From Brevundimonas naejangsanensis DSM 23858 (GTDB taxonomy: Bacteria; Pseudomonadota; Alphaproteobacteria; Caulobacterales; Caulobacteraceae): a stretch of DNA of 64,000 bases. Of this stretch, positions 1-64,000 are shown one piece after another. Position 1 is the stretch's first letter; each line of letters begins with the position of its first letter. Position numbers and translations under genes: made by a program. The notes beneath the pieces were generated by a model. The model was not told the origin of the DNA. It was given only the letters and a program-made list of their open reading frames with translations, and searched no databases. The DNA is taken from the NCBI RefSeq assembly GCF_000421705.1, contig NZ_ATXN01000002.1, positions 434,001 through 498,000 of the forward strand. The letters are read 5' to 3'.

Positions 1-1905
1 GAGGAACAGGTCAACTACGCCCGGACCATCCAGTCATCGGGGAACGACCTTCTGACCCTGATCAACGATATCCTGGATCTGTCCAAGATCGAGGCCGGCC
101 ACATCCAGGCGCGCCCGGAGGCCGTCTCGATGCAGCGGCTGACTGGAGACATCCGCCAGACCTTCCAGCCCATCGCCGATGATCGCAGCCTGCCGTTCGA
201 GATCGAGGTGGATCCGGGCGTCGACCTGATGGAGACGGACCGTCAACGGCTTGAGCAGATTCTCAAGAACCTGCTGTCCAACGCCTTCAAATTCACCGAA
301 AGCGGCCTGGTCAAACTGGGCATATCCGCCCTGCCCGACGATGAGATCGCCTTCGCGGTCTCGGACACCGGCATCGGCATTGCCCCCGACCAGCAGAAGG
401 GCGTCTTCGAGGCCTTCCAGCAGGCTGACGGGACCATCAGCCGCAAATACGGGGGAACAGGCCTGGGGCTGTCGATCTCACGCGAACTGGCGCGGCTTCT
501 GGGCGGTCGGATCGAACTGGAAAGCCGTGTCGGCGAAGGCAGCGTCTTCACCCTTTTCCTGCCGCGGACCTATGACGCCTCACGCGTGGCCTCGCGTGAG
601 GCTGCGGTCGCGGCCTCGCCCCTCGCGCCTTCTCCGGCGAGGCCGAACCCCAGGCCGACTGAACCTCGTCCTTTATCCGCCAGCGTTGAAGACGACCGGG
701 ACAACCTCGGTGGAAACAGGCGGCTGCTGCTCGTGGTCGAAGACGACGGCCGGTTCGCCGCCATCGTGCGCGACCTGTCGCGCGAACTCGGCTTCCAGTG
801 CATTGTGGCCGGCACCGCTGAAGAAGCCCTGAAACTGGCCAAACGCCATCGCCCCAGCGCCGTCGTGCTGGACATCGGCCTGCCCGACCAGTCCGGCCTG
901 ACCGTTCTGGACGAACTGAAGCGCGACGACGACACCCGCCACATCCCCATTCACGTCGTCTCGGGCGAGGACCACAGCCAGACCGCCCTTTCGCTGGGCG
1001 CGATCGGCTATCTGATCAAGCCGGTGAAGCGGGAGGACCTCGCCGAGGTCCTGCGCAACCTTGAGGAAAAGCTGACCCGCACCGTCCGGCGCGTCCTTAT
1101 CGTCGAAGACGACCTGGTTCAGCGCGATGCGGTCAGCCGCCTGCTGAGCTCCGGCGACGTCGAAACGGTGGGCGTCGGCACCGCCGCAGAGTGTCTGGAG
1201 CAACTCAAGAGCCAGACTTTCGACTGCATGGTGCTGGACCTGACGCTGCCGGACGCCTCGGGCTTCTCCCTTCTGGAGACCCTCAGCCGCGACACCGGCC
1301 ACAGCTTCCCGCCGGTCATCGTCTATACAGGCCGGGACCTGTCGCCCGATCATGAGCAACAACTGCGCCGCTACTCCAGCTCCATCATCATCAAGGGCGC
1401 CAAATCGCCGGAACGGCTTCTGGACGAGGTCTCCCTGTTCCTGCACCAGGTCGTGGCGGAACTGCCGCCAGAGCAGCAGAAGATGATCCGCAAGGCACGC
1501 AACCGCGACGCCGTGCTGGAAGGCCGCCGCATTCTGATCGTCGAGGACGACGTGCGGAACGTCTATTCGCTGACCAATGTGCTCGAACCGCGCGGCGCCC
1601 TGGTCGAGATCGCCCGTAACGGCAAGGAGGCGCTGGAGGCGCTGGATCGGTCTTCTACCGATCCGTCCAAGGCGGTCGATCTGGTGCTGATGGATGTGAT
1701 GATGCCGGTCATGGACGGTCTGACGGCGACCCGCGAGCTGAGAAAAGACCCGCGCTGGAAGACCTTGCCGGTGCTGATGCTGACGGCCAAGGCCATGCCG
1801 GACGATCAGGAACGCTGTATGGCGGCCGGGGCCAATGACTATATGGCCAAGCCGCTGGACGTAGACAAGCTGCTGTCCCTGGTGCGCGTCTGGATGCCCC
1901 GCTGA
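1..1905 (+). CDS. Hybrid sensor histidine kinase with three receiver domains (5' end outside window)
   Basis: The reading frame is open from base 1, so the N-terminus, including the phosphorylated His box, lies upstream. Visible first is the end of a HisKA dimerisation helix (LINDILDLSKIEAG). Next comes a HATPase_c domain with N box (LLSNAFKFT), G1 (DTGIGI) and G2 (GGTGLGLS). Three receiver domains follow, each opening with a VVEDD or IVEDD acidic pair. Their likely phospho-acceptor Asp residues are in VVLDIGLPD, MVLDLTLPD and LVLMDVMMP. The second receiver looks least canonical after its Asp (IIIKGAKSPE). It probably autophosphorylates and relays phosphate through the receivers. cheR starts 8 bases downstream on the same strand, which suggests one operon with the next three genes. 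The stimulus cannot be told from this fragment. Confidence 0.93.
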   Translation, partial: EEQVNYARTIQSSGNDLLTLINDILDLSKIEAGHIQARPEAVSMQRLTGDIRQTFQPIADDRSLPFEIEVDPGVDLMETDRQRLEQILKNLLSNAFKFTESGLVKLGISALPDDEIAFAVSDTGIGIAPDQQKGVFEAFQQADGTISRKYGGTGLGLSISRELARLLGGRIELESRVGEGSVFTLFLPRTYDASRVASREAAVAASPLAPSPARPNPRPTEPRPLSASVEDDRDNLGGNRRLLLVVEDDGRFAAIVRDLSRELGFQCIVAGTAEEALKLAKRHRPSAVVLDIGLPDQSGLTVLDELKRDDDTRHIPIHVVSGEDHSQTALSLGAIGYLIKPVKREDLAEVLRNLEEKLTRTVRRVLIVEDDLVQRDAVSRLLSSGDVETVGVGTAAECLEQLKSQTFDCMVLDLTLPDASGFSLLETLSRDTGHSFPPVIVYTGRDLSPDHEQQLRRYSSSIIIKGAKSPERLLDEVSLFLHQVVAELPPEQQKMIRKARNRDAVLEGRRILIVEDDVRNVYSLTNVLEPRGALVEIARNGKEALEALDRSSTDPSKAVDLVLMDVMMPVMDGLTATRELRKDPRWKTLPVLMLTAKAMPDDQERCMAAGANDYMAKPLDVDKLLSLVRVWMPR

Positions 1906-1913
1906 GCCCCGAA

Positions 1914-2738
1914 ATGCCCCACCAGACGGAAGACATCGAGATCGGCCTGCTGTTGGAGGCGTTGTACCAACGCTACCATTACGACTTCCGCCACTATGCG
2001 CGGGCGTCGATCAAACGCCGTCTGCTGCAGGCGCGCAGCCATTTCAACATGCCCAGCCTGACAGCCCTTCAGGAACGGGTGCTGCACGATCCCGAAATGC
2101 TTCCCCGCCTGCTCGGATTCCTGACCGTTCAAGTCAGCGAAATGTTCCGCGACCCCGGCTATTTCCGCGCCCTGCGAGAACAGGTCCTGCCTCACTTGCG
2201 CACCTATCCGTCGCTGAAGGTCTGGATTGCGGGCTGCAGCGCCGGCGAAGAGCTCTATTCCATGGCTATCCTGTTTCGCGAGGAAGGCCTGTTCGACCGT
2301 ACGCTGTTCTACGCAACGGACATCAACCCTGACGCCCTAAGAGCTGCTGAGGCTGGGATCTATCCGCTGGATAGGATCCGCAAATTCACCGAGAACCATC
2401 AAAAATCAGGAGGGAGATCGTCACTCTCCGACTACTACACTGCGGACTATGGGCGAGCCGTCTTCGACAAATCACTGCGCGCCAACGTCGTCTTCTCTGA
2501 TCACAGCCTGGTCACGGACGCCGTCTTTGCGGAAATGCAGCTGATCTCCTGCCGCAATGTGATGATTTATTTCGACCGAGGACTTCAGGACCGCGCCGTC
2601 GGCCTTTTCAGGGAATCCCTGGCGCGACACGGCTTTCTCGGCGTGGGGTCGAAGGAAAGCCTGCGTTTTTCCCGCCACGCGGCGGCCTTTTCCGAGTTTG
2701 TTCCCGAGGAAAAAATATACAGGAAACGCGAGGCATGA
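1914..2738 (+). CDS. cheR: CheR-type protein-glutamate methyltransferase
   Basis: SAM-dependent O-methyltransferase of the CheR family, which methylates glutamates of chemoreceptors. Its 274 residues match the usual length. The N-terminal helical subdomain (to about residue 75) is followed by the EMFRDPGYF segment typical of CheR, the SAM-binding WIAGCSAGEE motif, and the ISCRNVMIYF motif near residue 210. Its stop overlaps the cheB start by four bases (ATGA). No chemoreceptor, CheA or CheW gene is visible here. Together with the flanking kinases, this suggests a signalling module outside classical chemotaxis, such as kinase adaptation (inference). Confidence 0.9.
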   Translation: MPHQTEDIEIGLLLEALYQRYHYDFRHYARASIKRRLLQARSHFNMPSLTALQERVLHDPEMLPRLLGFLTVQVSEMFRDPGYFRALREQVLPHLRTYPSLKVWIAGCSAGEELYSMAILFREEGLFDRTLFYATDINPDALRAAEAGIYPLDRIRKFTENHQKSGGRSSLSDYYTADYGRAVFDKSLRANVVFSDHSLVTDAVFAEMQLISCRNVMIYFDRGLQDRAVGLFRESLARHGFLGVGSKESLRFSRHAAAFSEFVPEEKIYRKREA

Positions 2739-3310
2739 GTTCGGCGCCGGACCGGGCCGTGGTGATCGGCGCCTCCGCCGGGGGCGTTCAGGCTCTGCTC
2801 GCCCTCCTGCCCGCTCTGCCTGCCGATTTCCCCTGGCCGATCTTCATCGTCCTTCACGTCCCGGCCGACCGCAGCAATGTTCTGGCGCCTCTTTTCGAGG
2901 CCCAATGCGGACTTGAGGTGAAGGAAGCTGAGGACAAGGAGCCTGTCCGCTCCGGCGTGGTCTACTTCGCCCCCTCCGATTACCATCTCCTGGTTGAAGA
3001 AAACGGGGACCTGGCCCTGTCATCCGACGAAGCGATCAACTACTCACGTCCCTCCATCGACGTTCTGTTCGAGAGCGCCGCGGACGCCTATGGCGAGGGT
3101 TTGATCGGCGTCATCCTGACCGGCGCCAACAATGATGGAGCAGCCGGCCTCAAGGCGGTGCACGCCGCCGGCGGCGTCGCCCTGGTGCAGGACCCGACCG
3201 CCGCCTATGCCCGGACCATGCCTCAGGCCGCTCGTCAGGCCTGCAACGCCGCGCTCGTGCTGCCGCTCGAACGCATCGCCGACTATCTGAAAGGTCTCGA
3301 AAGAGAATGA
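2735..3310 (+). CDS. cheB: CheB-type methylesterase lacking a receiver domain
   Basis: CheB catalytic domain of 191 residues, the demethylase/deamidase counterpart of CheR. The nucleophile motif is VIGASAGGVQ near the N-terminus, the catalytic His is in FIVLHVPADR, and the GANNDGAAG segment carries the Asp. Chemotaxis CheB is about 350 residues with an N-terminal receiver that gates the esterase. Here the protein starts directly at the esterase, so activity cannot be switched by phosphorylation in cis. It overlaps cheR upstream and the receiver-kinase gene downstream by four bases each, so the three are almost certainly translated together. Confidence 0.9.
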   Translation: MSSAPDRAVVIGASAGGVQALLALLPALPADFPWPIFIVLHVPADRSNVLAPLFEAQCGLEVKEAEDKEPVRSGVVYFAPSDYHLLVEENGDLALSSDEAINYSRPSIDVLFESAADAYGEGLIGVILTGANNDGAAGLKAVHAAGGVALVQDPTAAYARTMPQAARQACNAALVLPLERIADYLKGLERE

Positions 3311-4446
3311 CCAGCACGGAACAGCCGATTCATCTCCTGCTGGTCGACGATCTTGAGGAGAACCTGCTGGCGCTGGAAGCTCTGCTGAAAAGCGAAGGCG
3401 TGGTCTGCCTCAAGGCCCGTTCGGGCGACGAGGCGCTGGAGTTGTTGCTGGTTCATGATGTCGCCCTGGCGCTGCTCGACGTTCAGATGCCCGGCATGGA
3501 CGGTTTTCAACTGGCCGAATTCATGCGCGGCAACGTCAATGCCCGCCACATCCCCATCATCTTTGTCACCGCCGGAAGCGCCGACCTTCAGCGCCGCTTC
3601 AGGGGCTATGAAGCGGGCGCGGTGGACTTCATCCAAAAGCCGATTGAGGCGGACATTCTGCGCAGCAAGGCCAAGGTCTTCATCGACCTGTATCGCCAGC
3701 GCATGGAAAGTCTCGCCCAGCGCAATGAACTGGAGGCCTACGCCAACGCCCTGCGCGAGGCTGATCGGCGCAAGAACGACTTCATCGCCATGCTGGGCCA
3801 TGAACTGCGCAATCCCATCATGGCGATTCACGCCGGACTTCAGTTGCTGCAGCGCCAGTCGGACGAAGAGCGCAAGGCTGTGATTCACGCCCGCATGGAG
3901 GTGCAGGCCCACCACCTTTCGCGTCTGATCGAAGACCTTCTGGACGTCGCCAGAATCGATCAGGGCAAGATTTCCCTCAAACAAGAACGTGTGAGCCTGC
4001 AGAGCATCATCGACTCCGCCATCGACACCAGCCGCCCAAGGATCGAGGCTGCATCGCACGAACTGACGATCTCCCTGCCGCCCGAGCCGGTGTGGCTGAA
4101 GGGCGACTTCACCCGTCTGTCCCAGGTGATCAGCAACCTGCTCGCCAACGCCGCCAAATACACTCCGCGCGAGGGCCGCATACTCCTATCCGTCGAGATC
4201 GAGCAGGATCAGATCCGGATTGATGTCGCCGACAATGGCATCGGCGTCTCAGCTGATCTGAAAGACCGGATCTTTGATTTGTTCGCTCAGTCGAAGGGCC
4301 CCGACGACCGCTCCCGCGACGGCCTGGGCATCGGTCTGGCGCTGGTCAAACAGCTGGTCGAACTGCACGACGGCACGATCGATCTCGTCAGCGAGGGCCC
4401 TGGTCTGGGCAGCTGCTTCACGGTGCGTTTGCCGCTCAGCGCGTGA
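3307..4446 (+). CDS. Receiver-histidine kinase hybrid (REC-HisKA-HATPase)
   Basis: 379-residue cytoplasmic kinase with an N-terminal receiver domain. The receiver (about 1-125) has the LLVDD acidic pair and phospho-acceptor Asp in LLDVQMPGMDG. HisKA (about 150-215) carries the phospho-His in MLGHELRNPI. HATPase_c (about 255-378) shows NLLANAAKYT, DNGIGV and GLGIGLALV. No membrane segment is seen. The receiver-first layout suggests that phosphate from the upstream hybrid kinase could control this kinase (inference). The start overlaps the cheB stop (ATGA). It is the last gene of the set, and tRNA-Lys follows on the other strand. Confidence 0.92.
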   Translation: MTSTEQPIHLLLVDDLEENLLALEALLKSEGVVCLKARSGDEALELLLVHDVALALLDVQMPGMDGFQLAEFMRGNVNARHIPIIFVTAGSADLQRRFRGYEAGAVDFIQKPIEADILRSKAKVFIDLYRQRMESLAQRNELEAYANALREADRRKNDFIAMLGHELRNPIMAIHAGLQLLQRQSDEERKAVIHARMEVQAHHLSRLIEDLLDVARIDQGKISLKQERVSLQSIIDSAIDTSRPRIEAASHELTISLPPEPVWLKGDFTRLSQVISNLLANAAKYTPREGRILLSVEIEQDQIRIDVADNGIGVSADLKDRIFDLFAQSKGPDDRSRDGLGIGLALVKQLVELHDGTIDLVSEGPGLGSCFTVRLPLSA

Positions 4447-4534
4447 CATATGGACCGGCGTCTCGCCAAGGCGCCGTTTCAGGTCACGAGGCCGACAGGC
4501 CAGCCTGAACATCTACTGATTTTTGAGTGGAAAA

Positions 4535-4611
4535 TGGTACGCCCCCCCGGGCTCGAACCGGGGACCCTCTGATTAAAAGTCAGATGCTCTAACCAACTGA
4601 GCTAGGGGCGC
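4535..4611 (-). tRNA. tRNA-Lys (anticodon UUU)
   Basis: Read on the minus strand this is a 77-base tRNA with a 7-bp acceptor stem (GCGCCCC with GGGGCGT, the first pair being G-U). It has a normal D arm (TAGCTCAGTTGGTTAGAGC), an anticodon stem TCTGA/TCAGA around CTTTTAA, and a T arm CCCGG-TTCGAGC-CCGGG. The discriminator is A and the CCA end is encoded (bases 4535-4537). TTT at the anticodon gives lysine. It stands alone between the kinase operon and the lipoprotein-tamA unit. Confidence 0.97.
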
Positions 4612-4755
4612 ACATCGCGTCTGCGAAGAGGCGCGGAACATACGGTCGAGTTTCTGATCCGGCAAGCCGATATTTCGGAAAATTTGTTGGAAAACAAACA
4701 CCCCGGATATGCCAGGCTGGAAAGGGTCTGGAGAGGCGGCGCAATGCTCGTTCGG

Positions 4756-4770
4756 GTTCAGATTGCGTTC
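4756..4770 (+). promoter_or_regulatory. Weak candidate LexA/SOS box upstream of lipoprotein-tamA
   Basis: GTTCAGATTGCGTTC matches the alphaproteobacterial LexA pattern GTTC-N7-GTTC. It lies about 80 bases before the lipoprotein start. The spacer is not strongly AT-rich, and by my estimate about two such matches are expected by chance in 64 kb, so this may be coincidence. Confidence 0.25.
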
Positions 4771-4851
4771 AGAGATTCCACGCAACACCGTGGCGTGCGG
4801 GAACCTCCGTCCCCTTTTTCACGTTTCCAGCCCCTGAAAGGGGGAATCTCC

Positions 4852-5124
4852 ATGAGCCAATTCATTCCGAAGCGTCTGCTGCTCGGCGCCGTCGCCCTGG
4901 GCGCCATGGCTGCGCTGGCGGCCTGTGAGGAGCCTCGCCACGAACCGGCCCCTGCTCCGGCGCCGGTCGTTGAACCCGAAACCCCCGCCGCCGAGGACGC
5001 CGCCGCGCCGACAGCAGCAGAAGCCCCCGACACGCCGCCGACCGCGCCTGTCGAAGCCCTGCCGCCCGACCATCGCTCCTCCGAGGAGACGGTGCAGCCT
5101 GAAAGCGATACGCTGTTTTACTGA
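4852..5124 (+). CDS. Small Pro/Ala/Glu-rich lipoprotein
   Basis: 90-residue protein starting at the ATG that follows a purine-rich GGGGGAA ribosome site. An in-frame start further upstream (4684) would add an untypical leader and is not favoured. The N-terminus is a lipoprotein signal peptide: basic SQFIPKR, a hydrophobic stretch, and lipobox LAAC with Cys at about residue 25. The mature part is a low-complexity linker rich in Pro, Ala and Glu with no recognisable fold, ending in the sequence DTLFY. It lies just upstream of tamA on the same strand and may be co-transcribed. Function unknown. The acidic-LFY end resembles the MFY end of the exported protein at 27830-28330. Confidence 0.75.
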   Translation: MSQFIPKRLLLGAVALGAMAALAACEEPRHEPAPAPAPVVEPETPAAEDAAAPTAAEAPDTPPTAPVEALPPDHRSSEETVQPESDTLFY

Positions 5125-5179
5125 TTCCATCGGCGCAGACGGCTAAGTGCGGCGTGTTAACCACACACAGGGTTCAGAT

Positions 5180-6967
5180 TTGACGTCGAGGCTCCCCCTC
5201 CTTCTAGCCACCGCGGCCCTGTGCGCCTTCGCCACACAGGCGACTGCCGAGCCGAGGGCCCAGATTCGCGGCGAGATCGACGCCGATTTGAAGCGACAGC
5301 TGGAACAGGCGGTGGGTCAGGTCGACGGCGCGCCGGCCAATCGCTTTGAAGCCCGTCGTCGCGCGCGGGCGGCGCTGGAATCGGCGCAGGCCTTGTTGCG
5401 GTCTGAAGGCTATTATCAGGCCACGGTCCAGGATCAGGTCGAAGGCGAGGAAACGCCTGTCGCCATCGTCGAGGTCACGCCCGGCCGCCGGTTCGTTCTG
5501 GGAGACGCCAAGGTCAACTGGAGCGCGCCCGCCCCGGACGCAGACACCAGCGCCGCGGTTATAGAGAACATCCAGCTGAAGCCCGGCGAGCCCGGCCGAG
5601 CGGCTGACGTGCTGGCTGCCGAGGGACGCTTGATCGCCGACCTGACCCGTCGCGGCTATGCAGACGCCGTCGCCCAGCCCCGCCGGGTCGTCGTGGATCA
5701 TGCGACTTTTCTGGTGGAGCCCGGCTTCAATGTGGCGTCCGGCAAACTGGTGCGGCTGGACGGCATCCAACTGCGGACACGCGGCCCGACCAAGCCGGAT
5801 TGGATCCAGAGCCTTGTCCCCTGGCAGGAAGGCGACCGTTACGATCCAGAAGACGTCGCCGAGCTGGAGCGCCGCCTGCTGGACACCGGCGTCTATGACG
5901 GCGTGGGCGTCGCCCTGTCGTCGCTGGACGATACGCGCCCGGACGGCTTGAGGCCGGTTGTCGTCACCCTGGCCGATCGGCCGGTCAGCCTGCTTGAGGC
6001 AGGCGCCAGCTATTCGACCTACGAGGGCGTCGGCGTCGATATCTTCCGCACCCGCTACAACCGCTTCGGCCGCGCCGACACGCTGCGGTACGGGGCGCGG
6101 ATCGCCAGCATCGACAGTCGCATCGGCGGCGAGTGGTCGCAGCCCCACTGGCGGCGCGCGGGTCGGACGCTGAAACTGTCGTCCTTCATCGTCAACGAAC
6201 AGACCGACGCCTATGACCGCAGCGCCCTGACGGTTGCGGCGGACCTGTCCCAGCGTCTCGGCAAGACGTCCTGGTTCAGCTACGGCCTGGGCGTGGACGC
6301 GGGGCGATATACGGAATACCGCTTCGATCCCCTGACGCAGACGCCGATCACCCTGGACCGGGACCTGGCGATCGTCACCCTGCGGGGCAGCGCCTTTATG
6401 GATCGCTCCAACGATCCGCTGAACCCGACGACCGGCTACCGCCTCTCCGTTTCAGCCCAGCCGACCGCAGTGACGGGCGAGGACACGGTCATGTTCCTGC
6501 GCACCGAGGGACAGGCCAGCGCCTATCTGCCGCTGCAGGACGGCGCGAAGACAGTTCTGGCCGGGCGCGCCCGTATCGGCTCGATCATCGGCGGCGAAGA
6601 GCTGACGGTTCCCTCTGACCGCCTGTTCTATTCCGGCGGCGGCGGCTCGGTGCGCGGCTATTCCTATCAGAGCATCAACCCGCGCCTGCCGGACAACCGT
6701 CCGCGCGGCGGCCTGTCGCTGTTTGAAACCTCACTAGAGGTGCGGCGCGATATCGGCGAGAAGTTCCAGGCAGTCGCCTTTGTCGACGCCGGCGCCGTCG
6801 GCTTTCAGGAAACGCCGAACTTCAGCAACATGCGTTACGGCGCAGGGGTCGGCGTCCGCTACAAGCTGCCGTTCGGTCCCGTCCGCGCCGACGTCGCCTT
6901 CCCGCTGAACAAGCGCGAAGGCGATTCAGGATTCCAGCTCTACATCAGCATCGGCCAGGCGTTTTGA
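5180..6967 (+). CDS. tamA: TamA/BamA-family outer-membrane protein (autotransporter assembly factor)
   Basis: Outer-membrane half of the TAM translocation and assembly module. I place the start at TTG 5180, which follows an AGGG and directly encodes a signal peptide ending ATQATA. A GTG at 5147 would add 11 residues but has no visible ribosome site. About 595 residues: periplasmic POTRA-like repeats (roughly 30-270, with GYYQATV and TRRGYADAV turns), then a 16-strand Omp85 barrel. The barrel carries the lid-lock-type motif SGGGGSVRGYSYQ and the family's GPVRADVAFPLN motif. It ends with phenylalanine (ISIGQAF), as expected of a BAM substrate. The stop overlaps the tamB start, so the two subunits are coupled. 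Confidence 0.9.
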   Translation: MTSRLPLLLATAALCAFATQATAEPRAQIRGEIDADLKRQLEQAVGQVDGAPANRFEARRRARAALESAQALLRSEGYYQATVQDQVEGEETPVAIVEVTPGRRFVLGDAKVNWSAPAPDADTSAAVIENIQLKPGEPGRAADVLAAEGRLIADLTRRGYADAVAQPRRVVVDHATFLVEPGFNVASGKLVRLDGIQLRTRGPTKPDWIQSLVPWQEGDRYDPEDVAELERRLLDTGVYDGVGVALSSLDDTRPDGLRPVVVTLADRPVSLLEAGASYSTYEGVGVDIFRTRYNRFGRADTLRYGARIASIDSRIGGEWSQPHWRRAGRTLKLSSFIVNEQTDAYDRSALTVAADLSQRLGKTSWFSYGLGVDAGRYTEYRFDPLTQTPITLDRDLAIVTLRGSAFMDRSNDPLNPTTGYRLSVSAQPTAVTGEDTVMFLRTEGQASAYLPLQDGAKTVLAGRARIGSIIGGEELTVPSDRLFYSGGGGSVRGYSYQSINPRLPDNRPRGGLSLFETSLEVRRDIGEKFQAVAFVDAGAVGFQETPNFSNMRYGAGVGVRYKLPFGPVRADVAFPLNKREGDSGFQLYISIGQAF

Positions 6968-9900
6968 CCGACACTCCTCCGCCTCACGAAACGGGCGCAG
7001 ACGTCGCCGACACGCCCGCCGAAAAGGCGAAGCGCAAACGCACCCGGCTTCAGCTGGCCGCCTTCATCGCCGGGGTCGTCTCTGCGGGCCTGCTGGCGCT
7101 GGTCATCGTCGCCCTGGTCGGCGGGCGGATGTATCTGGTTTCCGATCCGGGCCGTGAACTGATCACAAGCTTCGTCGCCGGCAAGAAGATCAGCCGCTAC
7201 GGTCGCATCAACGTCGAAGGTCTGCAGGGCGACCTGTTCAACGATTTCCGCCTGAAACGCGTCACCGTAACCGACGAAAAGGGCGTCTGGCTCGAAGCGA
7301 CTGATGTGCGCGTCGACTGGTCCTATTGGCCCCTTCTGGCGCGGCGTTTTCACGCCACCGAAATCAGCGCGGGTCAGATTCGTCTGCTGCGTCGCCCGGA
7401 GTTGGAGGCGCCCACCGAGCCGGGCGGCCCGCAAGCCATCTCCATCGACATCGACCGCTTCAGCGCCAATGTCGAATTGATGGAGGATTTCTCCAAGGAA
7501 TACGGCCGCTGGACGCTGAGCGGCGACGCCGCAATTCCGCGCAAGGGCGTCAAGACCGCCAACGTCAACGCCTACAGCCTGAACCGCAAGGGCGACTATC
7601 TGCGCCTGGCCGCCGCCTTCGGCGACAAGCCCGAAGACCTGCGCGTCAACCTTCGCGCCAATGAGGCCCAGGGCGGACCGATCGCCGGTTCGCTGGGCTA
7701 TTCGCCTGACCAGCCCTTCTCGGCTGTCGCCGTGGTGAACGGCGAGGTCATCGACGTGGCCGTGCAGACCGGCCAATTCCGCCCCCTGCTGGTCAAAGGG
7801 ACCTATGGCGACAACGGCGCCAAGGTCTCGGGCTATGCTGACTTCTCGGGCTCCGACCTGCTGGAGCCGTTCGTCGAGCGCATCGGCCGCACCGCCCGCT
7901 TCGGCTTCGCCATGACGCCGGACGCCAAACGCGAGGGCTATCAGGGCGTGGCCTGGCGCCTGTACGCCGACAACATTGAATCCAGCGCGCGCGGCCTGAT
8001 CCGCACGACGGACAACACCGCGCCGGAAGGCATCAACCTGGAACTGACCACGCCGTCGCTCAGCCGTCTGGTCGGCAGCCCGGTCGCCGGTCCGGCCGCC
8101 TATACCGGCGTGTTCAAGGGCGACGCTCAGGTATGGAGCCTGCAAGGTTCGGCCAGTCTGCTGAACGCCGACATCGCCTCCTATCGCGCCACGCGCATCT
8201 CGGGTCCGGTCAACATCGCCGCCAACAAGGGTCGTATCGACGTGACGACCGACGTGCGGGCGGTCGGCGGTTCCTCGGCCGGTATCATCGGCGCCCTGTT
8301 GGGCGCGACGCCGCACATACAGATGGAAGGCGTCCGCATGGCCGATGGCGCCATGCTGCTGAAGAAGGTCGATGCGCGCGGCCAGGGCCTGACCCTGACC
8401 GGCTCGGGCGGACGCAGCCTAAACGGGGGCCTCAACTTTACGGGTCGCGCCGAACTGACCGACCTGTCGCGCATTCAGCCCGGCGCCCGCGGGGCCTTTG
8501 GCGGACCGATCCGCGCTTCGTCCGCTCGGACCGGCGCGCCCTGGGTCCTCAGCTTCGACGGGCGCGGCTCTCGCATGGCCATCGGCATGGAAGAGCTGGA
8601 TCGTCTTCTGGGCGCGACGCCGCGCCTGCAACTGGCCGGGTCGCTGAACGACGGCGTCGTCTCCATCAACACCGGCGAACTGACCGGCGCCGCCGGACGC
8701 GCAGGCGCCAAGGGGCGTATCGAGGGCTCTAAACTGCGCCTTGCCCTGGACTGGGACGCACGCGGTCCCTTCGGCGTCGGCCCGGTCGCCATCGACGGCG
8801 CCATGTCGGGCGACGGCGCCCTGACCGGCACCCTGGCCCAGCCGCGCGCCGACCTGCGCGCCGCCTTCGACAAGGTGGCTGCGGGCGGGCTGATCCTGAC
8901 CAAGGCCGATCTGATCCTCAGCTTCCGCAAGGGCGCTGACGCCTCGGACGGCCGCGTGGTGCTGACCTCCGGCTCGAACTACGGACCGGCGCGCGCCTCG
9001 GGGAACTTCTATCTGGGCGGTCCGCGCCTGCGTCTGTCGGATGTCGATGTGAACGCAGGCGGCGTCACGGCTCAGGGCGACGTGGCTTTGTCGAACAACT
9101 TCCCCTCCAGCGCCGATCTGACCTTCACCGCGCGCCAGGGCGCCTTCCTGGCCTCGGGCGAGGCCAACGGCCGGGTGCGCCTGACCGAGGGCGCGGGCGA
9201 TCAGACCGCCGTGCTGGACATCACCGGCCGCAACGTACGCCTGACGGGTCAGGACTGGACCCTGCGAAATCTGTCGCTGAAAGGCCAGGGCACGCTGGAA
9301 CGCCTGCCCTTCACCGTGGCTGCCGATGTGGGCGGCGCCAATCCGGTCCAGTTCAACGGTTCCGGCGAATACTCCCGCCAGGGCCCGGCGCAGAGCCTGA
9401 CCCTGCGCGGCGGCGGCCGTGTGCGCGAGATCGCCTTCACCACCCGTGCGCCCGCCGTCTTCGCCATCAACGGCGACGGCCGCGTAGCGCGGCTGGACCT
9501 GGGCGTCGGCGGCGGCGTCCTGACCGGCGAACTGAAGCAGGACAAGCAGGGCGCGGCCATCCAGGCTGACCTGACCAATGTCGAAATGGGTTCGCTGCTT
9601 CCCGATCTGCGCGGTCAGGTGACCGGCCGCGTCTCGATGCAGGGACAGGGCGACACCCTGCGCGGCTCGGCCAATGTAGACCTGAAGCAACTACGCAGCA
9701 TCGACGCGCCGCGGGGTCTGGCGGTCGACGGCACGCTGAACGCCGACCTGACCGGCGACGTGCTGCGCCTGCGCGCTCAGGCCCATGACGGAACCGCCGT
9801 TCAGGCGACAGCCGACGTCAGCCTACCGGTCGAAACCTCGGCCGCTCCGCTGCGTCTGGCCATCGCCCGGACCCGGGACATGTCGGGTCAGGTGGCTATT

Positions 9901-11202
9901 CGCGGTCAGATCCAGCCGATCTGGGACCTGTTCCTGGGCGGCGCCCAATCGCTGTCCGGTCAGGTGAACGGCCAAGCCACGCTGGCGGGCACGCTGAACG
10001 CGCCCCGACTGAACGGCCGACTGGACATGACGCAGGGCGCCTTCCGCGACAGCGCCTCGGGTCTGCGCCTGGAGAATGTGACTCTCGCCAGCCGTTTCAA
10101 CGACAGCCAGGCCGTGATCGAACAGTTTCAGGCCACCGACGGGCTGAAGGGCGAGGTTTCCGGCAATGGCGATATCGGCCTGCGTCAGGGATCGCCCTCG
10201 ACGTTGCGGCTGGAACTGACGCGCTTCCGCATCATCGACAACGACATCGCCAAGGCCCGCGCCAACGGCCGCCTGACAGCAGTGCGCGGCGCGAACGGCG
10301 ACATTCAACTGACCGGCGACCTGAACATCGACGACGCCGAGATCTCGCCGAACCTGCCCGGCTCCACCGGCATCGTCAAAATGGACGTGGTCGAGATCAA
10401 CCGTCCCGGCGGCGACCCCGTTCAGACCGAGCAGAAGGCGCGAGGCGGTCCCAGGATCGGCCTGAACCTGAACCTGACCGGACGGGAAATCTATGTGCGC
10501 GGTCGCGGTCTGAACGTCGAACTGGCCGCCAATGCGCGGGTACGCGGCACGATCGCCGATCCTCAGTTGTCCGGCACGGCCAATGTGGTGCGCGGCGACT
10601 ATGAGTTCGCGGGCAAGCGTTTCGTCTTTGACGATCGCGGCTCCGTCACCCTGTCGACCGACCCATCGCGGATCCGCCTCAACCTTGAAGCCGTCCGCGA
10701 GGACCCTGCCCTGACCGCCGTGATCAAGGTCACCGGCACGGCCGCAGCGCCCAAGATCGAACTGACCTCGACCCCCGCCCTGCCTCAGGACGAAATTCTG
10801 TCGCAGGTGCTGTTCGGGCGATCCGCAGCCCAACTGTCCCCGTTCGAGGCGGCCCAACTCGCTTCGGCGGTCGCTTCACTCGCGGGCGGCGGCGGCTTCG
10901 ACGTGATCGGCAACCTGCGCGAACTGGCCGGGCTGGATCGTCTGTCTTTCAGCGGCGAGGCGTCCAGCCTGACCGTCGCGGGCGGCCGCTACATCACCGA
11001 CGACATCTATCTAGAGGTCATCGGCGGCGCCGAACGCGGGGCGGCGGTCAGCGTCGAGTGGCAGGTCCGCCGCAACCTCGCCGTAACTTCCAAGTTCGGC
11101 GGCGAAGGCGACACCTCCCTGTCCGTGCGCTGGCGTCGCGAGGGCCCGCGCCCTGGCGGCGACCGGCGCGACCGCAGGCCTAACGCCTCAGCACGGCGCT
11201 GA
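6964..11202 (+). CDS. tamB: TamB translocation/assembly module inner-membrane protein
   Basis: Very large (1412 residues) AsmA/TamB-like protein thought to span the periplasm and to work with TamA in outer-membrane assembly or lipid transport. It starts at a TTG whose last two bases lie in the tamA stop (TTGA). After a short basic cytoplasmic tail there is one membrane anchor (about residues 24-50). A long repetitive beta-rich region rich in Gly, Asp and Leu follows, with recurring LSGQVNGQATLAGTL-like units. The conserved C-terminal TamB domain (about 1080-1400) contains LPQDEILSQVLFGRS and ends in the beta strands SVEWQVRRNLAVTSKFG. The last 20 residues are a basic, disordered tail. Confidence 0.92.
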   Translation: MTDTPPPHETGADVADTPAEKAKRKRTRLQLAAFIAGVVSAGLLALVIVALVGGRMYLVSDPGRELITSFVAGKKISRYGRINVEGLQGDLFNDFRLKRVTVTDEKGVWLEATDVRVDWSYWPLLARRFHATEISAGQIRLLRRPELEAPTEPGGPQAISIDIDRFSANVELMEDFSKEYGRWTLSGDAAIPRKGVKTANVNAYSLNRKGDYLRLAAAFGDKPEDLRVNLRANEAQGGPIAGSLGYSPDQPFSAVAVVNGEVIDVAVQTGQFRPLLVKGTYGDNGAKVSGYADFSGSDLLEPFVERIGRTARFGFAMTPDAKREGYQGVAWRLYADNIESSARGLIRTTDNTAPEGINLELTTPSLSRLVGSPVAGPAAYTGVFKGDAQVWSLQGSASLLNADIASYRATRISGPVNIAANKGRIDVTTDVRAVGGSSAGIIGALLGATPHIQMEGVRMADGAMLLKKVDARGQGLTLTGSGGRSLNGGLNFTGRAELTDLSRIQPGARGAFGGPIRASSARTGAPWVLSFDGRGSRMAIGMEELDRLLGATPRLQLAGSLNDGVVSINTGELTGAAGRAGAKGRIEGSKLRLALDWDARGPFGVGPVAIDGAMSGDGALTGTLAQPRADLRAAFDKVAAGGLILTKADLILSFRKGADASDGRVVLTSGSNYGPARASGNFYLGGPRLRLSDVDVNAGGVTAQGDVALSNNFPSSADLTFTARQGAFLASGEANGRVRLTEGAGDQTAVLDITGRNVRLTGQDWTLRNLSLKGQGTLERLPFTVAADVGGANPVQFNGSGEYSRQGPAQSLTLRGGGRVREIAFTTRAPAVFAINGDGRVARLDLGVGGGVLTGELKQDKQGAAIQADLTNVEMGSLLPDLRGQVTGRVSMQGQGDTLRGSANVDLKQLRSIDAPRGLAVDGTLNADLTGDVLRLRAQAHDGTAVQATADVSLPVETSAAPLRLAIARTRDMSGQVAIRGQIQPIWDLFLGGAQSLSGQVNGQATLAGTLNAPRLNGRLDMTQGAFRDSASGLRLENVTLASRFNDSQAVIEQFQATDGLKGEVSGNGDIGLRQGSPSTLRLELTRFRIIDNDIAKARANGRLTAVRGANGDIQLTGDLNIDDAEISPNLPGSTGIVKMDVVEINRPGGDPVQTEQKARGGPRIGLNLNLTGREIYVRGRGLNVELAANARVRGTIADPQLSGTANVVRGDYEFAGKRFVFDDRGSVTLSTDPSRIRLNLEAVREDPALTAVIKVTGTAAAPKIELTSTPALPQDEILSQVLFGRSAAQLSPFEAAQLASAVASLAGGGGFDVIGNLRELAGLDRLSFSGEASSLTVAGGRYITDDIYLEVIGGAERGAAVSVEWQVRRNLAVTSKFGGEGDTSLSVRWRREGPRPGGDRRDRRPNASARR

Positions 11203-11211
11203 TCTGAGCCA

Positions 11212-11249
11212 GAGCGCGACCCAAACGCCTGGCGCTCGGCGCTATTTTT
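11212..11249 (+). terminator. Probable rho-independent terminator after tamB
   Basis: AGCGC (from 11213) can pair with GCGCT (ending 11243), directly followed by ATTTTTG. An alternative stem is GAGCGC with GCGCTC. It lies just downstream of the tamB stop and runs straight into the SOS box of the next gene. Judged by eye only. Confidence 0.45.
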
Positions 11250-11264
11250 GTTCTTGATTTGTTC
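11250..11264 (+). promoter_or_regulatory. LexA/SOS box upstream of the radical SAM gene
   Basis: GTTCTTGATTTGTTC is an exact match to the alphaproteobacterial LexA operator GTTC-N7-GTTC, with a T-rich spacer as in well-studied sites. It lies 25 bases before ATG 11289, where a repressor would block the promoter. This position also argues against the TTG at 11259 as start, because that codon is inside the box. Confidence 0.65.
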
Positions 11265-11288
11265 TCATCGGTCCCGCATCCTGCGGCC

Positions 11289-12365
11289 ATGAGTAAGGCG
11301 ATCAACGGACGCGGCGCACGCTCCAACGCCTCGGGTCGGTATGAAGCCGATCGGCGCGAGGCTTATGACGACGGCTGGACGGATCAGGACGAGGCGGTTC
11401 CTCCGCTTCGCACGACCCTGTCCCCGGAACGCGCCCGCACCATCATCGCCAAAAATACGAGTCCCGACGTCGGCTTCGATCGCTCCATCAACCCCTATAA
11501 GGGCTGCGAACATGGCTGCATCTACTGCTACGCCCGTCCGTCCCATGCCTGGATGGGCCTATCCCCGGGCCTGGATTTCGAGAGCCGGATCTTCTTCAAG
11601 CCGGACGCCGCGCGTCTGTTGGAACAGGAACTCTCAAAGCCCCGGTACGTCTGTCGGCGCATCCACATAGGGGGCAACACCGACCCCTATCAGCCGGTCG
11701 AGCGCGAAACAGGTTCTACCCGCTCGATCCTTGAGGTGATGCAACGGTTCAACCATCCCTTCAGCATCATCACCAAATCGGTGCTGATCGCGCGCGACGC
11801 CGACATCCTGGGCGATATGGGACGGCGGGGCCTGGCCTCCGCCTTCGTCTCCATCACCACATTGGACCGCAAGCTGGCGCGGGCGATGGAGCCGCGCGCG
11901 TCAACCCCTGCCAAACGGCTGGAGGCGATCAGCCGTCTGACCGACGCGGGCTGCCCGGTCGGCGTCGGCTTCGCTCCCGTCATCCCCGGTCTGAATGATC
12001 ATGAGCTGGAAGCGGTGCTGGAGGCGGCTCAGAAGGCCGGTGCGACCTCGGCCATGTACGTGACCCTGCGCCTGCCGCTCGAAATCAAGGACCTGTTCCG
12101 CGAATGGCTGGCCGACGCCCGCCCTGATCGCGCGGCGCGCGTCATGTCCCTGATCCGCCAGACGCGCGGCGGCAAGGACTATGATCCCGACTGGTCGCAA
12201 CGGATGAAGGGAACCGGCCCCGTCGCCGAACTGATCGCTACGCGCTTCAAGGCGGCGATCAAACGCTATGGACTGGACGCCCCGCGGCAGTCTCTAGACG
12301 TGACCCAGTTCCGCGTCCCGGCCGACGCCCGACCTCAACTGGACCTGTTCGATCTGGCGTCCTGA
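11289..12365 (+). CDS. PA0069-family radical SAM protein (spore photoproduct lyase-like)
   Basis: Radical SAM enzyme of 358 residues, related to SplB-like proteins of unknown substrate. The cluster motif CxxxCxxC is in YKGCEHGCIYCYARP (about residue 75-85). Further family segments are HIGGNTDPYQPVER and a TLDRKLARAMEP region. I use ATG 11289, which gives MSKAINGRGARSN; the upstream TTG lies in the SOS box. The gene ends at base 12365, directly abutting the convergent methyltransferase gene. The SOS box suggests induction by DNA damage, consistent with a nucleic-acid repair role (inference); the reaction is not known. Confidence 0.88.
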   Translation: MSKAINGRGARSNASGRYEADRREAYDDGWTDQDEAVPPLRTTLSPERARTIIAKNTSPDVGFDRSINPYKGCEHGCIYCYARPSHAWMGLSPGLDFESRIFFKPDAARLLEQELSKPRYVCRRIHIGGNTDPYQPVERETGSTRSILEVMQRFNHPFSIITKSVLIARDADILGDMGRRGLASAFVSITTLDRKLARAMEPRASTPAKRLEAISRLTDAGCPVGVGFAPVIPGLNDHELEAVLEAAQKAGATSAMYVTLRLPLEIKDLFREWLADARPDRAARVMSLIRQTRGGKDYDPDWSQRMKGTGPVAELIATRFKAAIKRYGLDAPRQSLDVTQFRVPADARPQLDLFDLAS

Positions 12366-13610
12366 TCAGCGCCGGAAGACGCCGACCAGTTCGATATGAG
12401 TCGACCAGATAAACTGATCGATCGGCGTGACCTTCTCCAGCTGGAAACCGGCGTCGACCAGCACCCGCGCATCGCGGGCGAAAGTCTGGGGATTGCACGA
12501 CACCCCGACAACGACTGAGGCCTTGGTTCCCGGCAATTGCTGCGTCTGCTCCAGTGCGCCTGCGCGCGGCGGATCCAGCACAATGGCTTCGCAGCCCTTG
12601 AGGTCATAGGGCGACAACGGACGGCGGAACAGGTCGCGCGCCTGAGCTTCGATTCCCTTCAAACCCTGAGCCGTGCTCACGCCTGCCTTCAGGGCGGCGA
12701 TGGAAGAAGCAGCAGAATCGGCGGCGGTCACGCTGGCGACATCGGCCAGCGGGAAGGTGAATGTGCCGGCCCCACAGAACAGATCGGCGACTTTCTTGGC
12801 CCCCTTCACCGCCGCGACCGCGCGCGCGACCATCGCAGCTTCCGCAGCGGGCGACGCCTGCAGGAAGGCGCCCGGCGGCAGGGGTACGGAGGCGCGCCCG
12901 AACCGCACGCGCGGCTGGCGCGCCATGACCAGCGTGTCGCCATCCAGACTGAGCCGCGCCAGATCGGCCTCGGCCGCCGCCGCGATGGCCAGCGCCAGTT
13001 GATCACCGTTCAGGCCGCCTGACCGCTTCTCAACGCCGGTCACGTCAACATCCAGACCGCTATCGGTCAGGGTGACATGCAGGGTCGGCGCCGATTTCGG
13101 ATGCCCCAGCAAGGGCGCGGCGACTTTCGCCAGGGCGGGCAGAGCCGCCGTCAGTTGCGGATCCGACAATGGACAGTCGGTCAGTTCGACCACACGCCAC
13201 GACTTGCGCGCCTTGAACCCCAGGATGACCCGCCCGTCCGGCGCCTTGCGCGCGTGCAATGCCAGGCGCCGACGACTGCCCAGCGGCGTGGCCACGGCCG
13301 CCTCGACTTCAGTCTCCAATCCCTCACGCGCCAGCGTCTGGATGACCACCTCGCGCTTCCAAGCCAGATAGGGTTCCTCGGCCCAGTGCTGCAGCGGCGC
13401 CACGCCGCATTCGGCATAGGTCTGCGAGTGGATCGGGCGCCGATCAGGGCTGGCCTCGATCAGGTCGAAGCGCTCGGCCCGGCCGTCCTTGACCTCGGCG
13501 GCGACCACCTCGCCCGGCAAGGCGCCCGTCACGAAGACCGGGCCGTCGGCGGTGTCGGCGATCCCGTCGCCCTGATGGCCCATGCGGGCGATGGTCAGCG
13601 TCTGCATCAT
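12366..13610 (-). CDS. RlmD/RumA-like RNA uracil-5 methyltransferase without a full Fe-S motif
   Basis: SAM-dependent 5-methyluridine methyltransferase of the TrmA/RlmC/RlmD family, 414 residues. An N-terminal TRAM domain (about 1-55) is followed by the central insert and a Rossmann domain with VADLFCGAGTFTFPLA, the LDPPRAG motif and the catalytic Cys in GVSCNPQTFARD. RlmD-type enzymes hold a 4Fe-4S cluster with four cysteines, usually including CGGC. Here that segment reads AECGVAPLQH, so two of the four ligands are missing, while the one in ELTDCPL remains. The start follows an AGAAGG ribosome site. The rRNA or tRNA target is not determined. Confidence 0.85.
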   Translation of the reverse strand: MMQTLTIARMGHQGDGIADTADGPVFVTGALPGEVVAAEVKDGRAERFDLIEASPDRRPIHSQTYAECGVAPLQHWAEEPYLAWKREVVIQTLAREGLETEVEAAVATPLGSRRRLALHARKAPDGRVILGFKARKSWRVVELTDCPLSDPQLTAALPALAKVAAPLLGHPKSAPTLHVTLTDSGLDVDVTGVEKRSGGLNGDQLALAIAAAAEADLARLSLDGDTLVMARQPRVRFGRASVPLPPGAFLQASPAAEAAMVARAVAAVKGAKKVADLFCGAGTFTFPLADVASVTAADSAASSIAALKAGVSTAQGLKGIEAQARDLFRRPLSPYDLKGCEAIVLDPPRAGALEQTQQLPGTKASVVVGVSCNPQTFARDARVLVDAGFQLEKVTPIDQFIWSTHIELVGVFRR

Positions 13611-13764
13611 GCGCGCCTTCTAGCGACATCTGCACGAAAATCGAAACATGAACGAAGATGAACGAGGCGCTCAAAAGCCGTTCAGCTTCGCCGTCCTATC
13701 AATGGCTGCAACAGACGGCGGCCTGATCCGTTCAGGTGCGGCATCCGTCGAAGGAACAGAAACG

Positions 13765-14418
13765 ATGATCGCTCTCATCTCGAAAAAAGCCTCGGCCGCC
13801 GCCATCGCCGCCCTGGCCTGCGCCTCTGCCGCCGCCCTGCCCGGCGTCGCCTCGGCCCAGAGCTACGGCTACGACTATCCGCCTGCCTATGGTTACGGCG
13901 CCAACGGCTACAGCCAGGGAACCTATTACGACCCCTGCGTCCGCGATCAACGTCAGCGCGCCACGACCGGCGGTGTTCTGGGCGCCGCCATCGGCGCCAT
14001 CGCCGGGTCCCAGATGGCCGCGCGCGGCCGCCGCACCGAAGGCAGCGCCCTGGGCGGGGTTCTGGGCGCCGCGATCGGCGCGGGCGTGGGCAACAGCTCG
14101 GCCGCCTGCGACAGCCGCGCTCGCCGCGACGCCGACTACGGCTATCAAGGGACCTATGTCCCGCCGGCCTATGGTTATGACAACCGGGGTTACGACAGCC
14201 GCAGCTATGACAATCGCGCCTATGACCGTCGTTATGACGACCGCCGCGACAGCTATGACTACTATCGGGAGTATCCCGACACCTACGCCTCCACGCCCCG
14301 CGACGCCGATCAGTGCCGCTTGGCCGAGAGCAACATCCGTCTTCCCGACGGTCGTATGGAGACGCGCTACGTGCGCACCTGCATGGACCAATCGGGCCGT
14401 TATCGCGTCGTCGATTAA
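13765..14418 (+). CDS. Exported glycine-zipper 2TM domain protein
   Basis: 217-residue envelope protein starting at the ATG preceded by AAGGA; longer in-frame starts at 13648 lack this. A Sec signal peptide ends near LPGVASAQ. It is followed by a Tyr/Gly-rich stretch and two glycine-zipper segments, TTGGVLGAAIGAIAGSQMA and ALGGVLGAAIGAGVGN, the signature of Rickettsia 17-kDa-antigen-like proteins that sit in the membrane. After them comes a low-complexity region full of Tyr, Asp and Arg (repeated YDNR/YDRR) and a short C-terminal RT-INC-like domain ending TCMDQSGRYRVVD. Four cysteines are present in the mature part. Exact function unknown. Confidence 0.85.
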   Translation: MIALISKKASAAAIAALACASAAALPGVASAQSYGYDYPPAYGYGANGYSQGTYYDPCVRDQRQRATTGGVLGAAIGAIAGSQMAARGRRTEGSALGGVLGAAIGAGVGNSSAACDSRARRDADYGYQGTYVPPAYGYDNRGYDSRSYDNRAYDRRYDDRRDSYDYYREYPDTYASTPRDADQCRLAESNIRLPDGRMETRYVRTCMDQSGRYRVVD

Positions 14419-14450
14419 GTTTCAGCCCCCCTGTCAATCGACGATGTGAA

Positions 14451-14478
14451 GAGGGCCGCCGGCGATCCGGCGGCCCTC
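14451..14478. terminator. Hairpin between convergent genes (likely bidirectional terminator)
   Basis: GAGGGCCGCCGG pairs perfectly over 12 bp with CCGGCGGCCCTC around a CGAT loop. It lies between the convergent glycine-zipper gene and tlyA. T-rich tails are weak on both sides, so termination strength is uncertain. Confidence 0.6.
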
Positions 14479-14490
14479 AAATCGTTTCAG

Positions 14491-15216
14491 TCAGGGCTTT
14501 TGCGCCCAGAGCAGGAACTCGACATTGCCGTCGCCGCCGGTGATCGGACTGTCGGCGACCTCACGCACGCTCCAGCCGCCAGCTTCCAGCCAGTCGCGCA
14601 CGCGGGCCACGGCTGCGGCATGCGCCTCGGGGTCCTTGACCACGCCCTTCTTGCCGACCGCTTTGGGGCCCTCCGCCTCGAATTGAGGCTTCACCAGAGT
14701 AATCAGGTCCGCCCCCGACGCCGCCAGTTCGAGGGCGACGGGCAGCACCTTCAACAGGCTGATGAAGCTGGCGTCGCAGACGATCAGAGACGGCGCGTCG
14801 GTGATGAGCTCAGGCGTCAGGTCGCGGGCGTCCGTCTTTTCCAGATTGGTCACACGGAGATCGGCGGCGACTGTCGGGTGAAGCTGGCCCGTGCCGACAT
14901 CCACGGCGAACACCCGCGCCGCGCCGCGATCCAGACAGACCTCGGTGAAGCCGCCAGTCGAGGCGCCGACGTCGAGCACGACCCGCCCCTCGACCGCGAC
15001 CGGCCACAGGTCCAGCGCTCGCTCCAGCTTCAGCGCGCCGCGTCCGACCCAGCGATGGGCGGCCTCGGCCTCGATGACGGCGTCCTCGGCGACCTTTTCC
15101 GAAGGCTTGGCGACCGCGCGGCCGTCGGCTTTCACCAACCCCGCCTCAATGGCGGCTCGGGCGCGAGCGCGGCTGTCGAAGACGCCCCGCGCGACAAGAA
15201 GCTGGTCGATCCTCAC
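14491..15216 (-). CDS. tlyA: TlyA-family rRNA 2'-O-methyltransferase
   Basis: 241-residue protein with an N-terminal S4 RNA-binding domain (RIDQLLVARGVFDSRARAR, about 1-60) and a FtsJ-like Rossmann methyltransferase domain (LDVGASTGGFTEV). The K-D-K-E catalytic residues appear as Lys in RGALKLE, Asp in VCDASFIS, Lys in LVKPQFE and Glu in NVEFLLW. In mycobacteria TlyA makes 2'-O-methylcytidines in both rRNAs; older annotations call it haemolysin A. It begins 4 bases after the valS stop, so valS-tlyA is a probable operon. Confidence 0.9.
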   Translation of the reverse strand: MRIDQLLVARGVFDSRARARAAIEAGLVKADGRAVAKPSEKVAEDAVIEAEAAHRWVGRGALKLERALDLWPVAVEGRVVLDVGASTGGFTEVCLDRGAARVFAVDVGTGQLHPTVAADLRVTNLEKTDARDLTPELITDAPSLIVCDASFISLLKVLPVALELAASGADLITLVKPQFEAEGPKAVGKKGVVKDPEAHAAAVARVRDWLEAGGWSVREVADSPITGGDGNVEFLLWAQKP

Positions 15217-15220
15217 GCCC

Positions 15221-17968
15221 TTACAGGGATTCCAGCCGCTTCAACGCAGCCTGCAGGCGGGCCTTGCCCTCCTCCGCTTCAGCCAGTTTGGCGCGCTGTT
15301 CATCGACGACTTCCGGCGCCGCACGCGACACGAAGTTGGGGTTGCCCAGCTTCTTATTCACATGGCCGATGTCAGCGTCGAAGGCGGCGATTTCTTTCTC
15401 GAGGCGCGCGCGCTCGGCGGCGAGGTCGATGATGCCCGCCAACGACAGGGCGACCGTCGCCCCGCCCGAAACGAAGGTCACGGCCCCGGCCGGCGCGGCC
15501 TCGGCCACGGCCAACTCGGACACGCGGCCCAGGGTCAGGATCAGGTCGCGGTGGCGCGTGATGCGCTCGGCCGTAGCCGCGTCCGGGGCGACGAAGGCCA
15601 GCGGCGGCTTGGCCGACGGCGGCACGTTCATCTCGGCCCGCAGGGCGCGGATTTCGCCGATCAGATCGACCAGCCAGCCGATCTCTGCCTCGGCCGAGGC
15701 ATCGACAAAGGCATCCGGCAGCACCGGCCAGGTCTCACCCATCAGCAGGCCGTCGCGCGCCGGGCCTTCCCTGCCCAGTTCGGCCCACAGTTCCTCTGTG
15801 ATGTAGGGCATGACCGGGTGCAGCAGCTTCAGCGTCTGGTCGATGGTCCAGGCGGTCATGGCGCGCGTCTCGGCCTTTGCCGCTTCATCAGCGCCGTTGA
15901 ACACCGGCTTGGCCAGTTCCAGATACCAGTCGCAGAAGACGTTCCAGATGAAGCGATACAGGGCGCCCGCCGCATCATCGAAACGACCGCCTTCGATAGC
16001 GTCCGACACCTGACGCTCGGCCTTGGTCAGTTCGCCGCGGATCCAGCGGTTGATCGTCTGCTGCACGCCAGCAGGGTCGAAACCCTCGACGCGACGCGCC
16101 TCGTTCATCTGGCTAAAGCGGGCGGCGTTCCACAGCTTGGTGCCGAAATTGCGATAACCTTCAATGCGCTGTTTCGAAAGTTTGATGTCGCGCGTGCCCG
16201 ACAGGATGGCCATGGTGAAGCGCAGCGGATCGGCGCCCAGTTCGTCGATGATGCCCAGAGGGTCGATGACGTTGCCCTTGGACTTCGACATCTTCTGGCC
16301 CTTCTCGTCGCGGACCAGACCGTTGATGATGATGCGCTTGAACGGGACTTCGCCGTCCATGAAGTGCATCCCCATCATCATCATCCGGGCGACCCAGAAG
16401 AAGATGATGTCCGCCGCCGTGACCAGATCGCTGGTCGGATAGAAGCGCTCCAGATCTTCGGTCTTTTCCGGCCAGCCCATGGTGGAGAAGGGCCACAGGG
16501 CAGAACTGAACCAGGTGTCCAGAACGTCCTCGTCCTGGGTCAGCACGACCTCGGAATCATAGTCGGACAACGCCTGTTCACGGGCGTCCTCTTCCGTTTC
16601 GGCGACGTAGATTTCGCCATTCGGACCGTACCAGGCTGGGATGCGGTGCCCCCACCACAGCTGGCGCGAGATGCACCACGGCTCGATGTTGCGCAGCCAT
16701 TCGAAATAGATCTTCTCATAGCTCTTCGGCTCGAAGACGGTCGCGCCGTGCTCGACCGCCTTCAGGGCGGGCTGGGCCATGACCTTGGCGTCGACGTACC
16801 ACTGGTCCGTCATCCACGGCTCGATGACGACGCCAGAGCGGTCGCCGTGCGGGACCATGTGCCTGGTCTTCTCGATCTCACGCAGCCAGCCCTCTTCCTC
16901 GGCGCGGGCGACGATGGCCTTGCGCGCGGCGAAGCGGTCCATGCCCTCGTATTCTGCGGGCACGTCCGGCGTGTCGGCGGCGGTGATGCGACCGAAGGCG
17001 TCCATGACGTTCAGGGCTTCAAGTCCTGCACGCTTTCCGACCCCGAAGTCATTGAAATCGTGGGCAGGCGTGATCTTCACCGCGCCAGAACCTTTGGTCG
17101 GATCGGCATAGTCGTCGGCGACGATCGGAATGCGACGGCCGGTGATCGGCAGGGTTACGAACCTGCCGACCAGACCCTTGTAACGCTCGTCCTCAGGATG
17201 AACGGCCACGCCGGTGTCGCCCAGCATGGTCTCCGGTCGGGTCGTGGCGACGACGATGAAGTCGCGCGTCTCGAACTCCGTCGCCTTGCCGTCCTCGTCG
17301 AAGGCGACCGGGTGCTGATAGGTCACGCCGTCCGACAGCCTATAGGCGAAGTGCCAATAGGCGCCGTCGACCTCCTTCTGCTCGACCTCAAGGTCGCTGA
17401 TGGCGGTCTGGAAATGCGGGTCCCAGTTCACCAGACGCTTATCGCGATAGATCAGGCCGTCCTTGTGCAACTGGACAAAGACCTTGCGGACAGCGGCGTT
17501 CAGCCCCTCGTCCAGCGTGAAACGTTCGCGCGACCAGTCGCAGGAAGAGCCCAGACGGCGCAGCTGGCGCACGATGGTCCCGCCGGACTCGGCCTTCCAC
17601 TCCCACACCTTCTCGATGAAGGCGTCGCGGCCCAGATCGCGGCGACCGATGTTGCCCTCAGCCGCCAGCTTGCGCTCGACCACCATCTGGGTGGCGATGC
17701 CCGCGTGGTCGGTGCCGGGCAGCCACAGGACGGCCTTGCCCTTCATGCGGTGATAGCGGGCCAGAATGTCCTGAAGCGTGTTGTTCAGGGCGTGGCCGAT
17801 GTGCAGGCTGCCGGTTACGTTCGGCGGCGGAATGACGATTGAATAGGCGTCGGCGGCGCCGTCGGTGGGCTTGGCCGCGCGCGGGGCGAACAGGCCGCTG
17901 TCCTCCCACCGGGCGTAGATGCGCGGCTCGGCGGCCTTGGGTTCGAACGTCTTCTCAAGCATGGTCAT
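15221..17968 (-). CDS. valS: Valyl-tRNA synthetase
   Basis: Class Ia aminoacyl-tRNA synthetase charging tRNA-Val, 915 residues, the usual length. The HIGH motif appears as SLHIGHALNNTLQD near residue 55, and KMSKS as QKMSKSKGNVIDP near residue 560. The editing (CP1) domain lies between them. The C-terminal arm (about 855-915) is a coiled coil rich in Lys, Glu and Ala, typical of ValS. A second start two codons in (MLEK) is equally plausible. It is followed at once by tlyA. Confidence 0.96.
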   Translation of the reverse strand: MTMLEKTFEPKAAEPRIYARWEDSGLFAPRAAKPTDGAADAYSIVIPPPNVTGSLHIGHALNNTLQDILARYHRMKGKAVLWLPGTDHAGIATQMVVERKLAAEGNIGRRDLGRDAFIEKVWEWKAESGGTIVRQLRRLGSSCDWSRERFTLDEGLNAAVRKVFVQLHKDGLIYRDKRLVNWDPHFQTAISDLEVEQKEVDGAYWHFAYRLSDGVTYQHPVAFDEDGKATEFETRDFIVVATTRPETMLGDTGVAVHPEDERYKGLVGRFVTLPITGRRIPIVADDYADPTKGSGAVKITPAHDFNDFGVGKRAGLEALNVMDAFGRITAADTPDVPAEYEGMDRFAARKAIVARAEEEGWLREIEKTRHMVPHGDRSGVVIEPWMTDQWYVDAKVMAQPALKAVEHGATVFEPKSYEKIYFEWLRNIEPWCISRQLWWGHRIPAWYGPNGEIYVAETEEDAREQALSDYDSEVVLTQDEDVLDTWFSSALWPFSTMGWPEKTEDLERFYPTSDLVTAADIIFFWVARMMMMGMHFMDGEVPFKRIIINGLVRDEKGQKMSKSKGNVIDPLGIIDELGADPLRFTMAILSGTRDIKLSKQRIEGYRNFGTKLWNAARFSQMNEARRVEGFDPAGVQQTINRWIRGELTKAERQVSDAIEGGRFDDAAGALYRFIWNVFCDWYLELAKPVFNGADEAAKAETRAMTAWTIDQTLKLLHPVMPYITEELWAELGREGPARDGLLMGETWPVLPDAFVDASAEAEIGWLVDLIGEIRALRAEMNVPPSAKPPLAFVAPDAATAERITRHRDLILTLGRVSELAVAEAAPAGAVTFVSGGATVALSLAGIIDLAAERARLEKEIAAFDADIGHVNKKLGNPNFVSRAAPEVVDEQRAKLAEAEEGKARLQAALKRLESL

Positions 17969-18031
17969 CTCGTTTCCCCGCGGCGTCGCGCGAATGCGCC
18001 GCTGATCGGGGCTGGAATTCTTCGGTAAAGC

Positions 18032-18060
18032 AAAGGGCGGCCCCGCCGGAACCGCCCTTA
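18032..18060 (-). terminator. Rho-independent terminator downstream of the restriction-modification remnant
   Basis: AAGGGCGG (18033-18040) pairs with CCGCCCTT (18052-18059) over an 11-base loop. On the minus strand the stem is followed by TTGCTTT. It lies between the end of the MmeI-like gene and the valS start, insulating the two. Confidence 0.6.
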
Positions 18061-18099
18061 TGTGACTTAATGATCGCCGCAGCCCACGGCTAGGTCAAA

Positions 18100-19005
18100 T
18101 CAGTGCCGTCGCGGCGAGAACCACTCCTGCCCCGTGCGCTGAATCGACCCCACCGCGGCCAGGATCGCCAGCATCTGCTCAACGCGATCCGTCTTGCGGC
18201 GGCCGTTCGGCCCGGCGAAACGGCTTGACAGTTCACCAAGCGACAGCGGCCCGCCCTCAAGCCGCAAAACATCCAGGACTTCTGCGGCCAGCTCTTCCGG
18301 AGCCTCCGGCAAGGGACGGATATCCCTTATCTGGGGGCGCAATGTCTCGACCGCCCGAGCCCGCCCCGCCGGCTTCACCCGGTCCTGCTGATAAGCGGGT
18401 CGCAAGAAACGGATATCGCCTCTCGCCTCCTGACCCGCACGCTCCTGGTTCAACGCCAGCAAGGCCGCCAGAATAGCCTGATCCGTCATAGCCGAAGGCC
18501 AGCCATAGGCTCGATGAACCGCTGCATCCAACTCCCGGTGCAGACGATCCAGCTCGTCAAATCGGCCTGAGCATCGCTCATTATAGAGCGCCGTCATCGT
18601 CAGGGCGTCGTCCAAAGCCATCAACTCCTGACGCTGGGCCTCGATGGCTTCGGCAGCGACGCCGATCTCCAGGCCCGCCATTCCATCGAGACACGGGAAC
18701 GGAAAGGAGTCGAAACAGGCCGTTATAGACGGGCCGGTCCTCGAGGCGCCCGCCCTGCGCCAACGCCCACAGCCCATGCGCACGGGACGACAGCACGCCC
18801 AGAACACGTGGATCATCCGACGCGACCGCCACCACCGTGTTGTCAGGCAGAACATCCGCATCCAGAAAGCGGAACCAGCGGTGCTTGGATTTCTCGACCG
18901 TAGCGATGTAGCGGGGCAGCCCGCGCAAGGCGTCGCGAAAGGCGCCTCGCGGCTCACCGAACACCCACCATTTGTCGCGATAGGCAGCCCGACTGTTCCC
19001 GTCAC
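18100..19005 (-). CDS. Fragment 3: C-terminal region of the MmeI-like enzyme
   Basis: Only the part after about 18726 is family sequence. It begins CFDSFPFP, continues with DDALTMTALYN and a LHRELDAAVHRAYGWP segment that is a hallmark of this family, then LNQERAGQEARGDIRFLRP. The last 60 residues look like a winged helix (LSLGELSSRFAGP). The upstream residues to 19005 are an out-of-frame reading of fragment 2. It is not expected to be translated independently. Confidence 0.5.
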   Translation of the reverse strand: MTGTVGLPIATNGGCSVSREAPFATPCAGCPATSLRSRNPSTAGSAFWMRMFCLTTRWWRSRRMIHVFWACCRPVRMGCGRWRRAGASRTGPSITACFDSFPFPCLDGMAGLEIGVAAEAIEAQRQELMALDDALTMTALYNERCSGRFDELDRLHRELDAAVHRAYGWPSAMTDQAILAALLALNQERAGQEARGDIRFLRPAYQQDRVKPAGRARAVETLRPQIRDIRPLPEAPEELAAEVLDVLRLEGGPLSLGELSSRFAGPNGRRKTDRVEQMLAILAAVGSIQRTGQEWFSPRRH

Positions 19006-21139
19006 GCTCGACCTTCACCGTGTCTTTCAGGCGCCCAAAGAGCTGTGGCCAAAAGCGCCGGACATCGTCCTCTTCCAGGCCGTACAGGTCGATCACCTTC
19101 ACGCCGCGAGGGCGGGCCGCCAGATCGCGCCCGTTTCGATAGGCCCGGATCGGCGGCGCATCCACGCAATCGCGCGCCAGTTCGTCGGCCTCGCTCTCCG
19201 AAACGATAAAGCCCGCGCCGTGCAGCTTGACGCCCGGCGAACACAGGAGTGCGTTCGCCCTCAACGGCTGCGCATGGGACATCCCGCCGCCTATGGTCAG
19301 ATCGGCGCCGATATCACCCCGCTTTTCATCGAATTGAAGGACGATCTCCCCGCCTGCATCCAGGCGCTCCTCGCGGATCGTCAGCAAACGTCCCTGTCCG
19401 TTCGGGGCGCCGCGCTCGGCCACAGTCATGGCGATACGCACCTCAGCGCCACGTTCCTCGCCCTTGCTCCAGGGATGGTCAGGAATGGCGAAGGTCAGCC
19501 GCATGGGCGGCTCTCCGGTCAGGTGATGCTCCAGCACGCGGCGCGAGAAATTCTGAGTGATGGAGTTGGTGGTGATGAAGCCGAACCGCCTTAGCTGGCT
19601 CTTGGGCGCCGTCAGGATTTCAGCGGCGCGATCCCACCACGCCATGACCAGATCGGCGGAGCGGAATCGCCCCTGCCGCACATGCCACAGGGCGTCGACA
19701 TAGCCATCGCCTAGCTCGCGACGAAGGTTCTTGCCCGCAATGAAGGGCGGGTTGCCGATGATGAAGTGGGCGACAGGCCATTGGGTGGGCTGGGGCCGAC
19801 GATAATGCACGACCTCCGTTTCCCGGTTGAACCGCCACAGACTGATCGGGCGGCCGCGCGCATCGCGATGCAGATCTTCACCCGCCGACACGAGCAGGGC
19901 GTCGGCCCGGATGATGCGGTCGCGCCCCCGTCTTGGGGCCAATTGGCCGGCGGCGGCCAGCTGGGACGGCGCCTCTCCGTTGCGGATGCGCCATTGCAGG
20001 TACCCGATCCACATGACGACCTCGGCGATCGAGGCGGCGTGGTCGGATTTCTCAATGCCCCAGAACTGGGTCGGGTTGATCTTGCGGCGCACAGCCGCGT
20101 CGGTCGCCTCGCCTCCCAGTTGCTGCAAGGCGCTGAGGACGTCCCTCTCCAGGTCCTTCATCATGGTCATGGCGACATAGAGGAAGTTGCCCGTTCCGCA
20201 GGCGGGGTCCAGCACCCGGATCGTGCATAGTCGTCGCTGGAACCGCCGGACCGCCGCTCGCGCAGCCACGGCTTCGCCCCGGGCGTAATCGCTGAAAGCA
20301 CAGGCTCGCACCGCCTCCCAGTCCGCGCGCAGCGGACCTATGATCGTCGCATCCACCAGCCGCTGCACATAGGCTCTCGGCGTGTAATGCGCGCCGAGTT
20401 CGGTGCGGTCACCGGGTTCCAGCGCGCGCTCCAGAAAGCTCCCGAAAACAGCAGGCTCTACGGCTGACCAGTCGCAGCCGGCGGCGCGTATCAACACCTC
20501 CAGATCAGCCTCGCTGAGCGGCAGCGCCACCTCCTCGCGAAACAGACCGCTGCCGAACGCAGGGACATCCTGACGCAAGGCGGCGCAGTGTCCTCCGCGC
20601 GCCAGACTGCGAAATACGGTCGCCGCGCTCAGGTGAAAGCGGGCTGCATGACCGCGATAGCTTTCCAGCAGCGTCAGAAAGCCCTTTTGGCGGATCAGAC
20701 CAACGCTGTCGGCGTACATCGCCAGGATGCACTGCATCACGAACATGAAGATGCGACGATCCGTGATCGGCTGAAACGCCTGCGATGGATCATGCAGCGC
20801 CCGAGCCCGCATCGAACGCACCAGGCGCCCCAACACGCCCGAAATCTCCTGCGTCGCCGCATTCACCGGACGTTGCGTGTCAAGGCTGCGGGGGGCGTCC
20901 CATACCTTTCGCAGACGTTCCCTGATCGCCGGATCACGCAAATCCGTCAGATCGATGCGGCTGCTCTTCGCATCTGGAAACGGCGCATAGCCCCTCCCCG
21001 CCCGCTCGAAGTCAGCCCACAGGTGAATGGCCGCGCCGACATCGACCATCATCAAGAACGGCGGACATTCCGGCAGGGCCGCCGCATAGTTTTCAGCTTG
21101 AGCGTGCGCCTTGCCCATCAAGCGATTCAAGGCCTCCAC
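18581..21139 (-). CDS. Fragment 2: helical, methyltransferase and target-recognition part of the MmeI-like enzyme
   Basis: 852-codon frame opening with GTG and overlapping fragment 1 by 13 bases. The start of the family's second domain (QAENYAAALPECPPFLMMVDVG) follows at once. The SAM-binding motif DPACGTGNFLYVA is near residue 320 and the N6-adenine catalytic motif IGNPPFIAGK near residue 475. The region after about residue 600 should be the target-recognition domain. The last roughly 50 residues (after VYNGLF) are out-of-frame translation and not family-like. It might still act as a solitary DNA adenine methyltransferase. Confidence 0.65.
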   Translation of the reverse strand: MEALNRLMGKAHAQAENYAAALPECPPFLMMVDVGAAIHLWADFERAGRGYAPFPDAKSSRIDLTDLRDPAIRERLRKVWDAPRSLDTQRPVNAATQEISGVLGRLVRSMRARALHDPSQAFQPITDRRIFMFVMQCILAMYADSVGLIRQKGFLTLLESYRGHAARFHLSAATVFRSLARGGHCAALRQDVPAFGSGLFREEVALPLSEADLEVLIRAAGCDWSAVEPAVFGSFLERALEPGDRTELGAHYTPRAYVQRLVDATIIGPLRADWEAVRACAFSDYARGEAVAARAAVRRFQRRLCTIRVLDPACGTGNFLYVAMTMMKDLERDVLSALQQLGGEATDAAVRRKINPTQFWGIEKSDHAASIAEVVMWIGYLQWRIRNGEAPSQLAAAGQLAPRRGRDRIIRADALLVSAGEDLHRDARGRPISLWRFNRETEVVHYRRPQPTQWPVAHFIIGNPPFIAGKNLRRELGDGYVDALWHVRQGRFRSADLVMAWWDRAAEILTAPKSQLRRFGFITTNSITQNFSRRVLEHHLTGEPPMRLTFAIPDHPWSKGEERGAEVRIAMTVAERGAPNGQGRLLTIREERLDAGGEIVLQFDEKRGDIGADLTIGGGMSHAQPLRANALLCSPGVKLHGAGFIVSESEADELARDCVDAPPIRAYRNGRDLAARPRGVKVIDLYGLEEDDVRRFWPQLFGRLKDTVKVERDGNSRAAYRDKWWVFGEPRGAFRDALRGLPRYIATVEKSKHRWFRFLDADVLPDNTVVAVASDDPRVLGVLSSRAHGLWALAQGGRLEDRPVYNGLFRLLSVPVSRWNGGPGDRRRCRSHRGPASGVDGFGRRPDDDGAL

Positions 21140-21471
21140 GCCGTCCTTCGGCGCCTTTCGTCCCGGCCATTCAACAGGGCCGCCAACTGACGCAGGTCCA
21201 TATCCTCGCCCGTAGCCTGTTGGGGCGACAGCTTGAGCTCCATCACGAAAGAGCCGTGCTTGAAGCAGTCGATGGATTTGTTGGTTATACGCCCCTCGCC
21301 GAGAGGGAATTTCACCGTGCGCTCGAAACAGTAGTCACGGTCCCCAACTGCCTGCTGCCCCGGCGCCGCGACGCCCAGGACGGCGCAGAGTTCGATGATG
21401 AAGCTCTGGCCGTTCGCCCTTTCGCTGATCGTCGCCTCGCTCCAGCGCGCGATGAATTGTTCGACGTCCAT
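21127..21471 (-). CDS. Fragment 1: N-terminal nuclease domain of the MmeI-like enzyme
   Basis: 114 residues beginning MDVEQFIARW, with the family N-terminal segment ERANGQSFIIELCAVLGV. It carries a D...ExK-type nuclease core: Asp in SIDCFKHG and Glu-Leu-Lys in VMELKLS. It ends at a premature stop after the RRTAW segment, where the next fragment takes over in another frame. On its own it would lack methyltransferase and target recognition. Confidence 0.6.
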   Translation of the reverse strand: MDVEQFIARWSEATISERANGQSFIIELCAVLGVAAPGQQAVGDRDYCFERTVKFPLGEGRITNKSIDCFKHGSFVMELKLSPQQATGEDMDLRQLAALLNGRDERRRRTAWRP

Positions 21472-21505
21472 AAGCTGGTTCCTCCCCCGAAGAACCTAAC
21501 CTTAC

Positions 21506-21538
21506 CGCGAATAAATATATAACTACAACTTATTCGCG
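21506..21538. promoter_or_regulatory. AT-rich inverted repeat upstream of the restriction-modification gene
   Basis: Perfect 9-bp arms CGCGAATAA and TTATTCGCG are separated by 15 mostly A/T bases, 35 bases before the nuclease start at 21471. This is one of the most AT-rich spots in the window. It could be the promoter plus an operator for a repressor, or a hairpin in the leader. No regulator gene is adjacent. Confidence 0.45.
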
Positions 21539-21647
21539 CATTCAGGACAACGCTCACGCCGACCACCTGACCGCGGCCGCCCTAACCGAGAGAGAAACAA
21601 ATGTATCGCGTACCGGCACGAGGCCGCGCTCCCGCGGACCGCTTGCG

Positions 21648-22868
21648 TCAGAGTCCGGCTGCGCGACCCGCCACATATCGGCAGTGCAGCAGGGGCTTGC
21701 CCAGCCAATAGGCCAGTTCGGCCGGGCGGCTGATGTCCCAGACGGCCAGATCGGCGGCCTTGCCCGCCTCCACCGTGCCGATCTCATCATGCAACCCTAG
21801 CGCGCGGGCCGCATTGCGCGTGGCGCCCGCCAGAGCCTCTTCCGGCGTCAGACGGAACTGGACGCAGGCCAGGTTGATCGCCGCCGTCATCGAGGCCACG
21901 GGGGAAGTGCCGGGGTTGCAGTCCGTCGCTACCGCCATGCGCGCGCCATGCTGGCGCAACAGGGCGATCGGCGGCGCCTGCGTCTCGCGCAGCATCAGGA
22001 AGGCGCCCGGCAACAGCACCGCCACCACGCCCGCCTCGGCCATGGCCTTCACGCCCGCCTCGGTCGTGTGCTCGATATGGTCGGCCGACAGGGCCTGATA
22101 GCGGGCGGCCAGCGCCCCACCGCCGCCGTCCGATAACTGGTCGGCGTGCAGCTTGACCGGCAGGCCCAGTTCCTCGGCCTTGTCGAACAGGCGGCTGACC
22201 TCCTCGACCGAGAAGGCGATGGGCTCGCAATAGGCGTCCACCGCGTCGACCAGCCCCTCGGCATGGGCGGCGGGCAGGATTTCATCCACAGCCTTGTCCA
22301 CATAGGCGGCGCGGTCGGCCTTATGCTCCGGTGGGACGGCATGAAGGCCGAGATAGGAGGTGCGCACCCGCACCCCGGCCTCGCGCCCGATGCGGCGAGC
22401 GACGCGCAGCATCTTCAGTTCGCTGTCGTGGTCTAGGCCATAGCCGGACTTGATCTCGACCGTGGTGACGCCGGTCGCCTTCAGCCCTTCCAGCCGCGCC
22501 AGGGCCGAGGCGTAGAGCTGATCCTCGCTCTCTTCGCGCGTGGCGCGCACGGACGAGACGATGCCGCCCCCGGCGCGCGCGATCTCTTCATAGGTCGCGC
22601 CTTCCAGCCGCTGCTCGAACTCGCCCGAGCGGTCGCCGCCGAAGACCAGATGGGTGTGGCAGTCGACCAGCCCAGGCGTGACCCAGCGCCCGCCCAGACG
22701 GTCGGTTTCCACAGCCTTATGCACAGGCAGGTCCGCGCGCGCCCCGACCCAGACGATGCGCCCATCCTTGATCAGGATGGCGGCGTCCTCGATTGCGCCA
22801 TAGGGCTCGCCGCCCTCGGTCATGGCGGCGACGCGGCAGTCGGTGATCAGCAGATCGGCGTCGATCAT
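21648..22868 (-). CDS. hutI: Imidazolonepropionase
   Basis: Third enzyme of histidine degradation, hydrolysing imidazolone-5-propionate to N-formimino-L-glutamate. This 406-residue amidohydrolase has the metal-binding [13 protein letters not shown] motif near residue 70, [20 protein letters not shown] and [10 protein letters not shown], all typical of HutI. Its ATG overlaps the hutG stop by four bases, making it the last gene of the minus-strand hutC-hutG-hutI unit. Confidence 0.95.
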
Positions 22869-23767
22869 CGGGCGGCGACTCCAGCCAGAATTTCACAGAA
22901 CCACCGCCCTGCCGTCAGGGAGCCGAGGTCGCCGACTTCCAGCGACGGGTCGTATTCGGTCAGGTCGACGGCGCGCACCTTAGAGCAGGCGCCGATGGCG
23001 CGGGCGGCATCGAAGAAGTCGTGGACCGACACCCCGCCCGGCCGTGCGCCGGGGCTGGCGGGCCACTGGCTGCGGTCGATGACGTCGATATCGAAGTCGA
23101 CGTAGATGACTTCGCACAGGGACGACAGCCGCTCCAGTTCCTCGACCACGACATTAGCCAGACCCCGCTGGCGACACTCTCGCGCGGTGCGGACGCTGAT
23201 GCCTGAGCCTTCCGCCTTTTCGTGGGCGCGGCGTGTGTTGGCGAAGGGGGCGAGGCCGACCTGGCTGATGCGATGACCGTCGAGCCCATCATCCAGCAGG
23301 GCCTGAATCGGGTTGCCGTTGGTCAGGCCCTGATCCGTGTCGCGCAGGTCGAAGTGGGCGTCCAGCGTCAGGACGCCGACGCTCGAAAGCCCCTTGGCGA
23401 GCCCCAGCGCGTGGACGCCCGGCCGGGTGATGGCGTTGTTGCCGCCGACCAGAATCGTGAGGTCGCGATGGGCCTGCGCCGCCACCGCGTCGCGCACCGG
23501 CTCAAAGGCATCAAACGGCGAGACGGCCTTCAGCGCCACATCGCCCGCGTCGTGGACCTTGATATCAAGCTCCAAGCCAGTCTCAACGTCGTAGGTCGAC
23601 AGGCGCGGCAGAACCCCACGCAGCGCCTTCGGCCCCAGATCACAACGGCCCGGCGTCAGCGACCGCTCGTTCAGCGGCGCACCGATCAGGGCGACGCGCG
23701 CGTCGGGATGATGGCCCACCAGATCGCCGACAGATCGCCACCCCAGGGCTTCAGACGGTTCGCTCAT
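22865..23767 (-). CDS. hutG: Arginase-family formimidoylglutamase
   Basis: Ureohydrolase-fold enzyme, 300 residues, expected from context to convert N-formimino-glutamate to glutamate and formamide. I use the ATG at 23767, preceded by AAAGGA and 4 bases after the hutC stop. Manganese-ligand motifs DAHFDLRD and VDFDIDVID are present. The family's first ligand motif, normally GGDH or GGNH, reads GGNNAITRP, so one His ligand is replaced by Asn. This may alter metal binding or mark a subfamily. No hutF-like iminohydrolase is in the window, which favours the four-step pathway. Confidence 0.85.
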
Positions 23768-23771
23768 CGGG

Positions 23772-24476
23772 TCATCCTTTGGTCGGAGAGAAGCGGGCGA
23801 CCAGATCATAGGCCGCGCCGGGGAAAATCTGTGAGGCCCAGGTCACGCCCTGACCGTCGCGCCAGGTGCGACGCTCAAGCCGCAGACAGGGCGCGCCGTC
23901 GGCCAGCCTCAGACCCGCCGCCGTCTCATGATCGGCGCCGACGGCAGAAATGCGGTGCTCGGCCTCGGTCCAGGGCATATGAGCCAGCAGCCAACCGCCT
24001 GGCGGCTGCGTGGTGAAATCGGCGGCTTCCGCCTCGGGCGCCGCCGTCAGTGAGATCAGGCGTCTCTCGAACACGAACGGCAGGTCATCCGCCAGATGAA
24101 GCGTCTGCAGTTCAATCACCCGCTCGCCCAGACCCTCATCGTCCTCACCCGCAGGGCGCACGATTCGGCCCAGCAGGCGGTGGGAATAGGCCAGCCCCCT
24201 GCCCTCGACCTCGGACTGGATGTCGGGGATGGCGACAAGGGCCGAGGAATGCACGGGCGGATGGGCCACGACCGTCCCAGCGCGGCGACGGCGCACCACC
24301 AGTCCCCTCGCCGCCAGATCGGACATGGCCCGCGACACCGTCATGCGGGCGCAACCGTATTCCGTGGTCAGTTCAGCCTCGGTCGGAATGCGGAAGCCCG
24401 GCCGCCACTCGCCCGAGGCGATGCGGCGCTCGATGTCGCCCGCGATGCGACGATGAAGCGGCTCCTGATCCATCAT
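23772..24476 (-). CDS. hutC: GntR/UTRA-family histidine utilisation repressor
   Basis: Transcription factor of 234 residues that represses hut genes until urocanate binds. The N-terminal winged helix (about 5-75) contains GFRIPTEAELTTEYGCARMTVSRA. The UTRA ligand domain (about 90-230) has FERRLISL and the C-terminal TWASQIFPGAAYDLVARF. The start is the first of two ATGs at 24476. Its position at the head of hutG-hutI and divergent from hutU-hutH, with a palindrome between, is the standard arrangement. Confidence 0.92.
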   Translation of the reverse strand: MMDQEPLHRRIAGDIERRIASGEWRPGFRIPTEAELTTEYGCARMTVSRAMSDLAARGLVVRRRRAGTVVAHPPVHSSALVAIPDIQSEVEGRGLAYSHRLLGRIVRPAGEDDEGLGERVIELQTLHLADDLPFVFERRLISLTAAPEAEAADFTTQPPGGWLLAHMPWTEAEHRISAVGADHETAAGLRLADGAPCLRLERRTWRDGQGVTWASQIFPGAAYDLVARFSPTKG

Positions 24477-24501
24477 GCGAAACTGCCCCTTGCGCGCATT
24501 A

Positions 24502-24513
24502 ATGTCTAGACAT
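24502..24513. promoter_or_regulatory. Likely HutC operator between divergent hut operons
   Basis: ATGTCTAGACAT is a perfect 12-bp palindrome lying 25 bases before hutC and 46 before hutU, where one site can control both directions. Its TGTCTAGACA core is of the kind bound by GntR/HutC regulators. Assignment rests on position and symmetry. Confidence 0.65.
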
Positions 24514-24559
24514 AACACTGAGCCCAACATTCGACGGCCGAAGCCGCATGGAGGATTCG

Positions 24560-26236
24560 ATGTCCACGCCAAACACTCACCAGAATACCAGAGTGGTCCG
24601 CAGCCCGCGCGGGCCTGAAAAGACCGCAAAAACCTGGGCCGCCGAGGCCGCCATGCGGATGCTGATGAACAACCTCGACCCCGATGTGGCCGAGCGCCCT
24701 GAAGACCTGGTCGTCTATGGCGGCATCGGCAAGGCCGCGCGCAACTGGCAGGCCTTCGACACCATCGTCGACCAGCTCCAGAGGCTGGAAGCAGACGAGA
24801 CGCTGATGGTCCAGTCGGGCAAGCCGGTCGGCGTGTTCCGCACTCATGTCGATGCGCCGCGCGTGCTGATCGCCAACTCCAACCTGGTGCCCAAATGGGC
24901 GACGTGGGACCACTTCAACGAACTCGATAAGAAGGGCCTGGCCATGTACGGCCAGATGACCGCCGGATCGTGGATCTACATCGGCACCCAGGGCATCGTT
25001 CAGGGCACCTATGAGACCTTCATGGAAGCGGGTCGCCAGCACTATGGCGGCGACTGGTCGGGCAAGTGGATCCTGACGGCGGGCCTGGGCGGCATGGGCG
25101 GCGCCCAGCCGCTGGCCGCGACCATGGCCGGCGCGTCCTGCATCACCATCGAGTGCCAGCGCAGCCGCATCGAGTTCCGCCTGCGCACCCGCTATGTCGA
25201 CGTCATGGCCGAGACGCTGGACGAGGCCCTGACCCTGCTGGAGCAGTCATTCAAGGACAAGAAACCCTTATCGATCGGTCTGTTGGGCAATGCGGCTGAT
25301 CTTCTGCCCGAAATGGTCAAGCGCGGCGTCCGCCCCGATCTGGTGACGGATCAGACCAGCGCACACGACCCGGTCAACGGCTACCTGCCCTCGGGCTGGA
25401 CCGTCGCCGAGTGGGAAGAAAAGCGCGTCAGCGACCCGGCCGCCGTCGAGACCGCCGCCCGCGCGTCGATGGCGACCCACGTCAAAGCCATGCTGGACTT
25501 CCAGAAGATGGGGGTCCCCACGACCGACTACGGCAACAACATCCGTCAGGTCGCCTTTGACGAAGGCGTCGAGAACGCCTTCGACTTCCCCGGCTTCGTG
25601 CCCGCCTATATCCGCCCGCTGTTCTGCCGCGGCATCGGGCCGTTCCGCTGGGCCGCTCTGTCGGGTGATCCCGAGGACATCCGCAAGACGGATGAGGCGA
25701 TGAAGAAGCTGTTCCCCGACAACGCGGGCCTGCACCGCTGGCTGGACATGGCGGGGGAGCGCATCGCCTTCCAGGGTCTGCCGGCGCGCATCTGCTGGAT
25801 CGGTCTGGGCGACCGTCACCGCGCGGGCCTGATGTTCAACGAGATGGTCGCTTCGGGCGAACTGAGCGCCCCCATCGTCATCGGCCGCGATCACCTGGAC
25901 AGCGGCTCCGTCGCCAGCCCGAACCGCGAGACCGAAGCCATGATGGACGGCTCGGACGCCGTGTCCGACTGGCCTCTGCTGAACGCCCTGCTGAACACGG
26001 CGTCGGGCGCGTCGTGGGTGTCGCTGCATCACGGCGGCGGGGTCGGCATGGGCTATAGCCAGCACTCAGGCGTGGTCATCGTCGCCGACGGCACCGAAGA
26101 AGCCGCCAAACGTCTGGAACGCGTTCTGTGGAACGACCCGGCCACCGGCGTCATGCGCCACGCCGACGCCGGATACGACATCGCCAAGGACGCCGCGCGC
26201 GAACATGGCCTGAACCTGCCCTCGCTGGACCTGTAA
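24560..26236 (+). CDS. hutU: Urocanate hydratase
   Basis: Second enzyme of histidine degradation, adding water to urocanate with bound NAD to give imidazolone propionate. 558 residues, standard length. The start is ATG 24560, with GGAGG six bases upstream; an ATG at 24548 overlaps that ribosome site and is rejected. Family segments include [11 protein letters not shown], the NAD-binding [23 protein letters not shown], and [16 protein letters not shown] near the C-terminus. hutH begins 4 bases after the stop. Confidence 0.96.
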
Positions 26237-26240
26237 GCTT

Positions 26241-27773
26241 ATGACCACCACCATTGAAATCGGCGCCGCGCCGCTCACCCTCGCCCAGCTTCGCGCCGTC
26301 CTGAACGGTCCGGTCACGGTCAGCCTGACCGACGCCGCCTGGGCTAATGTCGAAAAGGGCGCGGCGACCGTCGCCGCCATTCTGGACGAAGGCCGCACGG
26401 TCTATGGCATCAACACCGGCTTCGGCCTGCTGGCCAACACCAGCATCGCGGCGGAAGATCTTGAAACCCTTCAGAAGAACCTGGTGCTCAGCCATGCCTG
26501 CGGCGTCGGTGAGCCGCTGAGCGAGGACACCACCCGCCTGCTGATGGTGCTGAAGATCGCCAGCCTGTCGAAGGGCGCCTCGGGCGTACGTCGTCACACG
26601 CTGGAGACCCTGATCGGCATGGTCAACGCCGAGGTCCTGCCGCTGATCCCGTCAAAGGGCTCGGTCGGCGCCTCGGGCGATCTGGCGCCGCTGGCCCATA
26701 TGTCGTGCGTCCTGATCGGCGTCAGCGAAGCCCGCTATCAGGGTCAGGTGCTGGACGCCGTTTCGGCTCTGGCCAAGGCCGGACTGAAGCCGGTCGTACT
26801 GGGCCCCAAGGAAGGTCTGGCCCTGCTGAACGGCACCCAGTGCTCGACGGCCCTGGCCCTGACCGGCCTGTTCGCGACCGAGGACGTCTTCGCCGCCGCC
26901 ATCGCCGCCGGTGGCCTGTCGGTCGACGCCCTGTTGGGCTCGGACGCGCCGTTCGATCACCGCATCCACGCCCTGCGCGGCCAGCCGGGTCAGATCGACG
27001 TGGCCCGTCGTCTGCGTGAACTGCTGAACGGCAGCGCCATCCGCGACAGCCATCGTCACGACTGCGCCAAGGTGCAGGACCCCTACTCCCTGCGCTGTCA
27101 GCCGCAGGTGATGGGCGCGACGCTGGACGTGCTGCGCAACGCCGCCGCCATGCTTGAGCGCGAAGCCAACGCCGTGACCGACAATCCGCTGGTCTTCATC
27201 GAGGACGGCGATGTCATCTCGGGCGGCAACTTCCACGCTGAACCCGTTGCTTATGCAGCAGATCAGATCGCCATGGTCCTGTGCGAGATCGGCAATATCT
27301 CCGAACGCCGCACTTCGATCCTCGTCGATCCCAAGATGACCGACCTGCCCGCCTTCCTGGTCAAGGACAGCGGCGTGAACTCGGGCTTCATGATCGCCCA
27401 GGTGACGGCGGCGGCCCTGGTGGCCGAGAACCGCATGGTGGCTCACCCCTGCGTCATCGACACGGTGCCGACCAGCGCCAATCAGGAAGACCACGTGTCG
27501 ATGGCCACGCACGGCGCGCGCCGACTGCTGGACATGGCCGCCAATACGGCGACCGTCGTGGGCATCGAACTGCTGGCCGCGGCGCAAGGCATCGAGTTCC
27601 GCCGTCCACTGACCTCCTCGCCGGAGCTGGAGCAGACCTACGCCATCGTGCGCGAGGCCTGCGGCGCCTATACGGAAGACCGCTATTTCGCGCCGGACAT
27701 CGCCCGTGCGACCGAGGGCGTCCGTGCTGGCCGCTATCGCGCCTTCGCCGGCGATCTGCTGCCTTCGGCTTGA
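26241..27773 (+). CDS. hutH: Histidine ammonia-lyase
   Basis: First enzyme of the pathway, releasing ammonia from L-histidine to form urocanate. 510 residues. The Ala-Ser-Gly triplet that cyclises to the MIO cofactor is in [14 protein letters not shown] near residue 145. The catalytic Tyr loop appears as YGINTGFG, and later conserved segments are [19 protein letters not shown] and [14 protein letters not shown]. It follows hutU by 4 bases, so both are controlled from the shared hut operator. Confidence 0.97.
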
Positions 27774-27829
27774 ACTGGACGGCGGTTGAGCGCTTTCGTA
27801 ATCAGAACGAACGCAGGATGCCGCCGATC

Positions 27830-28330
27830 ATGAGCAGAAGCGCCGTCATTATGGCCTCCGCCGCCCTGGTTCTGACCGGACTGGGGGCGGCGGGCTGGGC
27901 CGTCTGGAACTCCACCTCGGCCGCGCACGGCGGGCGGGCCCCTGGGTACGGCGTGACCGTCGAGGTCGTACCACCGGTCGAGCCGGATCTGCCGCCCGGC
28001 TCCATCATGACCGTGGGCGAGCTGCGCGACGGCTATGAGCACGATGCGGAGCGCGTCGCCGCCCCTCCCCGCGACGACGAACCCTATGTCGAAAGCGCGT
28101 GGCTGGAACTGACGCCGGAACCGTCACAGCCGCCCTATTACGACACGCCGTCCGATCCCGGCCCGCCTCTCTCGTCCCGACCGGCGCCGGAGCTGGAACG
28201 CGACCACTACGGCTTCGGCTTCGATGCGCCGCAGCCGGACTACGCCGCCGAACGCGCCGCGCGTCAGTCGGCGCTGCAGGAGCGGCCCCAGCGCCACAAC
28301 AGGCCGGCGGCCGAAGAGATGTTCTATTAA
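27830..28330 (+). CDS. Small exported or membrane-anchored protein with acidic-MFY C-terminus
   Basis: 166 residues from the ATG at 27830 (an in-frame ATG at 27818 would add four). The N-terminus SRSAVIMASAALVLTGLGAAG is a signal anchor or signal peptide. The rest is a Pro/Asp/Glu-rich, probably disordered segment (PPVEPDLPPG, PEPSQPPYYD) ending AAEEMFY. I recognise no domain. It follows hutH by 56 bases and ends at a strong terminator. Its terminal MFY resembles the LFY end of the lipoprotein at 4852-5124. Confidence 0.65.
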   Translation: MSRSAVIMASAALVLTGLGAAGWAVWNSTSAAHGGRAPGYGVTVEVVPPVEPDLPPGSIMTVGELRDGYEHDAERVAAPPRDDEPYVESAWLELTPEPSQPPYYDTPSDPGPPLSSRPAPELERDHYGFGFDAPQPDYAAERAARQSALQERPQRHNRPAAEEMFY

Positions 28331-28359
28331 AAAAGGCCCCGGTTTCGCCGGGGCCTTTT
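28331..28359. terminator. Strong bidirectional rho-independent terminator
   Basis: AAAAGGCCCCGG (28331-28342) pairs perfectly with CCGGGGCCTTTT (28348-28359) around a five-base TTTCG loop. The A-tract and T-tract make it work in both directions between the convergent exported-protein gene and the PPC-repeat gene. Confidence 0.9.
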
Positions 28360-28364
28360 GCGCA

Positions 28365-29126
28365 TCACCGCATGGTGGTGACGGAAACCGTGTAGTCGCC
28401 TTCCTGCGCCGAACTGAGGCTGTTGGCGCGGAAAGAATAGGAACCGGGACGCAGGGTCTCGGTGATCATGGCGCTGGTCCCGCCGCCGCTGTCGTCGTCG
28501 GCGGCCAGGCTCTCGCCATCGCACTGCGGCCCTTCGTGTAGCGAGAGGTAGGCGTCGAACTGCGCCGAATCCATGCGGATCGACACATTGCCTCCGTTGC
28601 TGATGTTCAGGGCATAGCAGTCGTAGAAGGAGCCGTCGTCGGCCTGGCGGTCGCTGAACTCCAGACGGCCCTGACGGCTTTCACCAACCGAGATCGGCAC
28701 GATCTGGGTGGTCGGCCGCAGGCGCTGGCCTTCCGAAACGGTCAGGCGGAACGACCCGGTCTCGCCTTCGCTCAGCGTATTGGCGCGGATGATCCAATTG
28801 CCGCCGTTCGAGATGAAGCGTAGCTGCGAGTCGGTGCCCATGTCCGGCCCGTCGTCGTTCGTCACCGAGGTCTCGTCGCAGTCCGTCCCGGCGCCGGCCA
28901 TCAGATAGGTGTCGAAATCCGACGACCGCATGGTCACCGTATAGGCCTGACCGGCCTCGGTCTGGACGACGTAGCAACGATAGTGCGAACCGTCGTCCAT
29001 GCGCGCGTCCTTGGCGCTGAAGTTGCCGTTGACGGTCTGCCCCGGCCGGATGGAGCTCTGGGCAGCCGCAGCGCCGGCCAGAAGGAGCGAGGACGCCAGA
29101 ACCGACGTCATCAACACAGCGCGCAT
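28365..29126 (-). CDS. Secreted protein with two PPC-like modules and paired cysteines
   Basis: 253 residues starting at the ATG after AAGGAGA. A signal peptide (ending GAAAAQS) is followed by two about 110-residue modules of the bacterial pre-peptidase C-terminal (PPC) type. Each module has the pattern G-x-x-xxGxxxxxD...DDGSxYxCY, a middle F-D-x-Y-L strand, an acidic DD loop and a final FRANxLSxxxxGxYTVSV strand. Each also has two cysteines (YRCY with TDCDE; YDCY with PQCDG) that probably form a disulphide. No protease domain is attached. It is a short paralogue of the five-module protein at 30226-32040, with the isomerase gene between. Confidence 0.82.
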   Translation of the reverse strand: MRAVLMTSVLASSLLLAGAAAAQSSIRPGQTVNGNFSAKDARMDDGSHYRCYVVQTEAGQAYTVTMRSSDFDTYLMAGAGTDCDETSVTNDDGPDMGTDSQLRFISNGGNWIIRANTLSEGETGSFRLTVSEGQRLRPTTQIVPISVGESRQGRLEFSDRQADDGSFYDCYALNISNGGNVSIRMDSAQFDAYLSLHEGPQCDGESLAADDDSGGGTSAMITETLRPGSYSFRANSLSSAQEGDYTVSVTTMR

Positions 29127-29176
29127 GGGAATCTCCTTGGGTGCGACGCAAAAATCTAGGGGCGGAAATGCCCCGC

Positions 29177-30229
29177 TTATGTGACAGGAAGCAACGGAAC
29201 TCGTTTCAACGCCGCTAAATTTGAAGCGTTTACGCAGAAACACACGGTACGCAGCTGCCTTATGACCAGTTGAAACTGTTCAATGACGGCCTCGGTCGAG
29301 ACGGTAGCGGCCTGAATCACGCCCGAGGCCATGCCCACCATGTCGGCGCCCAGCCGGATCGCCTTGGCCGCATCCACCCCATCCCGGACGCCGCCCGACC
29401 CGATCAGAAGGGCGTCCGGCAGGGCGTTGCGCGCCTCGGCCAGGGCGCGGGCCGTCGGTATGCCCCATCCGGCGAAGGCCAGGGCATGGGCCTTGTCTGC
29501 GGGATCGGTCGCCCGTTCGCCTTCGATCAGGCCCCAGTTGGCGCCCCCGGCACCGGCCACATCCACGCCCGCCGCCCCCATCGCCATCAGACGCTGGGCC
29601 GTGACGGCGGAAATCCCCGCCCCCGTCTCCTTGACGATGACCGGAGCGTCCAGATCGCGGATCAGGGCCTGAAGCGCCGCGCCCACGCCCCACCAGTCGC
29701 GATCTCCCTCAGGCTGGCAGGCCTCCTGAAGGGGGTTCAGGTGAACGACCAGGGCGTCGGCGCCGATCATGTCCAGCGCCCGGCGCGCCTCGTCCCGCCC
29801 GAAGCCGCGCGTCAGCTGGGCCGCGCCGATATTGGCCAGGATCGGCGTGTCCGGCGCCTTGAGCCTGAGCGCGAAGTCCAGCCCGCCCGCCGCGCCGCCT
29901 TCCAGCGCCGCCCGTTGCGAACCGACGGCCAGGGCGATGCCCAGATGCTGGGCCGCTTCGGCCAGACGGGCGTTGATCGCCTCGGCCCTGGCAGGGCCGC
30001 CGGTCATGGCGCTGATCAGCAGGGGCGCCTTCAGCCGCCGTCCCAGAAAGTCGACGCCCAGGTCGATCCGGGCATGGTCCACGTCCGGCAGGGCTTCGTG
30101 CACGAAGCGCCAGTCGTCGAACCCCGCCGAGACAGCATGACGCCCTCCGCCCGCCAGCACCACGTCCAGATGCTGATCCTTACGACCCAGGATCAGGGCC
30201 GAGGCGGCGGTGTCGCTGGCGTTGTTCAG
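29177..30229 (-). CDS. fni: Type 2 isopentenyl-diphosphate delta-isomerase
   Basis: FMN- and NADPH-dependent isomerase interconverting IPP and DMAPP. The family N-terminus RKDQHLDVVL lies upstream of the first conventional in-frame start (GTG at 30163). The likely start is therefore CTG at 30229, overlapping the upstream stop (CTGA) with GGAG eight bases before it, giving 350 residues. Conserved segments are APLLISAMTGG, AVGSQRAAL, NIGAAQL, HLNPLQEACQPEGD, the FMN-binding VKETGAGIS, GAAGVDVAGAGG and GSGGVRDGVDAAKAI. The C-terminal tail (LRTVCFCVNASNLAALKR) looks somewhat unusual. It lies between two PPC-repeat genes on the same strand. Confidence 0.88.
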   Translation of the reverse strand: MNNASDTAASALILGRKDQHLDVVLAGGGRHAVSAGFDDWRFVHEALPDVDHARIDLGVDFLGRRLKAPLLISAMTGGPARAEAINARLAEAAQHLGIALAVGSQRAALEGGAAGGLDFALRLKAPDTPILANIGAAQLTRGFGRDEARRALDMIGADALVVHLNPLQEACQPEGDRDWWGVGAALQALIRDLDAPVIVKETGAGISAVTAQRLMAMGAAGVDVAGAGGANWGLIEGERATDPADKAHALAFAGWGIPTARALAEARNALPDALLIGSGGVRDGVDAAKAIRLGADMVGMASGVIQAATVSTEAVIEQFQLVIRQLRTVCFCVNASNLAALKRVPLLPVT

Positions 30230-32040
30230 GGCTGCCGCTCCGTGATCAGCACATAGTCGCCGGTCGAGTTGGCGCTGAAGCTGCGGGCGCGCAGCACATA
30301 GGTCCCGTCGCGCGGCGCGGTCCAGCTCAGGCGAGCGTGGGTGTCGGACAGGCTGTCGTCATCCGTGTCCAGCTCGAAGTAGTCGCCGTCCTTCTCCTCG
30401 CCGACCTCGACCACCGCGTCAAAGCTGCTGGCGATCAGGGTGAAGCGCAGCTTTTCGTCGGCCTTGGCCTTGAAGTGATAGGCGTCATAGAAGACGCCTT
30501 CGTCGGTGATGCTGGCCCGTTCGGTCAGGCGGCCGCGCACGGTCGATCCGATCAACAGGCTGCCCGGCGAAGGCTCTCCCCCCAGATCCGTCAGCTCCAG
30601 CGAATAGAGCCCCTTGGCGTCGCGCGACCAGGAACGCGCGCGCAGCACATAGTCGCCGGTCTCAGGCAGGGTGAAGATCAGGCGCGCATCCGTCCCCTGA
30701 CCCAGACCGTCGTCGTCGCTGGCGATCTCGCTGAAATCGTCCTCGTCCTGACCCAGTTGCAGATAGGCGTCGAAGTCGCCCGACCGCATGACGGCCTGAA
30801 TGCGCTGGCCCTCGGCCCCGCTGAAGACGAAGGCGTCATACAGGCGTCCGTCATCATCGGTGGCGTCGCTGGTCGCCAACTCGCCCTCGACGGTCTGGCC
30901 GAAGGCGATGGCGGACGGCGGCGGGGGCGGCGCGATCTCTTCGATCTTGAGCGTATAGGGCCCCTCGCCGCTGGAGAAGGCGCGCGCCTCGATCAGATAG
31001 TCGCCGTCCTCAGTCAGGGTGTGCGTCAGCCGCGAGTTCAGGTCCCCGGCGCTGTCGTCGTCGCTGGCCAGACTGTTGTGATTGGCGTCGAACAGTTCAA
31101 GGAAGGTGTCGAACCCATCGGCCTTCATGGTGATGGCCAAACGCTGTCCGGCCCGGCCGCTGAAGCGGTACAGATCCGCCGGAGCGCCGGAATCGCTGCT
31201 GGCGCTATCCGGCGTCAGGCGCCCACGCGTTTCATCGCCGACCGAGACCGGCGTGGCGGTCGGCGCGGGCGGTCCCTGTTCCAGCGCCAGTCGATACGTC
31301 CCCTGCGCCGAGCCGTCATAGGAGGTGGCGCGGACCAGATACTCTCCGTCCTGGGGCGCCGTGAACACCAGTCGCGCGTTCAGGCTGGACCCGCCGTCGT
31401 CATTCTCGGCCATCTGCACGAAGGCGCCGTTCACAATACGGCCGACGCGCAGGAAGGCGTCGAAATCGTCCGATTCCAGGTCGATCCTCACCCGCTCGCC
31501 CGCCGAGGCCCGGAAGGCGTAGGCGTCATAGCGATTGCCGTCATCATCCTCGGCGCTGTTGGCGCCCAGGCGGCCAGAGGCGTCACGACCGATGGCGACG
31601 CGGCCGGGACGCGGCAAGCGCGGCGCGGCGCGCTCCTTCAGCGACAGGCGATAGTCGCCGGTCTCCATCCCCGAGAAGGTGCGCGCACGCACGATATAGA
31701 CCCCGGATTCCGGCGCAGTGAAACGCAGGCGCGCATTCAGGCTGCCTGCGCTGTCGTCATCGCTAGCCAGCGACTGTCGCATCGAGCCTTCGGCGTAGAC
31801 TTCCAGATAGGCGTCGAAATCATCCGCCGTCATCTCGGCTTCCAGCCGCTGGCCAGCGCGCAGGTTCAGCCGATAGTCGTCATAGCGATAGGCGTCCCCG
31901 CCCCGCGTGCGGGCGTCGCCCTCTTCCAGCCGCCCCCGGATGTCGTCTCCCAGCCGGGCATCAGCCGCCGTCTGGGCCCAGGCCGCGCCGGTGGACAGGA
32001 GGGCGACGGCGCTGGCCGCAGCGAACAGGGAATAACGCAT
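30226..32040 (-). CDS. Secreted protein made of five PPC-like repeats
   Basis: 604 residues, start ATG after AAAGAGG. A signal peptide ends GAAWAQT. Five about 110-residue modules follow back to back, each with the order G-x-xxGxL...DDGxxYDAYxF, a FDAYL or FDTFLEL strand, an ASDDDSAG acidic loop, LNARLxFTAPExGxYxVRARxFSxxxxGxYxLxL. Linkers between modules are short and Pro-rich (APPPPPSA). The very high Asp content in the loops suggests calcium binding. Unlike its two-module neighbour it has no conserved cysteines. No catalytic domain is visible. It is the first gene of a probable three-gene operon with fni and the shorter paralogue. Confidence 0.85.
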   Translation of the reverse strand: MRYSLFAAASAVALLSTGAAWAQTAADARLGDDIRGRLEEGDARTRGGDAYRYDDYRLNLRAGQRLEAEMTADDFDAYLEVYAEGSMRQSLASDDDSAGSLNARLRFTAPESGVYIVRARTFSGMETGDYRLSLKERAAPRLPRPGRVAIGRDASGRLGANSAEDDDGNRYDAYAFRASAGERVRIDLESDDFDAFLRVGRIVNGAFVQMAENDDGGSSLNARLVFTAPQDGEYLVRATSYDGSAQGTYRLALEQGPPAPTATPVSVGDETRGRLTPDSASSDSGAPADLYRFSGRAGQRLAITMKADGFDTFLELFDANHNSLASDDDSAGDLNSRLTHTLTEDGDYLIEARAFSSGEGPYTLKIEEIAPPPPPSAIAFGQTVEGELATSDATDDDGRLYDAFVFSGAEGQRIQAVMRSGDFDAYLQLGQDEDDFSEIASDDDGLGQGTDARLIFTLPETGDYVLRARSWSRDAKGLYSLELTDLGGEPSPGSLLIGSTVRGRLTERASITDEGVFYDAYHFKAKADEKLRFTLIASSFDAVVEVGEEKDGDYFELDTDDDSLSDTHARLSWTAPRDGTYVLRARSFSANSTGDYVLITERQP

Positions 32041-32133
32041 AAAAACCTCTTTGCTGGCGTCATCATAGACGCCGAACCGCAGCGCCTGTAAATCGCGGCC
32101 ACGCTTTCCAGTTCCCGGCAGATGGAGCCAAAT

Positions 32134-33057
32134 ATGGCTGTCGAACCCGCCCGCGCCTCTCTGATCGACGGCAAGGCCTTCTCACAGACCCTGGTGGAGC
32201 GCGTCGCAGCGGCCGCCGCCCGGCTGGAATCCGCCCACGGCGTCAAGCCCGGTCTGGCCGTCGTCATCGTCGGCGAAGACCCCGCTAGCCAGCTTTATGT
32301 CCGCAATAAGGGCGAGACGACGCTGAAGGCCGGGATGCGGTCCGACACCCACCGCCTGCCGGTCGAAACGAACCAGGACGAACTGTTGGCCCTGATCGCG
32401 TCGCTGAACGCCGATGCGGGCATCCACGGCATCCTCGTGCAGCTGCCCCTGCCCAAACATATCGATTCGTCCGCCGTTCTGGACGCGATCTCGCCGGACA
32501 AGGATGTTGACGGCTTCCACGTCGTCAATGCCGGACGTCTGGCTGTCGGCCTGCCCGGCATGATCCCCTGCACCCCGCTGGGCAGCCTGATGCTGCTGAA
32601 GGACCAGTTGGGCGACCTGTCGGGCCTGAACGCCGTCATCGTCGGCCGCTCCAACATCGTCGGCAAGCCGATGGCGCAACTGCTGCTGGGCGAAAGCTGC
32701 ACTGTCACCATCGCCCACTCGCGCACCCGCGACCTGCCCGCCCTGTGCCGCACCGCCGACATTCTGGTGGCCGCCGTCGGCCGCCCCGAAATGATCAAGG
32801 GCGACTGGATCAAGCCGGGCGCCGCCGTCATCGACGTCGGCATCAACCGCGTCCCCTCGCGCGATCCGGTCAAGGCCGCCGAGGGCAAGACCCGCGTGGT
32901 CGGCGACGTGGACTTCAACGAGGCGGTCGAGGTCGCCGGACGCATCACCCCTGTCCCCGGCGGCGTCGGCCCCATGACCATCGCCTGCCTGCTGGCCAAC
33001 ACCTACACCGCCGCCTGCCGCGCGGCGGGCGTAGAGCCGGAAGACGTGAACGGCTGA
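32134..33057 (+). CDS. folD: Bifunctional methylenetetrahydrofolate dehydrogenase/cyclohydrolase
   Basis: 307-residue FolD, converting 5,10-methylene-THF to 10-formyl-THF with NADP. The start is the ATG six bases after GGAG; the earlier ATG at 32122 overlaps that site. The catalytic Lys is in YVRNKGETT. Other signatures are [13 protein letters not shown], the cyclohydrolase/NADP motif [17 protein letters not shown], and the C-terminal [18 protein letters not shown]. It is transcribed divergently from the PPC-repeat operon across 93 bases. Confidence 0.95.
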
Positions 33058-33154
33058 GGCCTGCGTCAAAAATCCAGCCTTGAAGCGGAGCCTTTCGGCC
33101 CCGATAGTCTTTAGCGATCAGCGGTCATGAGGACCGCCCCGCAGGAGCTTCTTC

Positions 33155-33841
33155 ATGGCTGGATTTTCGCCTCGCATCGCGGCCGTCGCCGCCGTCGTCG
33201 TCCTGGCTCCGGCCGTGAGCGCCTGCGGCTACAACACCATTCCGACCAAGCAGGAGCGCGCCGAAGCCGCCTGGGCCGACGTTCAGAGCCAGTATCAGCG
33301 CCGCGCCGATCTGGTGCCCAATCTGGTCGCCACCGTTCAGGGCGCGGCCATTCAGGAACGCACCACCCTGACCCAGGTGATCGAGGCCCGCGCCAAGGCC
33401 ACCAGCGTCAACATCGACGCCTCCAACCTCGATAACGCCGCCGCCTTCCAGCAGTATCAACAGGCGCAGGGCGAGCTTTCCAGCGCCCTGTCGCGGCTGC
33501 TGGTGACGGTCGAGGCCTATCCCCAGCTTCAGGCCAACCAGAACTTCCTGACCCTGCAATCGCAGCTGGAAGGCACCGAGAACCGCATCTCTGTGGCGCG
33601 CCGCGACTACAATGAGGCCGTGCGCGACTACAACACCACCCTGCGCACCTTCCCGAGCGTGATCTGGGCCAAGACCCTGCACGGCGGCTCCAAGCCAATG
33701 CAGCTGTTCACCGCCACGGCCGAGGCCCAGTCGGCGCCCAACGTGAACTTCGACCTGGGCGTCCAGCCCGGCGGCGGCGCGCCTGCGACGACGCCCGGCG
33801 CCGCGCCCGGTTCGACGCCGCCCGCCCCGGCGGCGCAGTAA
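33155..33841 (+). CDS. lemA: LemA-family lipoprotein
   Basis: 228 residues. The N-terminus is a lipoprotein signal peptide with lipobox VSAC at about residue 25. The LemA domain follows with the hallmark EAAWADVQSQYQRRADLVPNLV and YNEAVRDYNTTLRTFPS segments, forming long antiparallel helices. The C-terminal 40 residues are a Pro/Ala/Gly tail (GAAPGSTPPAPAAQ). It is followed 7 bases later by two TPM-domain genes, a conserved lemA-ygcG arrangement of unknown molecular role in the envelope. Confidence 0.92.
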   Translation: MAGFSPRIAAVAAVVVLAPAVSACGYNTIPTKQERAEAAWADVQSQYQRRADLVPNLVATVQGAAIQERTTLTQVIEARAKATSVNIDASNLDNAAAFQQYQQAQGELSSALSRLLVTVEAYPQLQANQNFLTLQSQLEGTENRISVARRDYNEAVRDYNTTLRTFPSVIWAKTLHGGSKPMQLFTATAEAQSAPNVNFDLGVQPGGGAPATTPGAAPGSTPPAPAAQ

Positions 33842-33848
33842 GCCTGAA

Positions 33849-34706
33849 ATGAACCCTTCCGCCCTCGCCCTGAGGGAAGGCGCGGCGCGGGGCCTCCTCC
33901 CCGCGCTGATTCTGGCCCTCACCCTGTGGCTGACCGCCCTGCCCGGCGCCAGCCTGGCCGCCGAAATCCGTTTTCCGGCGCTGACCGGCCGCGTGGTCGA
34001 TGACGCCCAGCTGCTGACGCCGGAACAGGAACAGACCCTGACCGGCAAGCTGGCGACGCTGGAACAGCAGACCGGCGACCAGTTGGTCGTCGTCACCCTG
34101 CCCTCGCTCCAGGATCAGGAGATCGAGGACTTCGGCTACCAGCTCGGCCGTCACTGGGGCATCGGCCAGAAGGAGAATGACGGCGGCGCCCTGCTGATCG
34201 TCGCGCCGAACGAGCGCAAGGTGCGGATCGAAGTCGGCTATGGACTGGAGGGCGTGCTGACCGACGCCTATTCCTCGCTCATCATCCGCAACGACATCCT
34301 GCCGGCCTTTCGTCAGGGCGACTATGCGGCAGGCATCATCGCCGGGACCGACTCCATCATCGCGCAACTGACCGCCGATCCGGCCGAGGCCCAGGCGCGT
34401 GCTGAAGAAGCCAAGAGCCTCGCGACAGAGTCGACCAAGCCGGTGCTGCCGGCGATCATCATCCTGTTGGTGTTCGCCTTCATCTTCTTCAGCATGGTCG
34501 GCGCAGCTGCGGGCGGTCGCAAACGGCGGGGCGGACGCGGCGACGGCCTGTCCCCGATCCTGATCTGGGCCGCCAGCGAAGCCTTGAAAGACCGCAATCG
34601 CGGCGGGCGCGGCGGCGGCTGGGGCGGCGGCGGATTCGGCGGCGGTGGTGGCTTTGGCGGTGGAGGCGGCGGCTTCGGCGGCGGCGGCGCCTCGGGGGGA
34701 TGGTGA
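33849..34706 (+). CDS. TPM-domain membrane protein with Gly-rich tail (YgcG-like)
   Basis: 285 residues. A signal peptide (to about ASLA, residue 37) is followed by a TPM domain (about 45-180) with [29 protein letters not shown] and [14 protein letters not shown] membrane segment (about 198-220, [20 protein letters not shown]) comes next, then a basic stretch and a roughly 30-residue tail of almost only Gly and Phe. The second TPM gene starts within its stop codon. Such genes accompany lemA in many Proteobacteria. Confidence 0.9.
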
Positions 34707-35389
34707 TGCAGTTCACGACAGACGACCACGCGCGCGTCGCCAGGGCCATCGCTCAGGCCGAAGCGCACACGTCGGGCGAAATCTTCTGTGTCGTGGCGCG
34801 ACAGGTGTCCTCCTATCGCGACGTCAGCCTGGGCTGGGCGGCCGCTACGGCCCTGCTGCTGCCGCTGGGGTTGATCCCGTTCGGATTCAACGGCGACTGG
34901 CTGGCTTTCGGCCACGGCTGGGAGATCGCCCATGCGCCCGCCGCCTCGGCCGAGATCGGGCGCGCCCTGGCGGCTTATGGGCTGGTGCAGGCGGGCGTCT
35001 TCCTCGCCGTCTTCCTGCTGTCGCTGATCCCGGCCGTGCGGCGACTGCTGACGCCCGCCGCCCTGCGCCGCACGCGCGTCCGCCGCGCCGCCATGCAGCA
35101 ATTCCTGGCCCACGGCCTGCACGTCACCGAGGCGCGCACCGGCGTCCTGATCTTCGCCGCCCTGGCTGATCATCAGGTCGAGGTGGTGGCCGACGAAGGC
35201 ATCCATTCCTGCGTCAGTCCTGAGGTCTGGGCCGACGCAGTCGCCGCCTTGACCAAAGCCCTGCGTCATGACCGCCCGGTCGAGGGATTCGAACAGGCCA
35301 TCAACCTGTGCGGCGGGGTGCTGGCGGAACGCTTTCCGCCCAAGCCCGCTGATCAAAACGAGATCCCCGACAGACTGGTTGTCATCTAG
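34706..35389 (+). CDS. TPM-domain membrane protein
   Basis: About 227 residues; the start is taken at the ATG overlapping the previous stop (TGATG), though an ATG at 34700 is possible. The layout is inverted relative to its neighbour: an N-terminal piece ([24 protein letters not shown]), two membrane helices (about 45-70 and 95-115), then a cytoplasmic part ([27 protein letters not shown]) typical of the second TPM protein in these operons. It probably works in a complex with LemA and the first TPM protein (inference from conserved linkage). Confidence 0.85.
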
Positions 35390-35459
35390 TCTGGCTATCA
35401 GGGCCTCGCGACCGCCGCATTGAGCCGCGACAGTCGCTGCGATCGCGGGCAAGGAATTC

Positions 35460-36218
35460 ATGCCGAGACTTCTGACCTACAACGTCCATCGCTGCGTCGG
35501 CGTCGACCGGAAGCTGGACGTGAACCGCATCGCCGATGTCATCGCCGAGCATGAGCCTGACGTGGTCTGCCTGCAGGAACTGGATGTCGGCCGCGCCCGC
35601 ACCGGGCATGTCGATCAGGCCAGCGCCATCGCTCAACACCTGGCCATGAGCGTGCAATTCCATCCCGCCATGAAGGTCGAGGCCGAGCTCTACGGCGACG
35701 CCATCCTGACCCACCGTCCCGAGCGGCTGGTGCGCGCCGCCGCCCTGCCCACCCTGCCCGGCATCAAGGGGCTGGAGCCGCGCGGCGCCCTGTGGTCTGC
35801 GGTCGATTTCGACGGGGCGGTGGTCAACATCATGAACACCCACCTGGGCCTGATCCCGCGCGAACAACGGCTACAGGTCGCCGCATTGATCGGCGAGGAA
35901 TGGCTGGGCGATCCAATGTGTCAGGGACCGACCATTCTGACCGGCGACTTCAACGCCACCTCCATCACCCGCCCCTATCAGGCCCTGACGCGGCGGCTGG
36001 ACGACGCCCAGCGGCGCTTAGGACTCAAGCCCTCCATCAAGACCTTTCCCTCCAGCTTCCCGGCCATCCGCATCGACCACTGCTTCGTCAGCCGCGAGAT
36101 CCGCGTGACAGGCGCCCGCACCCCGTCCTCGCCTCTGGCGCGCGCCGCGTCGGACCATCTGCCTCTGATTATCGACTTCGAGATCGAAGGTCAGCGCCAG
36201 GATCAACCCGGCGCCTGA
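35460..36218 (+). CDS. Endonuclease/exonuclease/phosphatase (EEP) family protein
   Basis: 252-residue metal-dependent hydrolase of the EEP (DNase I-like) fold, start ATG after AAGGA. Motifs in order are LTYNVHRCVG, the metal-binding Glu in VCLQELDVG, NTHLGL, LTGDFNAT (active-site Asp and Asn), IDHCFVS, and the C-terminal His in SDHLPLIIDFE. The substrate is unclear; the family covers nucleic acids, phosphoinositides and sphingomyelin. It converges with, and overlaps by 16 bases, the phospholipase-D-like gene. EEP and PLD genes are often linked, suggesting a lipid role (inference). Confidence 0.88.
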   Translation: MPRLLTYNVHRCVGVDRKLDVNRIADVIAEHEPDVVCLQELDVGRARTGHVDQASAIAQHLAMSVQFHPAMKVEAELYGDAILTHRPERLVRAAALPTLPGIKGLEPRGALWSAVDFDGAVVNIMNTHLGLIPREQRLQVAALIGEEWLGDPMCQGPTILTGDFNATSITRPYQALTRRLDDAQRRLGLKPSIKTFPSSFPAIRIDHCFVSREIRVTGARTPSSPLARAASDHLPLIIDFEIEGQRQDQPGA

Positions 36219-37681
36219 CCGCCCTCGGACCTGGGCCGGGTGCGGTGCGAGCGGTTCAGCCGCTTCCACGGCCGCCAGGCGTCGGTCGCCGACACCGGAT
36301 CGCCGAACTGCCACTCGGCGAACATCCGCTCGACCCGCGTCGGCTCTGCGGCGCCCAGCGGCTTCATCCGCGCCTGACCAAAAGTCTGGATCGCCTGCGC
36401 CACCGAACCCAGCAGGGTTTCCGCCTCGGCGAAGGCCTCGCCCGAGACGCCGATGAAATGGCCCAGCGAGTGGCGACGAAAGCGCCGGATCACATCGCGC
36501 TGCTGATCCGTCTGCGCCTCGACGGCCACGTCGCATTCCGTGTCCAGCCCCATCGAGCGGTTGTTCAGATTGCTGGAGCCGATCCGCAGCAGCTTGTCGT
36601 CGATGATGGTCATCTTGGCGTGAACAATGATCCGCTCGCCCTCGTCCGTCACCGGATAGAAGGCGGTGAAGCGGTCATGGCGGTCCGCCTGCTCCAGCCG
36701 ATACAGCACCTCGGCCCGCGCCGTATCCATCGTCAGACCGTCGAACCAGCTGGGGCTGCGCCCGGTCGAGACCAGCACCACCTCCGGCCCGTCCGGCTCG
36801 GCCAGACGTTCGGCCAGCGCCGCCGCCAGCAGGGGCGAGGTGAAATACTGGTTCTCCATATAGATCAGCGACCGCGCCTGCCGGATGGCCTCCAGATGCA
36901 GGGCCTCATTCTCGCGCACCTCAGGTCGGCCCCGGACCTGCGGTTCCGTGCGGGAGATAGCGACCGGAACATCATGCAGCGTCGGCTCGACGCCATCGGG
37001 CCAGGCGTCGCTCCCTCGCGGCGTCGAAGCTTCCAGCACCTCGCCCGTCGCCCGCCGCCAGCGTTCGCGCGCCAGCTCGCCCAGGTTCTGCGCCGCCGGT
37101 CCGTCCAGTACGCACATCACCTCATGCCGCGGCGCCGGAATGACGCCGGTCGGCTCGCACCGGCGCGGATCGCCCGAGAAATGCTCTTCGGTGTCCCAGC
37201 GGTCGGTCGAGATGTCGCCGCCGCCGCAGAAGGCGATCTGATTGTCGATCACCACCACCTTCTGATGATGGCAGGCGCCCAGAATACCCGGCCCGTCCAG
37301 CCGGAACTCCACGATCCGGCGGCGGAACCACCTCTGGGCCTTGTGCGGGTAGAAGCCCTGCGACGCCGCGATCAGCAGGGGCGAGCGCCAGATCAGCAGG
37401 CGCACGTCCAGGTCCGGCTTGTGCCGCACCAGAGCCTTCAACTGATGACCGATCTCGGCCCGGCGGTCGGTCAGCGGCCCCTCCGGATCGAGCCGCGTGC
37501 GGGGATCGAACTGCCAGCCCAGAATCAGGATCGACCGTTTCGCCTTGTGCAGCGCCGAGGACAGGGCGTCGAAATAGGCCTTGTTCTCCATCAGCGGCGC
37601 GAAACGATGCGCAGGCGCAGACCGCCACACGCCCGGACCCGGCTCGATCAGACTGGCTTCATAAGAACGATCTGGCCCCAT
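36203..37681 (-). CDS. Phospholipase D-like / cardiolipin synthase-like protein
   Basis: 492 residues with two complete HKD active-site motifs: HHQKVVVIDNQIAFCGGGD near residue 150 and VHAKMTIIDDKLLRIGSSN near residue 355. Each half carries a GG/GS phosphate-binding signature. No clear membrane helix or signal peptide is seen, unlike true cardiolipin synthase. It probably hydrolyses or transfers phosphatidyl groups. Its 3' end overlaps the EEP gene. Confidence 0.9.
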   Translation of the reverse strand: MGPDRSYEASLIEPGPGVWRSAPAHRFAPLMENKAYFDALSSALHKAKRSILILGWQFDPRTRLDPEGPLTDRRAEIGHQLKALVRHKPDLDVRLLIWRSPLLIAASQGFYPHKAQRWFRRRIVEFRLDGPGILGACHHQKVVVIDNQIAFCGGGDISTDRWDTEEHFSGDPRRCEPTGVIPAPRHEVMCVLDGPAAQNLGELARERWRRATGEVLEASTPRGSDAWPDGVEPTLHDVPVAISRTEPQVRGRPEVRENEALHLEAIRQARSLIYMENQYFTSPLLAAALAERLAEPDGPEVVLVSTGRSPSWFDGLTMDTARAEVLYRLEQADRHDRFTAFYPVTDEGERIIVHAKMTIIDDKLLRIGSSNLNNRSMGLDTECDVAVEAQTDQQRDVIRRFRRHSLGHFIGVSGEAFAEAETLLGSVAQAIQTFGQARMKPLGAAEPTRVERMFAEWQFGDPVSATDAWRPWKRLNRSHRTRPRSEGGQAPG

Positions 37682-37834
37682 GACCCTCCGATGGCCGATT
37701 CGCGTGACGGCTTGATGCGCGGCCTCTACAGCAGAGGTCGAGCGGTTGCAGATCGTTCCATTTTCGCATCAGCACGGTCAATGGCGACGCTCCTTCACTT
37801 CGCCGCATTGTCGCCGGAACCGTGATCTGTCATT

Positions 37835-38026
37835 ATGCGCGCCATGCAAGCTCTGATCGAAATGGTGATCGGCCTCATCGCACTGCTCGCCGCAGTCGCG
37901 CTGTCGCAGTTCGGCGTCGATCTCAGCCCGACGAAGAAGTCGGATGGCGAGATCCACCGGGTCGAAAAGAAGTGCGGCGACGCCCCGTCCACCCACATTC
38001 AGGTCAACGCCCCGACCTCCTGCTGA
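37835..38026 (+). CDS. Possible small membrane protein
   Basis: 63 codons from ATG 37835 (or 37844). An N-terminal hydrophobic helix (MVIGLIALLAAVALSQFGV) is followed by a polar tail with Lys and two cysteines (KKCGDAP, PTSC). Composition is that of a real one-helix protein rather than a random frame, but there is no strong ribosome site and no recognised family. A TGAAGC/GCTTCA hairpin follows at 38045-38060. Confidence 0.45.
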   Translation: MRAMQALIEMVIGLIALLAAVALSQFGVDLSPTKKSDGEIHRVEKKCGDAPSTHIQVNAPTSC

Positions 38027-38171
38027 TCCACAGCTTAGGCTTAGTGAAGCCGCCGCTTCAGGCCGGATAATACGCCCTCCAGCCTTTTCGCTTCTCGTTA
38101 CAGTCGTTAGGGTCGCTCCGCACACGACCTCGCCCGCGTCTCCAGGCGACCAGTAATCGAGATCGACGCCC

Positions 38172-40760
38172 ATGAAATCCCGCCCTCGGCCGCCGCTCAA
38201 CCTGACCGACTCCGAGCCCGCCCTTGAGGACGAGGCCCCCGTGATCGCGTCCGACGCCCAAGCTGATGCGGCCACGCCCGAGCCGATGCCTGAGCATCCG
38301 CCGCTGCCTGAATCCGCCCCCGTCCCAGAACGGCCGATGTCTGAGCGTCAGCGCCGCCGCCTGGCCGAACAGCAGGCGATCGCCGAACAGCGCGCGGCTG
38401 AGGCGGAAAAAGCAGCCCGCACCCTGGCCATTCTGGGCGAGTCGGCCGACGCGCCGCCCGCCACCGTCGAATCAACGCCCCTTACCGTTCCCCCCTCCCC
38501 TCGCGCCAAGTCGGCCAAGGGCGGCGCCAACCACGCCTATCTGATCGCCGGGCTGGCGTCGGCCCTGTGGGTCGGCGGGCTGGCGTCCTGGTTCGCCTAT
38601 GAGCTGGGCTCCGGGATGATGGAGTTGGATCCGCTGCGGCTGGCGGTCTACGGCCTGATCCTTCTGGCGCCGGTCGGCCTTTCGATCCTGCTGGCCCACG
38701 CCGTGCGTCAGGGCGCCGGTCTGGCGCAAGAGACCCGTCGCGCCCGCGAAATGGCGAACGCCCTGGTCGGCCCGACCGCCCTGGCCGCCAACGAAGCCGG
38801 TCAGGTGCTGACCAGTCTGCGCGGCGATATCGACCTGGCCGCACAGGCCGCCGAACGCGCGCGCAACGACATGGCCCAACTTCGCGAGGCCCTGGCCAAG
38901 GAAACCGCCCTGCTGAACGAGGCTGCCGAACGCGCCGGCGGCACGGCCCGCCAGTTGACCGAAAAGATGTCGGCCGAGCGGGAGCAGATGCACGGCCTCA
39001 GCGGCCGTCTGGAAACCCAGGCCTCCAACGTGGTCGAAACGGTCGAGCGCCAGTCGCGCATGGTGGCCGACGCCTCCGACCTGGCTCAGACGCAGTTGCG
39101 CGAGGCCGAAGCCGCCCTGGCCGCCCGCGCCGCCGACCTGGCCGCCGCCGCCAATGAAGCGCAGGACGCCGCCCGCGCCGCCGCCGACGACCTGGCCCGC
39201 CAGACCCTGCGTCTCGAAACCGCCGGCTCCGGCGTCGCTGAACAGATTCAATCGGTCGAGGAAGGTCTGGGCCAACAGCGCGCCGCCCTGGTCACCGCCG
39301 CCTATGCCCTGCGCACCGATCAGGAAGACTTCTCGGCCCAGGTGGAGAGCCAGCGCGCGCAGCTTCTGGATCACCTGTCCCAGACCCGCACCGCCGCCGA
39401 CGACCTGAACCTGAAGGGCGAAGAGGCGGCCAACGCCATCAAGGCCCAGGTCGAGGCCGTGGTCGATCAGTTCCAGGCCCTGGTGCAGTTGTCTCAACGT
39501 GAAGCCGACGGCTTCGACCACGCCACCAAGCTGGCGCTGGACCGGTTCGAGGCGCTGTCCGCCGAATCCCGCGACCTGCTGGTCGAAGAGACGCGCCGTT
39601 CGCTGGCGGCGCTTCAGGCCACGGCCGACGCCCAGCGTCAGGCGGCCGACACGGCCATCGAACAGGCGCAGATTCGCGCCGACCGCCTGGGCGAATCCCT
39701 GTTCGACGCCGCCCAGCAGGCCGACGCCGCCGCCGAGGCCCGCATCGAGGGCGCCCGTCGCATCATCGGCCAGACGGCTGAGATGGTGGACCAGACGGGC
39801 GAGCGCCTGATCGACAGCCTTCACGCCACCCTGACCCGCGTCACCGAGGCCCTGACCCAGGTCGAACAGGCCGTGTCCGAGATGGACGAACGCGCCAGCC
39901 GCCTGCCCCAGGAAGCCCAGAACCGTGTGGACTCGGTCCGCGCCGCCGTCGAAAACGGCCTGACCGCCCTGAGCGCCGCCTCCCGTAAGGCGGCCGAGGA
40001 CACCGAAGCCCTGGAAAACGGCTTCCAGGAACGCGTCCGTCGCAACTACGACATGCTGACCGAGGCTGTGCGCCTGATGGGCGCCGTGTCCGGCGAAGGC
40101 GGCCGTCGTCGTCCCTTGAACCAGCCCGCCCCGACCGAGCGCTCCGCTGAACGGCCGCATGACAGCCTGCGCGGACGGCTGCGCCCGCAGAACGCACCGG
40201 AGGGAGACATCGAAGCCATCCCGGCCGCGCCGCAGGCCCGACCGGCGCCGCCGCCGCGTGATACGACGCCGCCCGCGCCGCCCCACAGACACGAGGCGCC
40301 CGCCGCCGATCTGGACTGGAACGATCTGTCCGCTCCCAACGGCGGCCCTCAGACCGACGCCGCATCGCACGCCCCGGCGGCGCCGATCGGTTCGCCCGAA
40401 GAGATCGACGCCTTGGCCTCGCGCATCACCGACGCCATTCGGCGCATGGGCGTGGACCCCAACGCCCTGCTGCCGCGCCCACGCATCGAGGAAACGGCCC
40501 AGGCCTTCGCCGCCCATGACCCGTCGCGCGCCCGCCAGATCGTCCGCCGGGTGGCGCCCGCCGCCGTCCGCAGCGTCTCGCGCCGCGTGCTGAGCGACGA
40601 CGCCCTGCGCGCCGACGCCGAGGCCTATGTGCGCGCCTTCGCCCACGGCCTGAGGCTTCAGGCCGAGCGCGGCGACGCCCATGACATTCAGGCGCGGCTG
40701 GCCACGGACGAAGGCCGCGCCTTCATGCTGCTGGACGCCGCCGTCGGCGACCTGAGCTGA
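38172..40760 (+). CDS. tipN: TipN-like polar membrane coiled-coil protein
   Basis: 862 residues. A Pro/Glu-rich cytoplasmic N-terminus (1-115) is followed by two membrane helices (about 122-145 and 158-180). A long Ala/Glu/Gln-rich coiled coil runs from about 190 to 640, and a Pro-rich linker (670-730) leads to a compact C-terminal helical domain (about 735-860, with SRITDAIRRMGVDPNALLPRP). This architecture and length match Caulobacter TipN, the new-pole landmark of about 888 residues that controls cell polarity. The match is by architecture and taxon, not by alignment. MipZ and the mre operon, other cell-cycle genes, lie within 20 kb. Confidence 0.65.
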   Translation: MKSRPRPPLNLTDSEPALEDEAPVIASDAQADAATPEPMPEHPPLPESAPVPERPMSERQRRRLAEQQAIAEQRAAEAEKAARTLAILGESADAPPATVESTPLTVPPSPRAKSAKGGANHAYLIAGLASALWVGGLASWFAYELGSGMMELDPLRLAVYGLILLAPVGLSILLAHAVRQGAGLAQETRRAREMANALVGPTALAANEAGQVLTSLRGDIDLAAQAAERARNDMAQLREALAKETALLNEAAERAGGTARQLTEKMSAEREQMHGLSGRLETQASNVVETVERQSRMVADASDLAQTQLREAEAALAARAADLAAAANEAQDAARAAADDLARQTLRLETAGSGVAEQIQSVEEGLGQQRAALVTAAYALRTDQEDFSAQVESQRAQLLDHLSQTRTAADDLNLKGEEAANAIKAQVEAVVDQFQALVQLSQREADGFDHATKLALDRFEALSAESRDLLVEETRRSLAALQATADAQRQAADTAIEQAQIRADRLGESLFDAAQQADAAAEARIEGARRIIGQTAEMVDQTGERLIDSLHATLTRVTEALTQVEQAVSEMDERASRLPQEAQNRVDSVRAAVENGLTALSAASRKAAEDTEALENGFQERVRRNYDMLTEAVRLMGAVSGEGGRRRPLNQPAPTERSAERPHDSLRGRLRPQNAPEGDIEAIPAAPQARPAPPPRDTTPPAPPHRHEAPAADLDWNDLSAPNGGPQTDAASHAPAAPIGSPEEIDALASRITDAIRRMGVDPNALLPRPRIEETAQAFAAHDPSRARQIVRRVAPAAVRSVSRRVLSDDALRADAEAYVRAFAHGLRLQAERGDAHDIQARLATDEGRAFMLLDAAVGDLS

Positions 40761-40774
40761 GAAATCAGCTCAGG
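40751..40774 (+). terminator. Hairpin at the end of the TipN-like gene
   Basis: CCTGAGCTGA pairs perfectly over 10 bp with TCAGCTCAGG around a GAAA tetraloop, with the TGA stop codon inside the stem. No T-run follows directly, so it may be a stability or rho-assisting element rather than a classical terminator. Confidence 0.45.
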
Positions 40775-40847
40775 CTTGACCTCACGACGATTTTACCGGC
40801 ACGCTCACTGAGCATAGCGCCATCCCGACGTACAGGAGCCACGCCCC

Positions 40848-41450
40848 TTGGTGGACACGGATTCCCGCACCCGTCCTGATCGACGCCCCGCCCTCGCCAT
40901 CTGCGTGTGGAATCCGGATTACCCGACCTGGGATCTGGTCGAAGACCTGTCCGGCGAGCCCTGGAGCCCGCCCGGCGCCCGCACCCAGCCGATCCCGGGC
41001 GATACCGACGCCCCGGCTCTCGCCGACCGCCTGATCGCCGCGCTGAAGGATCAGGACTGCGCCGCCCTGCTGCTGATCGGCCGCACCAGCCATCCCGGCC
41101 CCTTCCTTCTTCAGATGCGGGCCGAGAACCGGCGTCTGGACGGCGCCGGCCGACTGGATGAGACCGGCCCGGGCGTTGCGCGCGTCACCGCCCCAATCGC
41201 CGAGATGTTGCGCGATCTGACCGCTGCGGGCCTGTCGGCCATCGCCGCCTCTGACGCCGAAGAAGACGCGGGCAGCTACATCCTTTACCGCGCCCTCGCC
41301 GACCTGCCCGACAGCCTGAACTCACCCTCCATCGGCCTGCTGCGCGCGCCCGAGGGCGCGACCGAAGAGGCCATGCGCACCGCCATCAAGGCCGTCGCCT
41401 CGGCGATGGCGCGTCATTTGACGCCCCTGCCCCGCTCAAGCGCGGCCTGA
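40848..41450 (+). CDS. Pyroglutamyl-peptidase (C15)-like protein lacking catalytic residues
   Basis: 200 residues, start TTG 40848 (or GTG 40851) after AGGAG. The pattern fits the peptidase C15 fold: a GRTSHPGPF loop, an RAENRRLD segment where C15 enzymes have ER-A-N, EDAGSYILYRAL where they have AG-Y-CN, and SIGLLRAPEG where they have GFIHVP. The nucleophilic Cys aligns with Leu and the catalytic His with Arg, so peptidase activity is not expected. It may bind a peptide or act as a scaffold. Its end overlaps the convergent MFS gene by 15 bases. Confidence 0.65.
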   Translation: MVDTDSRTRPDRRPALAICVWNPDYPTWDLVEDLSGEPWSPPGARTQPIPGDTDAPALADRLIAALKDQDCAALLLIGRTSHPGPFLLQMRAENRRLDGAGRLDETGPGVARVTAPIAEMLRDLTAAGLSAIAASDAEEDAGSYILYRALADLPDSLNSPSIGLLRAPEGATEEAMRTAIKAVASAMARHLTPLPRSSAA

Positions 41451-42605
41451 GCCGCCCAACCGTCGCGCCAACAGCAGTCCCGTCACGCCGCCGACCAGCG
41501 CCAGTCCAGCCATGCTGAGATAGGCGCGCGAACCGAAAGCGTCGTACAGCGGCCCGCTGGCCAGGGTCGCCAGGCCGATCAGCACCCCGGCGGAAAGGGC
41601 CGAGCTCAAAGTCTGCGCCGCCGTATGGCTATCCGGCGGACACAGGCGCTCGACGATCTGCACGCCCGCCAGATAGGTGGCCGCGAACGTCAGGGCGTGC
41701 AGCGTCTGCAACGGCCACAGCAGCCACAGCGGCGGCGCAAAAGCCATGACGGTCCAGCGCAGCACCGCCGCGCCCGCGCCCAGCGCCAGAATGAACCAGG
41801 GCCCGATCCCCCGCCTGCGGCGCCACGGCTCGACCACCCACATGAAGCCGATCTCGACCAGGACGGAAAAGGCCCACAGCAGGCCCGTCATGCTCTCGGC
41901 CACGCCCTGCGCCCGCCACAGGATGGCGGAGAAGCCGTAGTAGAAGGCGTGCGCCGCCTGCACCGCACCTACGGCGAAGATGGCGGTCATGAACACCGGG
42001 TCCGCCGCCAGACGCCCCAATCCGCGAAACCGCTCGAACCCCGACAGCGGCCCGTCGTCGCCTACCCGCTCGTCCGGCAAGATGCGCCACGCCGTCACGG
42101 CGATCAGCAAGGACGCCGCCACGGCCCAGATGATCACGACGTCCGCCGACATCCGCGTCAGCAGCCAGCCCATTACGACATTGGCGACGACAAAGGCCGC
42201 CGAACCACACCCGCGCGGCAGGGAGAAGGGAAAGCCCTCTCGCGCCGCGACCTTAAGGGTCAACACGTCGCTGAGCGGGATCAATGCGGCCGCGGCCGTC
42301 GCCCCGATCAGCCAAAAGACGGCCCACGGGACGACGCCCTGCACCAGCCCCGCCCCGCCATAGCCGACCGCCATCGCCAGCCCCAGCAGGGCGATCGGCG
42401 TGCGTCGGCGCCTGAAACCATCGGCCCAGACAGCGATCAGCGGCCCGGTCAGCGCCCGCGCCAGCATGGGGATCGCCAGGAGGGCGCCGATCTGCGCACC
42501 GCTCAGCCCCTGAGCGCGGAACCACAGCCCCGCGAACGGCAGAGTCACGCCGCTGGCGCCGAACAGAAGGATGTATTGCAGGGCCATGCGCGGGGCGGAC
42601 ATCAT
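41436..42605 (-). CDS. MFS transporter of the HcaT/LacY-like group
   Basis: About 389 residues with 12 predicted membrane helices. The first begins directly at MALQYILLFGASGVTLPFAGLWF, as in the 3-phenylpropionate/proton symporter (HcaT) group. Loop 2-3 reads WADGFRRRRTP, and loop 8-9 VEPWRRRRG. An upstream in-frame ATG (42647) would leave only 5 bases to the divergent DUF423 gene, so the start near 42605 is preferred. The substrate cannot be told from sequence. Confidence 0.82.
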   Translation of the reverse strand: MMSAPRMALQYILLFGASGVTLPFAGLWFRAQGLSGAQIGALLAIPMLARALTGPLIAVWADGFRRRRTPIALLGLAMAVGYGGAGLVQGVVPWAVFWLIGATAAAALIPLSDVLTLKVAAREGFPFSLPRGCGSAAFVVANVVMGWLLTRMSADVVIIWAVAASLLIAVTAWRILPDERVGDDGPLSGFERFRGLGRLAADPVFMTAIFAVGAVQAAHAFYYGFSAILWRAQGVAESMTGLLWAFSVLVEIGFMWVVEPWRRRRGIGPWFILALGAGAAVLRWTVMAFAPPLWLLWPLQTLHALTFAATYLAGVQIVERLCPPDSHTAAQTLSSALSAGVLIGLATLASGPLYDAFGSRAYLSMAGLALVGGVTGLLLARRLGGSGRA

Positions 42606-42652
42606 GGCGCGCCATAGCAGACTTCCCCCGATTTGTGGTCTAGACATAAGCC

Positions 42653-43024
42653 ATGAGGTCCTACCGCAAGCTTCTTGTCTTCGCCGGGTTCAACGGCGCC
42701 ATGGCCGTGGCGCTGGGGGCCTTCGCGGCCCACGGCGCAGCGCCCGCTGTCAAAACCCTGCTGACCACGGGCGGCCAGTATCAAATGGTCCATGCGGCCT
42801 TAGCTGTAGCGCTGGCGCTATGGAACGGCGGCGGGCGTCTGGCGCGCCTCGCCGGATGGCTGGCTGCCGCCGGGGGGCTGATCTTCTGTCTGGCCCTGGC
42901 CATGATCGGCCTGCTCAGCCTGCCCGTGATGGGGGCCGTCGCCCCGATCGGCGGGGTCATGATGATCGCGGCCTGGTGCCTGGTCGTCGTCGCCAGCCTC
43001 AAAGCCGCACCCAACAACGCCTAA
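42653..43024 (+). CDS. DUF423 family membrane protein
   Basis: 123 residues with four hydrophobic helices. The family segments GFNGAMAVALGAFAAHG and TGGQYQMVHAALAVAL are present near the N-terminus, followed by a Gly/Ala/Met-rich helix pair (GGLIFCLALAMIG and APIGGVMMIAAW). Members are small inner-membrane proteins of unknown function. It is divergent from the MFS gene and 25 bases upstream of the prolyl aminopeptidase gene, with which it may be co-transcribed. Confidence 0.87.
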   Translation: MRSYRKLLVFAGFNGAMAVALGAFAAHGAAPAVKTLLTTGGQYQMVHAALAVALALWNGGGRLARLAGWLAAAGGLIFCLALAMIGLLSLPVMGAVAPIGGVMMIAAWCLVVVASLKAAPNNA

Positions 43025-43049
43025 TCTCAAAGCAGAACAGGGTCCCAGC

Positions 43050-44021
43050 ATGTTTGCCGTGAACGAAACGCCCCGCCGTGACCTCTATCCCGAGATCGAA
43101 GCCTACGCCTCAGGCTGGATGCCGACCGACAGCGTCCACGAGATCTATTACGAGGAAAGCGGCAATCCGCATGGCGTGCCGGTCATCGTCCTGCACGGCG
43201 GCCCCGGCGGGGCGGTCAATCCGGGGATGCGGCGCTATTTCGACCCGGCCAAATACCGCATCGTCATGTTCGACCAGCGCGGCTGCGGCCTGTCGCGGCC
43301 CAACGCCTCGCTGGAAAACAACACCACCTGGGACCTCGTCGCCGACATCGAGCGCCTGCGCGAGAAGCTGGGCATCGACAAATGGGTCGTGTTCGGCGGG
43401 TCGTGGGGTTCGACCCTGTCGATGACCTACGCCATCAAACACCCGGATCACTGCCTGGCCCTGGTCCTGCGCGGCATCTTCCTGCTGACCAAGAAAGAAC
43501 TGCACTGGTTCTATCAGGACGGCGCCTCAATGATCTTCCCGGACGCCTGGGAGCGCTTCCTGGCCCCGATCCCGCAGGCCGAGCGCGACGACCTGATGGC
43601 CGCCTATTACAAGCGCCTGACCGGCGACGACATCGAGGAACGCAACCGCTGCGCCGTCGCCTGGGCCACCTGGGAAGGCGAGACCGTCAGCATCCAGGGG
43701 CCGTCGGGCAAACCGGACAAGTTCGCCGATCCTGAGTTCGCCGTCGCCTTCGCCCGGATCGAGAACTGGTATTTCACCAATGGCGGCTTCATGGATAGCG
43801 AGAACTGGATCCTCGAAAATATTGACACCATCCGCCACATCCCCTGCTGGATCGCGCAGGGGCGCTTTGACGTGGTGACGCCGATCTCGGGCGCCTGGTC
43901 CCTGCACCGCGCCTGGCCCGAGGCCAAGCTGGACATCATCGGCGACGCCGGCCACGCCTCGACCGAGCCGGGCATCATCGACAGCCTGATCCGCGCCACC
44001 GACTGGGCGGCGACCTTATAA
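43050..44021 (+). CDS. pip: Prolyl aminopeptidase
   Basis: Alpha/beta hydrolase of peptidase family S33, 323 residues, removing N-terminal proline from peptides. The oxyanion motif is LHGGPGG, followed by FDQRGCGLSRP; the nucleophile elbow is GGSWGSTL with Ser near residue 114. The GRFDVVTPIS segment carries the Asp and GDAGHAS the His. Length and all motifs are standard for the cytoplasmic monomeric type. Confidence 0.94.
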   Translation: MFAVNETPRRDLYPEIEAYASGWMPTDSVHEIYYEESGNPHGVPVIVLHGGPGGAVNPGMRRYFDPAKYRIVMFDQRGCGLSRPNASLENNTTWDLVADIERLREKLGIDKWVVFGGSWGSTLSMTYAIKHPDHCLALVLRGIFLLTKKELHWFYQDGASMIFPDAWERFLAPIPQAERDDLMAAYYKRLTGDDIEERNRCAVAWATWEGETVSIQGPSGKPDKFADPEFAVAFARIENWYFTNGGFMDSENWILENIDTIRHIPCWIAQGRFDVVTPISGAWSLHRAWPEAKLDIIGDAGHASTEPGIIDSLIRATDWAATL

Positions 44022-44024
44022 TCC

Positions 44025-44061
44025 GTCATCCCGGCCCCGCGGCCGACGTTTCCGGGATGAC
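44025..44061. repeat. REP-like palindrome between convergent genes
   Basis: GTCATCCCGG (44025-44034) is perfectly complementary to CCGGGATGAC (44052-44061) around a GC-rich loop. The TCATCCCGG core is shared with the inverted pair at 63187-63323. It may act as a terminator for pip and its convergent neighbour. Confidence 0.65.
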
Positions 44062-44070
44062 GCTTTAGCC

Positions 44071-44562
44071 TTAGGCCCCTGCCGGTTTCGGGCTGGTCTT
44101 CTGAACCATCTCGTTGAGTTGGAAGCCGATGCGGCGCGCCTCGCGCTCTTCCGGCTTCTTCACCGCGCTCAGCACCACATTGATCTGGCTGTAGTGCTGG
44201 ATCAGGCGCACAGGCTTGCCGTCGGCGTTACGGCCGAAGAACATGATCAGATCCGGTCCCCAGAAGCCGACGTCCACGATCTGCATCGTGCCGTCGCCCG
44301 GCAGGCCGACCACGCGCGCGCCGATCTCCTCGTCCTTGTCGAGATTGGCCTCGAATTCCTCGATCAGCTTGGACAGGCGGACAAAGGCCCATTCCGCCGG
44401 ATTGTCCCGCATCCGCACGCCCTCCGCGAGGGCAGCCGCCTCGTTCTTAGGATCCGCCAGCACGGGCTGCGGACAGGGCGTGTCGCCGCAGTCCGAAAAC
44501 ATGGCGGGGTCGGCCTTGGGCGCTTCGGCGGCGGCTTGGATTTCGGGCGTTTCTTCAGTCAT
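44071..44562 (-). CDS. Conserved hypothetical protein (DUF6173-like)
   Basis: 163 residues, cytoplasmic, no signal or membrane segment. An acidic disordered N-terminus with two cysteines (SDCGDTPCPQP) is followed by a compact domain from about residue 45. Recognisable features are NPAEWAFVRLSKLIEEFEANLD, IGARVVGLPGDGTMQIVDVGFWGPDLIMFFG and LIQHYSQINVVLSAVKK. I believe this is the DUF6173 family, seen mainly in Alphaproteobacteria, but this name rests on memory. Function unknown. It is followed by rodA (26 bases) on the opposite side of the mre operon end. Confidence 0.75.
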   Translation of the reverse strand: MTEETPEIQAAAEAPKADPAMFSDCGDTPCPQPVLADPKNEAAALAEGVRMRDNPAEWAFVRLSKLIEEFEANLDKDEEIGARVVGLPGDGTMQIVDVGFWGPDLIMFFGRNADGKPVRLIQHYSQINVVLSAVKKPEEREARRIGFQLNEMVQKTSPKPAGA

Positions 44563-44588
44563 GCCGCAAACCTAGCGCGCACAAGCGG

Positions 44589-45746
44589 TCAGAACAGCCC
44601 CTGTCCCTTCGGCAGTTCGACATAGCGGTGCACGCGCGTCGACAGGATCAGGCCGAAACCGACCATCACCGTCATCATCGACGATCCGCCATAGGACAAC
44701 ATCGGCATGGGCACGCCGACGACCGGCGCCAGCCCCATCACCATCGCCCCGTTGATGAGCATGAACAGGGCCACGAAGGCCGTCATGCCCGCCGCACTCA
44801 GACGACCGAAATGGCTGTGCGACAGCGCCGCGATCCGCAACGAAATCAGGATCAGCGCCACATAGCAGGCGATGACGGTGAAGGAGCCGATGAAGCCGAA
44901 CTCCTCCGACACCGTCGAGAAGATAAAGTCCGTGTGGCGTTCCGGCAGGAACTCCAGCTGGCTCTGACTGCCCAGACCATAGCCTTTGCCCATCAATCCG
45001 CCCGAACCCAGGGCGATCTTGGACTGGATGATGTTGTAGCCCGTGCCCGACGGGTCGGCTTCAGGGTTCAGGAAGGTCAGAACCCGGTTACGCTGATAGT
45101 CGTGCATGCCGAACATCACGAAAGGCGGGATGACGGCCACGGCGGCGGCGACGCCTGCGCCGATCACGCGCCAGCTCAAGCCCGCCATGAACATCATCAC
45201 CCCCCCGGTCAGGCCAATGATCATGGCCGAGCCGAGGTCCGGCTGCTTGGCCACCAGGATGAAGGGAACGCCGATAATCCCGGCCGGAAACAACAGCTTC
45301 CACGACCAGCGCGCGTCCTGAGCCGAATGTCCATGATACCAGCGCGCCAGGGCCAGCACGAGGCCGATCTTGACGAACTCGGCCGGCTGGATGCGGATGA
45401 AGCCCAGGTGCAGCCAGTTCTTGGCGCCGCCCGCCACGTACCCCAGCGGAGTGAACTCAACCAGCATCACCATGAACAGCAGGACGCCATAGACGGGATA
45501 GGCCGCGTGGAACCACCACTTCGGGTGGACCATGGCCAGACCGATCATGCCCGCCAACAAGACCCCGAAACGGATCAGATGCTTGGCCGCCCACGGCTGC
45601 CAGTGGCCGCCCGCGATCGAATAGAGCATCGCCGTGCCGATCCCGGCCAGAATGCACAGCAGGCCGATGATGCGCCAGTCCAGCTCTGCGAACTTGGTGG
45701 ACAGGCGATCGCGTTCGCCGGGGCGGGTCAGGGCGGAAGCGGTCAT
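44589..45746 (-). CDS. rodA: Rod-shape SEDS peptidoglycan polymerase RodA
   Basis: SEDS-family glycosyltransferase polymerising lipid II during cell elongation together with PBP2. 385 residues, about ten membrane helices. Conserved features: GAKNWLHLGFIRIQPAEFVKIGLVLALARWY, the KQPDLGSAM motif with the catalytic Asp, the periplasmic QLEFLPERHTDFIFSTVSEEFGF loop, and GVPMPMLSYGGSSMM. Its start overlaps the mrdA stop by four bases. It is the last gene of the mre operon. Confidence 0.96.
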   Translation of the reverse strand: MTASALTRPGERDRLSTKFAELDWRIIGLLCILAGIGTAMLYSIAGGHWQPWAAKHLIRFGVLLAGMIGLAMVHPKWWFHAAYPVYGVLLFMVMLVEFTPLGYVAGGAKNWLHLGFIRIQPAEFVKIGLVLALARWYHGHSAQDARWSWKLLFPAGIIGVPFILVAKQPDLGSAMIIGLTGGVMMFMAGLSWRVIGAGVAAAVAVIPPFVMFGMHDYQRNRVLTFLNPEADPSGTGYNIIQSKIALGSGGLMGKGYGLGSQSQLEFLPERHTDFIFSTVSEEFGFIGSFTVIACYVALILISLRIAALSHSHFGRLSAAGMTAFVALFMLINGAMVMGLAPVVGVPMPMLSYGGSSMMTVMVGFGLILSTRVHRYVELPKGQGLF

Positions 45747-47746
45747 TGTCCGGGCTCCGTCAACGGCGGCGGGGCGACGGCGGCGCCTGCTTCGGCATCG
45801 CCGTTGTCGATGGGCTCGCCTCTGGCTTCAGCCTCGCGGACGCCCGCGTCCTCCTGAGCCTCGAAACCGGCCGATTCGATGCGGGCGCGGATCTCGGGGT
45901 CCTTGAGCAGGGCCACCTTCATCGCTTCGCGCGCGCGCGGCGCCCCAGCAGTCCCCCCGCCCAGACCGCCATGCTGGACGATAACCGAGACGGCGTAGCG
46001 CGGGTTGTCGGTCGGCGCATAGGCGACGAAAAGGTTGTGGTCCTTCTGGTCCCACGGACGGCCCGCCCCCTTGCGCGACCCGGAGCCATAGTTGCGCGCC
46101 TGGGCCGTGCCGGTCTTGCCCGCCATCTTGACCGTGCCCAACCCCAGCTGACTATTGCGGAACCCCGTACCCCCAGCGGCGGTCACCGCCTCCATGCCGT
46201 CGCGAAGCACCTGAATCATCTCGGGCGTATAGGGCAGGTCGGCGAAGGCGCTGCCGCCCTGCTCGACCCCGCCGATCGACTTGATCAGGCGCGGCGTCAC
46301 CGCCTTGCGGCCATTGGCGATCCGCGCCGTATAAACGGCCAGTTGCAGGGCGTTCACCGTCAGCGCGCCCTGGCCGATGCCATAGCTGGGATTCTCGCCC
46401 GGATACCATTTCGTATCGCCGCGCACCGGATTCTTGCGGCGCCATTCGCGGTCCGGCACCAACCCGGCCTTCTGGCCGCCGATGCCGATATCGAATGTCT
46501 GCCCAAAGCCCAGATCCCGCGCAGTCTCGGCGATGGCGTCAGGCCCCATCTCTGCCGCCAGCGTCATGAAGTAGACGTTGCACGACGCCTTGATGGCCCC
46601 GCGCAAATCCAACGAGCCATGCCGCCCCAGACAGGCGAAGCGCCGCCCCAGATAGAAGCTGCCGCCGCAGAAGATGCGCCGCGACGGGTCCAGCCCCCGC
46701 TTCATCGCCGCCAGTCCCACGACCGGCTTGAAGGTCGAGCCCGGCGCGAAGGTGCCGCTCAACGCCTTGTCCAGCAGGGGGCGGCGCTCATAGTCGGCCA
46801 GGGCGCGATAGATCCTGGACGGCACCCCCGACACGAACAGGTTCGGATCGAACGACGGCGAAGACACCATCGCCAGGATGTCGCCGTTGCGCACATCCAT
46901 GACCACCATGCTGCCGGCTTCTTCGCCGAAGACTTCGAGCGCCCTCTGCTGGACGTCGTTGTCCAGCGTCAGCACGATCTCTGACCCCTGCACCGCCGGA
47001 CGCGAACCCGCGATGTCCTCTGCCACGACGCGGCCCCGCGCGTTGACCTCGACCCGCTTGCCGCCTTCGACGCCGCGCAGATCCAGGTCCAGCGAGCGTT
47101 CAATGCCCTGACGGCCGATACGGAAACCGGGGTTGAACAGGATGGCCGGCGGCTGCTCGCCCTTGTCCCGGATCGCCTTGACGTCGCGATCCGAGACCTT
47201 GGCCACATAGCCGACCACATGGGCGTAGGCGCCGCCGTGCGGATAGTAGCGGGCCTCGTTCATGTCAGCCATGACGCCGGGCAGTTCGGCCGCGTGCAGA
47301 TTGACCTTGGAGAACTCTTCCCACGTCAGGTCGCTCTTGACCGGAACCGGCGAGAATCGCGGCGCGGCGTTGACCTCGCGGATGATAGTCCGTCGCCGCT
47401 CCAGCGTGTCCGGCAGCAGTTGGCCCAGCAGGTCCAGCGTCTGATCCAGGTCCTTGGTCTCGTCGCGCACGACCAGCACGCGGAAGCTGGGCCGGTTGCC
47501 GGCGATGACTACGCCGTTGCGGTCCTTGATCAGGCCCCGCGGCGGCGGGACCTGACGGAAGTTAAACTGATTGCGGGTCGCCAGGGTGGCGAACTCTTCG
47601 GACTTGAACAGTTGCAGATGCGCCAACCGCCCGACCAGGGCCAGACCGCCCAGCGCCGTCGCCCCGCCCATCAGCATGGTGCGCCGCAGGAAGGAGCCCT
47701 GCCGTTCGTTCACATCGGAAAAGAAGATATGCGGTTCGCTGCTCAT
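45743..47746 (-). CDS. mrdA: Penicillin-binding protein 2 (elongation transpeptidase)
   Basis: Class B PBP, 667 residues: short cytoplasmic N-terminus, one membrane anchor (about 22-42), pedestal domain with VAGYVAKVSDRDVK, then the transpeptidase. The catalytic Ser is in APGSTFKP (about 345), the second motif SCN is in IKASCNVYF, and the KTG motif is in MAGKTGTAQARN. The last 60 residues are an acidic, Pro-rich tail (EDAGVREAEARGEP). It forms the elongasome core with RodA, whose gene overlaps it. Confidence 0.96.
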   Translation of the reverse strand: MSSEPHIFFSDVNERQGSFLRRTMLMGGATALGGLALVGRLAHLQLFKSEEFATLATRNQFNFRQVPPPRGLIKDRNGVVIAGNRPSFRVLVVRDETKDLDQTLDLLGQLLPDTLERRRTIIREVNAAPRFSPVPVKSDLTWEEFSKVNLHAAELPGVMADMNEARYYPHGGAYAHVVGYVAKVSDRDVKAIRDKGEQPPAILFNPGFRIGRQGIERSLDLDLRGVEGGKRVEVNARGRVVAEDIAGSRPAVQGSEIVLTLDNDVQQRALEVFGEEAGSMVVMDVRNGDILAMVSSPSFDPNLFVSGVPSRIYRALADYERRPLLDKALSGTFAPGSTFKPVVGLAAMKRGLDPSRRIFCGGSFYLGRRFACLGRHGSLDLRGAIKASCNVYFMTLAAEMGPDAIAETARDLGFGQTFDIGIGGQKAGLVPDREWRRKNPVRGDTKWYPGENPSYGIGQGALTVNALQLAVYTARIANGRKAVTPRLIKSIGGVEQGGSAFADLPYTPEMIQVLRDGMEAVTAAGGTGFRNSQLGLGTVKMAGKTGTAQARNYGSGSRKGAGRPWDQKDHNLFVAYAPTDNPRYAVSVIVQHGGLGGGTAGAPRAREAMKVALLKDPEIRARIESAGFEAQEDAGVREAEARGEPIDNGDAEAGAAVAPPPLTEPGQ

Positions 47747-48261
47747 CGGAATCGCACGTCCGCGTCGTCGAAACGCTCGATCAGCCAGCCGGCCAAGGGA
47801 AAGAGCAACAGCGTCGGGATCATCTGCCCCATGATAGCCAGCAGATTGGGCGCATTCCCAAGGCTGCCGCGCGTCACAAAATAGGCCACCGCAAACGCCA
47901 GACCTGTCGAGGCGACATAGAGGGCGAACAGGACGATGGTCGCCTGCCCCGCCAGATATTTCGAAGCCAGCAGAATGGCTCCATAGATCAGCAGCAGGTT
48001 AAGCGCCCACATCCCTGCCTTGCCGCCCCAGAAGAAGTCCAGAAACAGCCCCAGACCGAACAGCACGACCGGCGCCAGCATCGACGGCCGGATCAGCGGC
48101 CAGGCGAAGGCCAACACCATCGGCCAGACCGGCTCAGGCAAGGTCAGGCCGAACAGGCGCAGCGGAATGGCGAACAGAATGGTCACGGCTGCGGCGATCA
48201 GCGCTGGGTAGCCGATCCACTGCATCGGACCGACCATCCGTACGGTGATCGTCCGTCTCAC
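47743..48261 (-). CDS. mreD: Rod shape-determining protein MreD
   Basis: 172-residue inner-membrane protein with five or six hydrophobic helices and few charged residues. MreD proteins diverge strongly, and the call rests on length, topology (VVLFGLGLFLDFFWGGKAGMWALNLL), and position between mreC and mrdA. It overlaps both neighbours by four bases (ATGA), so it is translated with them. It helps link MreC to the PBP2-RodA pair. Confidence 0.9.
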   Translation of the reverse strand: MRRTITVRMVGPMQWIGYPALIAAAVTILFAIPLRLFGLTLPEPVWPMVLAFAWPLIRPSMLAPVVLFGLGLFLDFFWGGKAGMWALNLLLIYGAILLASKYLAGQATIVLFALYVASTGLAFAVAYFVTRGSLGNAPNLLAIMGQMIPTLLLFPLAGWLIERFDDADVRFR

Positions 48262-49346
48262 TCGCGGCCCCCGTCGGGCGTTCCAGCCGCAGGTGCGGCA
48301 GGCTGGGTCGCGGCTTCGAGCGGCGTCGCGGTCGGAACCGGCGGCGGGGCGGCGTTGGCGGCGCGCACACGGTCGGCGGCGGCCTTGACGGCGGCGGCGC
48401 GGCGGGTCGCCACGTCCTGAATGGCGGCGGCCTGAGCGGCGGTCGGCGGCGGCGCCGTCTTCAGGCTGGACAGCGGCGGCGCGTTCAGCGCGTTCTGGTC
48501 AGCCAGCTGGCCGAAATCCTGGAACAGCAGGACGCGCACATAGTCGATGGCGGTGCGATCGCTGTACAGCTTGACCCGCCAGGAGCCGTCGACCCCCTTG
48601 GCCACGACGCCGACCGGCAGGCCGCGCGGGAATCCGCCGCCATCGCCCGAGGTCAGGATGCGGTCGCCGTCCTGCACCGAGCCCTGTCCACGCACATAGT
48701 CCAGACGCGGGCTGCGGCTGCCGTCTCCGGTCAGCATGGCGCGTGCGTCGGTGCGTTCGACCATCACAGGAATACGCGAAGCCACATCGGTCAGAAGAAC
48801 CATGCGGCTGTAACCGCCGGCGGCGCCCGCGATGCGGCCGACCAGGCCGTGCTCGCTCAGGACCGGATTACCGACGCGCACGCCCTTGGCGGCGCCCACG
48901 TTCAGCAGGCGCGAACGGGCGAAGGGGCCGCGCGCATCAGTAATGGCCCGCCCGGCCGTCATCTCGATCGGCGGTTCGGTCTGCAGGCCCAGCAGTTGTT
49001 CATAGCGCGCGTTGAGGTTCTTGAGCGCCAGGGCGTCGTCGCGCCATGCGCTCATCTCCGCCAGTTCACGACGCAGGCGGCGGTTCTCGGAGACGGCGAA
49101 GAAATAGCCTTTGACGAAGTCGACCGCGTCGCCCGTCCATCGCACAGGAGCCGCCAACACCCCGCCCGTCGTTCCGGCGGCGGTATCGAACGCAGCCTGT
49201 GCGGGCTGGAGATCATCCACGCTGGGCGGCGGGCGATCGGCGAGCAGAAGCATGATCGCCGCGACGATGCCGCCGACAACCATGACCGCAGCCGTCCAGG
49301 CCAGCGGCACCTTCAGATTCTCGAACGGTCCGTCGCGAAACGCCAC
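48258..49346 (-). CDS. mreC: Rod shape-determining protein MreC
   Basis: 362 residues. A cytoplasmic stub is followed by one membrane helix (about 14-36), a periplasmic coiled coil (about 75-115, NRRLRRELAEMSAWRDD), and two beta-barrel domains with GPFARSRLLNVGAAKGVRVGNPVL and LTSGDGGGFPRGLPVG. An Ala/Pro/Gln-rich tail of about 80 residues follows, longer than in enteric MreC. It activates PBP2. The gene is separated from mreB by 119 bases holding a hairpin. Confidence 0.95.
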   Translation of the reverse strand: MAFRDGPFENLKVPLAWTAAVMVVGGIVAAIMLLLADRPPPSVDDLQPAQAAFDTAAGTTGGVLAAPVRWTGDAVDFVKGYFFAVSENRRLRRELAEMSAWRDDALALKNLNARYEQLLGLQTEPPIEMTAGRAITDARGPFARSRLLNVGAAKGVRVGNPVLSEHGLVGRIAGAAGGYSRMVLLTDVASRIPVMVERTDARAMLTGDGSRSPRLDYVRGQGSVQDGDRILTSGDGGGFPRGLPVGVVAKGVDGSWRVKLYSDRTAIDYVRVLLFQDFGQLADQNALNAPPLSSLKTAPPPTAAQAAAIQDVATRRAAAVKAAADRVRAANAAPPPVPTATPLEAATQPAAPAAGTPDGGRE

Positions 49347-49415
49347 GGCCAGCCCTTCCTGCTAGAGCTCAGGGATCAGCGGGCCGAGGCCCGCCTTCGC
49401 GTGTGAAACAACCGT

Positions 49416-49449
49416 CGGGGGCGGCCTATAGCAGTCTGCGGCGCCCCCG
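49416..49449 (-). promoter_or_regulatory. Hairpin in the mreB-mreC intergenic gap
   Basis: CGGGGGCG and CGCCCCCG form a perfect 8-bp GC stem with an 18-base loop, 16 bases after the mreB stop. No U-run follows on the minus strand. It could be a partial terminator or mRNA-processing site giving more MreB than MreC (inference). Confidence 0.4.
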
Positions 49450-49465
49450 GCGGCCAGTCAGTCTG

Positions 49466-50515
<1,050 letters not shown>

Positions 50516-50700
50516 TTACCGCTTTAGTTCGGGCCTGCAAGGGCGTGAATTTCATTCGTCCGCTGTGGCGACGCCCTACCCCCGCTTCGCGTAACCGCAA
50601 AGCCGTCCTGACCGTCTTCGCCGAGCCGACTACAGGCCCGTTTGCCCTCATGCCGCGGGGATTGCAAGCGCCTATGGCTTCTCGATCACAGGCTTGTCAC

Positions 50701-50722
50701 GGCAAGGCTTGAAAGCCTTGCC
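50701..50722 (-). terminator. Hairpin after the GST gene
   Basis: GGCAAGGC pairs with GCCTTGCC around a six-base loop, 31 bases past the GST stop and upstream of mreB. There is no clear U-run, so terminator function is tentative. Confidence 0.4.
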
Positions 50723-50753
50723 AGTCAAGCTTTCCAGCCCCGCTTGGGCCGCA

Positions 50754-51371
50754 TCAGACCGCCGGAATGCCTTCGGCCTCAAGCACGCGCTGTACGGCCG
50801 GGCGCGCCTGCACCCGGTCAAGATGGTCGTTCAGCCTGGCGAACCGGGTCTTGTCCAGCAGCCCCGCCTGACGCGCCCAGCGCGTGAAGACCATCAGATA
50901 GCCGTCCGCCATCGAATAATCTTCGCCCATGACCCAAGGGCCGGTCAGCACATGGTTCTCGGCCAGATCGTACTTCTCCAGCGCAATCTTCACGGCCTCC
51001 TCCCTCGCCTCGCCTTCCAGCGCCGGTCGTGAGAACAGCGTCTTGCCGATGGCCGGATGCAGCGACGAGGCCAGCCAGCCGTTGACGGCCTGCATCCGCG
51101 CGAACTCGAACGGGTCTTTCAGATCGGCCAGTCCGGCCTGCGGATGCGTCTGCGCCACATAGGCCAGGATGGCTGCGTTCTGGGTGATCACGCCCTCGGA
51201 GGTCTGAAGCGCCGGGGTCACGCCCGCCGGATTGATCGCCAGATATTCCGGCGTCCGCTGCTGACCGGCGCGCAGGTCGATCTTCTCGATCTCATAATCC
51301 GCGCCCGCCTCTTCCAGACCGATGTGCGAGGCGATGGCGCAGGCGCCGGGGGAATAATAGAGCTTCAGCAT
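50754..51371 (-). CDS. Glutathione S-transferase family protein
   Basis: 205 residues, start ATG after GGAG. The N-terminal thioredoxin-like domain (1-80) reads LKLYYSPGACAIASHIGLEEAG, with the SPGACA segment of beta-class bacterial GSTs, and NPAGVTPALQ and the glutathione-contacting ITQNAAILAYVA follow. The C-terminal domain is all-helical with the GEDYSMADGYLMVF capping motif. It begins 13 bases after the TVP38 gene, so the two are likely co-transcribed. Substrate unknown. Confidence 0.92.
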   Translation of the reverse strand: MLKLYYSPGACAIASHIGLEEAGADYEIEKIDLRAGQQRTPEYLAINPAGVTPALQTSEGVITQNAAILAYVAQTHPQAGLADLKDPFEFARMQAVNGWLASSLHPAIGKTLFSRPALEGEAREEAVKIALEKYDLAENHVLTGPWVMGEDYSMADGYLMVFTRWARQAGLLDKTRFARLNDHLDRVQARPAVQRVLEAEGIPAV

Positions 51372-51384
51372 GGTCGTTCTCCGA

Positions 51385-52107
51385 TCAATCGACTGACAGG
51401 CCGCGCGCAGCCTCACGGCGCTTCACCCACTCGCGCACAGCCAGCATCAATACAAGCCAGACGGCGGCGACCGCCGCAAGGATCACCGAGGTCCAGACGC
51501 CGTCGCCGCTGACCGCCGCCATGAAGGATCCGCCGAAGAAGGCGACCAGCGCCGTCTTGGGCAGGACCCCCAGCGCGCACCCCGCCAGATAGGCCGGGAA
51601 TGAGGCGCGCACGGCACCGAAGGCCATGTTCACGACGATGAAGGGCGCCGAGGGGACATTGCGGATGATGAAGCTGGCCGAAAAGGCGTTGCGGCCGACG
51701 AACCTGCGGATGCGCTCAACCGTCCCGCCGCCGTATCGCTCCAGCGTCCGTGCGGTCGGTCCGCGCCCCAGCCAATAGGTCACGGCCGCCGAGGCGATGG
51801 TGGCGATCCAGCTATAGAGAAATCCGAACCACGGCCCGAACGCCACGACGCAGGCGGCGATCAACAGGAACTGCGGCACGCCGATGAAGGCCGACAGGGT
51901 GAAAACAACAACCGCCGCCACCAGTCCCCACGGCCCGGCGCGATACCCCGCCAGCCAGTGCTCCAGTCGATCCTCAGCCCCCAGCGCCAGTTGTGTCTTG
52001 CCCAGAGCGAACAGGGCGATGATTCCCGCCAGCAGCAGCAGGGTCACGGCCAGGGTGCGCCACCGCCTGGCCTCCATATTCAGCAGAAAATCGACGACCC
52101 GCCGCAT
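51385..52107 (-). CDS. TVP38/TMEM64 (DedA-like) membrane protein
   Basis: About 240 residues from the ATG at 52107 (a GTG at 52149 is less likely). Five or six membrane helices. The SNARE-associated/VTT domain shows FTLSAFIGVPQFLLIAACVVAFGP, a GR motif (YWLGRGPTARTL) and FIIRNVPSAPFIVVNMAFGA. Members of this superfamily are implicated in lipid scrambling or transport; the role of this one is not known. It is divergent from the aminotransferase gene. Confidence 0.87.
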   Translation of the reverse strand: MRRVVDFLLNMEARRWRTLAVTLLLLAGIIALFALGKTQLALGAEDRLEHWLAGYRAGPWGLVAAVVVFTLSAFIGVPQFLLIAACVVAFGPWFGFLYSWIATIASAAVTYWLGRGPTARTLERYGGGTVERIRRFVGRNAFSASFIIRNVPSAPFIVVNMAFGAVRASFPAYLAGCALGVLPKTALVAFFGGSFMAAVSGDGVWTSVILAAVAAVWLVLMLAVREWVKRREAARGLSVD

Positions 52108-52109
52108 AG

Positions 52110-53435
<1,326 letters not shown>

Positions 53436-53439
53436 GCTC

Positions 53440-53853
53440 TCAGTGAACCGGCGCCGGCGGAATGTTCAACGTCGGCGCCGTTTTCAGGATGAACTCGCTG
53501 CACCAGACGATGGCGCGACGCGAGTTGTCGACCACCCCGCCGGGAATGCGTGACAGGCGACAGGCGGCGTCCGGCTCGCCCTCAACCTCGGGCCCTGCGT
53601 AAAGCACGATCGGGCCGTCGGGCAGGCTGCCCTCGCGATACAGCATGATCAGCGGCGGCACGGAACGCACGGCCAGCGCCGCGTCATCCCGCGTCATGTC
53701 CTCGCCCAGAAGAGCGCGCGCCTGACCGCCCGGATCGCCCGACTCCAGACGAAACAGCTGCGCGCTCAGGGCGTCGCCCGGCTCTGGCCTCAATGTAAAA
53801 CTTGGCGGCTGTTGCGCGCCCAGTTGCCCGGCGACAAGAAGCGCCGCCAGCAT
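53440..53853 (-). CDS. Small exported hypothetical protein
   Basis: 137 residues from the ATG that shares its A with the polyprenyl synthase stop (TGATG). The N-terminus LAALLVAGQLGAQQPP is a short signal peptide. The mature protein has two cysteines (DAACRLSR and IVWCSEF) that could form a disulphide, and ends NIPPAPVH. Between them is IPGGVVDNSRRAIV. No family recognised. It is translationally coupled to ispB and abuts the convergent aminotransferase gene. Confidence 0.68.
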   Translation of the reverse strand: MLAALLVAGQLGAQQPPSFTLRPEPGDALSAQLFRLESGDPGGQARALLGEDMTRDDAALAVRSVPPLIMLYREGSLPDGPIVLYAGPEVEGEPDAACRLSRIPGGVVDNSRRAIVWCSEFILKTAPTLNIPPAPVH

Positions 53854-54926
53854 CAGGTCGCCCGGCTGACAGCGAAGTCGGCCAGGGACTCCAGCGCCGA
53901 GCGCCACGGCCCAGCGGGCAGCGCCTGCAAGGCGGCCTTGGCGCGGTCGGCGTATTCAGTCGCCGTATCCAGCGTAGCTTCGACCGCGCCGCTGCTGACG
54001 ATCAACTGGCGCGCCCGCTCGAAATCCTCGGGCTTGCGGTCGCCCTTGGTGATGACGCGGTCCCAGAACAGGTCCTCGGTTCCTTTGGTCCGCTGAACAG
54101 CCAGCAATAGCGGCAGGGTCGCCTTGCCCTCATTGAAGTCGTCGCCGGCGTTCTTGCCCAGCGTCTCAGTCGCGCCGCCGTAATCCAGCGCGTCGTCCGC
54201 CAACTGGAAGGCGATGCCCAGACCCATGCCGTAGTCACGCAGGGCCGCGACCTGTCCATCCGTGGCGCCCGCTCCGACCGCGCCGGACTCGGCGGCGGCG
54301 GCGAACAGCTCGGCCGTCTTGGCGCGGATGATCTGCAGATAGGTGTCCAGGTCCAGATTCAGGTCATGGGCGCGCGTCAGTTGCAGCACCTCGCCCTCGG
54401 CGATCACGGCCGAGGCCCGCGCCAGAATGCCGAGCGCACGCAGCGAATCCGTCTCGACCATCAGCTCGAACGCGCGCGCGAACAGGAAGTCGCCCACCAG
54501 CACCGAAGAGGCCGCGCCCCAGATCAGGTGCGCCGCGACCTTGCCCCGGCGCATTTCCGAGCCGTCGACGATGTCGTCATGCAGCAGGGTGGCGGTGTGG
54601 ATGAATTCGACCGAGGCGGCCAGTTTCTTGGGGCCTTCGATGTCGCCGGTCTGGCCCGCCGCGCGCGCCGCAGCAACGGTCAGCAGGGGACGCAGACGCT
54701 TGCCGCCCGCCGAGACCAGATGTTCGGCCAGCAGGGGGATCACCGGCACATCGGACTGCATCCGCGCGATGATCAGGGCGTCGACCGCCGCCATGTCGTC
54801 CTTGGCCAGACGAACCAGGGCGTCTACATCGCCCTTGGGCCGGGAGGCGACGGCGAGAGCTGCGTCCACGAAAATCTCTTTCAGCACAGGGGCGAAGGGG
54901 GAGATTCGCCCGAAATTCACACGCAT
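53853..54926 (-). CDS. ispB: Polyprenyl (octaprenyl/decaprenyl) diphosphate synthase
   Basis: Trans-prenyltransferase making the ubiquinone side chain from FPP and IPP, 357 residues from ATG 54926 (a further ATG at 54971 would overlap the divergent gene). First Asp-rich motif LLHDDIVDGSEMRRG, second FQLADDALDYGG, with GGKRLRPLL as the Arg/Lys IPP-binding site. Product length cannot be read from the sequence. Divergent from the methyltransferase at 54970. Confidence 0.92.
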   Translation of the reverse strand: MRVNFGRISPFAPVLKEIFVDAALAVASRPKGDVDALVRLAKDDMAAVDALIIARMQSDVPVIPLLAEHLVSAGGKRLRPLLTVAAARAAGQTGDIEGPKKLAASVEFIHTATLLHDDIVDGSEMRRGKVAAHLIWGAASSVLVGDFLFARAFELMVETDSLRALGILARASAVIAEGEVLQLTRAHDLNLDLDTYLQIIRAKTAELFAAAAESGAVGAGATDGQVAALRDYGMGLGIAFQLADDALDYGGATETLGKNAGDDFNEGKATLPLLLAVQRTKGTEDLFWDRVITKGDRKPEDFERARQLIVSSGAVEATLDTATEYADRAKAALQALPAGPWRSALESLADFAVSRAT

Positions 54927-54969
54927 CCGCTTGCCCGGACGCGACGCGGCGCACAATGGTGGCGGCGTC

Positions 54970-55740
54970 ATGATGGGTCAAGCCGAGTCATCCCTTACAA
55001 CCGCCGCCGATGTTGCGGAATCCGCTCTGCTGGGCGGACGCATACGCCTGCGCCAGCCTGCGCGCGGCTATCGCGCCGGTCTGGACGCGGCTCTGCTGGC
55101 CGCCGCCGTCGGCGCCCGACCGGGCGAACGGGTGATCGAGGCCGGCTGCGGCGCCGGGGCGGTGCTGATGCAGATCGCGGCGCGACGGCCCGAGGCCCTG
55201 CTGACCGGACTGGAGCGCGACGCCGCCGCCGCCGCCCTGGCCCGACAGAACGCCGAGCTGAATCAGGCCGCCTCGCGCACGACCATATTGGACGGCGACG
55301 TGGCCCACGCCTTCCGCGCCCTGGACCTGCCGCCGTTCGACTGGGCGATCAGCAATCCGCCCTTCTTCGACGATCCCGGCGCCCTGCGCGCCCCCGCCGA
55401 GGGCAAGCGCGGCGCCTGGATGGCCGACGACGGCCTGTCCGCCTGGACCGGCTTTTTGCTGAAGGCGGTGCGCGAGGGCGGACGCATCGTCATCATTCAC
55501 CGCGCCGACCGGCTGGCCGACATCCTGGCGCTGCTGGCGCCCAAGGCCGGTTCGTTCGCCATTCGCCCGATCCAGCCTTACGTCGATCAGCCCGCCAAAC
55601 GGGTGCTGGTCCAGGCCATCAAGACGGGCAAGGCGCCGCTGCGCCTTCTGCCGCCGTTGATCGTACACGACCGCGCGGGGGCCAAGCACACCCTACAGGC
55701 CGAGGCCATTCTGCGCGGCGAGGCCGAACTCGGCTTCTGA
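54970..55740 (+). CDS. TrmN6-like tRNA (adenine-N6) methyltransferase
   Basis: 256 residues, from the first of two adjacent ATGs. It starts with the LLGGRIRLRQPARGYRAGLDAALLAA segment typical of this family. The SAM motif is VIEAGCGAGAVLMQIA, and the N6-adenine catalytic motif is SNPPFF near residue 131. E. coli YfiC/TrmN6 methylates A37 of tRNA-Val; the target here is inferred from similarity. Its promoter must lie inside the 43-base gap to ispB. Confidence 0.87.
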   Translation: MMGQAESSLTTAADVAESALLGGRIRLRQPARGYRAGLDAALLAAAVGARPGERVIEAGCGAGAVLMQIAARRPEALLTGLERDAAAAALARQNAELNQAASRTTILDGDVAHAFRALDLPPFDWAISNPPFFDDPGALRAPAEGKRGAWMADDGLSAWTGFLLKAVREGGRIVIIHRADRLADILALLAPKAGSFAIRPIQPYVDQPAKRVLVQAIKTGKAPLRLLPPLIVHDRAGAKHTLQAEAILRGEAELGF

Positions 55741-55751
55741 CCGCCAGGCCT

Positions 55752-56180
55752 CTACCCCTTCAGCAGGCGATCACGCGCTGCATTGACGCGGGCGGCCAGG
55801 CCTTCGGTCCCGCCCTGATCGGGATGGGCGCGCGCCATCAGGCGTCGCCAGGCGGCCTGCACCGTCTGCGCGTCGGCCCCGGCCGTTACGCCCAGGATCG
55901 CCCGCGCCTCGGCTTCGCTCATCCGCTCTGAGGGCTGAGCCTTCGACGCTACGGGCCTGACGCGCGACTGCACCGCCAGCCAGACCCCGGCCAGCGCCAT
56001 GCCGCCGCTGATCAGCCAGGCCCCGCGCGCCGCCGCCAGCACCGCCCCGGCCAACAGGGCCGCGCTCAGTATCGTCGCCGAAATGCGCCAGTGACCGCGC
56101 CGGGCGCGCTCGGTCTGACGGCCCAGCCGCACCAGAGCCCACAGGGCCACGGCGGCCAGACCCAGCCAGATCAATCCCAT
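55752..56180 (-). CDS. Membrane-anchored DnaJ-domain protein
   Basis: 142 residues. Three hydrophobic segments at the N-terminus (to about residue 70) anchor it. The C-terminal J domain (about 85-140) has the HPD motif in LMARAHPDQGGTEG. It resembles alphaproteobacterial Tim14/DjlA-like co-chaperones that recruit DnaK to the membrane. It lies 25 bases downstream of mipZ on the same strand, probably in the same transcript. Confidence 0.88.
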   Translation of the reverse strand: MGLIWLGLAAVALWALVRLGRQTERARRGHWRISATILSAALLAGAVLAAARGAWLISGGMALAGVWLAVQSRVRPVASKAQPSERMSEAEARAILGVTAGADAQTVQAAWRRLMARAHPDQGGTEGLAARVNAARDRLLKG

Positions 56181-56205
56181 AAAGCTCTATCGGCCCATGA
56201 AGCAG

Positions 56206-57039
56206 TCAGGCCGCCGCGTCCATCGCCGCGATGGCGTCGTCCAGCCCCAGCGCCTGCATCAGATTGCGCATTTCCTGCCGCGCGGCCACGTGGGCCAGCG
56301 ACACCGACACCGGGCGGATATCGTTCGACAGGTCCGCCACCGTCAGGCCGAAGGGGAAGAGTTCGCGATAGATGACCCGGTCGCGCAGGCCCGGCCCGAC
56401 GCGGAAGCCGACCCGTTTGGCCAGCTTGGCCATGCGCGAGGCCAGACGGCGACGGTTGCGGGCCTCGGCCACGGCCAGACGGTTGGTGACCACGATCCAG
56501 TCGATCGTCACCTGGCGGCCCTCGGTGATGGCGCGGTGCTTGCGCGCCTCCCAGACGCTTTCCGAATAGATCGAGGGGCGGATCAGATCCAGCGTCACCG
56601 GGTCCACCTCGCCCAGCAGGTCGAAGTCGACGAAGCTGTCGTTCATCGGAGTGACGATCTGATCAGCCCGGCCATGCGCGGCGCGCGACAGCGGCGTATC
56701 CCCGCCCGGCGTATCGATCAGGATGACATCCGCCGACGACTTGGCGTAGCTGAACGCCGCCTCGAAACGCGACAACTGCTCGGCCTCATCCGCCTTATGC
56801 AGCACCTTGCCGTCGCCCATGTCGGGAACAATGGGCAGCGGCAGCACATGGCCGTTGGCCTTGGTCCAGGCGGCGCGGTTGGCGAAGAAACGCTCCAGCG
56901 AGCGCTGGCGCAGGTCCAGGTCGATGATGGCGACCTTGCGACCGGCATGAAGAAGGCCGGTGGCGATGTGAATGGCCAGGGTGGACTTACCCGCCCCGCC
57001 CTTTTCATTGCCGATGACGATGACCTGAGGCTGCGCCAT
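56206..57039 (-). CDS. mipZ: Division-plane positioning ATPase MipZ
   Basis: ParA-like P-loop ATPase that in Caulobacter forms polar gradients through ParB and blocks FtsZ assembly away from midcell. 277 residues from MAQPQVIVIG. The deviant Walker A motif is GNEKGGAGKST, with Walker B in VILIDTPGGD, followed by PMNDSFVDFDLLGEVD and WIVVTNRLAVAEARNRRR, strongly typical of MipZ. A GTG four codons upstream is possible but GGGA precedes this ATG. This gene strongly indicates Caulobacterales or related Alphaproteobacteria. Confidence 0.94.
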   Translation of the reverse strand: MAQPQVIVIGNEKGGAGKSTLAIHIATGLLHAGRKVAIIDLDLRQRSLERFFANRAAWTKANGHVLPLPIVPDMGDGKVLHKADEAEQLSRFEAAFSYAKSSADVILIDTPGGDTPLSRAAHGRADQIVTPMNDSFVDFDLLGEVDPVTLDLIRPSIYSESVWEARKHRAITEGRQVTIDWIVVTNRLAVAEARNRRRLASRMAKLAKRVGFRVGPGLRDRVIYRELFPFGLTVADLSNDIRPVSVSLAHVAARQEMRNLMQALGLDDAIAAMDAAA

Positions 57040-57159
57040 GTGAAATCCCACTGTGATCAGCAGGCGCGACTCATCTCTGTCCGCAGCCCGCCCATGCCGC
57101 GCAGGATCGGGCCGCGAGAGCCAATCGTCAACGAAACCTTAAGCTGAGCCTGTGGACGA

Positions 57160-57792
57160 TCAGGCCGCCGCGCCGCGGGAGCGCGCACACCAGGGGTCCG
57201 ACGCCGCCAGATCGCGGCACAGAATCTGCGCCTGTTCAGCCGTAGCGGCGACTTTCAGCCGGACCAGACGGCGCCCGCCGACCTCGACCGCCTCATAGGC
57301 AGGCTGAAGCCCCGACAGGGCCGCCCCGCCCGTGCTGCGGCTCAGGCGCGACCACGCCGCCCGGGCGCCCTCCTCGCTGGAAAAGGCGCCGAGCTGCACA
57401 TGGCGCGCTGTCGGCATCGATGGTCGTTCCGTCGGGACGGCAGGCGCAGGGGCCTCGAAATCAGGATAGGCGCTTGCGGCAGGCGCAGCCGTAGAGGTCC
57501 GACGAACCTTGCCCAGACCATCCTTGGCGACCAGACCTTCGCGCGCGTCCCACAGCTCGTGCGGGGTCATGAGCTCGACCTTCAGCGGCGCTGCACGCTG
57601 ACGCGGAGTGGCGGACGACGCCGACGCCGCCTGACCCTCCACTTCAGCCGATACCGGAATGGAGGCGACAGACTGCGCCAGAGCCTCGAAACGGTGCGGA
57701 TCGCGCTCGTTCACGCCGCAACTCGCCAGCACCAGGGCGGCCGCCGAAAGGGCGACGGCAAGCGGCAGTCGAGGCAGGACGGGCTGGACCAT
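57160..57792 (-). CDS. SPOR-domain lipoprotein
   Basis: 210 residues. A lipoprotein signal peptide with lipobox VLASC at about residue 25 is followed by a linker rich in Ala/Ser/Pro and a C-terminal SPOR domain from about residue 130 (HVQLGAFSSEEGARAAWSRLS to the end). The last strand contains two cysteines (ILCRDLAASDPWCARS). SPOR domains bind denuded glycan strands at the division septum. Its neighbour mipZ fits a division role (inference). Confidence 0.87.
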   Translation of the reverse strand: MVQPVLPRLPLAVALSAAALVLASCGVNERDPHRFEALAQSVASIPVSAEVEGQAASASSATPRQRAAPLKVELMTPHELWDAREGLVAKDGLGKVRRTSTAAPAASAYPDFEAPAPAVPTERPSMPTARHVQLGAFSSEEGARAAWSRLSRSTGGAALSGLQPAYEAVEVGGRRLVRLKVAATAEQAQILCRDLAASDPWCARSRGAAA

Positions 57793-57840
57793 GACGCCAC
57801 CCTCGCCCGCCCTGCTTTGAGACGGAGTTAACGCGCCGAG

Positions 57841-58602
57841 TCAGCCTATGGCGCCGACGCCGCCCTCGATCTCTCCCGGCGCCACATCGGCGTCGGTCAG
57901 GGCCAGGGTCCAGCCGTGGTGCGTATTCAGGCCCCAGCGACGCGCGCCCGAGCCGTCGCCCGCATCGCCGCCCGCCGTGACCACCACGCGGCGGCCCTTG
58001 GGCAGGGCCGGCGGATCAATCTTGCCAACGGCCAGAGACGTCGGCGTCTCGCCGCCGTAACCGTCGAACACGCTCAGCATCGACCACTCGCGACGCAGGC
58101 CGATCCACCAGGGATCATCGCCGCTGATGGACAGGACCGCCACGCCCTTGCCCTCGGCCGCATGAGCCAGAGCGGCCTGCGGATCGAGGACCAGCTTGAT
58201 GTCGGCGGCGGCGCCGAAGCGCAGGCGGGCGCCGTCCACCGCCTTGGATGGATCGATCGGGGCCCAGACCTGGACCTGCAGACGACCCTGGCGCGCCAGA
58301 CCCCAGCCGACGATCTCGCGCCACAGGTGTTCGACGGCTTCGCGGTTTTCAGGGTCGCACTGCTTCAGGATGCGGGCCTGAACGGCCTGCTCGCGATCGG
58401 GGCGCAGCTTGGTGTGGGGGCCGGTCGGCGCGTCCTTGGCCTTGCCCACCTGGGCGGCGACGGACAGGCGGCGCTCGAACAGCTCGAGAATCTGATCGTC
58501 CAGGCTGTCGATTTCGGCGCGCAGGGCGGCCAGCGCCTTCTGTTCGGCGCTCAGTTCAACGGATTCGGCGGGCCAGACTTGCTGGATGGCGGATTGCGAC
58601 AT
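57841..58602 (-). CDS. Chorismate mutase with a C-terminal extension
   Basis: Converts chorismate to prephenate, 253 residues. The AroQ-type chorismate mutase domain occupies about 23-105 (LRAEIDSLDDQILELFERRLSVAAQVGKAK, with active-site Arg and Lys, then PDREQAVQARI). The remaining about 145 residues (LQVQVWAPIDPSKAVDGARLRFG..., DDPWWIGLRREW) look like a separate domain, with no clear ACT or prephenate dehydratase motif. It is downstream of a Phe/Tyr-rich leader peptide, so its expression probably responds to charged tRNA-Phe/Tyr. Ribosome site is weak. Confidence 0.83.
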   Translation of the reverse strand: MSQSAIQQVWPAESVELSAEQKALAALRAEIDSLDDQILELFERRLSVAAQVGKAKDAPTGPHTKLRPDREQAVQARILKQCDPENREAVEHLWREIVGWGLARQGRLQVQVWAPIDPSKAVDGARLRFGAAADIKLVLDPQAALAHAAEGKGVAVLSISGDDPWWIGLRREWSMLSVFDGYGGETPTSLAVGKIDPPALPKGRRVVVTAGGDAGDGSGARRWGLNTHHGWTLALTDADVAPGEIEGGVGAIG

Positions 58603-58650
58603 GGGAGATGGCTTTCGGCATGGATTTCGATGGGGAGGTCGCGTCCCGCC

Positions 58651-58753
58651 GACAGAAGGTCAGGCGTGAACGCGCGTACTGGCCGCTTGGGGAGAAGCGG
58701 TCGCCAGCGAGACTGTCAGGGTTTGGTTAGAAGCCCGACGCCTCAGCCGGCGT
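58651..58753 (-). promoter_or_regulatory. Candidate attenuator structures before chorismate mutase
   Basis: On the minus strand AGGCGT just after the leader stop (58738-58743) can pair either with ACGCC in the last leader codons (58749-58753) or with ACGCCT downstream (58662-58667). Between them lies a strong hairpin, CTGG-CGA-CCGCTT / AAGCGG-CCAG (58679-58707), and GACAG/CTGTC (58651-58655 with 58713-58717) encloses it. Such exclusive pairings are what an attenuator needs. There is no U-run, so control could be rho-dependent or translational. Judged by eye. Confidence 0.5.
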
Positions 58754-58844
58754 ATCGAAAGCCGTAATAGCCGTAGCCAAAATAAAAGCCGGCCACCGCG
58801 CGCGAGGTGGTTTCAAGGGTCATTTGTGCGCGCAGCGAGGACAT
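58743..58844 (-). CDS. Phe/Tyr-rich leader peptide of the chorismate mutase gene
   Basis: 33-residue open frame: ATG at 58844, TGA at 58743-58745. It starts MSSLRAQMTLETTSRAVAG and ends FYFGYGYYGFRYAG, with three Phe and five Tyr in 12 positions. Ribosome stalling on these codons when Phe or Tyr is scarce would change pairing of the following RNA, as in classical attenuators. It is too short for ordinary gene calling. It lies 141 bases before chorismate mutase, preceded by a promoter-like sequence and by the end of the prephenate dehydratase gene. Confidence 0.75.
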   Translation of the reverse strand: MSSLRAQMTLETTSRAVAGFYFGYGYYGFRYAG

Positions 58845-58887
58845 GAATCCGGTCCAGTTTCTGGATCAGGGTTGATCCGACCGGGCC

Positions 58888-58916
58888 TTACAACAGCAAA
58901 TTTTATGCGCGGTCAA
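58888..58916 (-). promoter_or_regulatory. Promoter-like sequence for the leader/chorismate mutase transcript
   Basis: Minus-strand TTGACC (58911-58916) and TTGTAA (58888-58893) are 17 bases apart, a good -35 and a fair -10. The -35 overlaps the stop codon of prephenate dehydratase. The leader start codon lies about 40 bases downstream. Confidence 0.5.
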
Positions 58917-59479
58917 GCCTCAGGAGCCGTAAAGAGGACAAACCGTGTGCGGTTGTCGCTGAAATCCTGCAGATCGTTGCGCAGAACCGACAGGCCATAG
59001 ACCTCAGCCGCGCGAGCGGGCGCGACGGCGGCGCGCGAGACGTCGCCCGCCTCGGCCACCGCAGCGGCCGCGCCCCCGGTGTCGAACACCTCGACGGCCG
59101 TGATCGCCATCTCTTTCAGCGCCTTGGAGCACTGTTGCAGGGCCACAGGGTGGCTCTCGGCCGTCTTCACGTCCGACAGCCGCGCCTCGGGCACGCCCAG
59201 CAGGGCCAGCCGGATCGGCCGCCAGGCGTCGCTGACCGCTACCAGTCCCGCCTCTCGAACAAGCGTAGCGGCGGGCTCGACCACGCCCACGGTCGAGTTC
59301 TCGACCGGGATCAGGGCGCAGTGGCAGTCGCCGCTCAGGACGGCGTCGATCGCCCCCTGAAAGGTCTCGAAGCCGACCGCTTCGTCCCACGGGCGCAGGT
59401 CGAGGCAGGCTTCATGGCTGAAGGCGCCCGGCGCGCCCTGATAGGCGACGCGGCCGGGCGTTTCGTCGTCTGACGTCAT
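58913..59479 (-). CDS. pheA: Prephenate dehydratase lacking the ACT domain
   Basis: Converts prephenate to phenylpyruvate. 188 residues from the ATG overlapping the DAHP synthase stop (ATGA). The catalytic domain is complete: [66 protein letters not shown] and the essential Thr in DNRTRFVLF. It stops 8 residues after that motif, whereas typical enzymes continue with an ACT domain (about 80 residues) that gives Phe feedback. This enzyme should not be feedback-inhibited by Phe in the usual way (inference). Confidence 0.93.
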
Positions 59480-60846
59480 GCGGCCTCGGACCGGGCCTGC
59501 CGCCCGGCCTTGAGGCGCTCGGCGACCAGGAAGGCCAGCTCCAGCGCCTGATCCGCGTTCAGGCGCGGGTCGCAGTGGGTGTGATAACGGCTCGACAGGT
59601 CGTCCTCGGTCACCGCCTGGGCGCCGCCGATGCATTCGGTGACGTTCTGGCCGGTCATTTCCAGGTGGACGCCGCCGGGATGGACGCCCTCGGCCTCGGC
59701 CACGTCGATGAAGGTGCGGACCTCGCCCATGACGCGATCGAACGGACGGGTCTTGTAGCCGTTGCCAGCCTTCAGCGTATTGCCGTGCATCGGGTCGATC
59801 GACCAGATGACGCGCTTGCCCGCCGCCTTCACCGCCCGCATCAGGCCCGGCAGGCGGTCGCCCGCCTTGTCATGGCCGAAGCGGCCGATCAGCGTCAGAC
59901 GGCCCGGAGTGTTGTTCGGGTTCAGGGCGTCGATCAGCGGCAGCAGGTCGTCCGCCGTCATGGTCGGCCCGCACTTGACCCCGATGGGGTTGGAGATGCC
60001 GCGCATGAACTCGATGTGGGCGCCGTCCAGTTGGCGGGTGCGCTCGCCGATCCACAGCATGTGAGCCGAGGTGTCGAACCATTCGCCGGTCGAACCGTCC
60101 AGACGCGTGAGGGCGCTCTCGACGTTCAGCAGCAGGGCTTCGTGGCTGGTGAAGACCTCGACGCGCGACAGGTCGGGATGCGTCTCGGGCGTGACGCCGA
60201 CCGCCTCCATGAAGGCCAGGGCCTCTGTGATCTTGTCAGCCAGCTCGCGGTAGGCCGCGCCCGCGCCGTCGTCGGCGAAGCCCAGAGTCCAGCGGTGGAT
60301 GTTGTAGAGGTCCGCATACCCCCCGCCCGCAAAGGCGCGCAGCAGGTTCAGCGTCGAGGCCGACTGGTTATAGGCGCGGATCAGGCGCTGCGGATCGGGC
60401 GTGCGCTCTTCCGGCGTGAAACCCATGCCGTTGATGATATCGCCGCGATAGGACGGCAGCTCGACCCCACCGATCTCCTCGACCGGCGACGAGCGCGGCT
60501 TGGCGAACTGACCGGCGATGCGGCCCACCTTCACCACCGGCTTGCGACCGGCGAAGGTCAGGACCACCGCCATCTGCAGGATCAGGCGGAAGGTGTCGCG
60601 GATGTTGTCGGTCGAGAACTCCTTGAAGCTCTCGGCGCAGTCGCCGCCCTGCAGCAGGAAGGCGTCGCCCGCCTCGACCTGGGCCAGGTGGCTGGTGAGC
60701 TTGCGCGCCTCGCCCGCAAAGACAAGGGGCGGCATCGCGCGCAGCTCGTCTTCGACGCGCGCCAGTTCGGCGGCGTCCGGATAGTCCGTCGGCATATGCA
60801 GAACGGGCTTGTTTCTCCAGGATTCGGGGGTCCAGCGCTTACTCAT
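59476..60846 (-). CDS. aroG: Class II 3-deoxy-7-phosphoheptulonate (DAHP) synthase
   Basis: First enzyme of the shikimate pathway, condensing PEP and erythrose 4-phosphate. 456 residues, plant/actinobacterial-like class II type: [23 protein letters not shown] (metal Cys), [51 protein letters not shown] and [16 protein letters not shown]. It is the first gene of the aromatic set; prephenate dehydratase overlaps its stop. Only 51 bases separate it from the upstream hydrolase gene, so the promoter is there. Confidence 0.95.
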
Positions 60847-60897
60847 GCCGCCAAGATAGGCTTTTAAGCGATCTGGAACAACAAACCTTGCAGAAAA

Positions 60898-61950
60898 TTA
60901 CCCGATCAGCGGTTTCCATGCCTCACCCTCGGGCAAGGGTGCGAACAAGGCCTCGATCTGGGCGTCCGAAACCGAAGAAAGCTCGGCGGGCGACCACTTC
61001 GGCGCATTGTCCTTATCGATGATGACGGCGCGGACGCCCTCCTGGAAGTCGTGGGTCTGCACCACCCGCCCGCCCAGGGCGTATTCCATCGCCATGTTGT
61101 CGGCGAAGTCGGTCAGGGTCGCCCCCGTGCGGATCTGGCGCAGCGAGACCTTCAGCGACTGCGGCGACTTGGTCTTCAGGATGTCCAGTTGCTTCAGCGC
61201 CCAGTCCGAACCGTCGGCCTGAAGGGCGGCGACGATCTCCTCGACCGTGTCGAAGGCGAACAGGCGGTCAATGGCCTCGCGGTGCGGCGCCAGCGGCGAA
61301 GGCCCAGCGTCCCCGGCGACGCGGTCGGCGACCGCCTTGGGATCGGCAGGCGCGGCCAGCAGATCGGCCTTCAGGCCCTCGATAGCCTCGCTCGGCACGT
61401 AATGAGTGTGAATGCCCAAGGCCACCGTATCCGCCGCCTTCAGCCGCGCGCCGGTCAGGGCCAGCCAGACTCCCGTCTGGCCCGGCAGGCGCGGCAGGAA
61501 CCAGCCGCCGCCCACGTCGGGGAACAGGCCGATGCCGGTTTCAGGCATGGCGTAGGTGGTGCGCTCGGTGGCGATGCGGACGTCGGCGGGTTCGCTGATG
61601 CCCACGCCGCCGCCCATGACGATGCCGTCCACCACCGCCGTGATCGGCTTGGGATAGACGAACATCAGATGGTTGAGTTGATACTCGGCCTTGAAGAAGG
61701 CCTTGGCTTCTGACGCGTCCCCCGCCCCGCTCTCGGCGATCATGCGGATGTCGCCCCCGGCGCAGAAGCCGCGCTCGCCCGCGTGGTCGATCAGCACCGA
61801 CTGAACCGCGTCGTCCGCGCGCCAGGCCGACAACGCCTCGATCATCGCCTCGCACATCGCCCGGTTCAGGGCGTGGATCGCCTTGGGCCGGTTCAGGGTG
61901 ATGCGGCCGACACCGTTCTCGATGCGGGTGATGACTTCGAGTTCGCTCAT
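60898..61950 (-). CDS. 3-hydroxyisobutyryl-CoA hydrolase-type enoyl-CoA hydratase family protein
   Basis: 350-residue crotonase-fold enzyme, start ATG overlapping the acyl-CoA dehydrogenase stop (ATGA). Motifs: RITLNRPKAIHALN, GERGFCAGGDIRM (oxyanion hole), VDGIVMGGGVGIS, MPETGIGLFPDVGGGWFLPRL with the Glu/Asp pair typical of HIBYL-CoA hydrolase, and the long C-terminal region with FVxGVRAVIIDKDNAPKW-like EGVRAVIIDKD. It hydrolyses 3-hydroxyisobutyryl-CoA in valine breakdown, fitting the adjacent dehydrogenase. Confidence 0.88.
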   Translation of the reverse strand: MSELEVITRIENGVGRITLNRPKAIHALNRAMCEAMIEALSAWRADDAVQSVLIDHAGERGFCAGGDIRMIAESGAGDASEAKAFFKAEYQLNHLMFVYPKPITAVVDGIVMGGGVGISEPADVRIATERTTYAMPETGIGLFPDVGGGWFLPRLPGQTGVWLALTGARLKAADTVALGIHTHYVPSEAIEGLKADLLAAPADPKAVADRVAGDAGPSPLAPHREAIDRLFAFDTVEEIVAALQADGSDWALKQLDILKTKSPQSLKVSLRQIRTGATLTDFADNMAMEYALGGRVVQTHDFQEGVRAVIIDKDNAPKWSPAELSSVSDAQIEALFAPLPEGEAWKPLIG

Positions 61951-63083
61951 TTCGCCAGCTCCCGCGCGATGATCACCCGCATGATCTCGTTCGTGCCTTC
62001 CAGAATGCGGTGAACGCGCAGGTCGCGCACGATCCGCTCCAGCGGATAGTCCTTCAGATAGCCGTAGCCGCCGTGCAGCTGCAGCGCCTGATCGGCGATC
62101 TGGAAGCAGGCGTCGGTCGTCAGGCGCTTGGCCATGGCGCACCACTTGGTCTTTTCGGCGTGGCCGGTGTCGATGGCCCAGGCGCCGCGAAGCACCATCA
62201 GACGGGCGGCCTCAAGATCCGTGGCCATGTCCGCCAGCTCGAACTGGGTGTTCTGGAACTGGCCGATCGCCTGACCGAACTGCTTGCGGGCGGCGACGTA
62301 TTCTTGCGCCGTCTCCAGCGCCAGACGTGCCCCGCCCAGCGAACAGGCGGCGATGTTCAGACGCCCGCCGTCCAGACCGGCCATGGCGTATTTGAAGCCC
62401 GCGCCTTCCTCGCCCACCAGATTGGCGACCGGCACCCGGCAGTCGTCGAAGCTGACCACGGCGGTCGGCTGGGCGTTCCAGCCCATCTTCTTCTCATTGG
62501 CGCCGAAAGACAGGCCCGGCGTCCCCGCCTCGACCACCAGGGTCGAGATGCCCTTAGGCCCCTCCCCGCCCGTGCGGACCATGACGACATAGACGTCCGA
62601 CGTCCCGGCGCCGGAAATGAACGCCTTGGCGCCGTTCAGCACATAGTGGTCGCCCTCACGCACCGCCGTCGTTCGCAGCGCCGCCGCGTCCGAGCCCGAG
62701 CCGGGCTCAGTCAGGCAATAGCTGGCGATCTTCTCCATCCCGACCAGCGACGGCACAAAGCGCGCCCGCAGCTCGTCCGAGCCGAAGCTGTCGATCATCC
62801 ACGTCGCCATGTTGTGGATCGAGATGAAGGCCGCCGTCGCCACGTCGCCGCGCGACAGCTCTTCAAAGATCACCGCCGCCTCGACCCGGCCCAGACCCAT
62901 GCCGCCGTGTTCCTCGCCCGTATAGATGCCGGCGAAACCCATCTCGGCGGCAGCCTTCAGCACGTCGACCGGGAAATGCTTGTCCTCGTCCCAGCGAGCC
63001 GAGTGCGGGGCCAGTTCGGCCTCGGCGAAGGCGCGGGCCGCGTCCTGAATGGCGCGTTGATCCTCGGTGAGGGCGAAGTCCAT
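61947..63083 (-). CDS. Acyl-CoA dehydrogenase, probably isobutyryl-CoA dehydrogenase
   Basis: FAD-dependent dehydrogenase, 378 residues. Signature segments: YCLTEPGSGSDAAAL, GAKAFISGAGTSDVYVVMVRTG, KMGWNAQPTAVVSFDDCRVP, RKQFGQAIGQFQNTQFELADM and LQLHGGYGYLKDYPLERIVRDLRVHRILEGTNEIMR. The IHNMATWMIDSFGS and QPTA segments resemble isobutyryl-CoA dehydrogenase. Linked to the hydrolase by ATGA overlap, both point to valine catabolism. Confidence 0.9.
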   Translation of the reverse strand: MDFALTEDQRAIQDAARAFAEAELAPHSARWDEDKHFPVDVLKAAAEMGFAGIYTGEEHGGMGLGRVEAAVIFEELSRGDVATAAFISIHNMATWMIDSFGSDELRARFVPSLVGMEKIASYCLTEPGSGSDAAALRTTAVREGDHYVLNGAKAFISGAGTSDVYVVMVRTGGEGPKGISTLVVEAGTPGLSFGANEKKMGWNAQPTAVVSFDDCRVPVANLVGEEGAGFKYAMAGLDGGRLNIAACSLGGARLALETAQEYVAARKQFGQAIGQFQNTQFELADMATDLEAARLMVLRGAWAIDTGHAEKTKWCAMAKRLTTDACFQIADQALQLHGGYGYLKDYPLERIVRDLRVHRILEGTNEIMRVIIARELAK

Positions 63084-63186
63084 GAAAGCTCCCGCATTAC
63101 AGCCTGCCCTCTGACGGGGCGTTCGGGGCGCTTCTAACGGCTGGTGAAGCGCGCGTCACCTTGCTGTCGGCGCCTGCTCAAGATTT

Positions 63187-63216
63187 CCGCTCATCCCGGC
63201 GGACGCCGGGATCCAG
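63187..63216 (+). repeat. REP-like element, left copy of an inverted pair
   Basis: 30-base unit CCGCTCATCCCGGCGGACGC plus CGGGATCCAG, itself palindromic at its CCCGGCG...CGCCGGG core. It is repeated in inverted orientation at 63294-63323 with one mismatch in 30. It lies in the 312-base gap between the acyl-CoA dehydrogenase and hemB starts. Confidence 0.8.
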
Positions 63217-63293
63217 TAAGAGCGACGAGCACAGGGTTGATGTTCGGGGAGCAGGCAGGGCGAATTTCAAATGATCAGTCTGAGGCCAAAGCA

Positions 63294-63323
63294 CTGGGTC
63301 CCGGCGTCCGCCGGGATGAGCGG
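63294..63323 (-). repeat. REP-like element, right copy of the inverted pair
   Basis: Reverse complement of the 63187-63216 unit with a single T to C difference. The 77 bases between the copies hold no gene I can see. The pair could form a long cruciform/hairpin, as in BIME-type intergenic elements. Confidence 0.8.
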
Positions 63324-63395
63324 GGAGAAAGGGTGTTCGCCCGCTTGGACAGTTCGTCTTTTGCCTCTCCCCTCGCTTTGTTTTAAGCCCCGCCC

Positions 63396-64000
63396 ATGAC
63401 CATCCCCTTCCAGCCTGCCGCCTTCCCCTACGCCCGCCCGCGTCGCCTGCGTTCGCAGCCGTGGGTGCGCCGTCTGGTCGCTGAGACGATCCTGACGCCC
63501 GCCGATCTGATCTGGCCGCTGATCGTCCATGACGGCCCGGAAGACCGTCAGCCGGTCGCCTCCATGCCGGGCGTCTTCCGGCTGTCGCCCAAGGAGGCCG
63601 CCAAGGCCGCCGTCGAGGCGCGCGATCTGGGCATTCCGATGGTCGCCCTGTTCCCCAACGTGAACGACAGTCTCAAGGACAATGTAGGCGCCGCCGCCAC
63701 CGACCCGGACGGCCTGATTCCCGACTGCATCCGCGCCATCAAGGACGCCGCGCCCGAGATCGGCGTCATGACCGACGTGGCGCTGGACTGCTACACCGAC
63801 CACGGCCACGACGGCGTTCTGGAGAATGGCCGCATCGTCAATGACCCGACGCTGGAGCGACTGGCGGAACAGGCCTTCATCCACGCCCACGCCGGCGCCG
63901 ACGCCGTGGCCCCGTCCGACATGATGGACGGCCGCGTCCAGGCCATCCGCGAGGCGCTGGAGGCCAACGGCCTCAACGACACCCTGATCATCAGCTATGC
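63396..64000 (+). CDS. hemB: Porphobilinogen synthase (delta-aminolevulinate dehydratase), 3' end outside window
   Basis: Second common enzyme of haem synthesis, joining two 5-aminolevulinate molecules. About 201 N-terminal residues are visible from ATG 63396: PRRLRSQPWVRRLVAE, LIWPLIVHDG, VASMPGVFRLS, MVALFPNVNDSLKD, GVMTDVALDCYTDHGHDG, HAHAGADAVAPSDMMDGRV. The metal loop has Asp where zinc enzymes have Cys (DVxxD...HD), pointing to the magnesium/potassium-dependent type. The frame is open to the window end. Confidence 0.95.
   Translation, partial: MTIPFQPAAFPYARPRRLRSQPWVRRLVAETILTPADLIWPLIVHDGPEDRQPVASMPGVFRLSPKEAAKAAVEARDLGIPMVALFPNVNDSLKDNVGAAATDPDGLIPDCIRAIKDAAPEIGVMTDVALDCYTDHGHDGVLENGRIVNDPTLERLAEQAFIHAHAGADAVAPSDMMDGRVQAIREALEANGLNDTLIISY

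Follow-up and report, generated by a model that had tools for sequence, protein, structure and literature searches.

Organization of the chorismate mutase locus

The window, that is, the whole stretch of 64,000 nucleotides from Brevundimonas naejangsanensis DSM 23858 analysed here, carries on its minus strand the genes for a class II DAHP synthase, a prephenate dehydratase (PDT), a leader ORF, a chorismate mutase (CM) and a SPOR-domain protein, in this order. The leader ORF is unannotated. It had been proposed from the sequence alone as a 33-codon frame rich in Phe and Tyr, and translation confirms both the frame and its place between the PDT and CM genes (Table 1). The leader peptide ends in FYFGYGYYGFRYAG, and eight of the 12 codons encoding FYFGYGYYGFRY do specify Phe or Tyr. 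At the Phe plus Tyr rate of the neighbouring frames (4.6%, from 2123 codons in seven frames), the binomial probability of such a composition is about 9e-9 per position. The ORF contains the run of codons for the product of the pathway by which attenuators are recognized.

Table 1. Features of the leader region and of the neighbouring genes (positions in the window).
Feature	Position	Strand	Description or basis
Class II DAHP synthase	59476..60846	minus	PF01474
Prephenate dehydratase	58913..59476	minus	187 aa, without ACT domain; PF00800 only
Promoter-like TTGACC-17-TTGTAA	58888..58916	minus	By reading; TTGACC 58916-58911, TTGTAA 58893-58888; predicted start near 58880
5′ UTR hairpin GGATCA/TGATCC	58863..58878	minus	Before leader start
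Leader ORF MSSLRAQMTLETTSRAVAGFYFGYGYYGFRYAG	58743..58844	minus	33 codons + TGA; translation and comparison across loci
Sensor codons, Phe/Tyr run FYFGYGYYGFRY	58752..58787	minus	Aromatic conservation in 90 loci
Anti-ribosome-binding-site element GGCTTTCGAT	58754..58763	minus	Within codons Gly-Phe-Arg-Tyr
Hairpin A, CGCCGGC-T-GAGGC... with ...CTCGCTGGCG	58702..58752	minus	Contains leader stop codon
Hairpin B, CCGCTT/AAGCGG	58683..58700	minus	One base 3′ of hairpin A
Distal ATCGAAA	58625..58631	minus	Second complement of leader element, by reading
CM ribosome-binding site (GAAAG) and flanks CGAAAGCC	58610..58617	minus	Complement of leader GGCTTTCG
Chorismate mutase	57841..58602	minus	CM_2 at residues 27-105 (PF01817); C-terminal half with PDT-like predicted fold

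Scoring below the cut-off, the PDT aligns to positions 6-181 of an NCBIfam PDT model that has 283 positions. As the match stops at position 181, the ACT end is missing. Such a loss would remove one path of feedback, a possible reason for placing control at the CM. The CM itself had been described as a stand-alone enzyme, which has to be qualified in two respects. On the one hand, the genome (G000), which has a single PDT, encodes a further CM_2 protein, about 121 aa long (L265, 1399-1764), whose gene overlaps the end of a gene that by eye is ferredoxin-NADP-reductase-like. On the other hand, the CM of the window is longer than its CM_2 domain, and the remainder has no Pfam match above the cut-off. 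A Foldseek search with the structure model of the CM (mean pLDDT 86) was negative up to E 0.001, and PDT folds emerged only on a second look, where the predicted fold of residues 107-253 aligned best with prephenate dehydratases (3mwb: Z 11.4, rmsd 3.4 over 139 residues). Judging from this predicted fold, the C-terminal half possibly derives, by decay or by repurposing, from the dehydratase part of a P-protein-like fusion.

The predicted promoter and the 5′ UTR

The promoter-like boxes claimed upstream of the leader were found again by reading, with a spacing of 17 nt; a consensus scan for a sigma-70 site at this place found none. All 95 loci examined have TTGAC no more than 130 nt before the leader ATG, which was chosen mechanically. 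The distance to this ATG is 66-80 nt in 61 loci, 35-36 nt in 15, 26 nt in eight and another value in 11, nine of which have less than 30 nt and allow no promoter reading for that ATG. In the eight loci with 26 nt, a second Met codon lies 9 nt further on, so that a distance of 35 nt, suited to a leaderless transcript, is obtained there as well. Overall, the spacing supports the predicted promoter. In the window, the -35 box overlaps the stop codon of the PDT gene, and part of the TTGAC conservation may therefore be coding.

The leaders with an ATG 35-36 nt after TTGAC include those of L036, L041, L072, L079, L082 and L089, among others. Considering this distance, they may be translated from leaderless transcripts. 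In the long 5′ UTRs, a stem of at least five pairs is present in 58 of 61 loci, a count made without a shuffle control, and its arms vary between species by eye.

Distribution of the leader among relatives

A CM was found in 98 of the 101 Brevundimonas genomes drawn. The loci examined for the leader, also 101 in number, comprise 90 loci from 89 of these 98 genomes, those of eight more of the 98 and those of three genus genomes from the family search. All have enough upstream DNA; L261, with 92 nt upstream, and G051, where the 5′ end of CM is missing, lie outside this count. L032 is identical to L030 and was dropped from set A1, and three contigs were met twice (L179 = L253, L199 = L255, L216 = L254). 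Genomes are related, so that locus counts are not independent. The counts for pairing, masking, GAARG and stall position given below cover the first 90 loci, not the later 11.

The leader is present in 101 of the 101 loci. The sequence-only reading had proposed an alignment of relatives, in which the aromatic codons should be conserved while the rest drifts, and this is what is observed throughout the genus: the aromatic run is kept and the N-terminus of the leader drifts. The C-terminal FRYAG is exact in 98 loci (88/90 and 10/11), the others having FRRAG (two) or FRHAG (one).

Beyond the genus, the family search found a CM in 106 genomes. Twenty loci were picked from these and the leader was seen in five (L099-L103), the other 15 being without it. 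A scan of 84,980 species genomes with a pattern of the element returned 107 matches, 98 of them with a CM directly downstream. Among the other nine, three show the leader and are cut at the end of the locus, and six are chance-like, with neither a CM downstream nor a leader-like run. The titled matches are mostly Brevundimonas, including the cultured Brevundimonas diminuta ATCC 11568 (L174), together with Caulobacter sp. S45, 17J65-9 and 17J80-11; further matches come from Caulobacterales and other metagenome bins. Viral contigs gave no match to the pattern. Two contigs titled 'Bordetella sp.' (L194 and L230) also carry the leader element and a CM, that of L194 being 96% identical over the part available, and probably represent mis-binned metagenome assemblies.

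In the wider Alphaproteobacteria, 30 loci of CM homologues were collected, two of them from the genus of the window, and 27 of the 28 others could be scanned (L288 is cut). No FRYAG-ending ORF was found among the best aromatic ORFs listed for these 27 loci, where the best aromatic window reaches 7/12 (L277). Their commonest aromatic ORF, VNVFFDF, was rejected as a candidate: it reflects a conserved motif, lies on the wrong strand and stands beside a divergent metX-like gene. A conserved motif close to AAAATCAAAGAAAACRTTGACA precedes the CM homologue, on the strand opposite to it, in 17 of 25 loci scanned (L270, L271, L274, L276, L277, L278, L279, L281, L282, L284, L285, L287, L289, L290, L292, L293 and L296). 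TAGCTA often follows about 17 nt on, and the divergent neighbour is MetX-like by eye in four translated loci. An Rfam search of eight of these loci gave one sub-threshold match, located elsewhere. The motif is possibly a promoter with a regulator site.

Two further searches were made with models of the leader. The exact peptide pattern GGNTTYMGNTAYGCNGGNTRR gave eight matches in 385 genomes of the class; three are real and belong to the genus, and the other five (L092, L095-L098) are chance matches in other frames. The RNA model R1 gave 26 matches in 299 genomes of the order, a draw that may not include the leader-bearing genera g3, g9 and g10. All 26 are within the genus, one member of which, G183, gave none. 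In the 385 genomes of the class, R1 gave four matches; a weak one outside the genus (G561, E 5e-4) was taken for chance on reading its sequence. Since this search scored 12-15 candidates per genome under strict filters, its misses are no proof of absence.

Two selections on the leader codons

Codons are numbered hereafter from the F of FRYAG (codon 0). In the 90 genus loci, the N-terminal half of the leader drifts and the Phe/Tyr run is reshuffled, and the last codons, GGC TTT CGA TAC GCC GGC TGA, are fixed nearly letter for letter. The share of aromatic residues is 94, 93, 100 and 98% at codons -3, -2, 0 and +2, respectively, and varies from 3 to 64% at codons -9 to -4. Phe and Tyr replace each other within the run: codon -3 is F in 62 loci and Y in 23, codon -2 is Y in 80 and F in four. 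Trp is absent from the last 17 codons in all 95 leaders. The mixed Phe and Tyr sensor of the sequence-only reading agrees with these replacements.

Upstream of FRYAG, the Phe and Tyr codons are mixed (TAT 135, TTC 119, TAC 118, TTT 73). In FRYAG itself they are frozen: TTT 90/90, CGA 90/90, TAC 88/90, GCC 90/90 and GGC 89/90. In the seven neighbouring frames, CGA accounts for 4 of 150 Arg codons and TTT for 9 of 68 Phe codons. As read from these sequences, two selections are visible, one on aromatic codons as such and the other on fixed RNA letters at the end of the leader. A leader peptide acting in cis on the CM in response to Phe and Tyr is very probable.

Hairpins A and B

Exclusive base-pairing segments had been claimed downstream of the leader. 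Two conserved hairpins, A and B, are indeed found there; they are adjacent and compatible, and coexist in the minimum-energy folds examined. Their conservation was evaluated with 34 representatives of the 95 loci (set A2). Hairpin A has 18 pairs, with 88.8% of the cells paired, four pairs changed on both sides and five invariant. Hairpin B has eight pairs, with 91.0% paired and five changed on both sides. Together, 89.5% of 877 cells are paired, and the covariation score is 0.172; slid versions score 0.07-0.09 and shuffles 0.134, none of 500 shuffles reaching the observed value. Nine pairs have changed on both sides, for a shuffle mean of 5.6 (10/500 shuffles as high), and further pair types number 28, for 25.6 (75/500 as high). 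The shuffles leave the relatedness of the genomes in place.

Intrinsic termination at these hairpins is unlikely. None of the 95 loci has a T-run (at least five T in 8 nt, at most 12 nt after hairpin A or B), three (L011, L014 and L102) have five or more consecutive T somewhere from the leader to CM, and a scan of the window for intrinsic terminators found none between the leader and CM. A search of positions 55000-62000 against Rfam 15, at E up to 5, gave five matches, none in the leader region and all below the gathering score. Thus, from the ribosome-mediated attenuation put forward by the sequence-only reading, an aromatic leader ORF for the CM is retained and classical transcription attenuation is not.

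Predicted pairing of the leader end with the ribosome-binding site of CM

The leader segment GGCUUUCGA is complementary to the CM ribosome-binding site CGAAAGCC. In the window, GGCTTTCG and CGAAAGCC can form eight Watson-Crick pairs (-14.5 kcal/mol), the strongest pairing by energy among 46 gene starts, the control starts being the first ATG or GTG of long open frames rather than annotated starts. In the genus, an unbroken Watson-Crick run of at least seven between leader GGCUUUCGAUAC and the spacer is found in 85 of 90 loci. The mean run is 7.8 versus 4.7 in shuffles, of which 169 of 4500 have one as long. Among the 11 later loci, seven have a run of at least seven, including L255, where it is at a different place.

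In 86 of 90 loci, the ribosome-binding site takes the form of a GAARG whose end lies 5-10 nt upstream of the start of CM; GGAG, GAGG and AGGA are absent from positions -20 to -4 of CM in all 95 loci. Because any GAAAG fits CUUUC, GAARG was held fixed in a further control with the rest shuffled, and a run of at least seven was still found in 72 of 86 loci versus 34% of controls. The flanks of GAARG match the need to pair with G: a pyrimidine precedes it in 86 of 86 loci and occupies the two following positions in 82 and 85 of 86. The anti-site arm is nearly invariant, so that covariation is uninformative on this pairing, apart from L076. This locus, the only one of the 90 in which GGC is replaced by GAG, has GAAACTC in its spacer, complementary to GAGTTTC.

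Partition-function folds, by a method that excludes pseudoknots, pair the leader element with the 50 nt that immediately precede CM, at a mean probability of 0.89. When the first 12 nt of the leader end are masked, the accessibility at positions -16 to -6 rises from 0.23 to 0.56, the value for shuffled spacers being 0.56-0.57. The gain exceeds 0.15 in 78 of 90 loci versus 10.6% of 1080 shuffled spacers. In folds of the whole leader in the 90 loci, the free fraction of the site is 0.17 in the absence of a ribosome; it is 0.08-0.19 while the ribosomal A site occupies codons -16 to -6, and 0.32-0.52 when it occupies codons -5 to +6. Hence, the modelled site opens from codon -5, and aromatic conservation peaks (0.93-1.0) at codons -3, -2, 0 and +2.

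Two properties of these folds bear on how such a switch would work. A ribosome terminating at the leader stop codon also opens the modelled site (0.42), so that in fed cells the site would be closed only between ribosomes. Codons -9 to -7 are aromatic in 36-62% of the loci and a stall there leaves the modelled site slightly more closed; being too far upstream, such stalls could make severe starvation counter induction. In the window, the site is 0.34 free without a ribosome, 0.64 and 0.40 free with stalls at -3 and -2, and 0.28 and 0.13 free with stalls at 0 and +2.

Pairing is absent or weak in six divergent loci, all of which keep the leader core. Masking is without effect in L101 and L102 (Caulobacter sp. 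17J65-9 and 17J80-11), L199 (= L255) and L216 (= L254); it gives a modest gain in L179 (= L253), and L256 has a run of five bases only. L179, L199, L216 and L256 are divergent genus loci fetched later and do not belong to the set of 90. The CMs of these exceptions are 40-49% identical to that of the window, though L099, L100 and L103 do show the pairing with CM identities of 39-47%. Either the pairing has been lost in some lines, or an older device has acquired it more than once. Since loci without pairing keep the leader core, UUUCGAU may have another role.

A proposed translational attenuator and alternative readings

Computation has thus provided a conserved leader ORF linked to the CM, two hairpins, complementary segments and a site that opens when modelled. 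These results can be brought together in a model of translational attenuation in cis, responding to Phe and Tyr together. A promoter behind the PDT gene would produce an RNA comprising the leader ORF, hairpins A and B as a scaffold, and CM. By default, GGCUUUCGAU in the leader (codons Gly-Phe-Arg-Tyr) would pair with CGAAAGCC at the ribosome-binding site, closing a multi-branched fold that encloses A and B, with poor translation of CM as the result. When charged Phe- or Tyr-tRNA becomes scarce, a ribosome would wait at the Phe/Tyr codons beside or inside the element and cover it; the site would be freed, CM translated and prephenate increased for both amino acids. In this model, we infer that the predicted promoter is used, that the leader is translated, that ribosomes stall on it and that control runs in the direction described. 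For the full model, a probability of about 0.58 seems reasonable.

Its main rival, which we regard as unlikely, is ribosome-mediated transcription attenuation linked to Rho. The leader ribosome would set the exposure of a C-rich spacer, the hairpins would set the timing and Rho would stop transcription before or early in CM. The aromatic leader fits this mechanism, and any terminator would need Rho since no T-run follows the hairpins. Spacers have mean C and G contents of 0.39 and 0.19, with a C/G ratio of 1.5 or more in 89 of 90 loci, and the 6-T run of L102 lies in the spacer of a locus without ribosome-binding-site pairing. However, these spacers have a short median length of 49 nt, what is conserved between hairpin B and CM is the complement at the ribosome-binding site, and none of the folds seen makes A and B mutually exclusive. 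Rho control may also add to translational control, a closed CM site leaving the RNA untranslated.

It is less probable still that the folded RNA is the target of a protein or a small molecule, with a secondary role for the aromatic ORF. The very rigid RNA core (TTTCGA, CGCCGG, GGCGACCG) would suit such a ligand, as would the codon changes reported without effect on regulation for the LEU element of Actinobacteria (PMC1262725, consulted in part). A pure RNA site would not, however, need an aromatic run, and this run is kept through changes of codon and order and through exchanges of F and Y. An even lower probability is assigned to a small protein or arrest peptide whose conserved end, GFRYAG, would act as a peptide. 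The persistence of FRYAG in L101 and L102, where pairing is lost, would be explained in this way, but the frozen third positions, with the rare CGA in every locus, point to RNA, the FRRAG and FRHAG variants occur and the N-terminus is not conserved. Finally, a chance aromatic ORF, conceivable because short ORFs abound (76 over 7 kb), is refuted by the comparison, the leader being kept in every genus locus examined and in some other genera.

Relation to known systems

The translational attenuator proposed here may be compared with several known devices. In the trp, his and pheA attenuators of enteric bacteria, a leader peptide rich in the product precedes a biosynthetic gene and is accompanied by ordered RNA hairpins. 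The present leader likewise combines an amino-acid-rich leader before a biosynthetic gene with ordered hairpins. It differs by the lack of a T-run terminator, by A and B being adjacent and coexisting in the folds seen, and by sensor codons that would themselves form the control stem and serve for two amino acids at once. The erm/cat type of translational attenuator responds to antibiotics by means of competing hairpins placed downstream. As in that type, a ribosome stalled in the leader would expose a masked ribosome-binding site, but the mask would be a direct long-range pairing by the sensor codons.

The closest published relative that we found, by analogy and from the part of the source consulted, is the LEU element upstream of leuA in Actinobacteria, in which leucine codons and the leuA Shine-Dalgarno box form the base stem (PMC1262725). 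Both have a short leader ORF with codons for the amino acid of the pathway and a compact RNA. The other parts of an attenuator are reported missing from the LEU element in that part of the source, which we count as a shared trait. The LEU element has a leucine run, leuA and a pseudoknot, whereas the present leader has a Phe/Tyr run, chorismate mutase and two adjacent hairpins, and belongs to Caulobacteraceae; no sequence relation is claimed. In the same part, its authors cite evidence that codon changes left regulation unaltered and favour a regulatory protein (PMC1262725). By analogy, this may be taken as a warning for the translational model. Another article, also consulted in part, cites a 2004 survey of proteobacterial attenuators for an ilvB leader (PMC1273637). 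Within the open literature, searched by titles and the beginnings of abstracts, with subscription papers outside its scope, no report of the present element was found.

Implications

The present analysis brings to light a probable control element of the leader-peptide kind for chorismate mutase, to which Rfam 15 offers no match. It is tempting, though still tentative, to imagine an alphaproteobacterial class of attenuators in which the sensor codons are the anti-Shine-Dalgarno strand and two amino acids are sensed at their shared branch point, compensating for a PDT devoid of its ACT feedback domain. If the model is true, amino-acid supply would control translation via one helix that joins sensor and output, and Phe and Tyr would be read together at prephenate.
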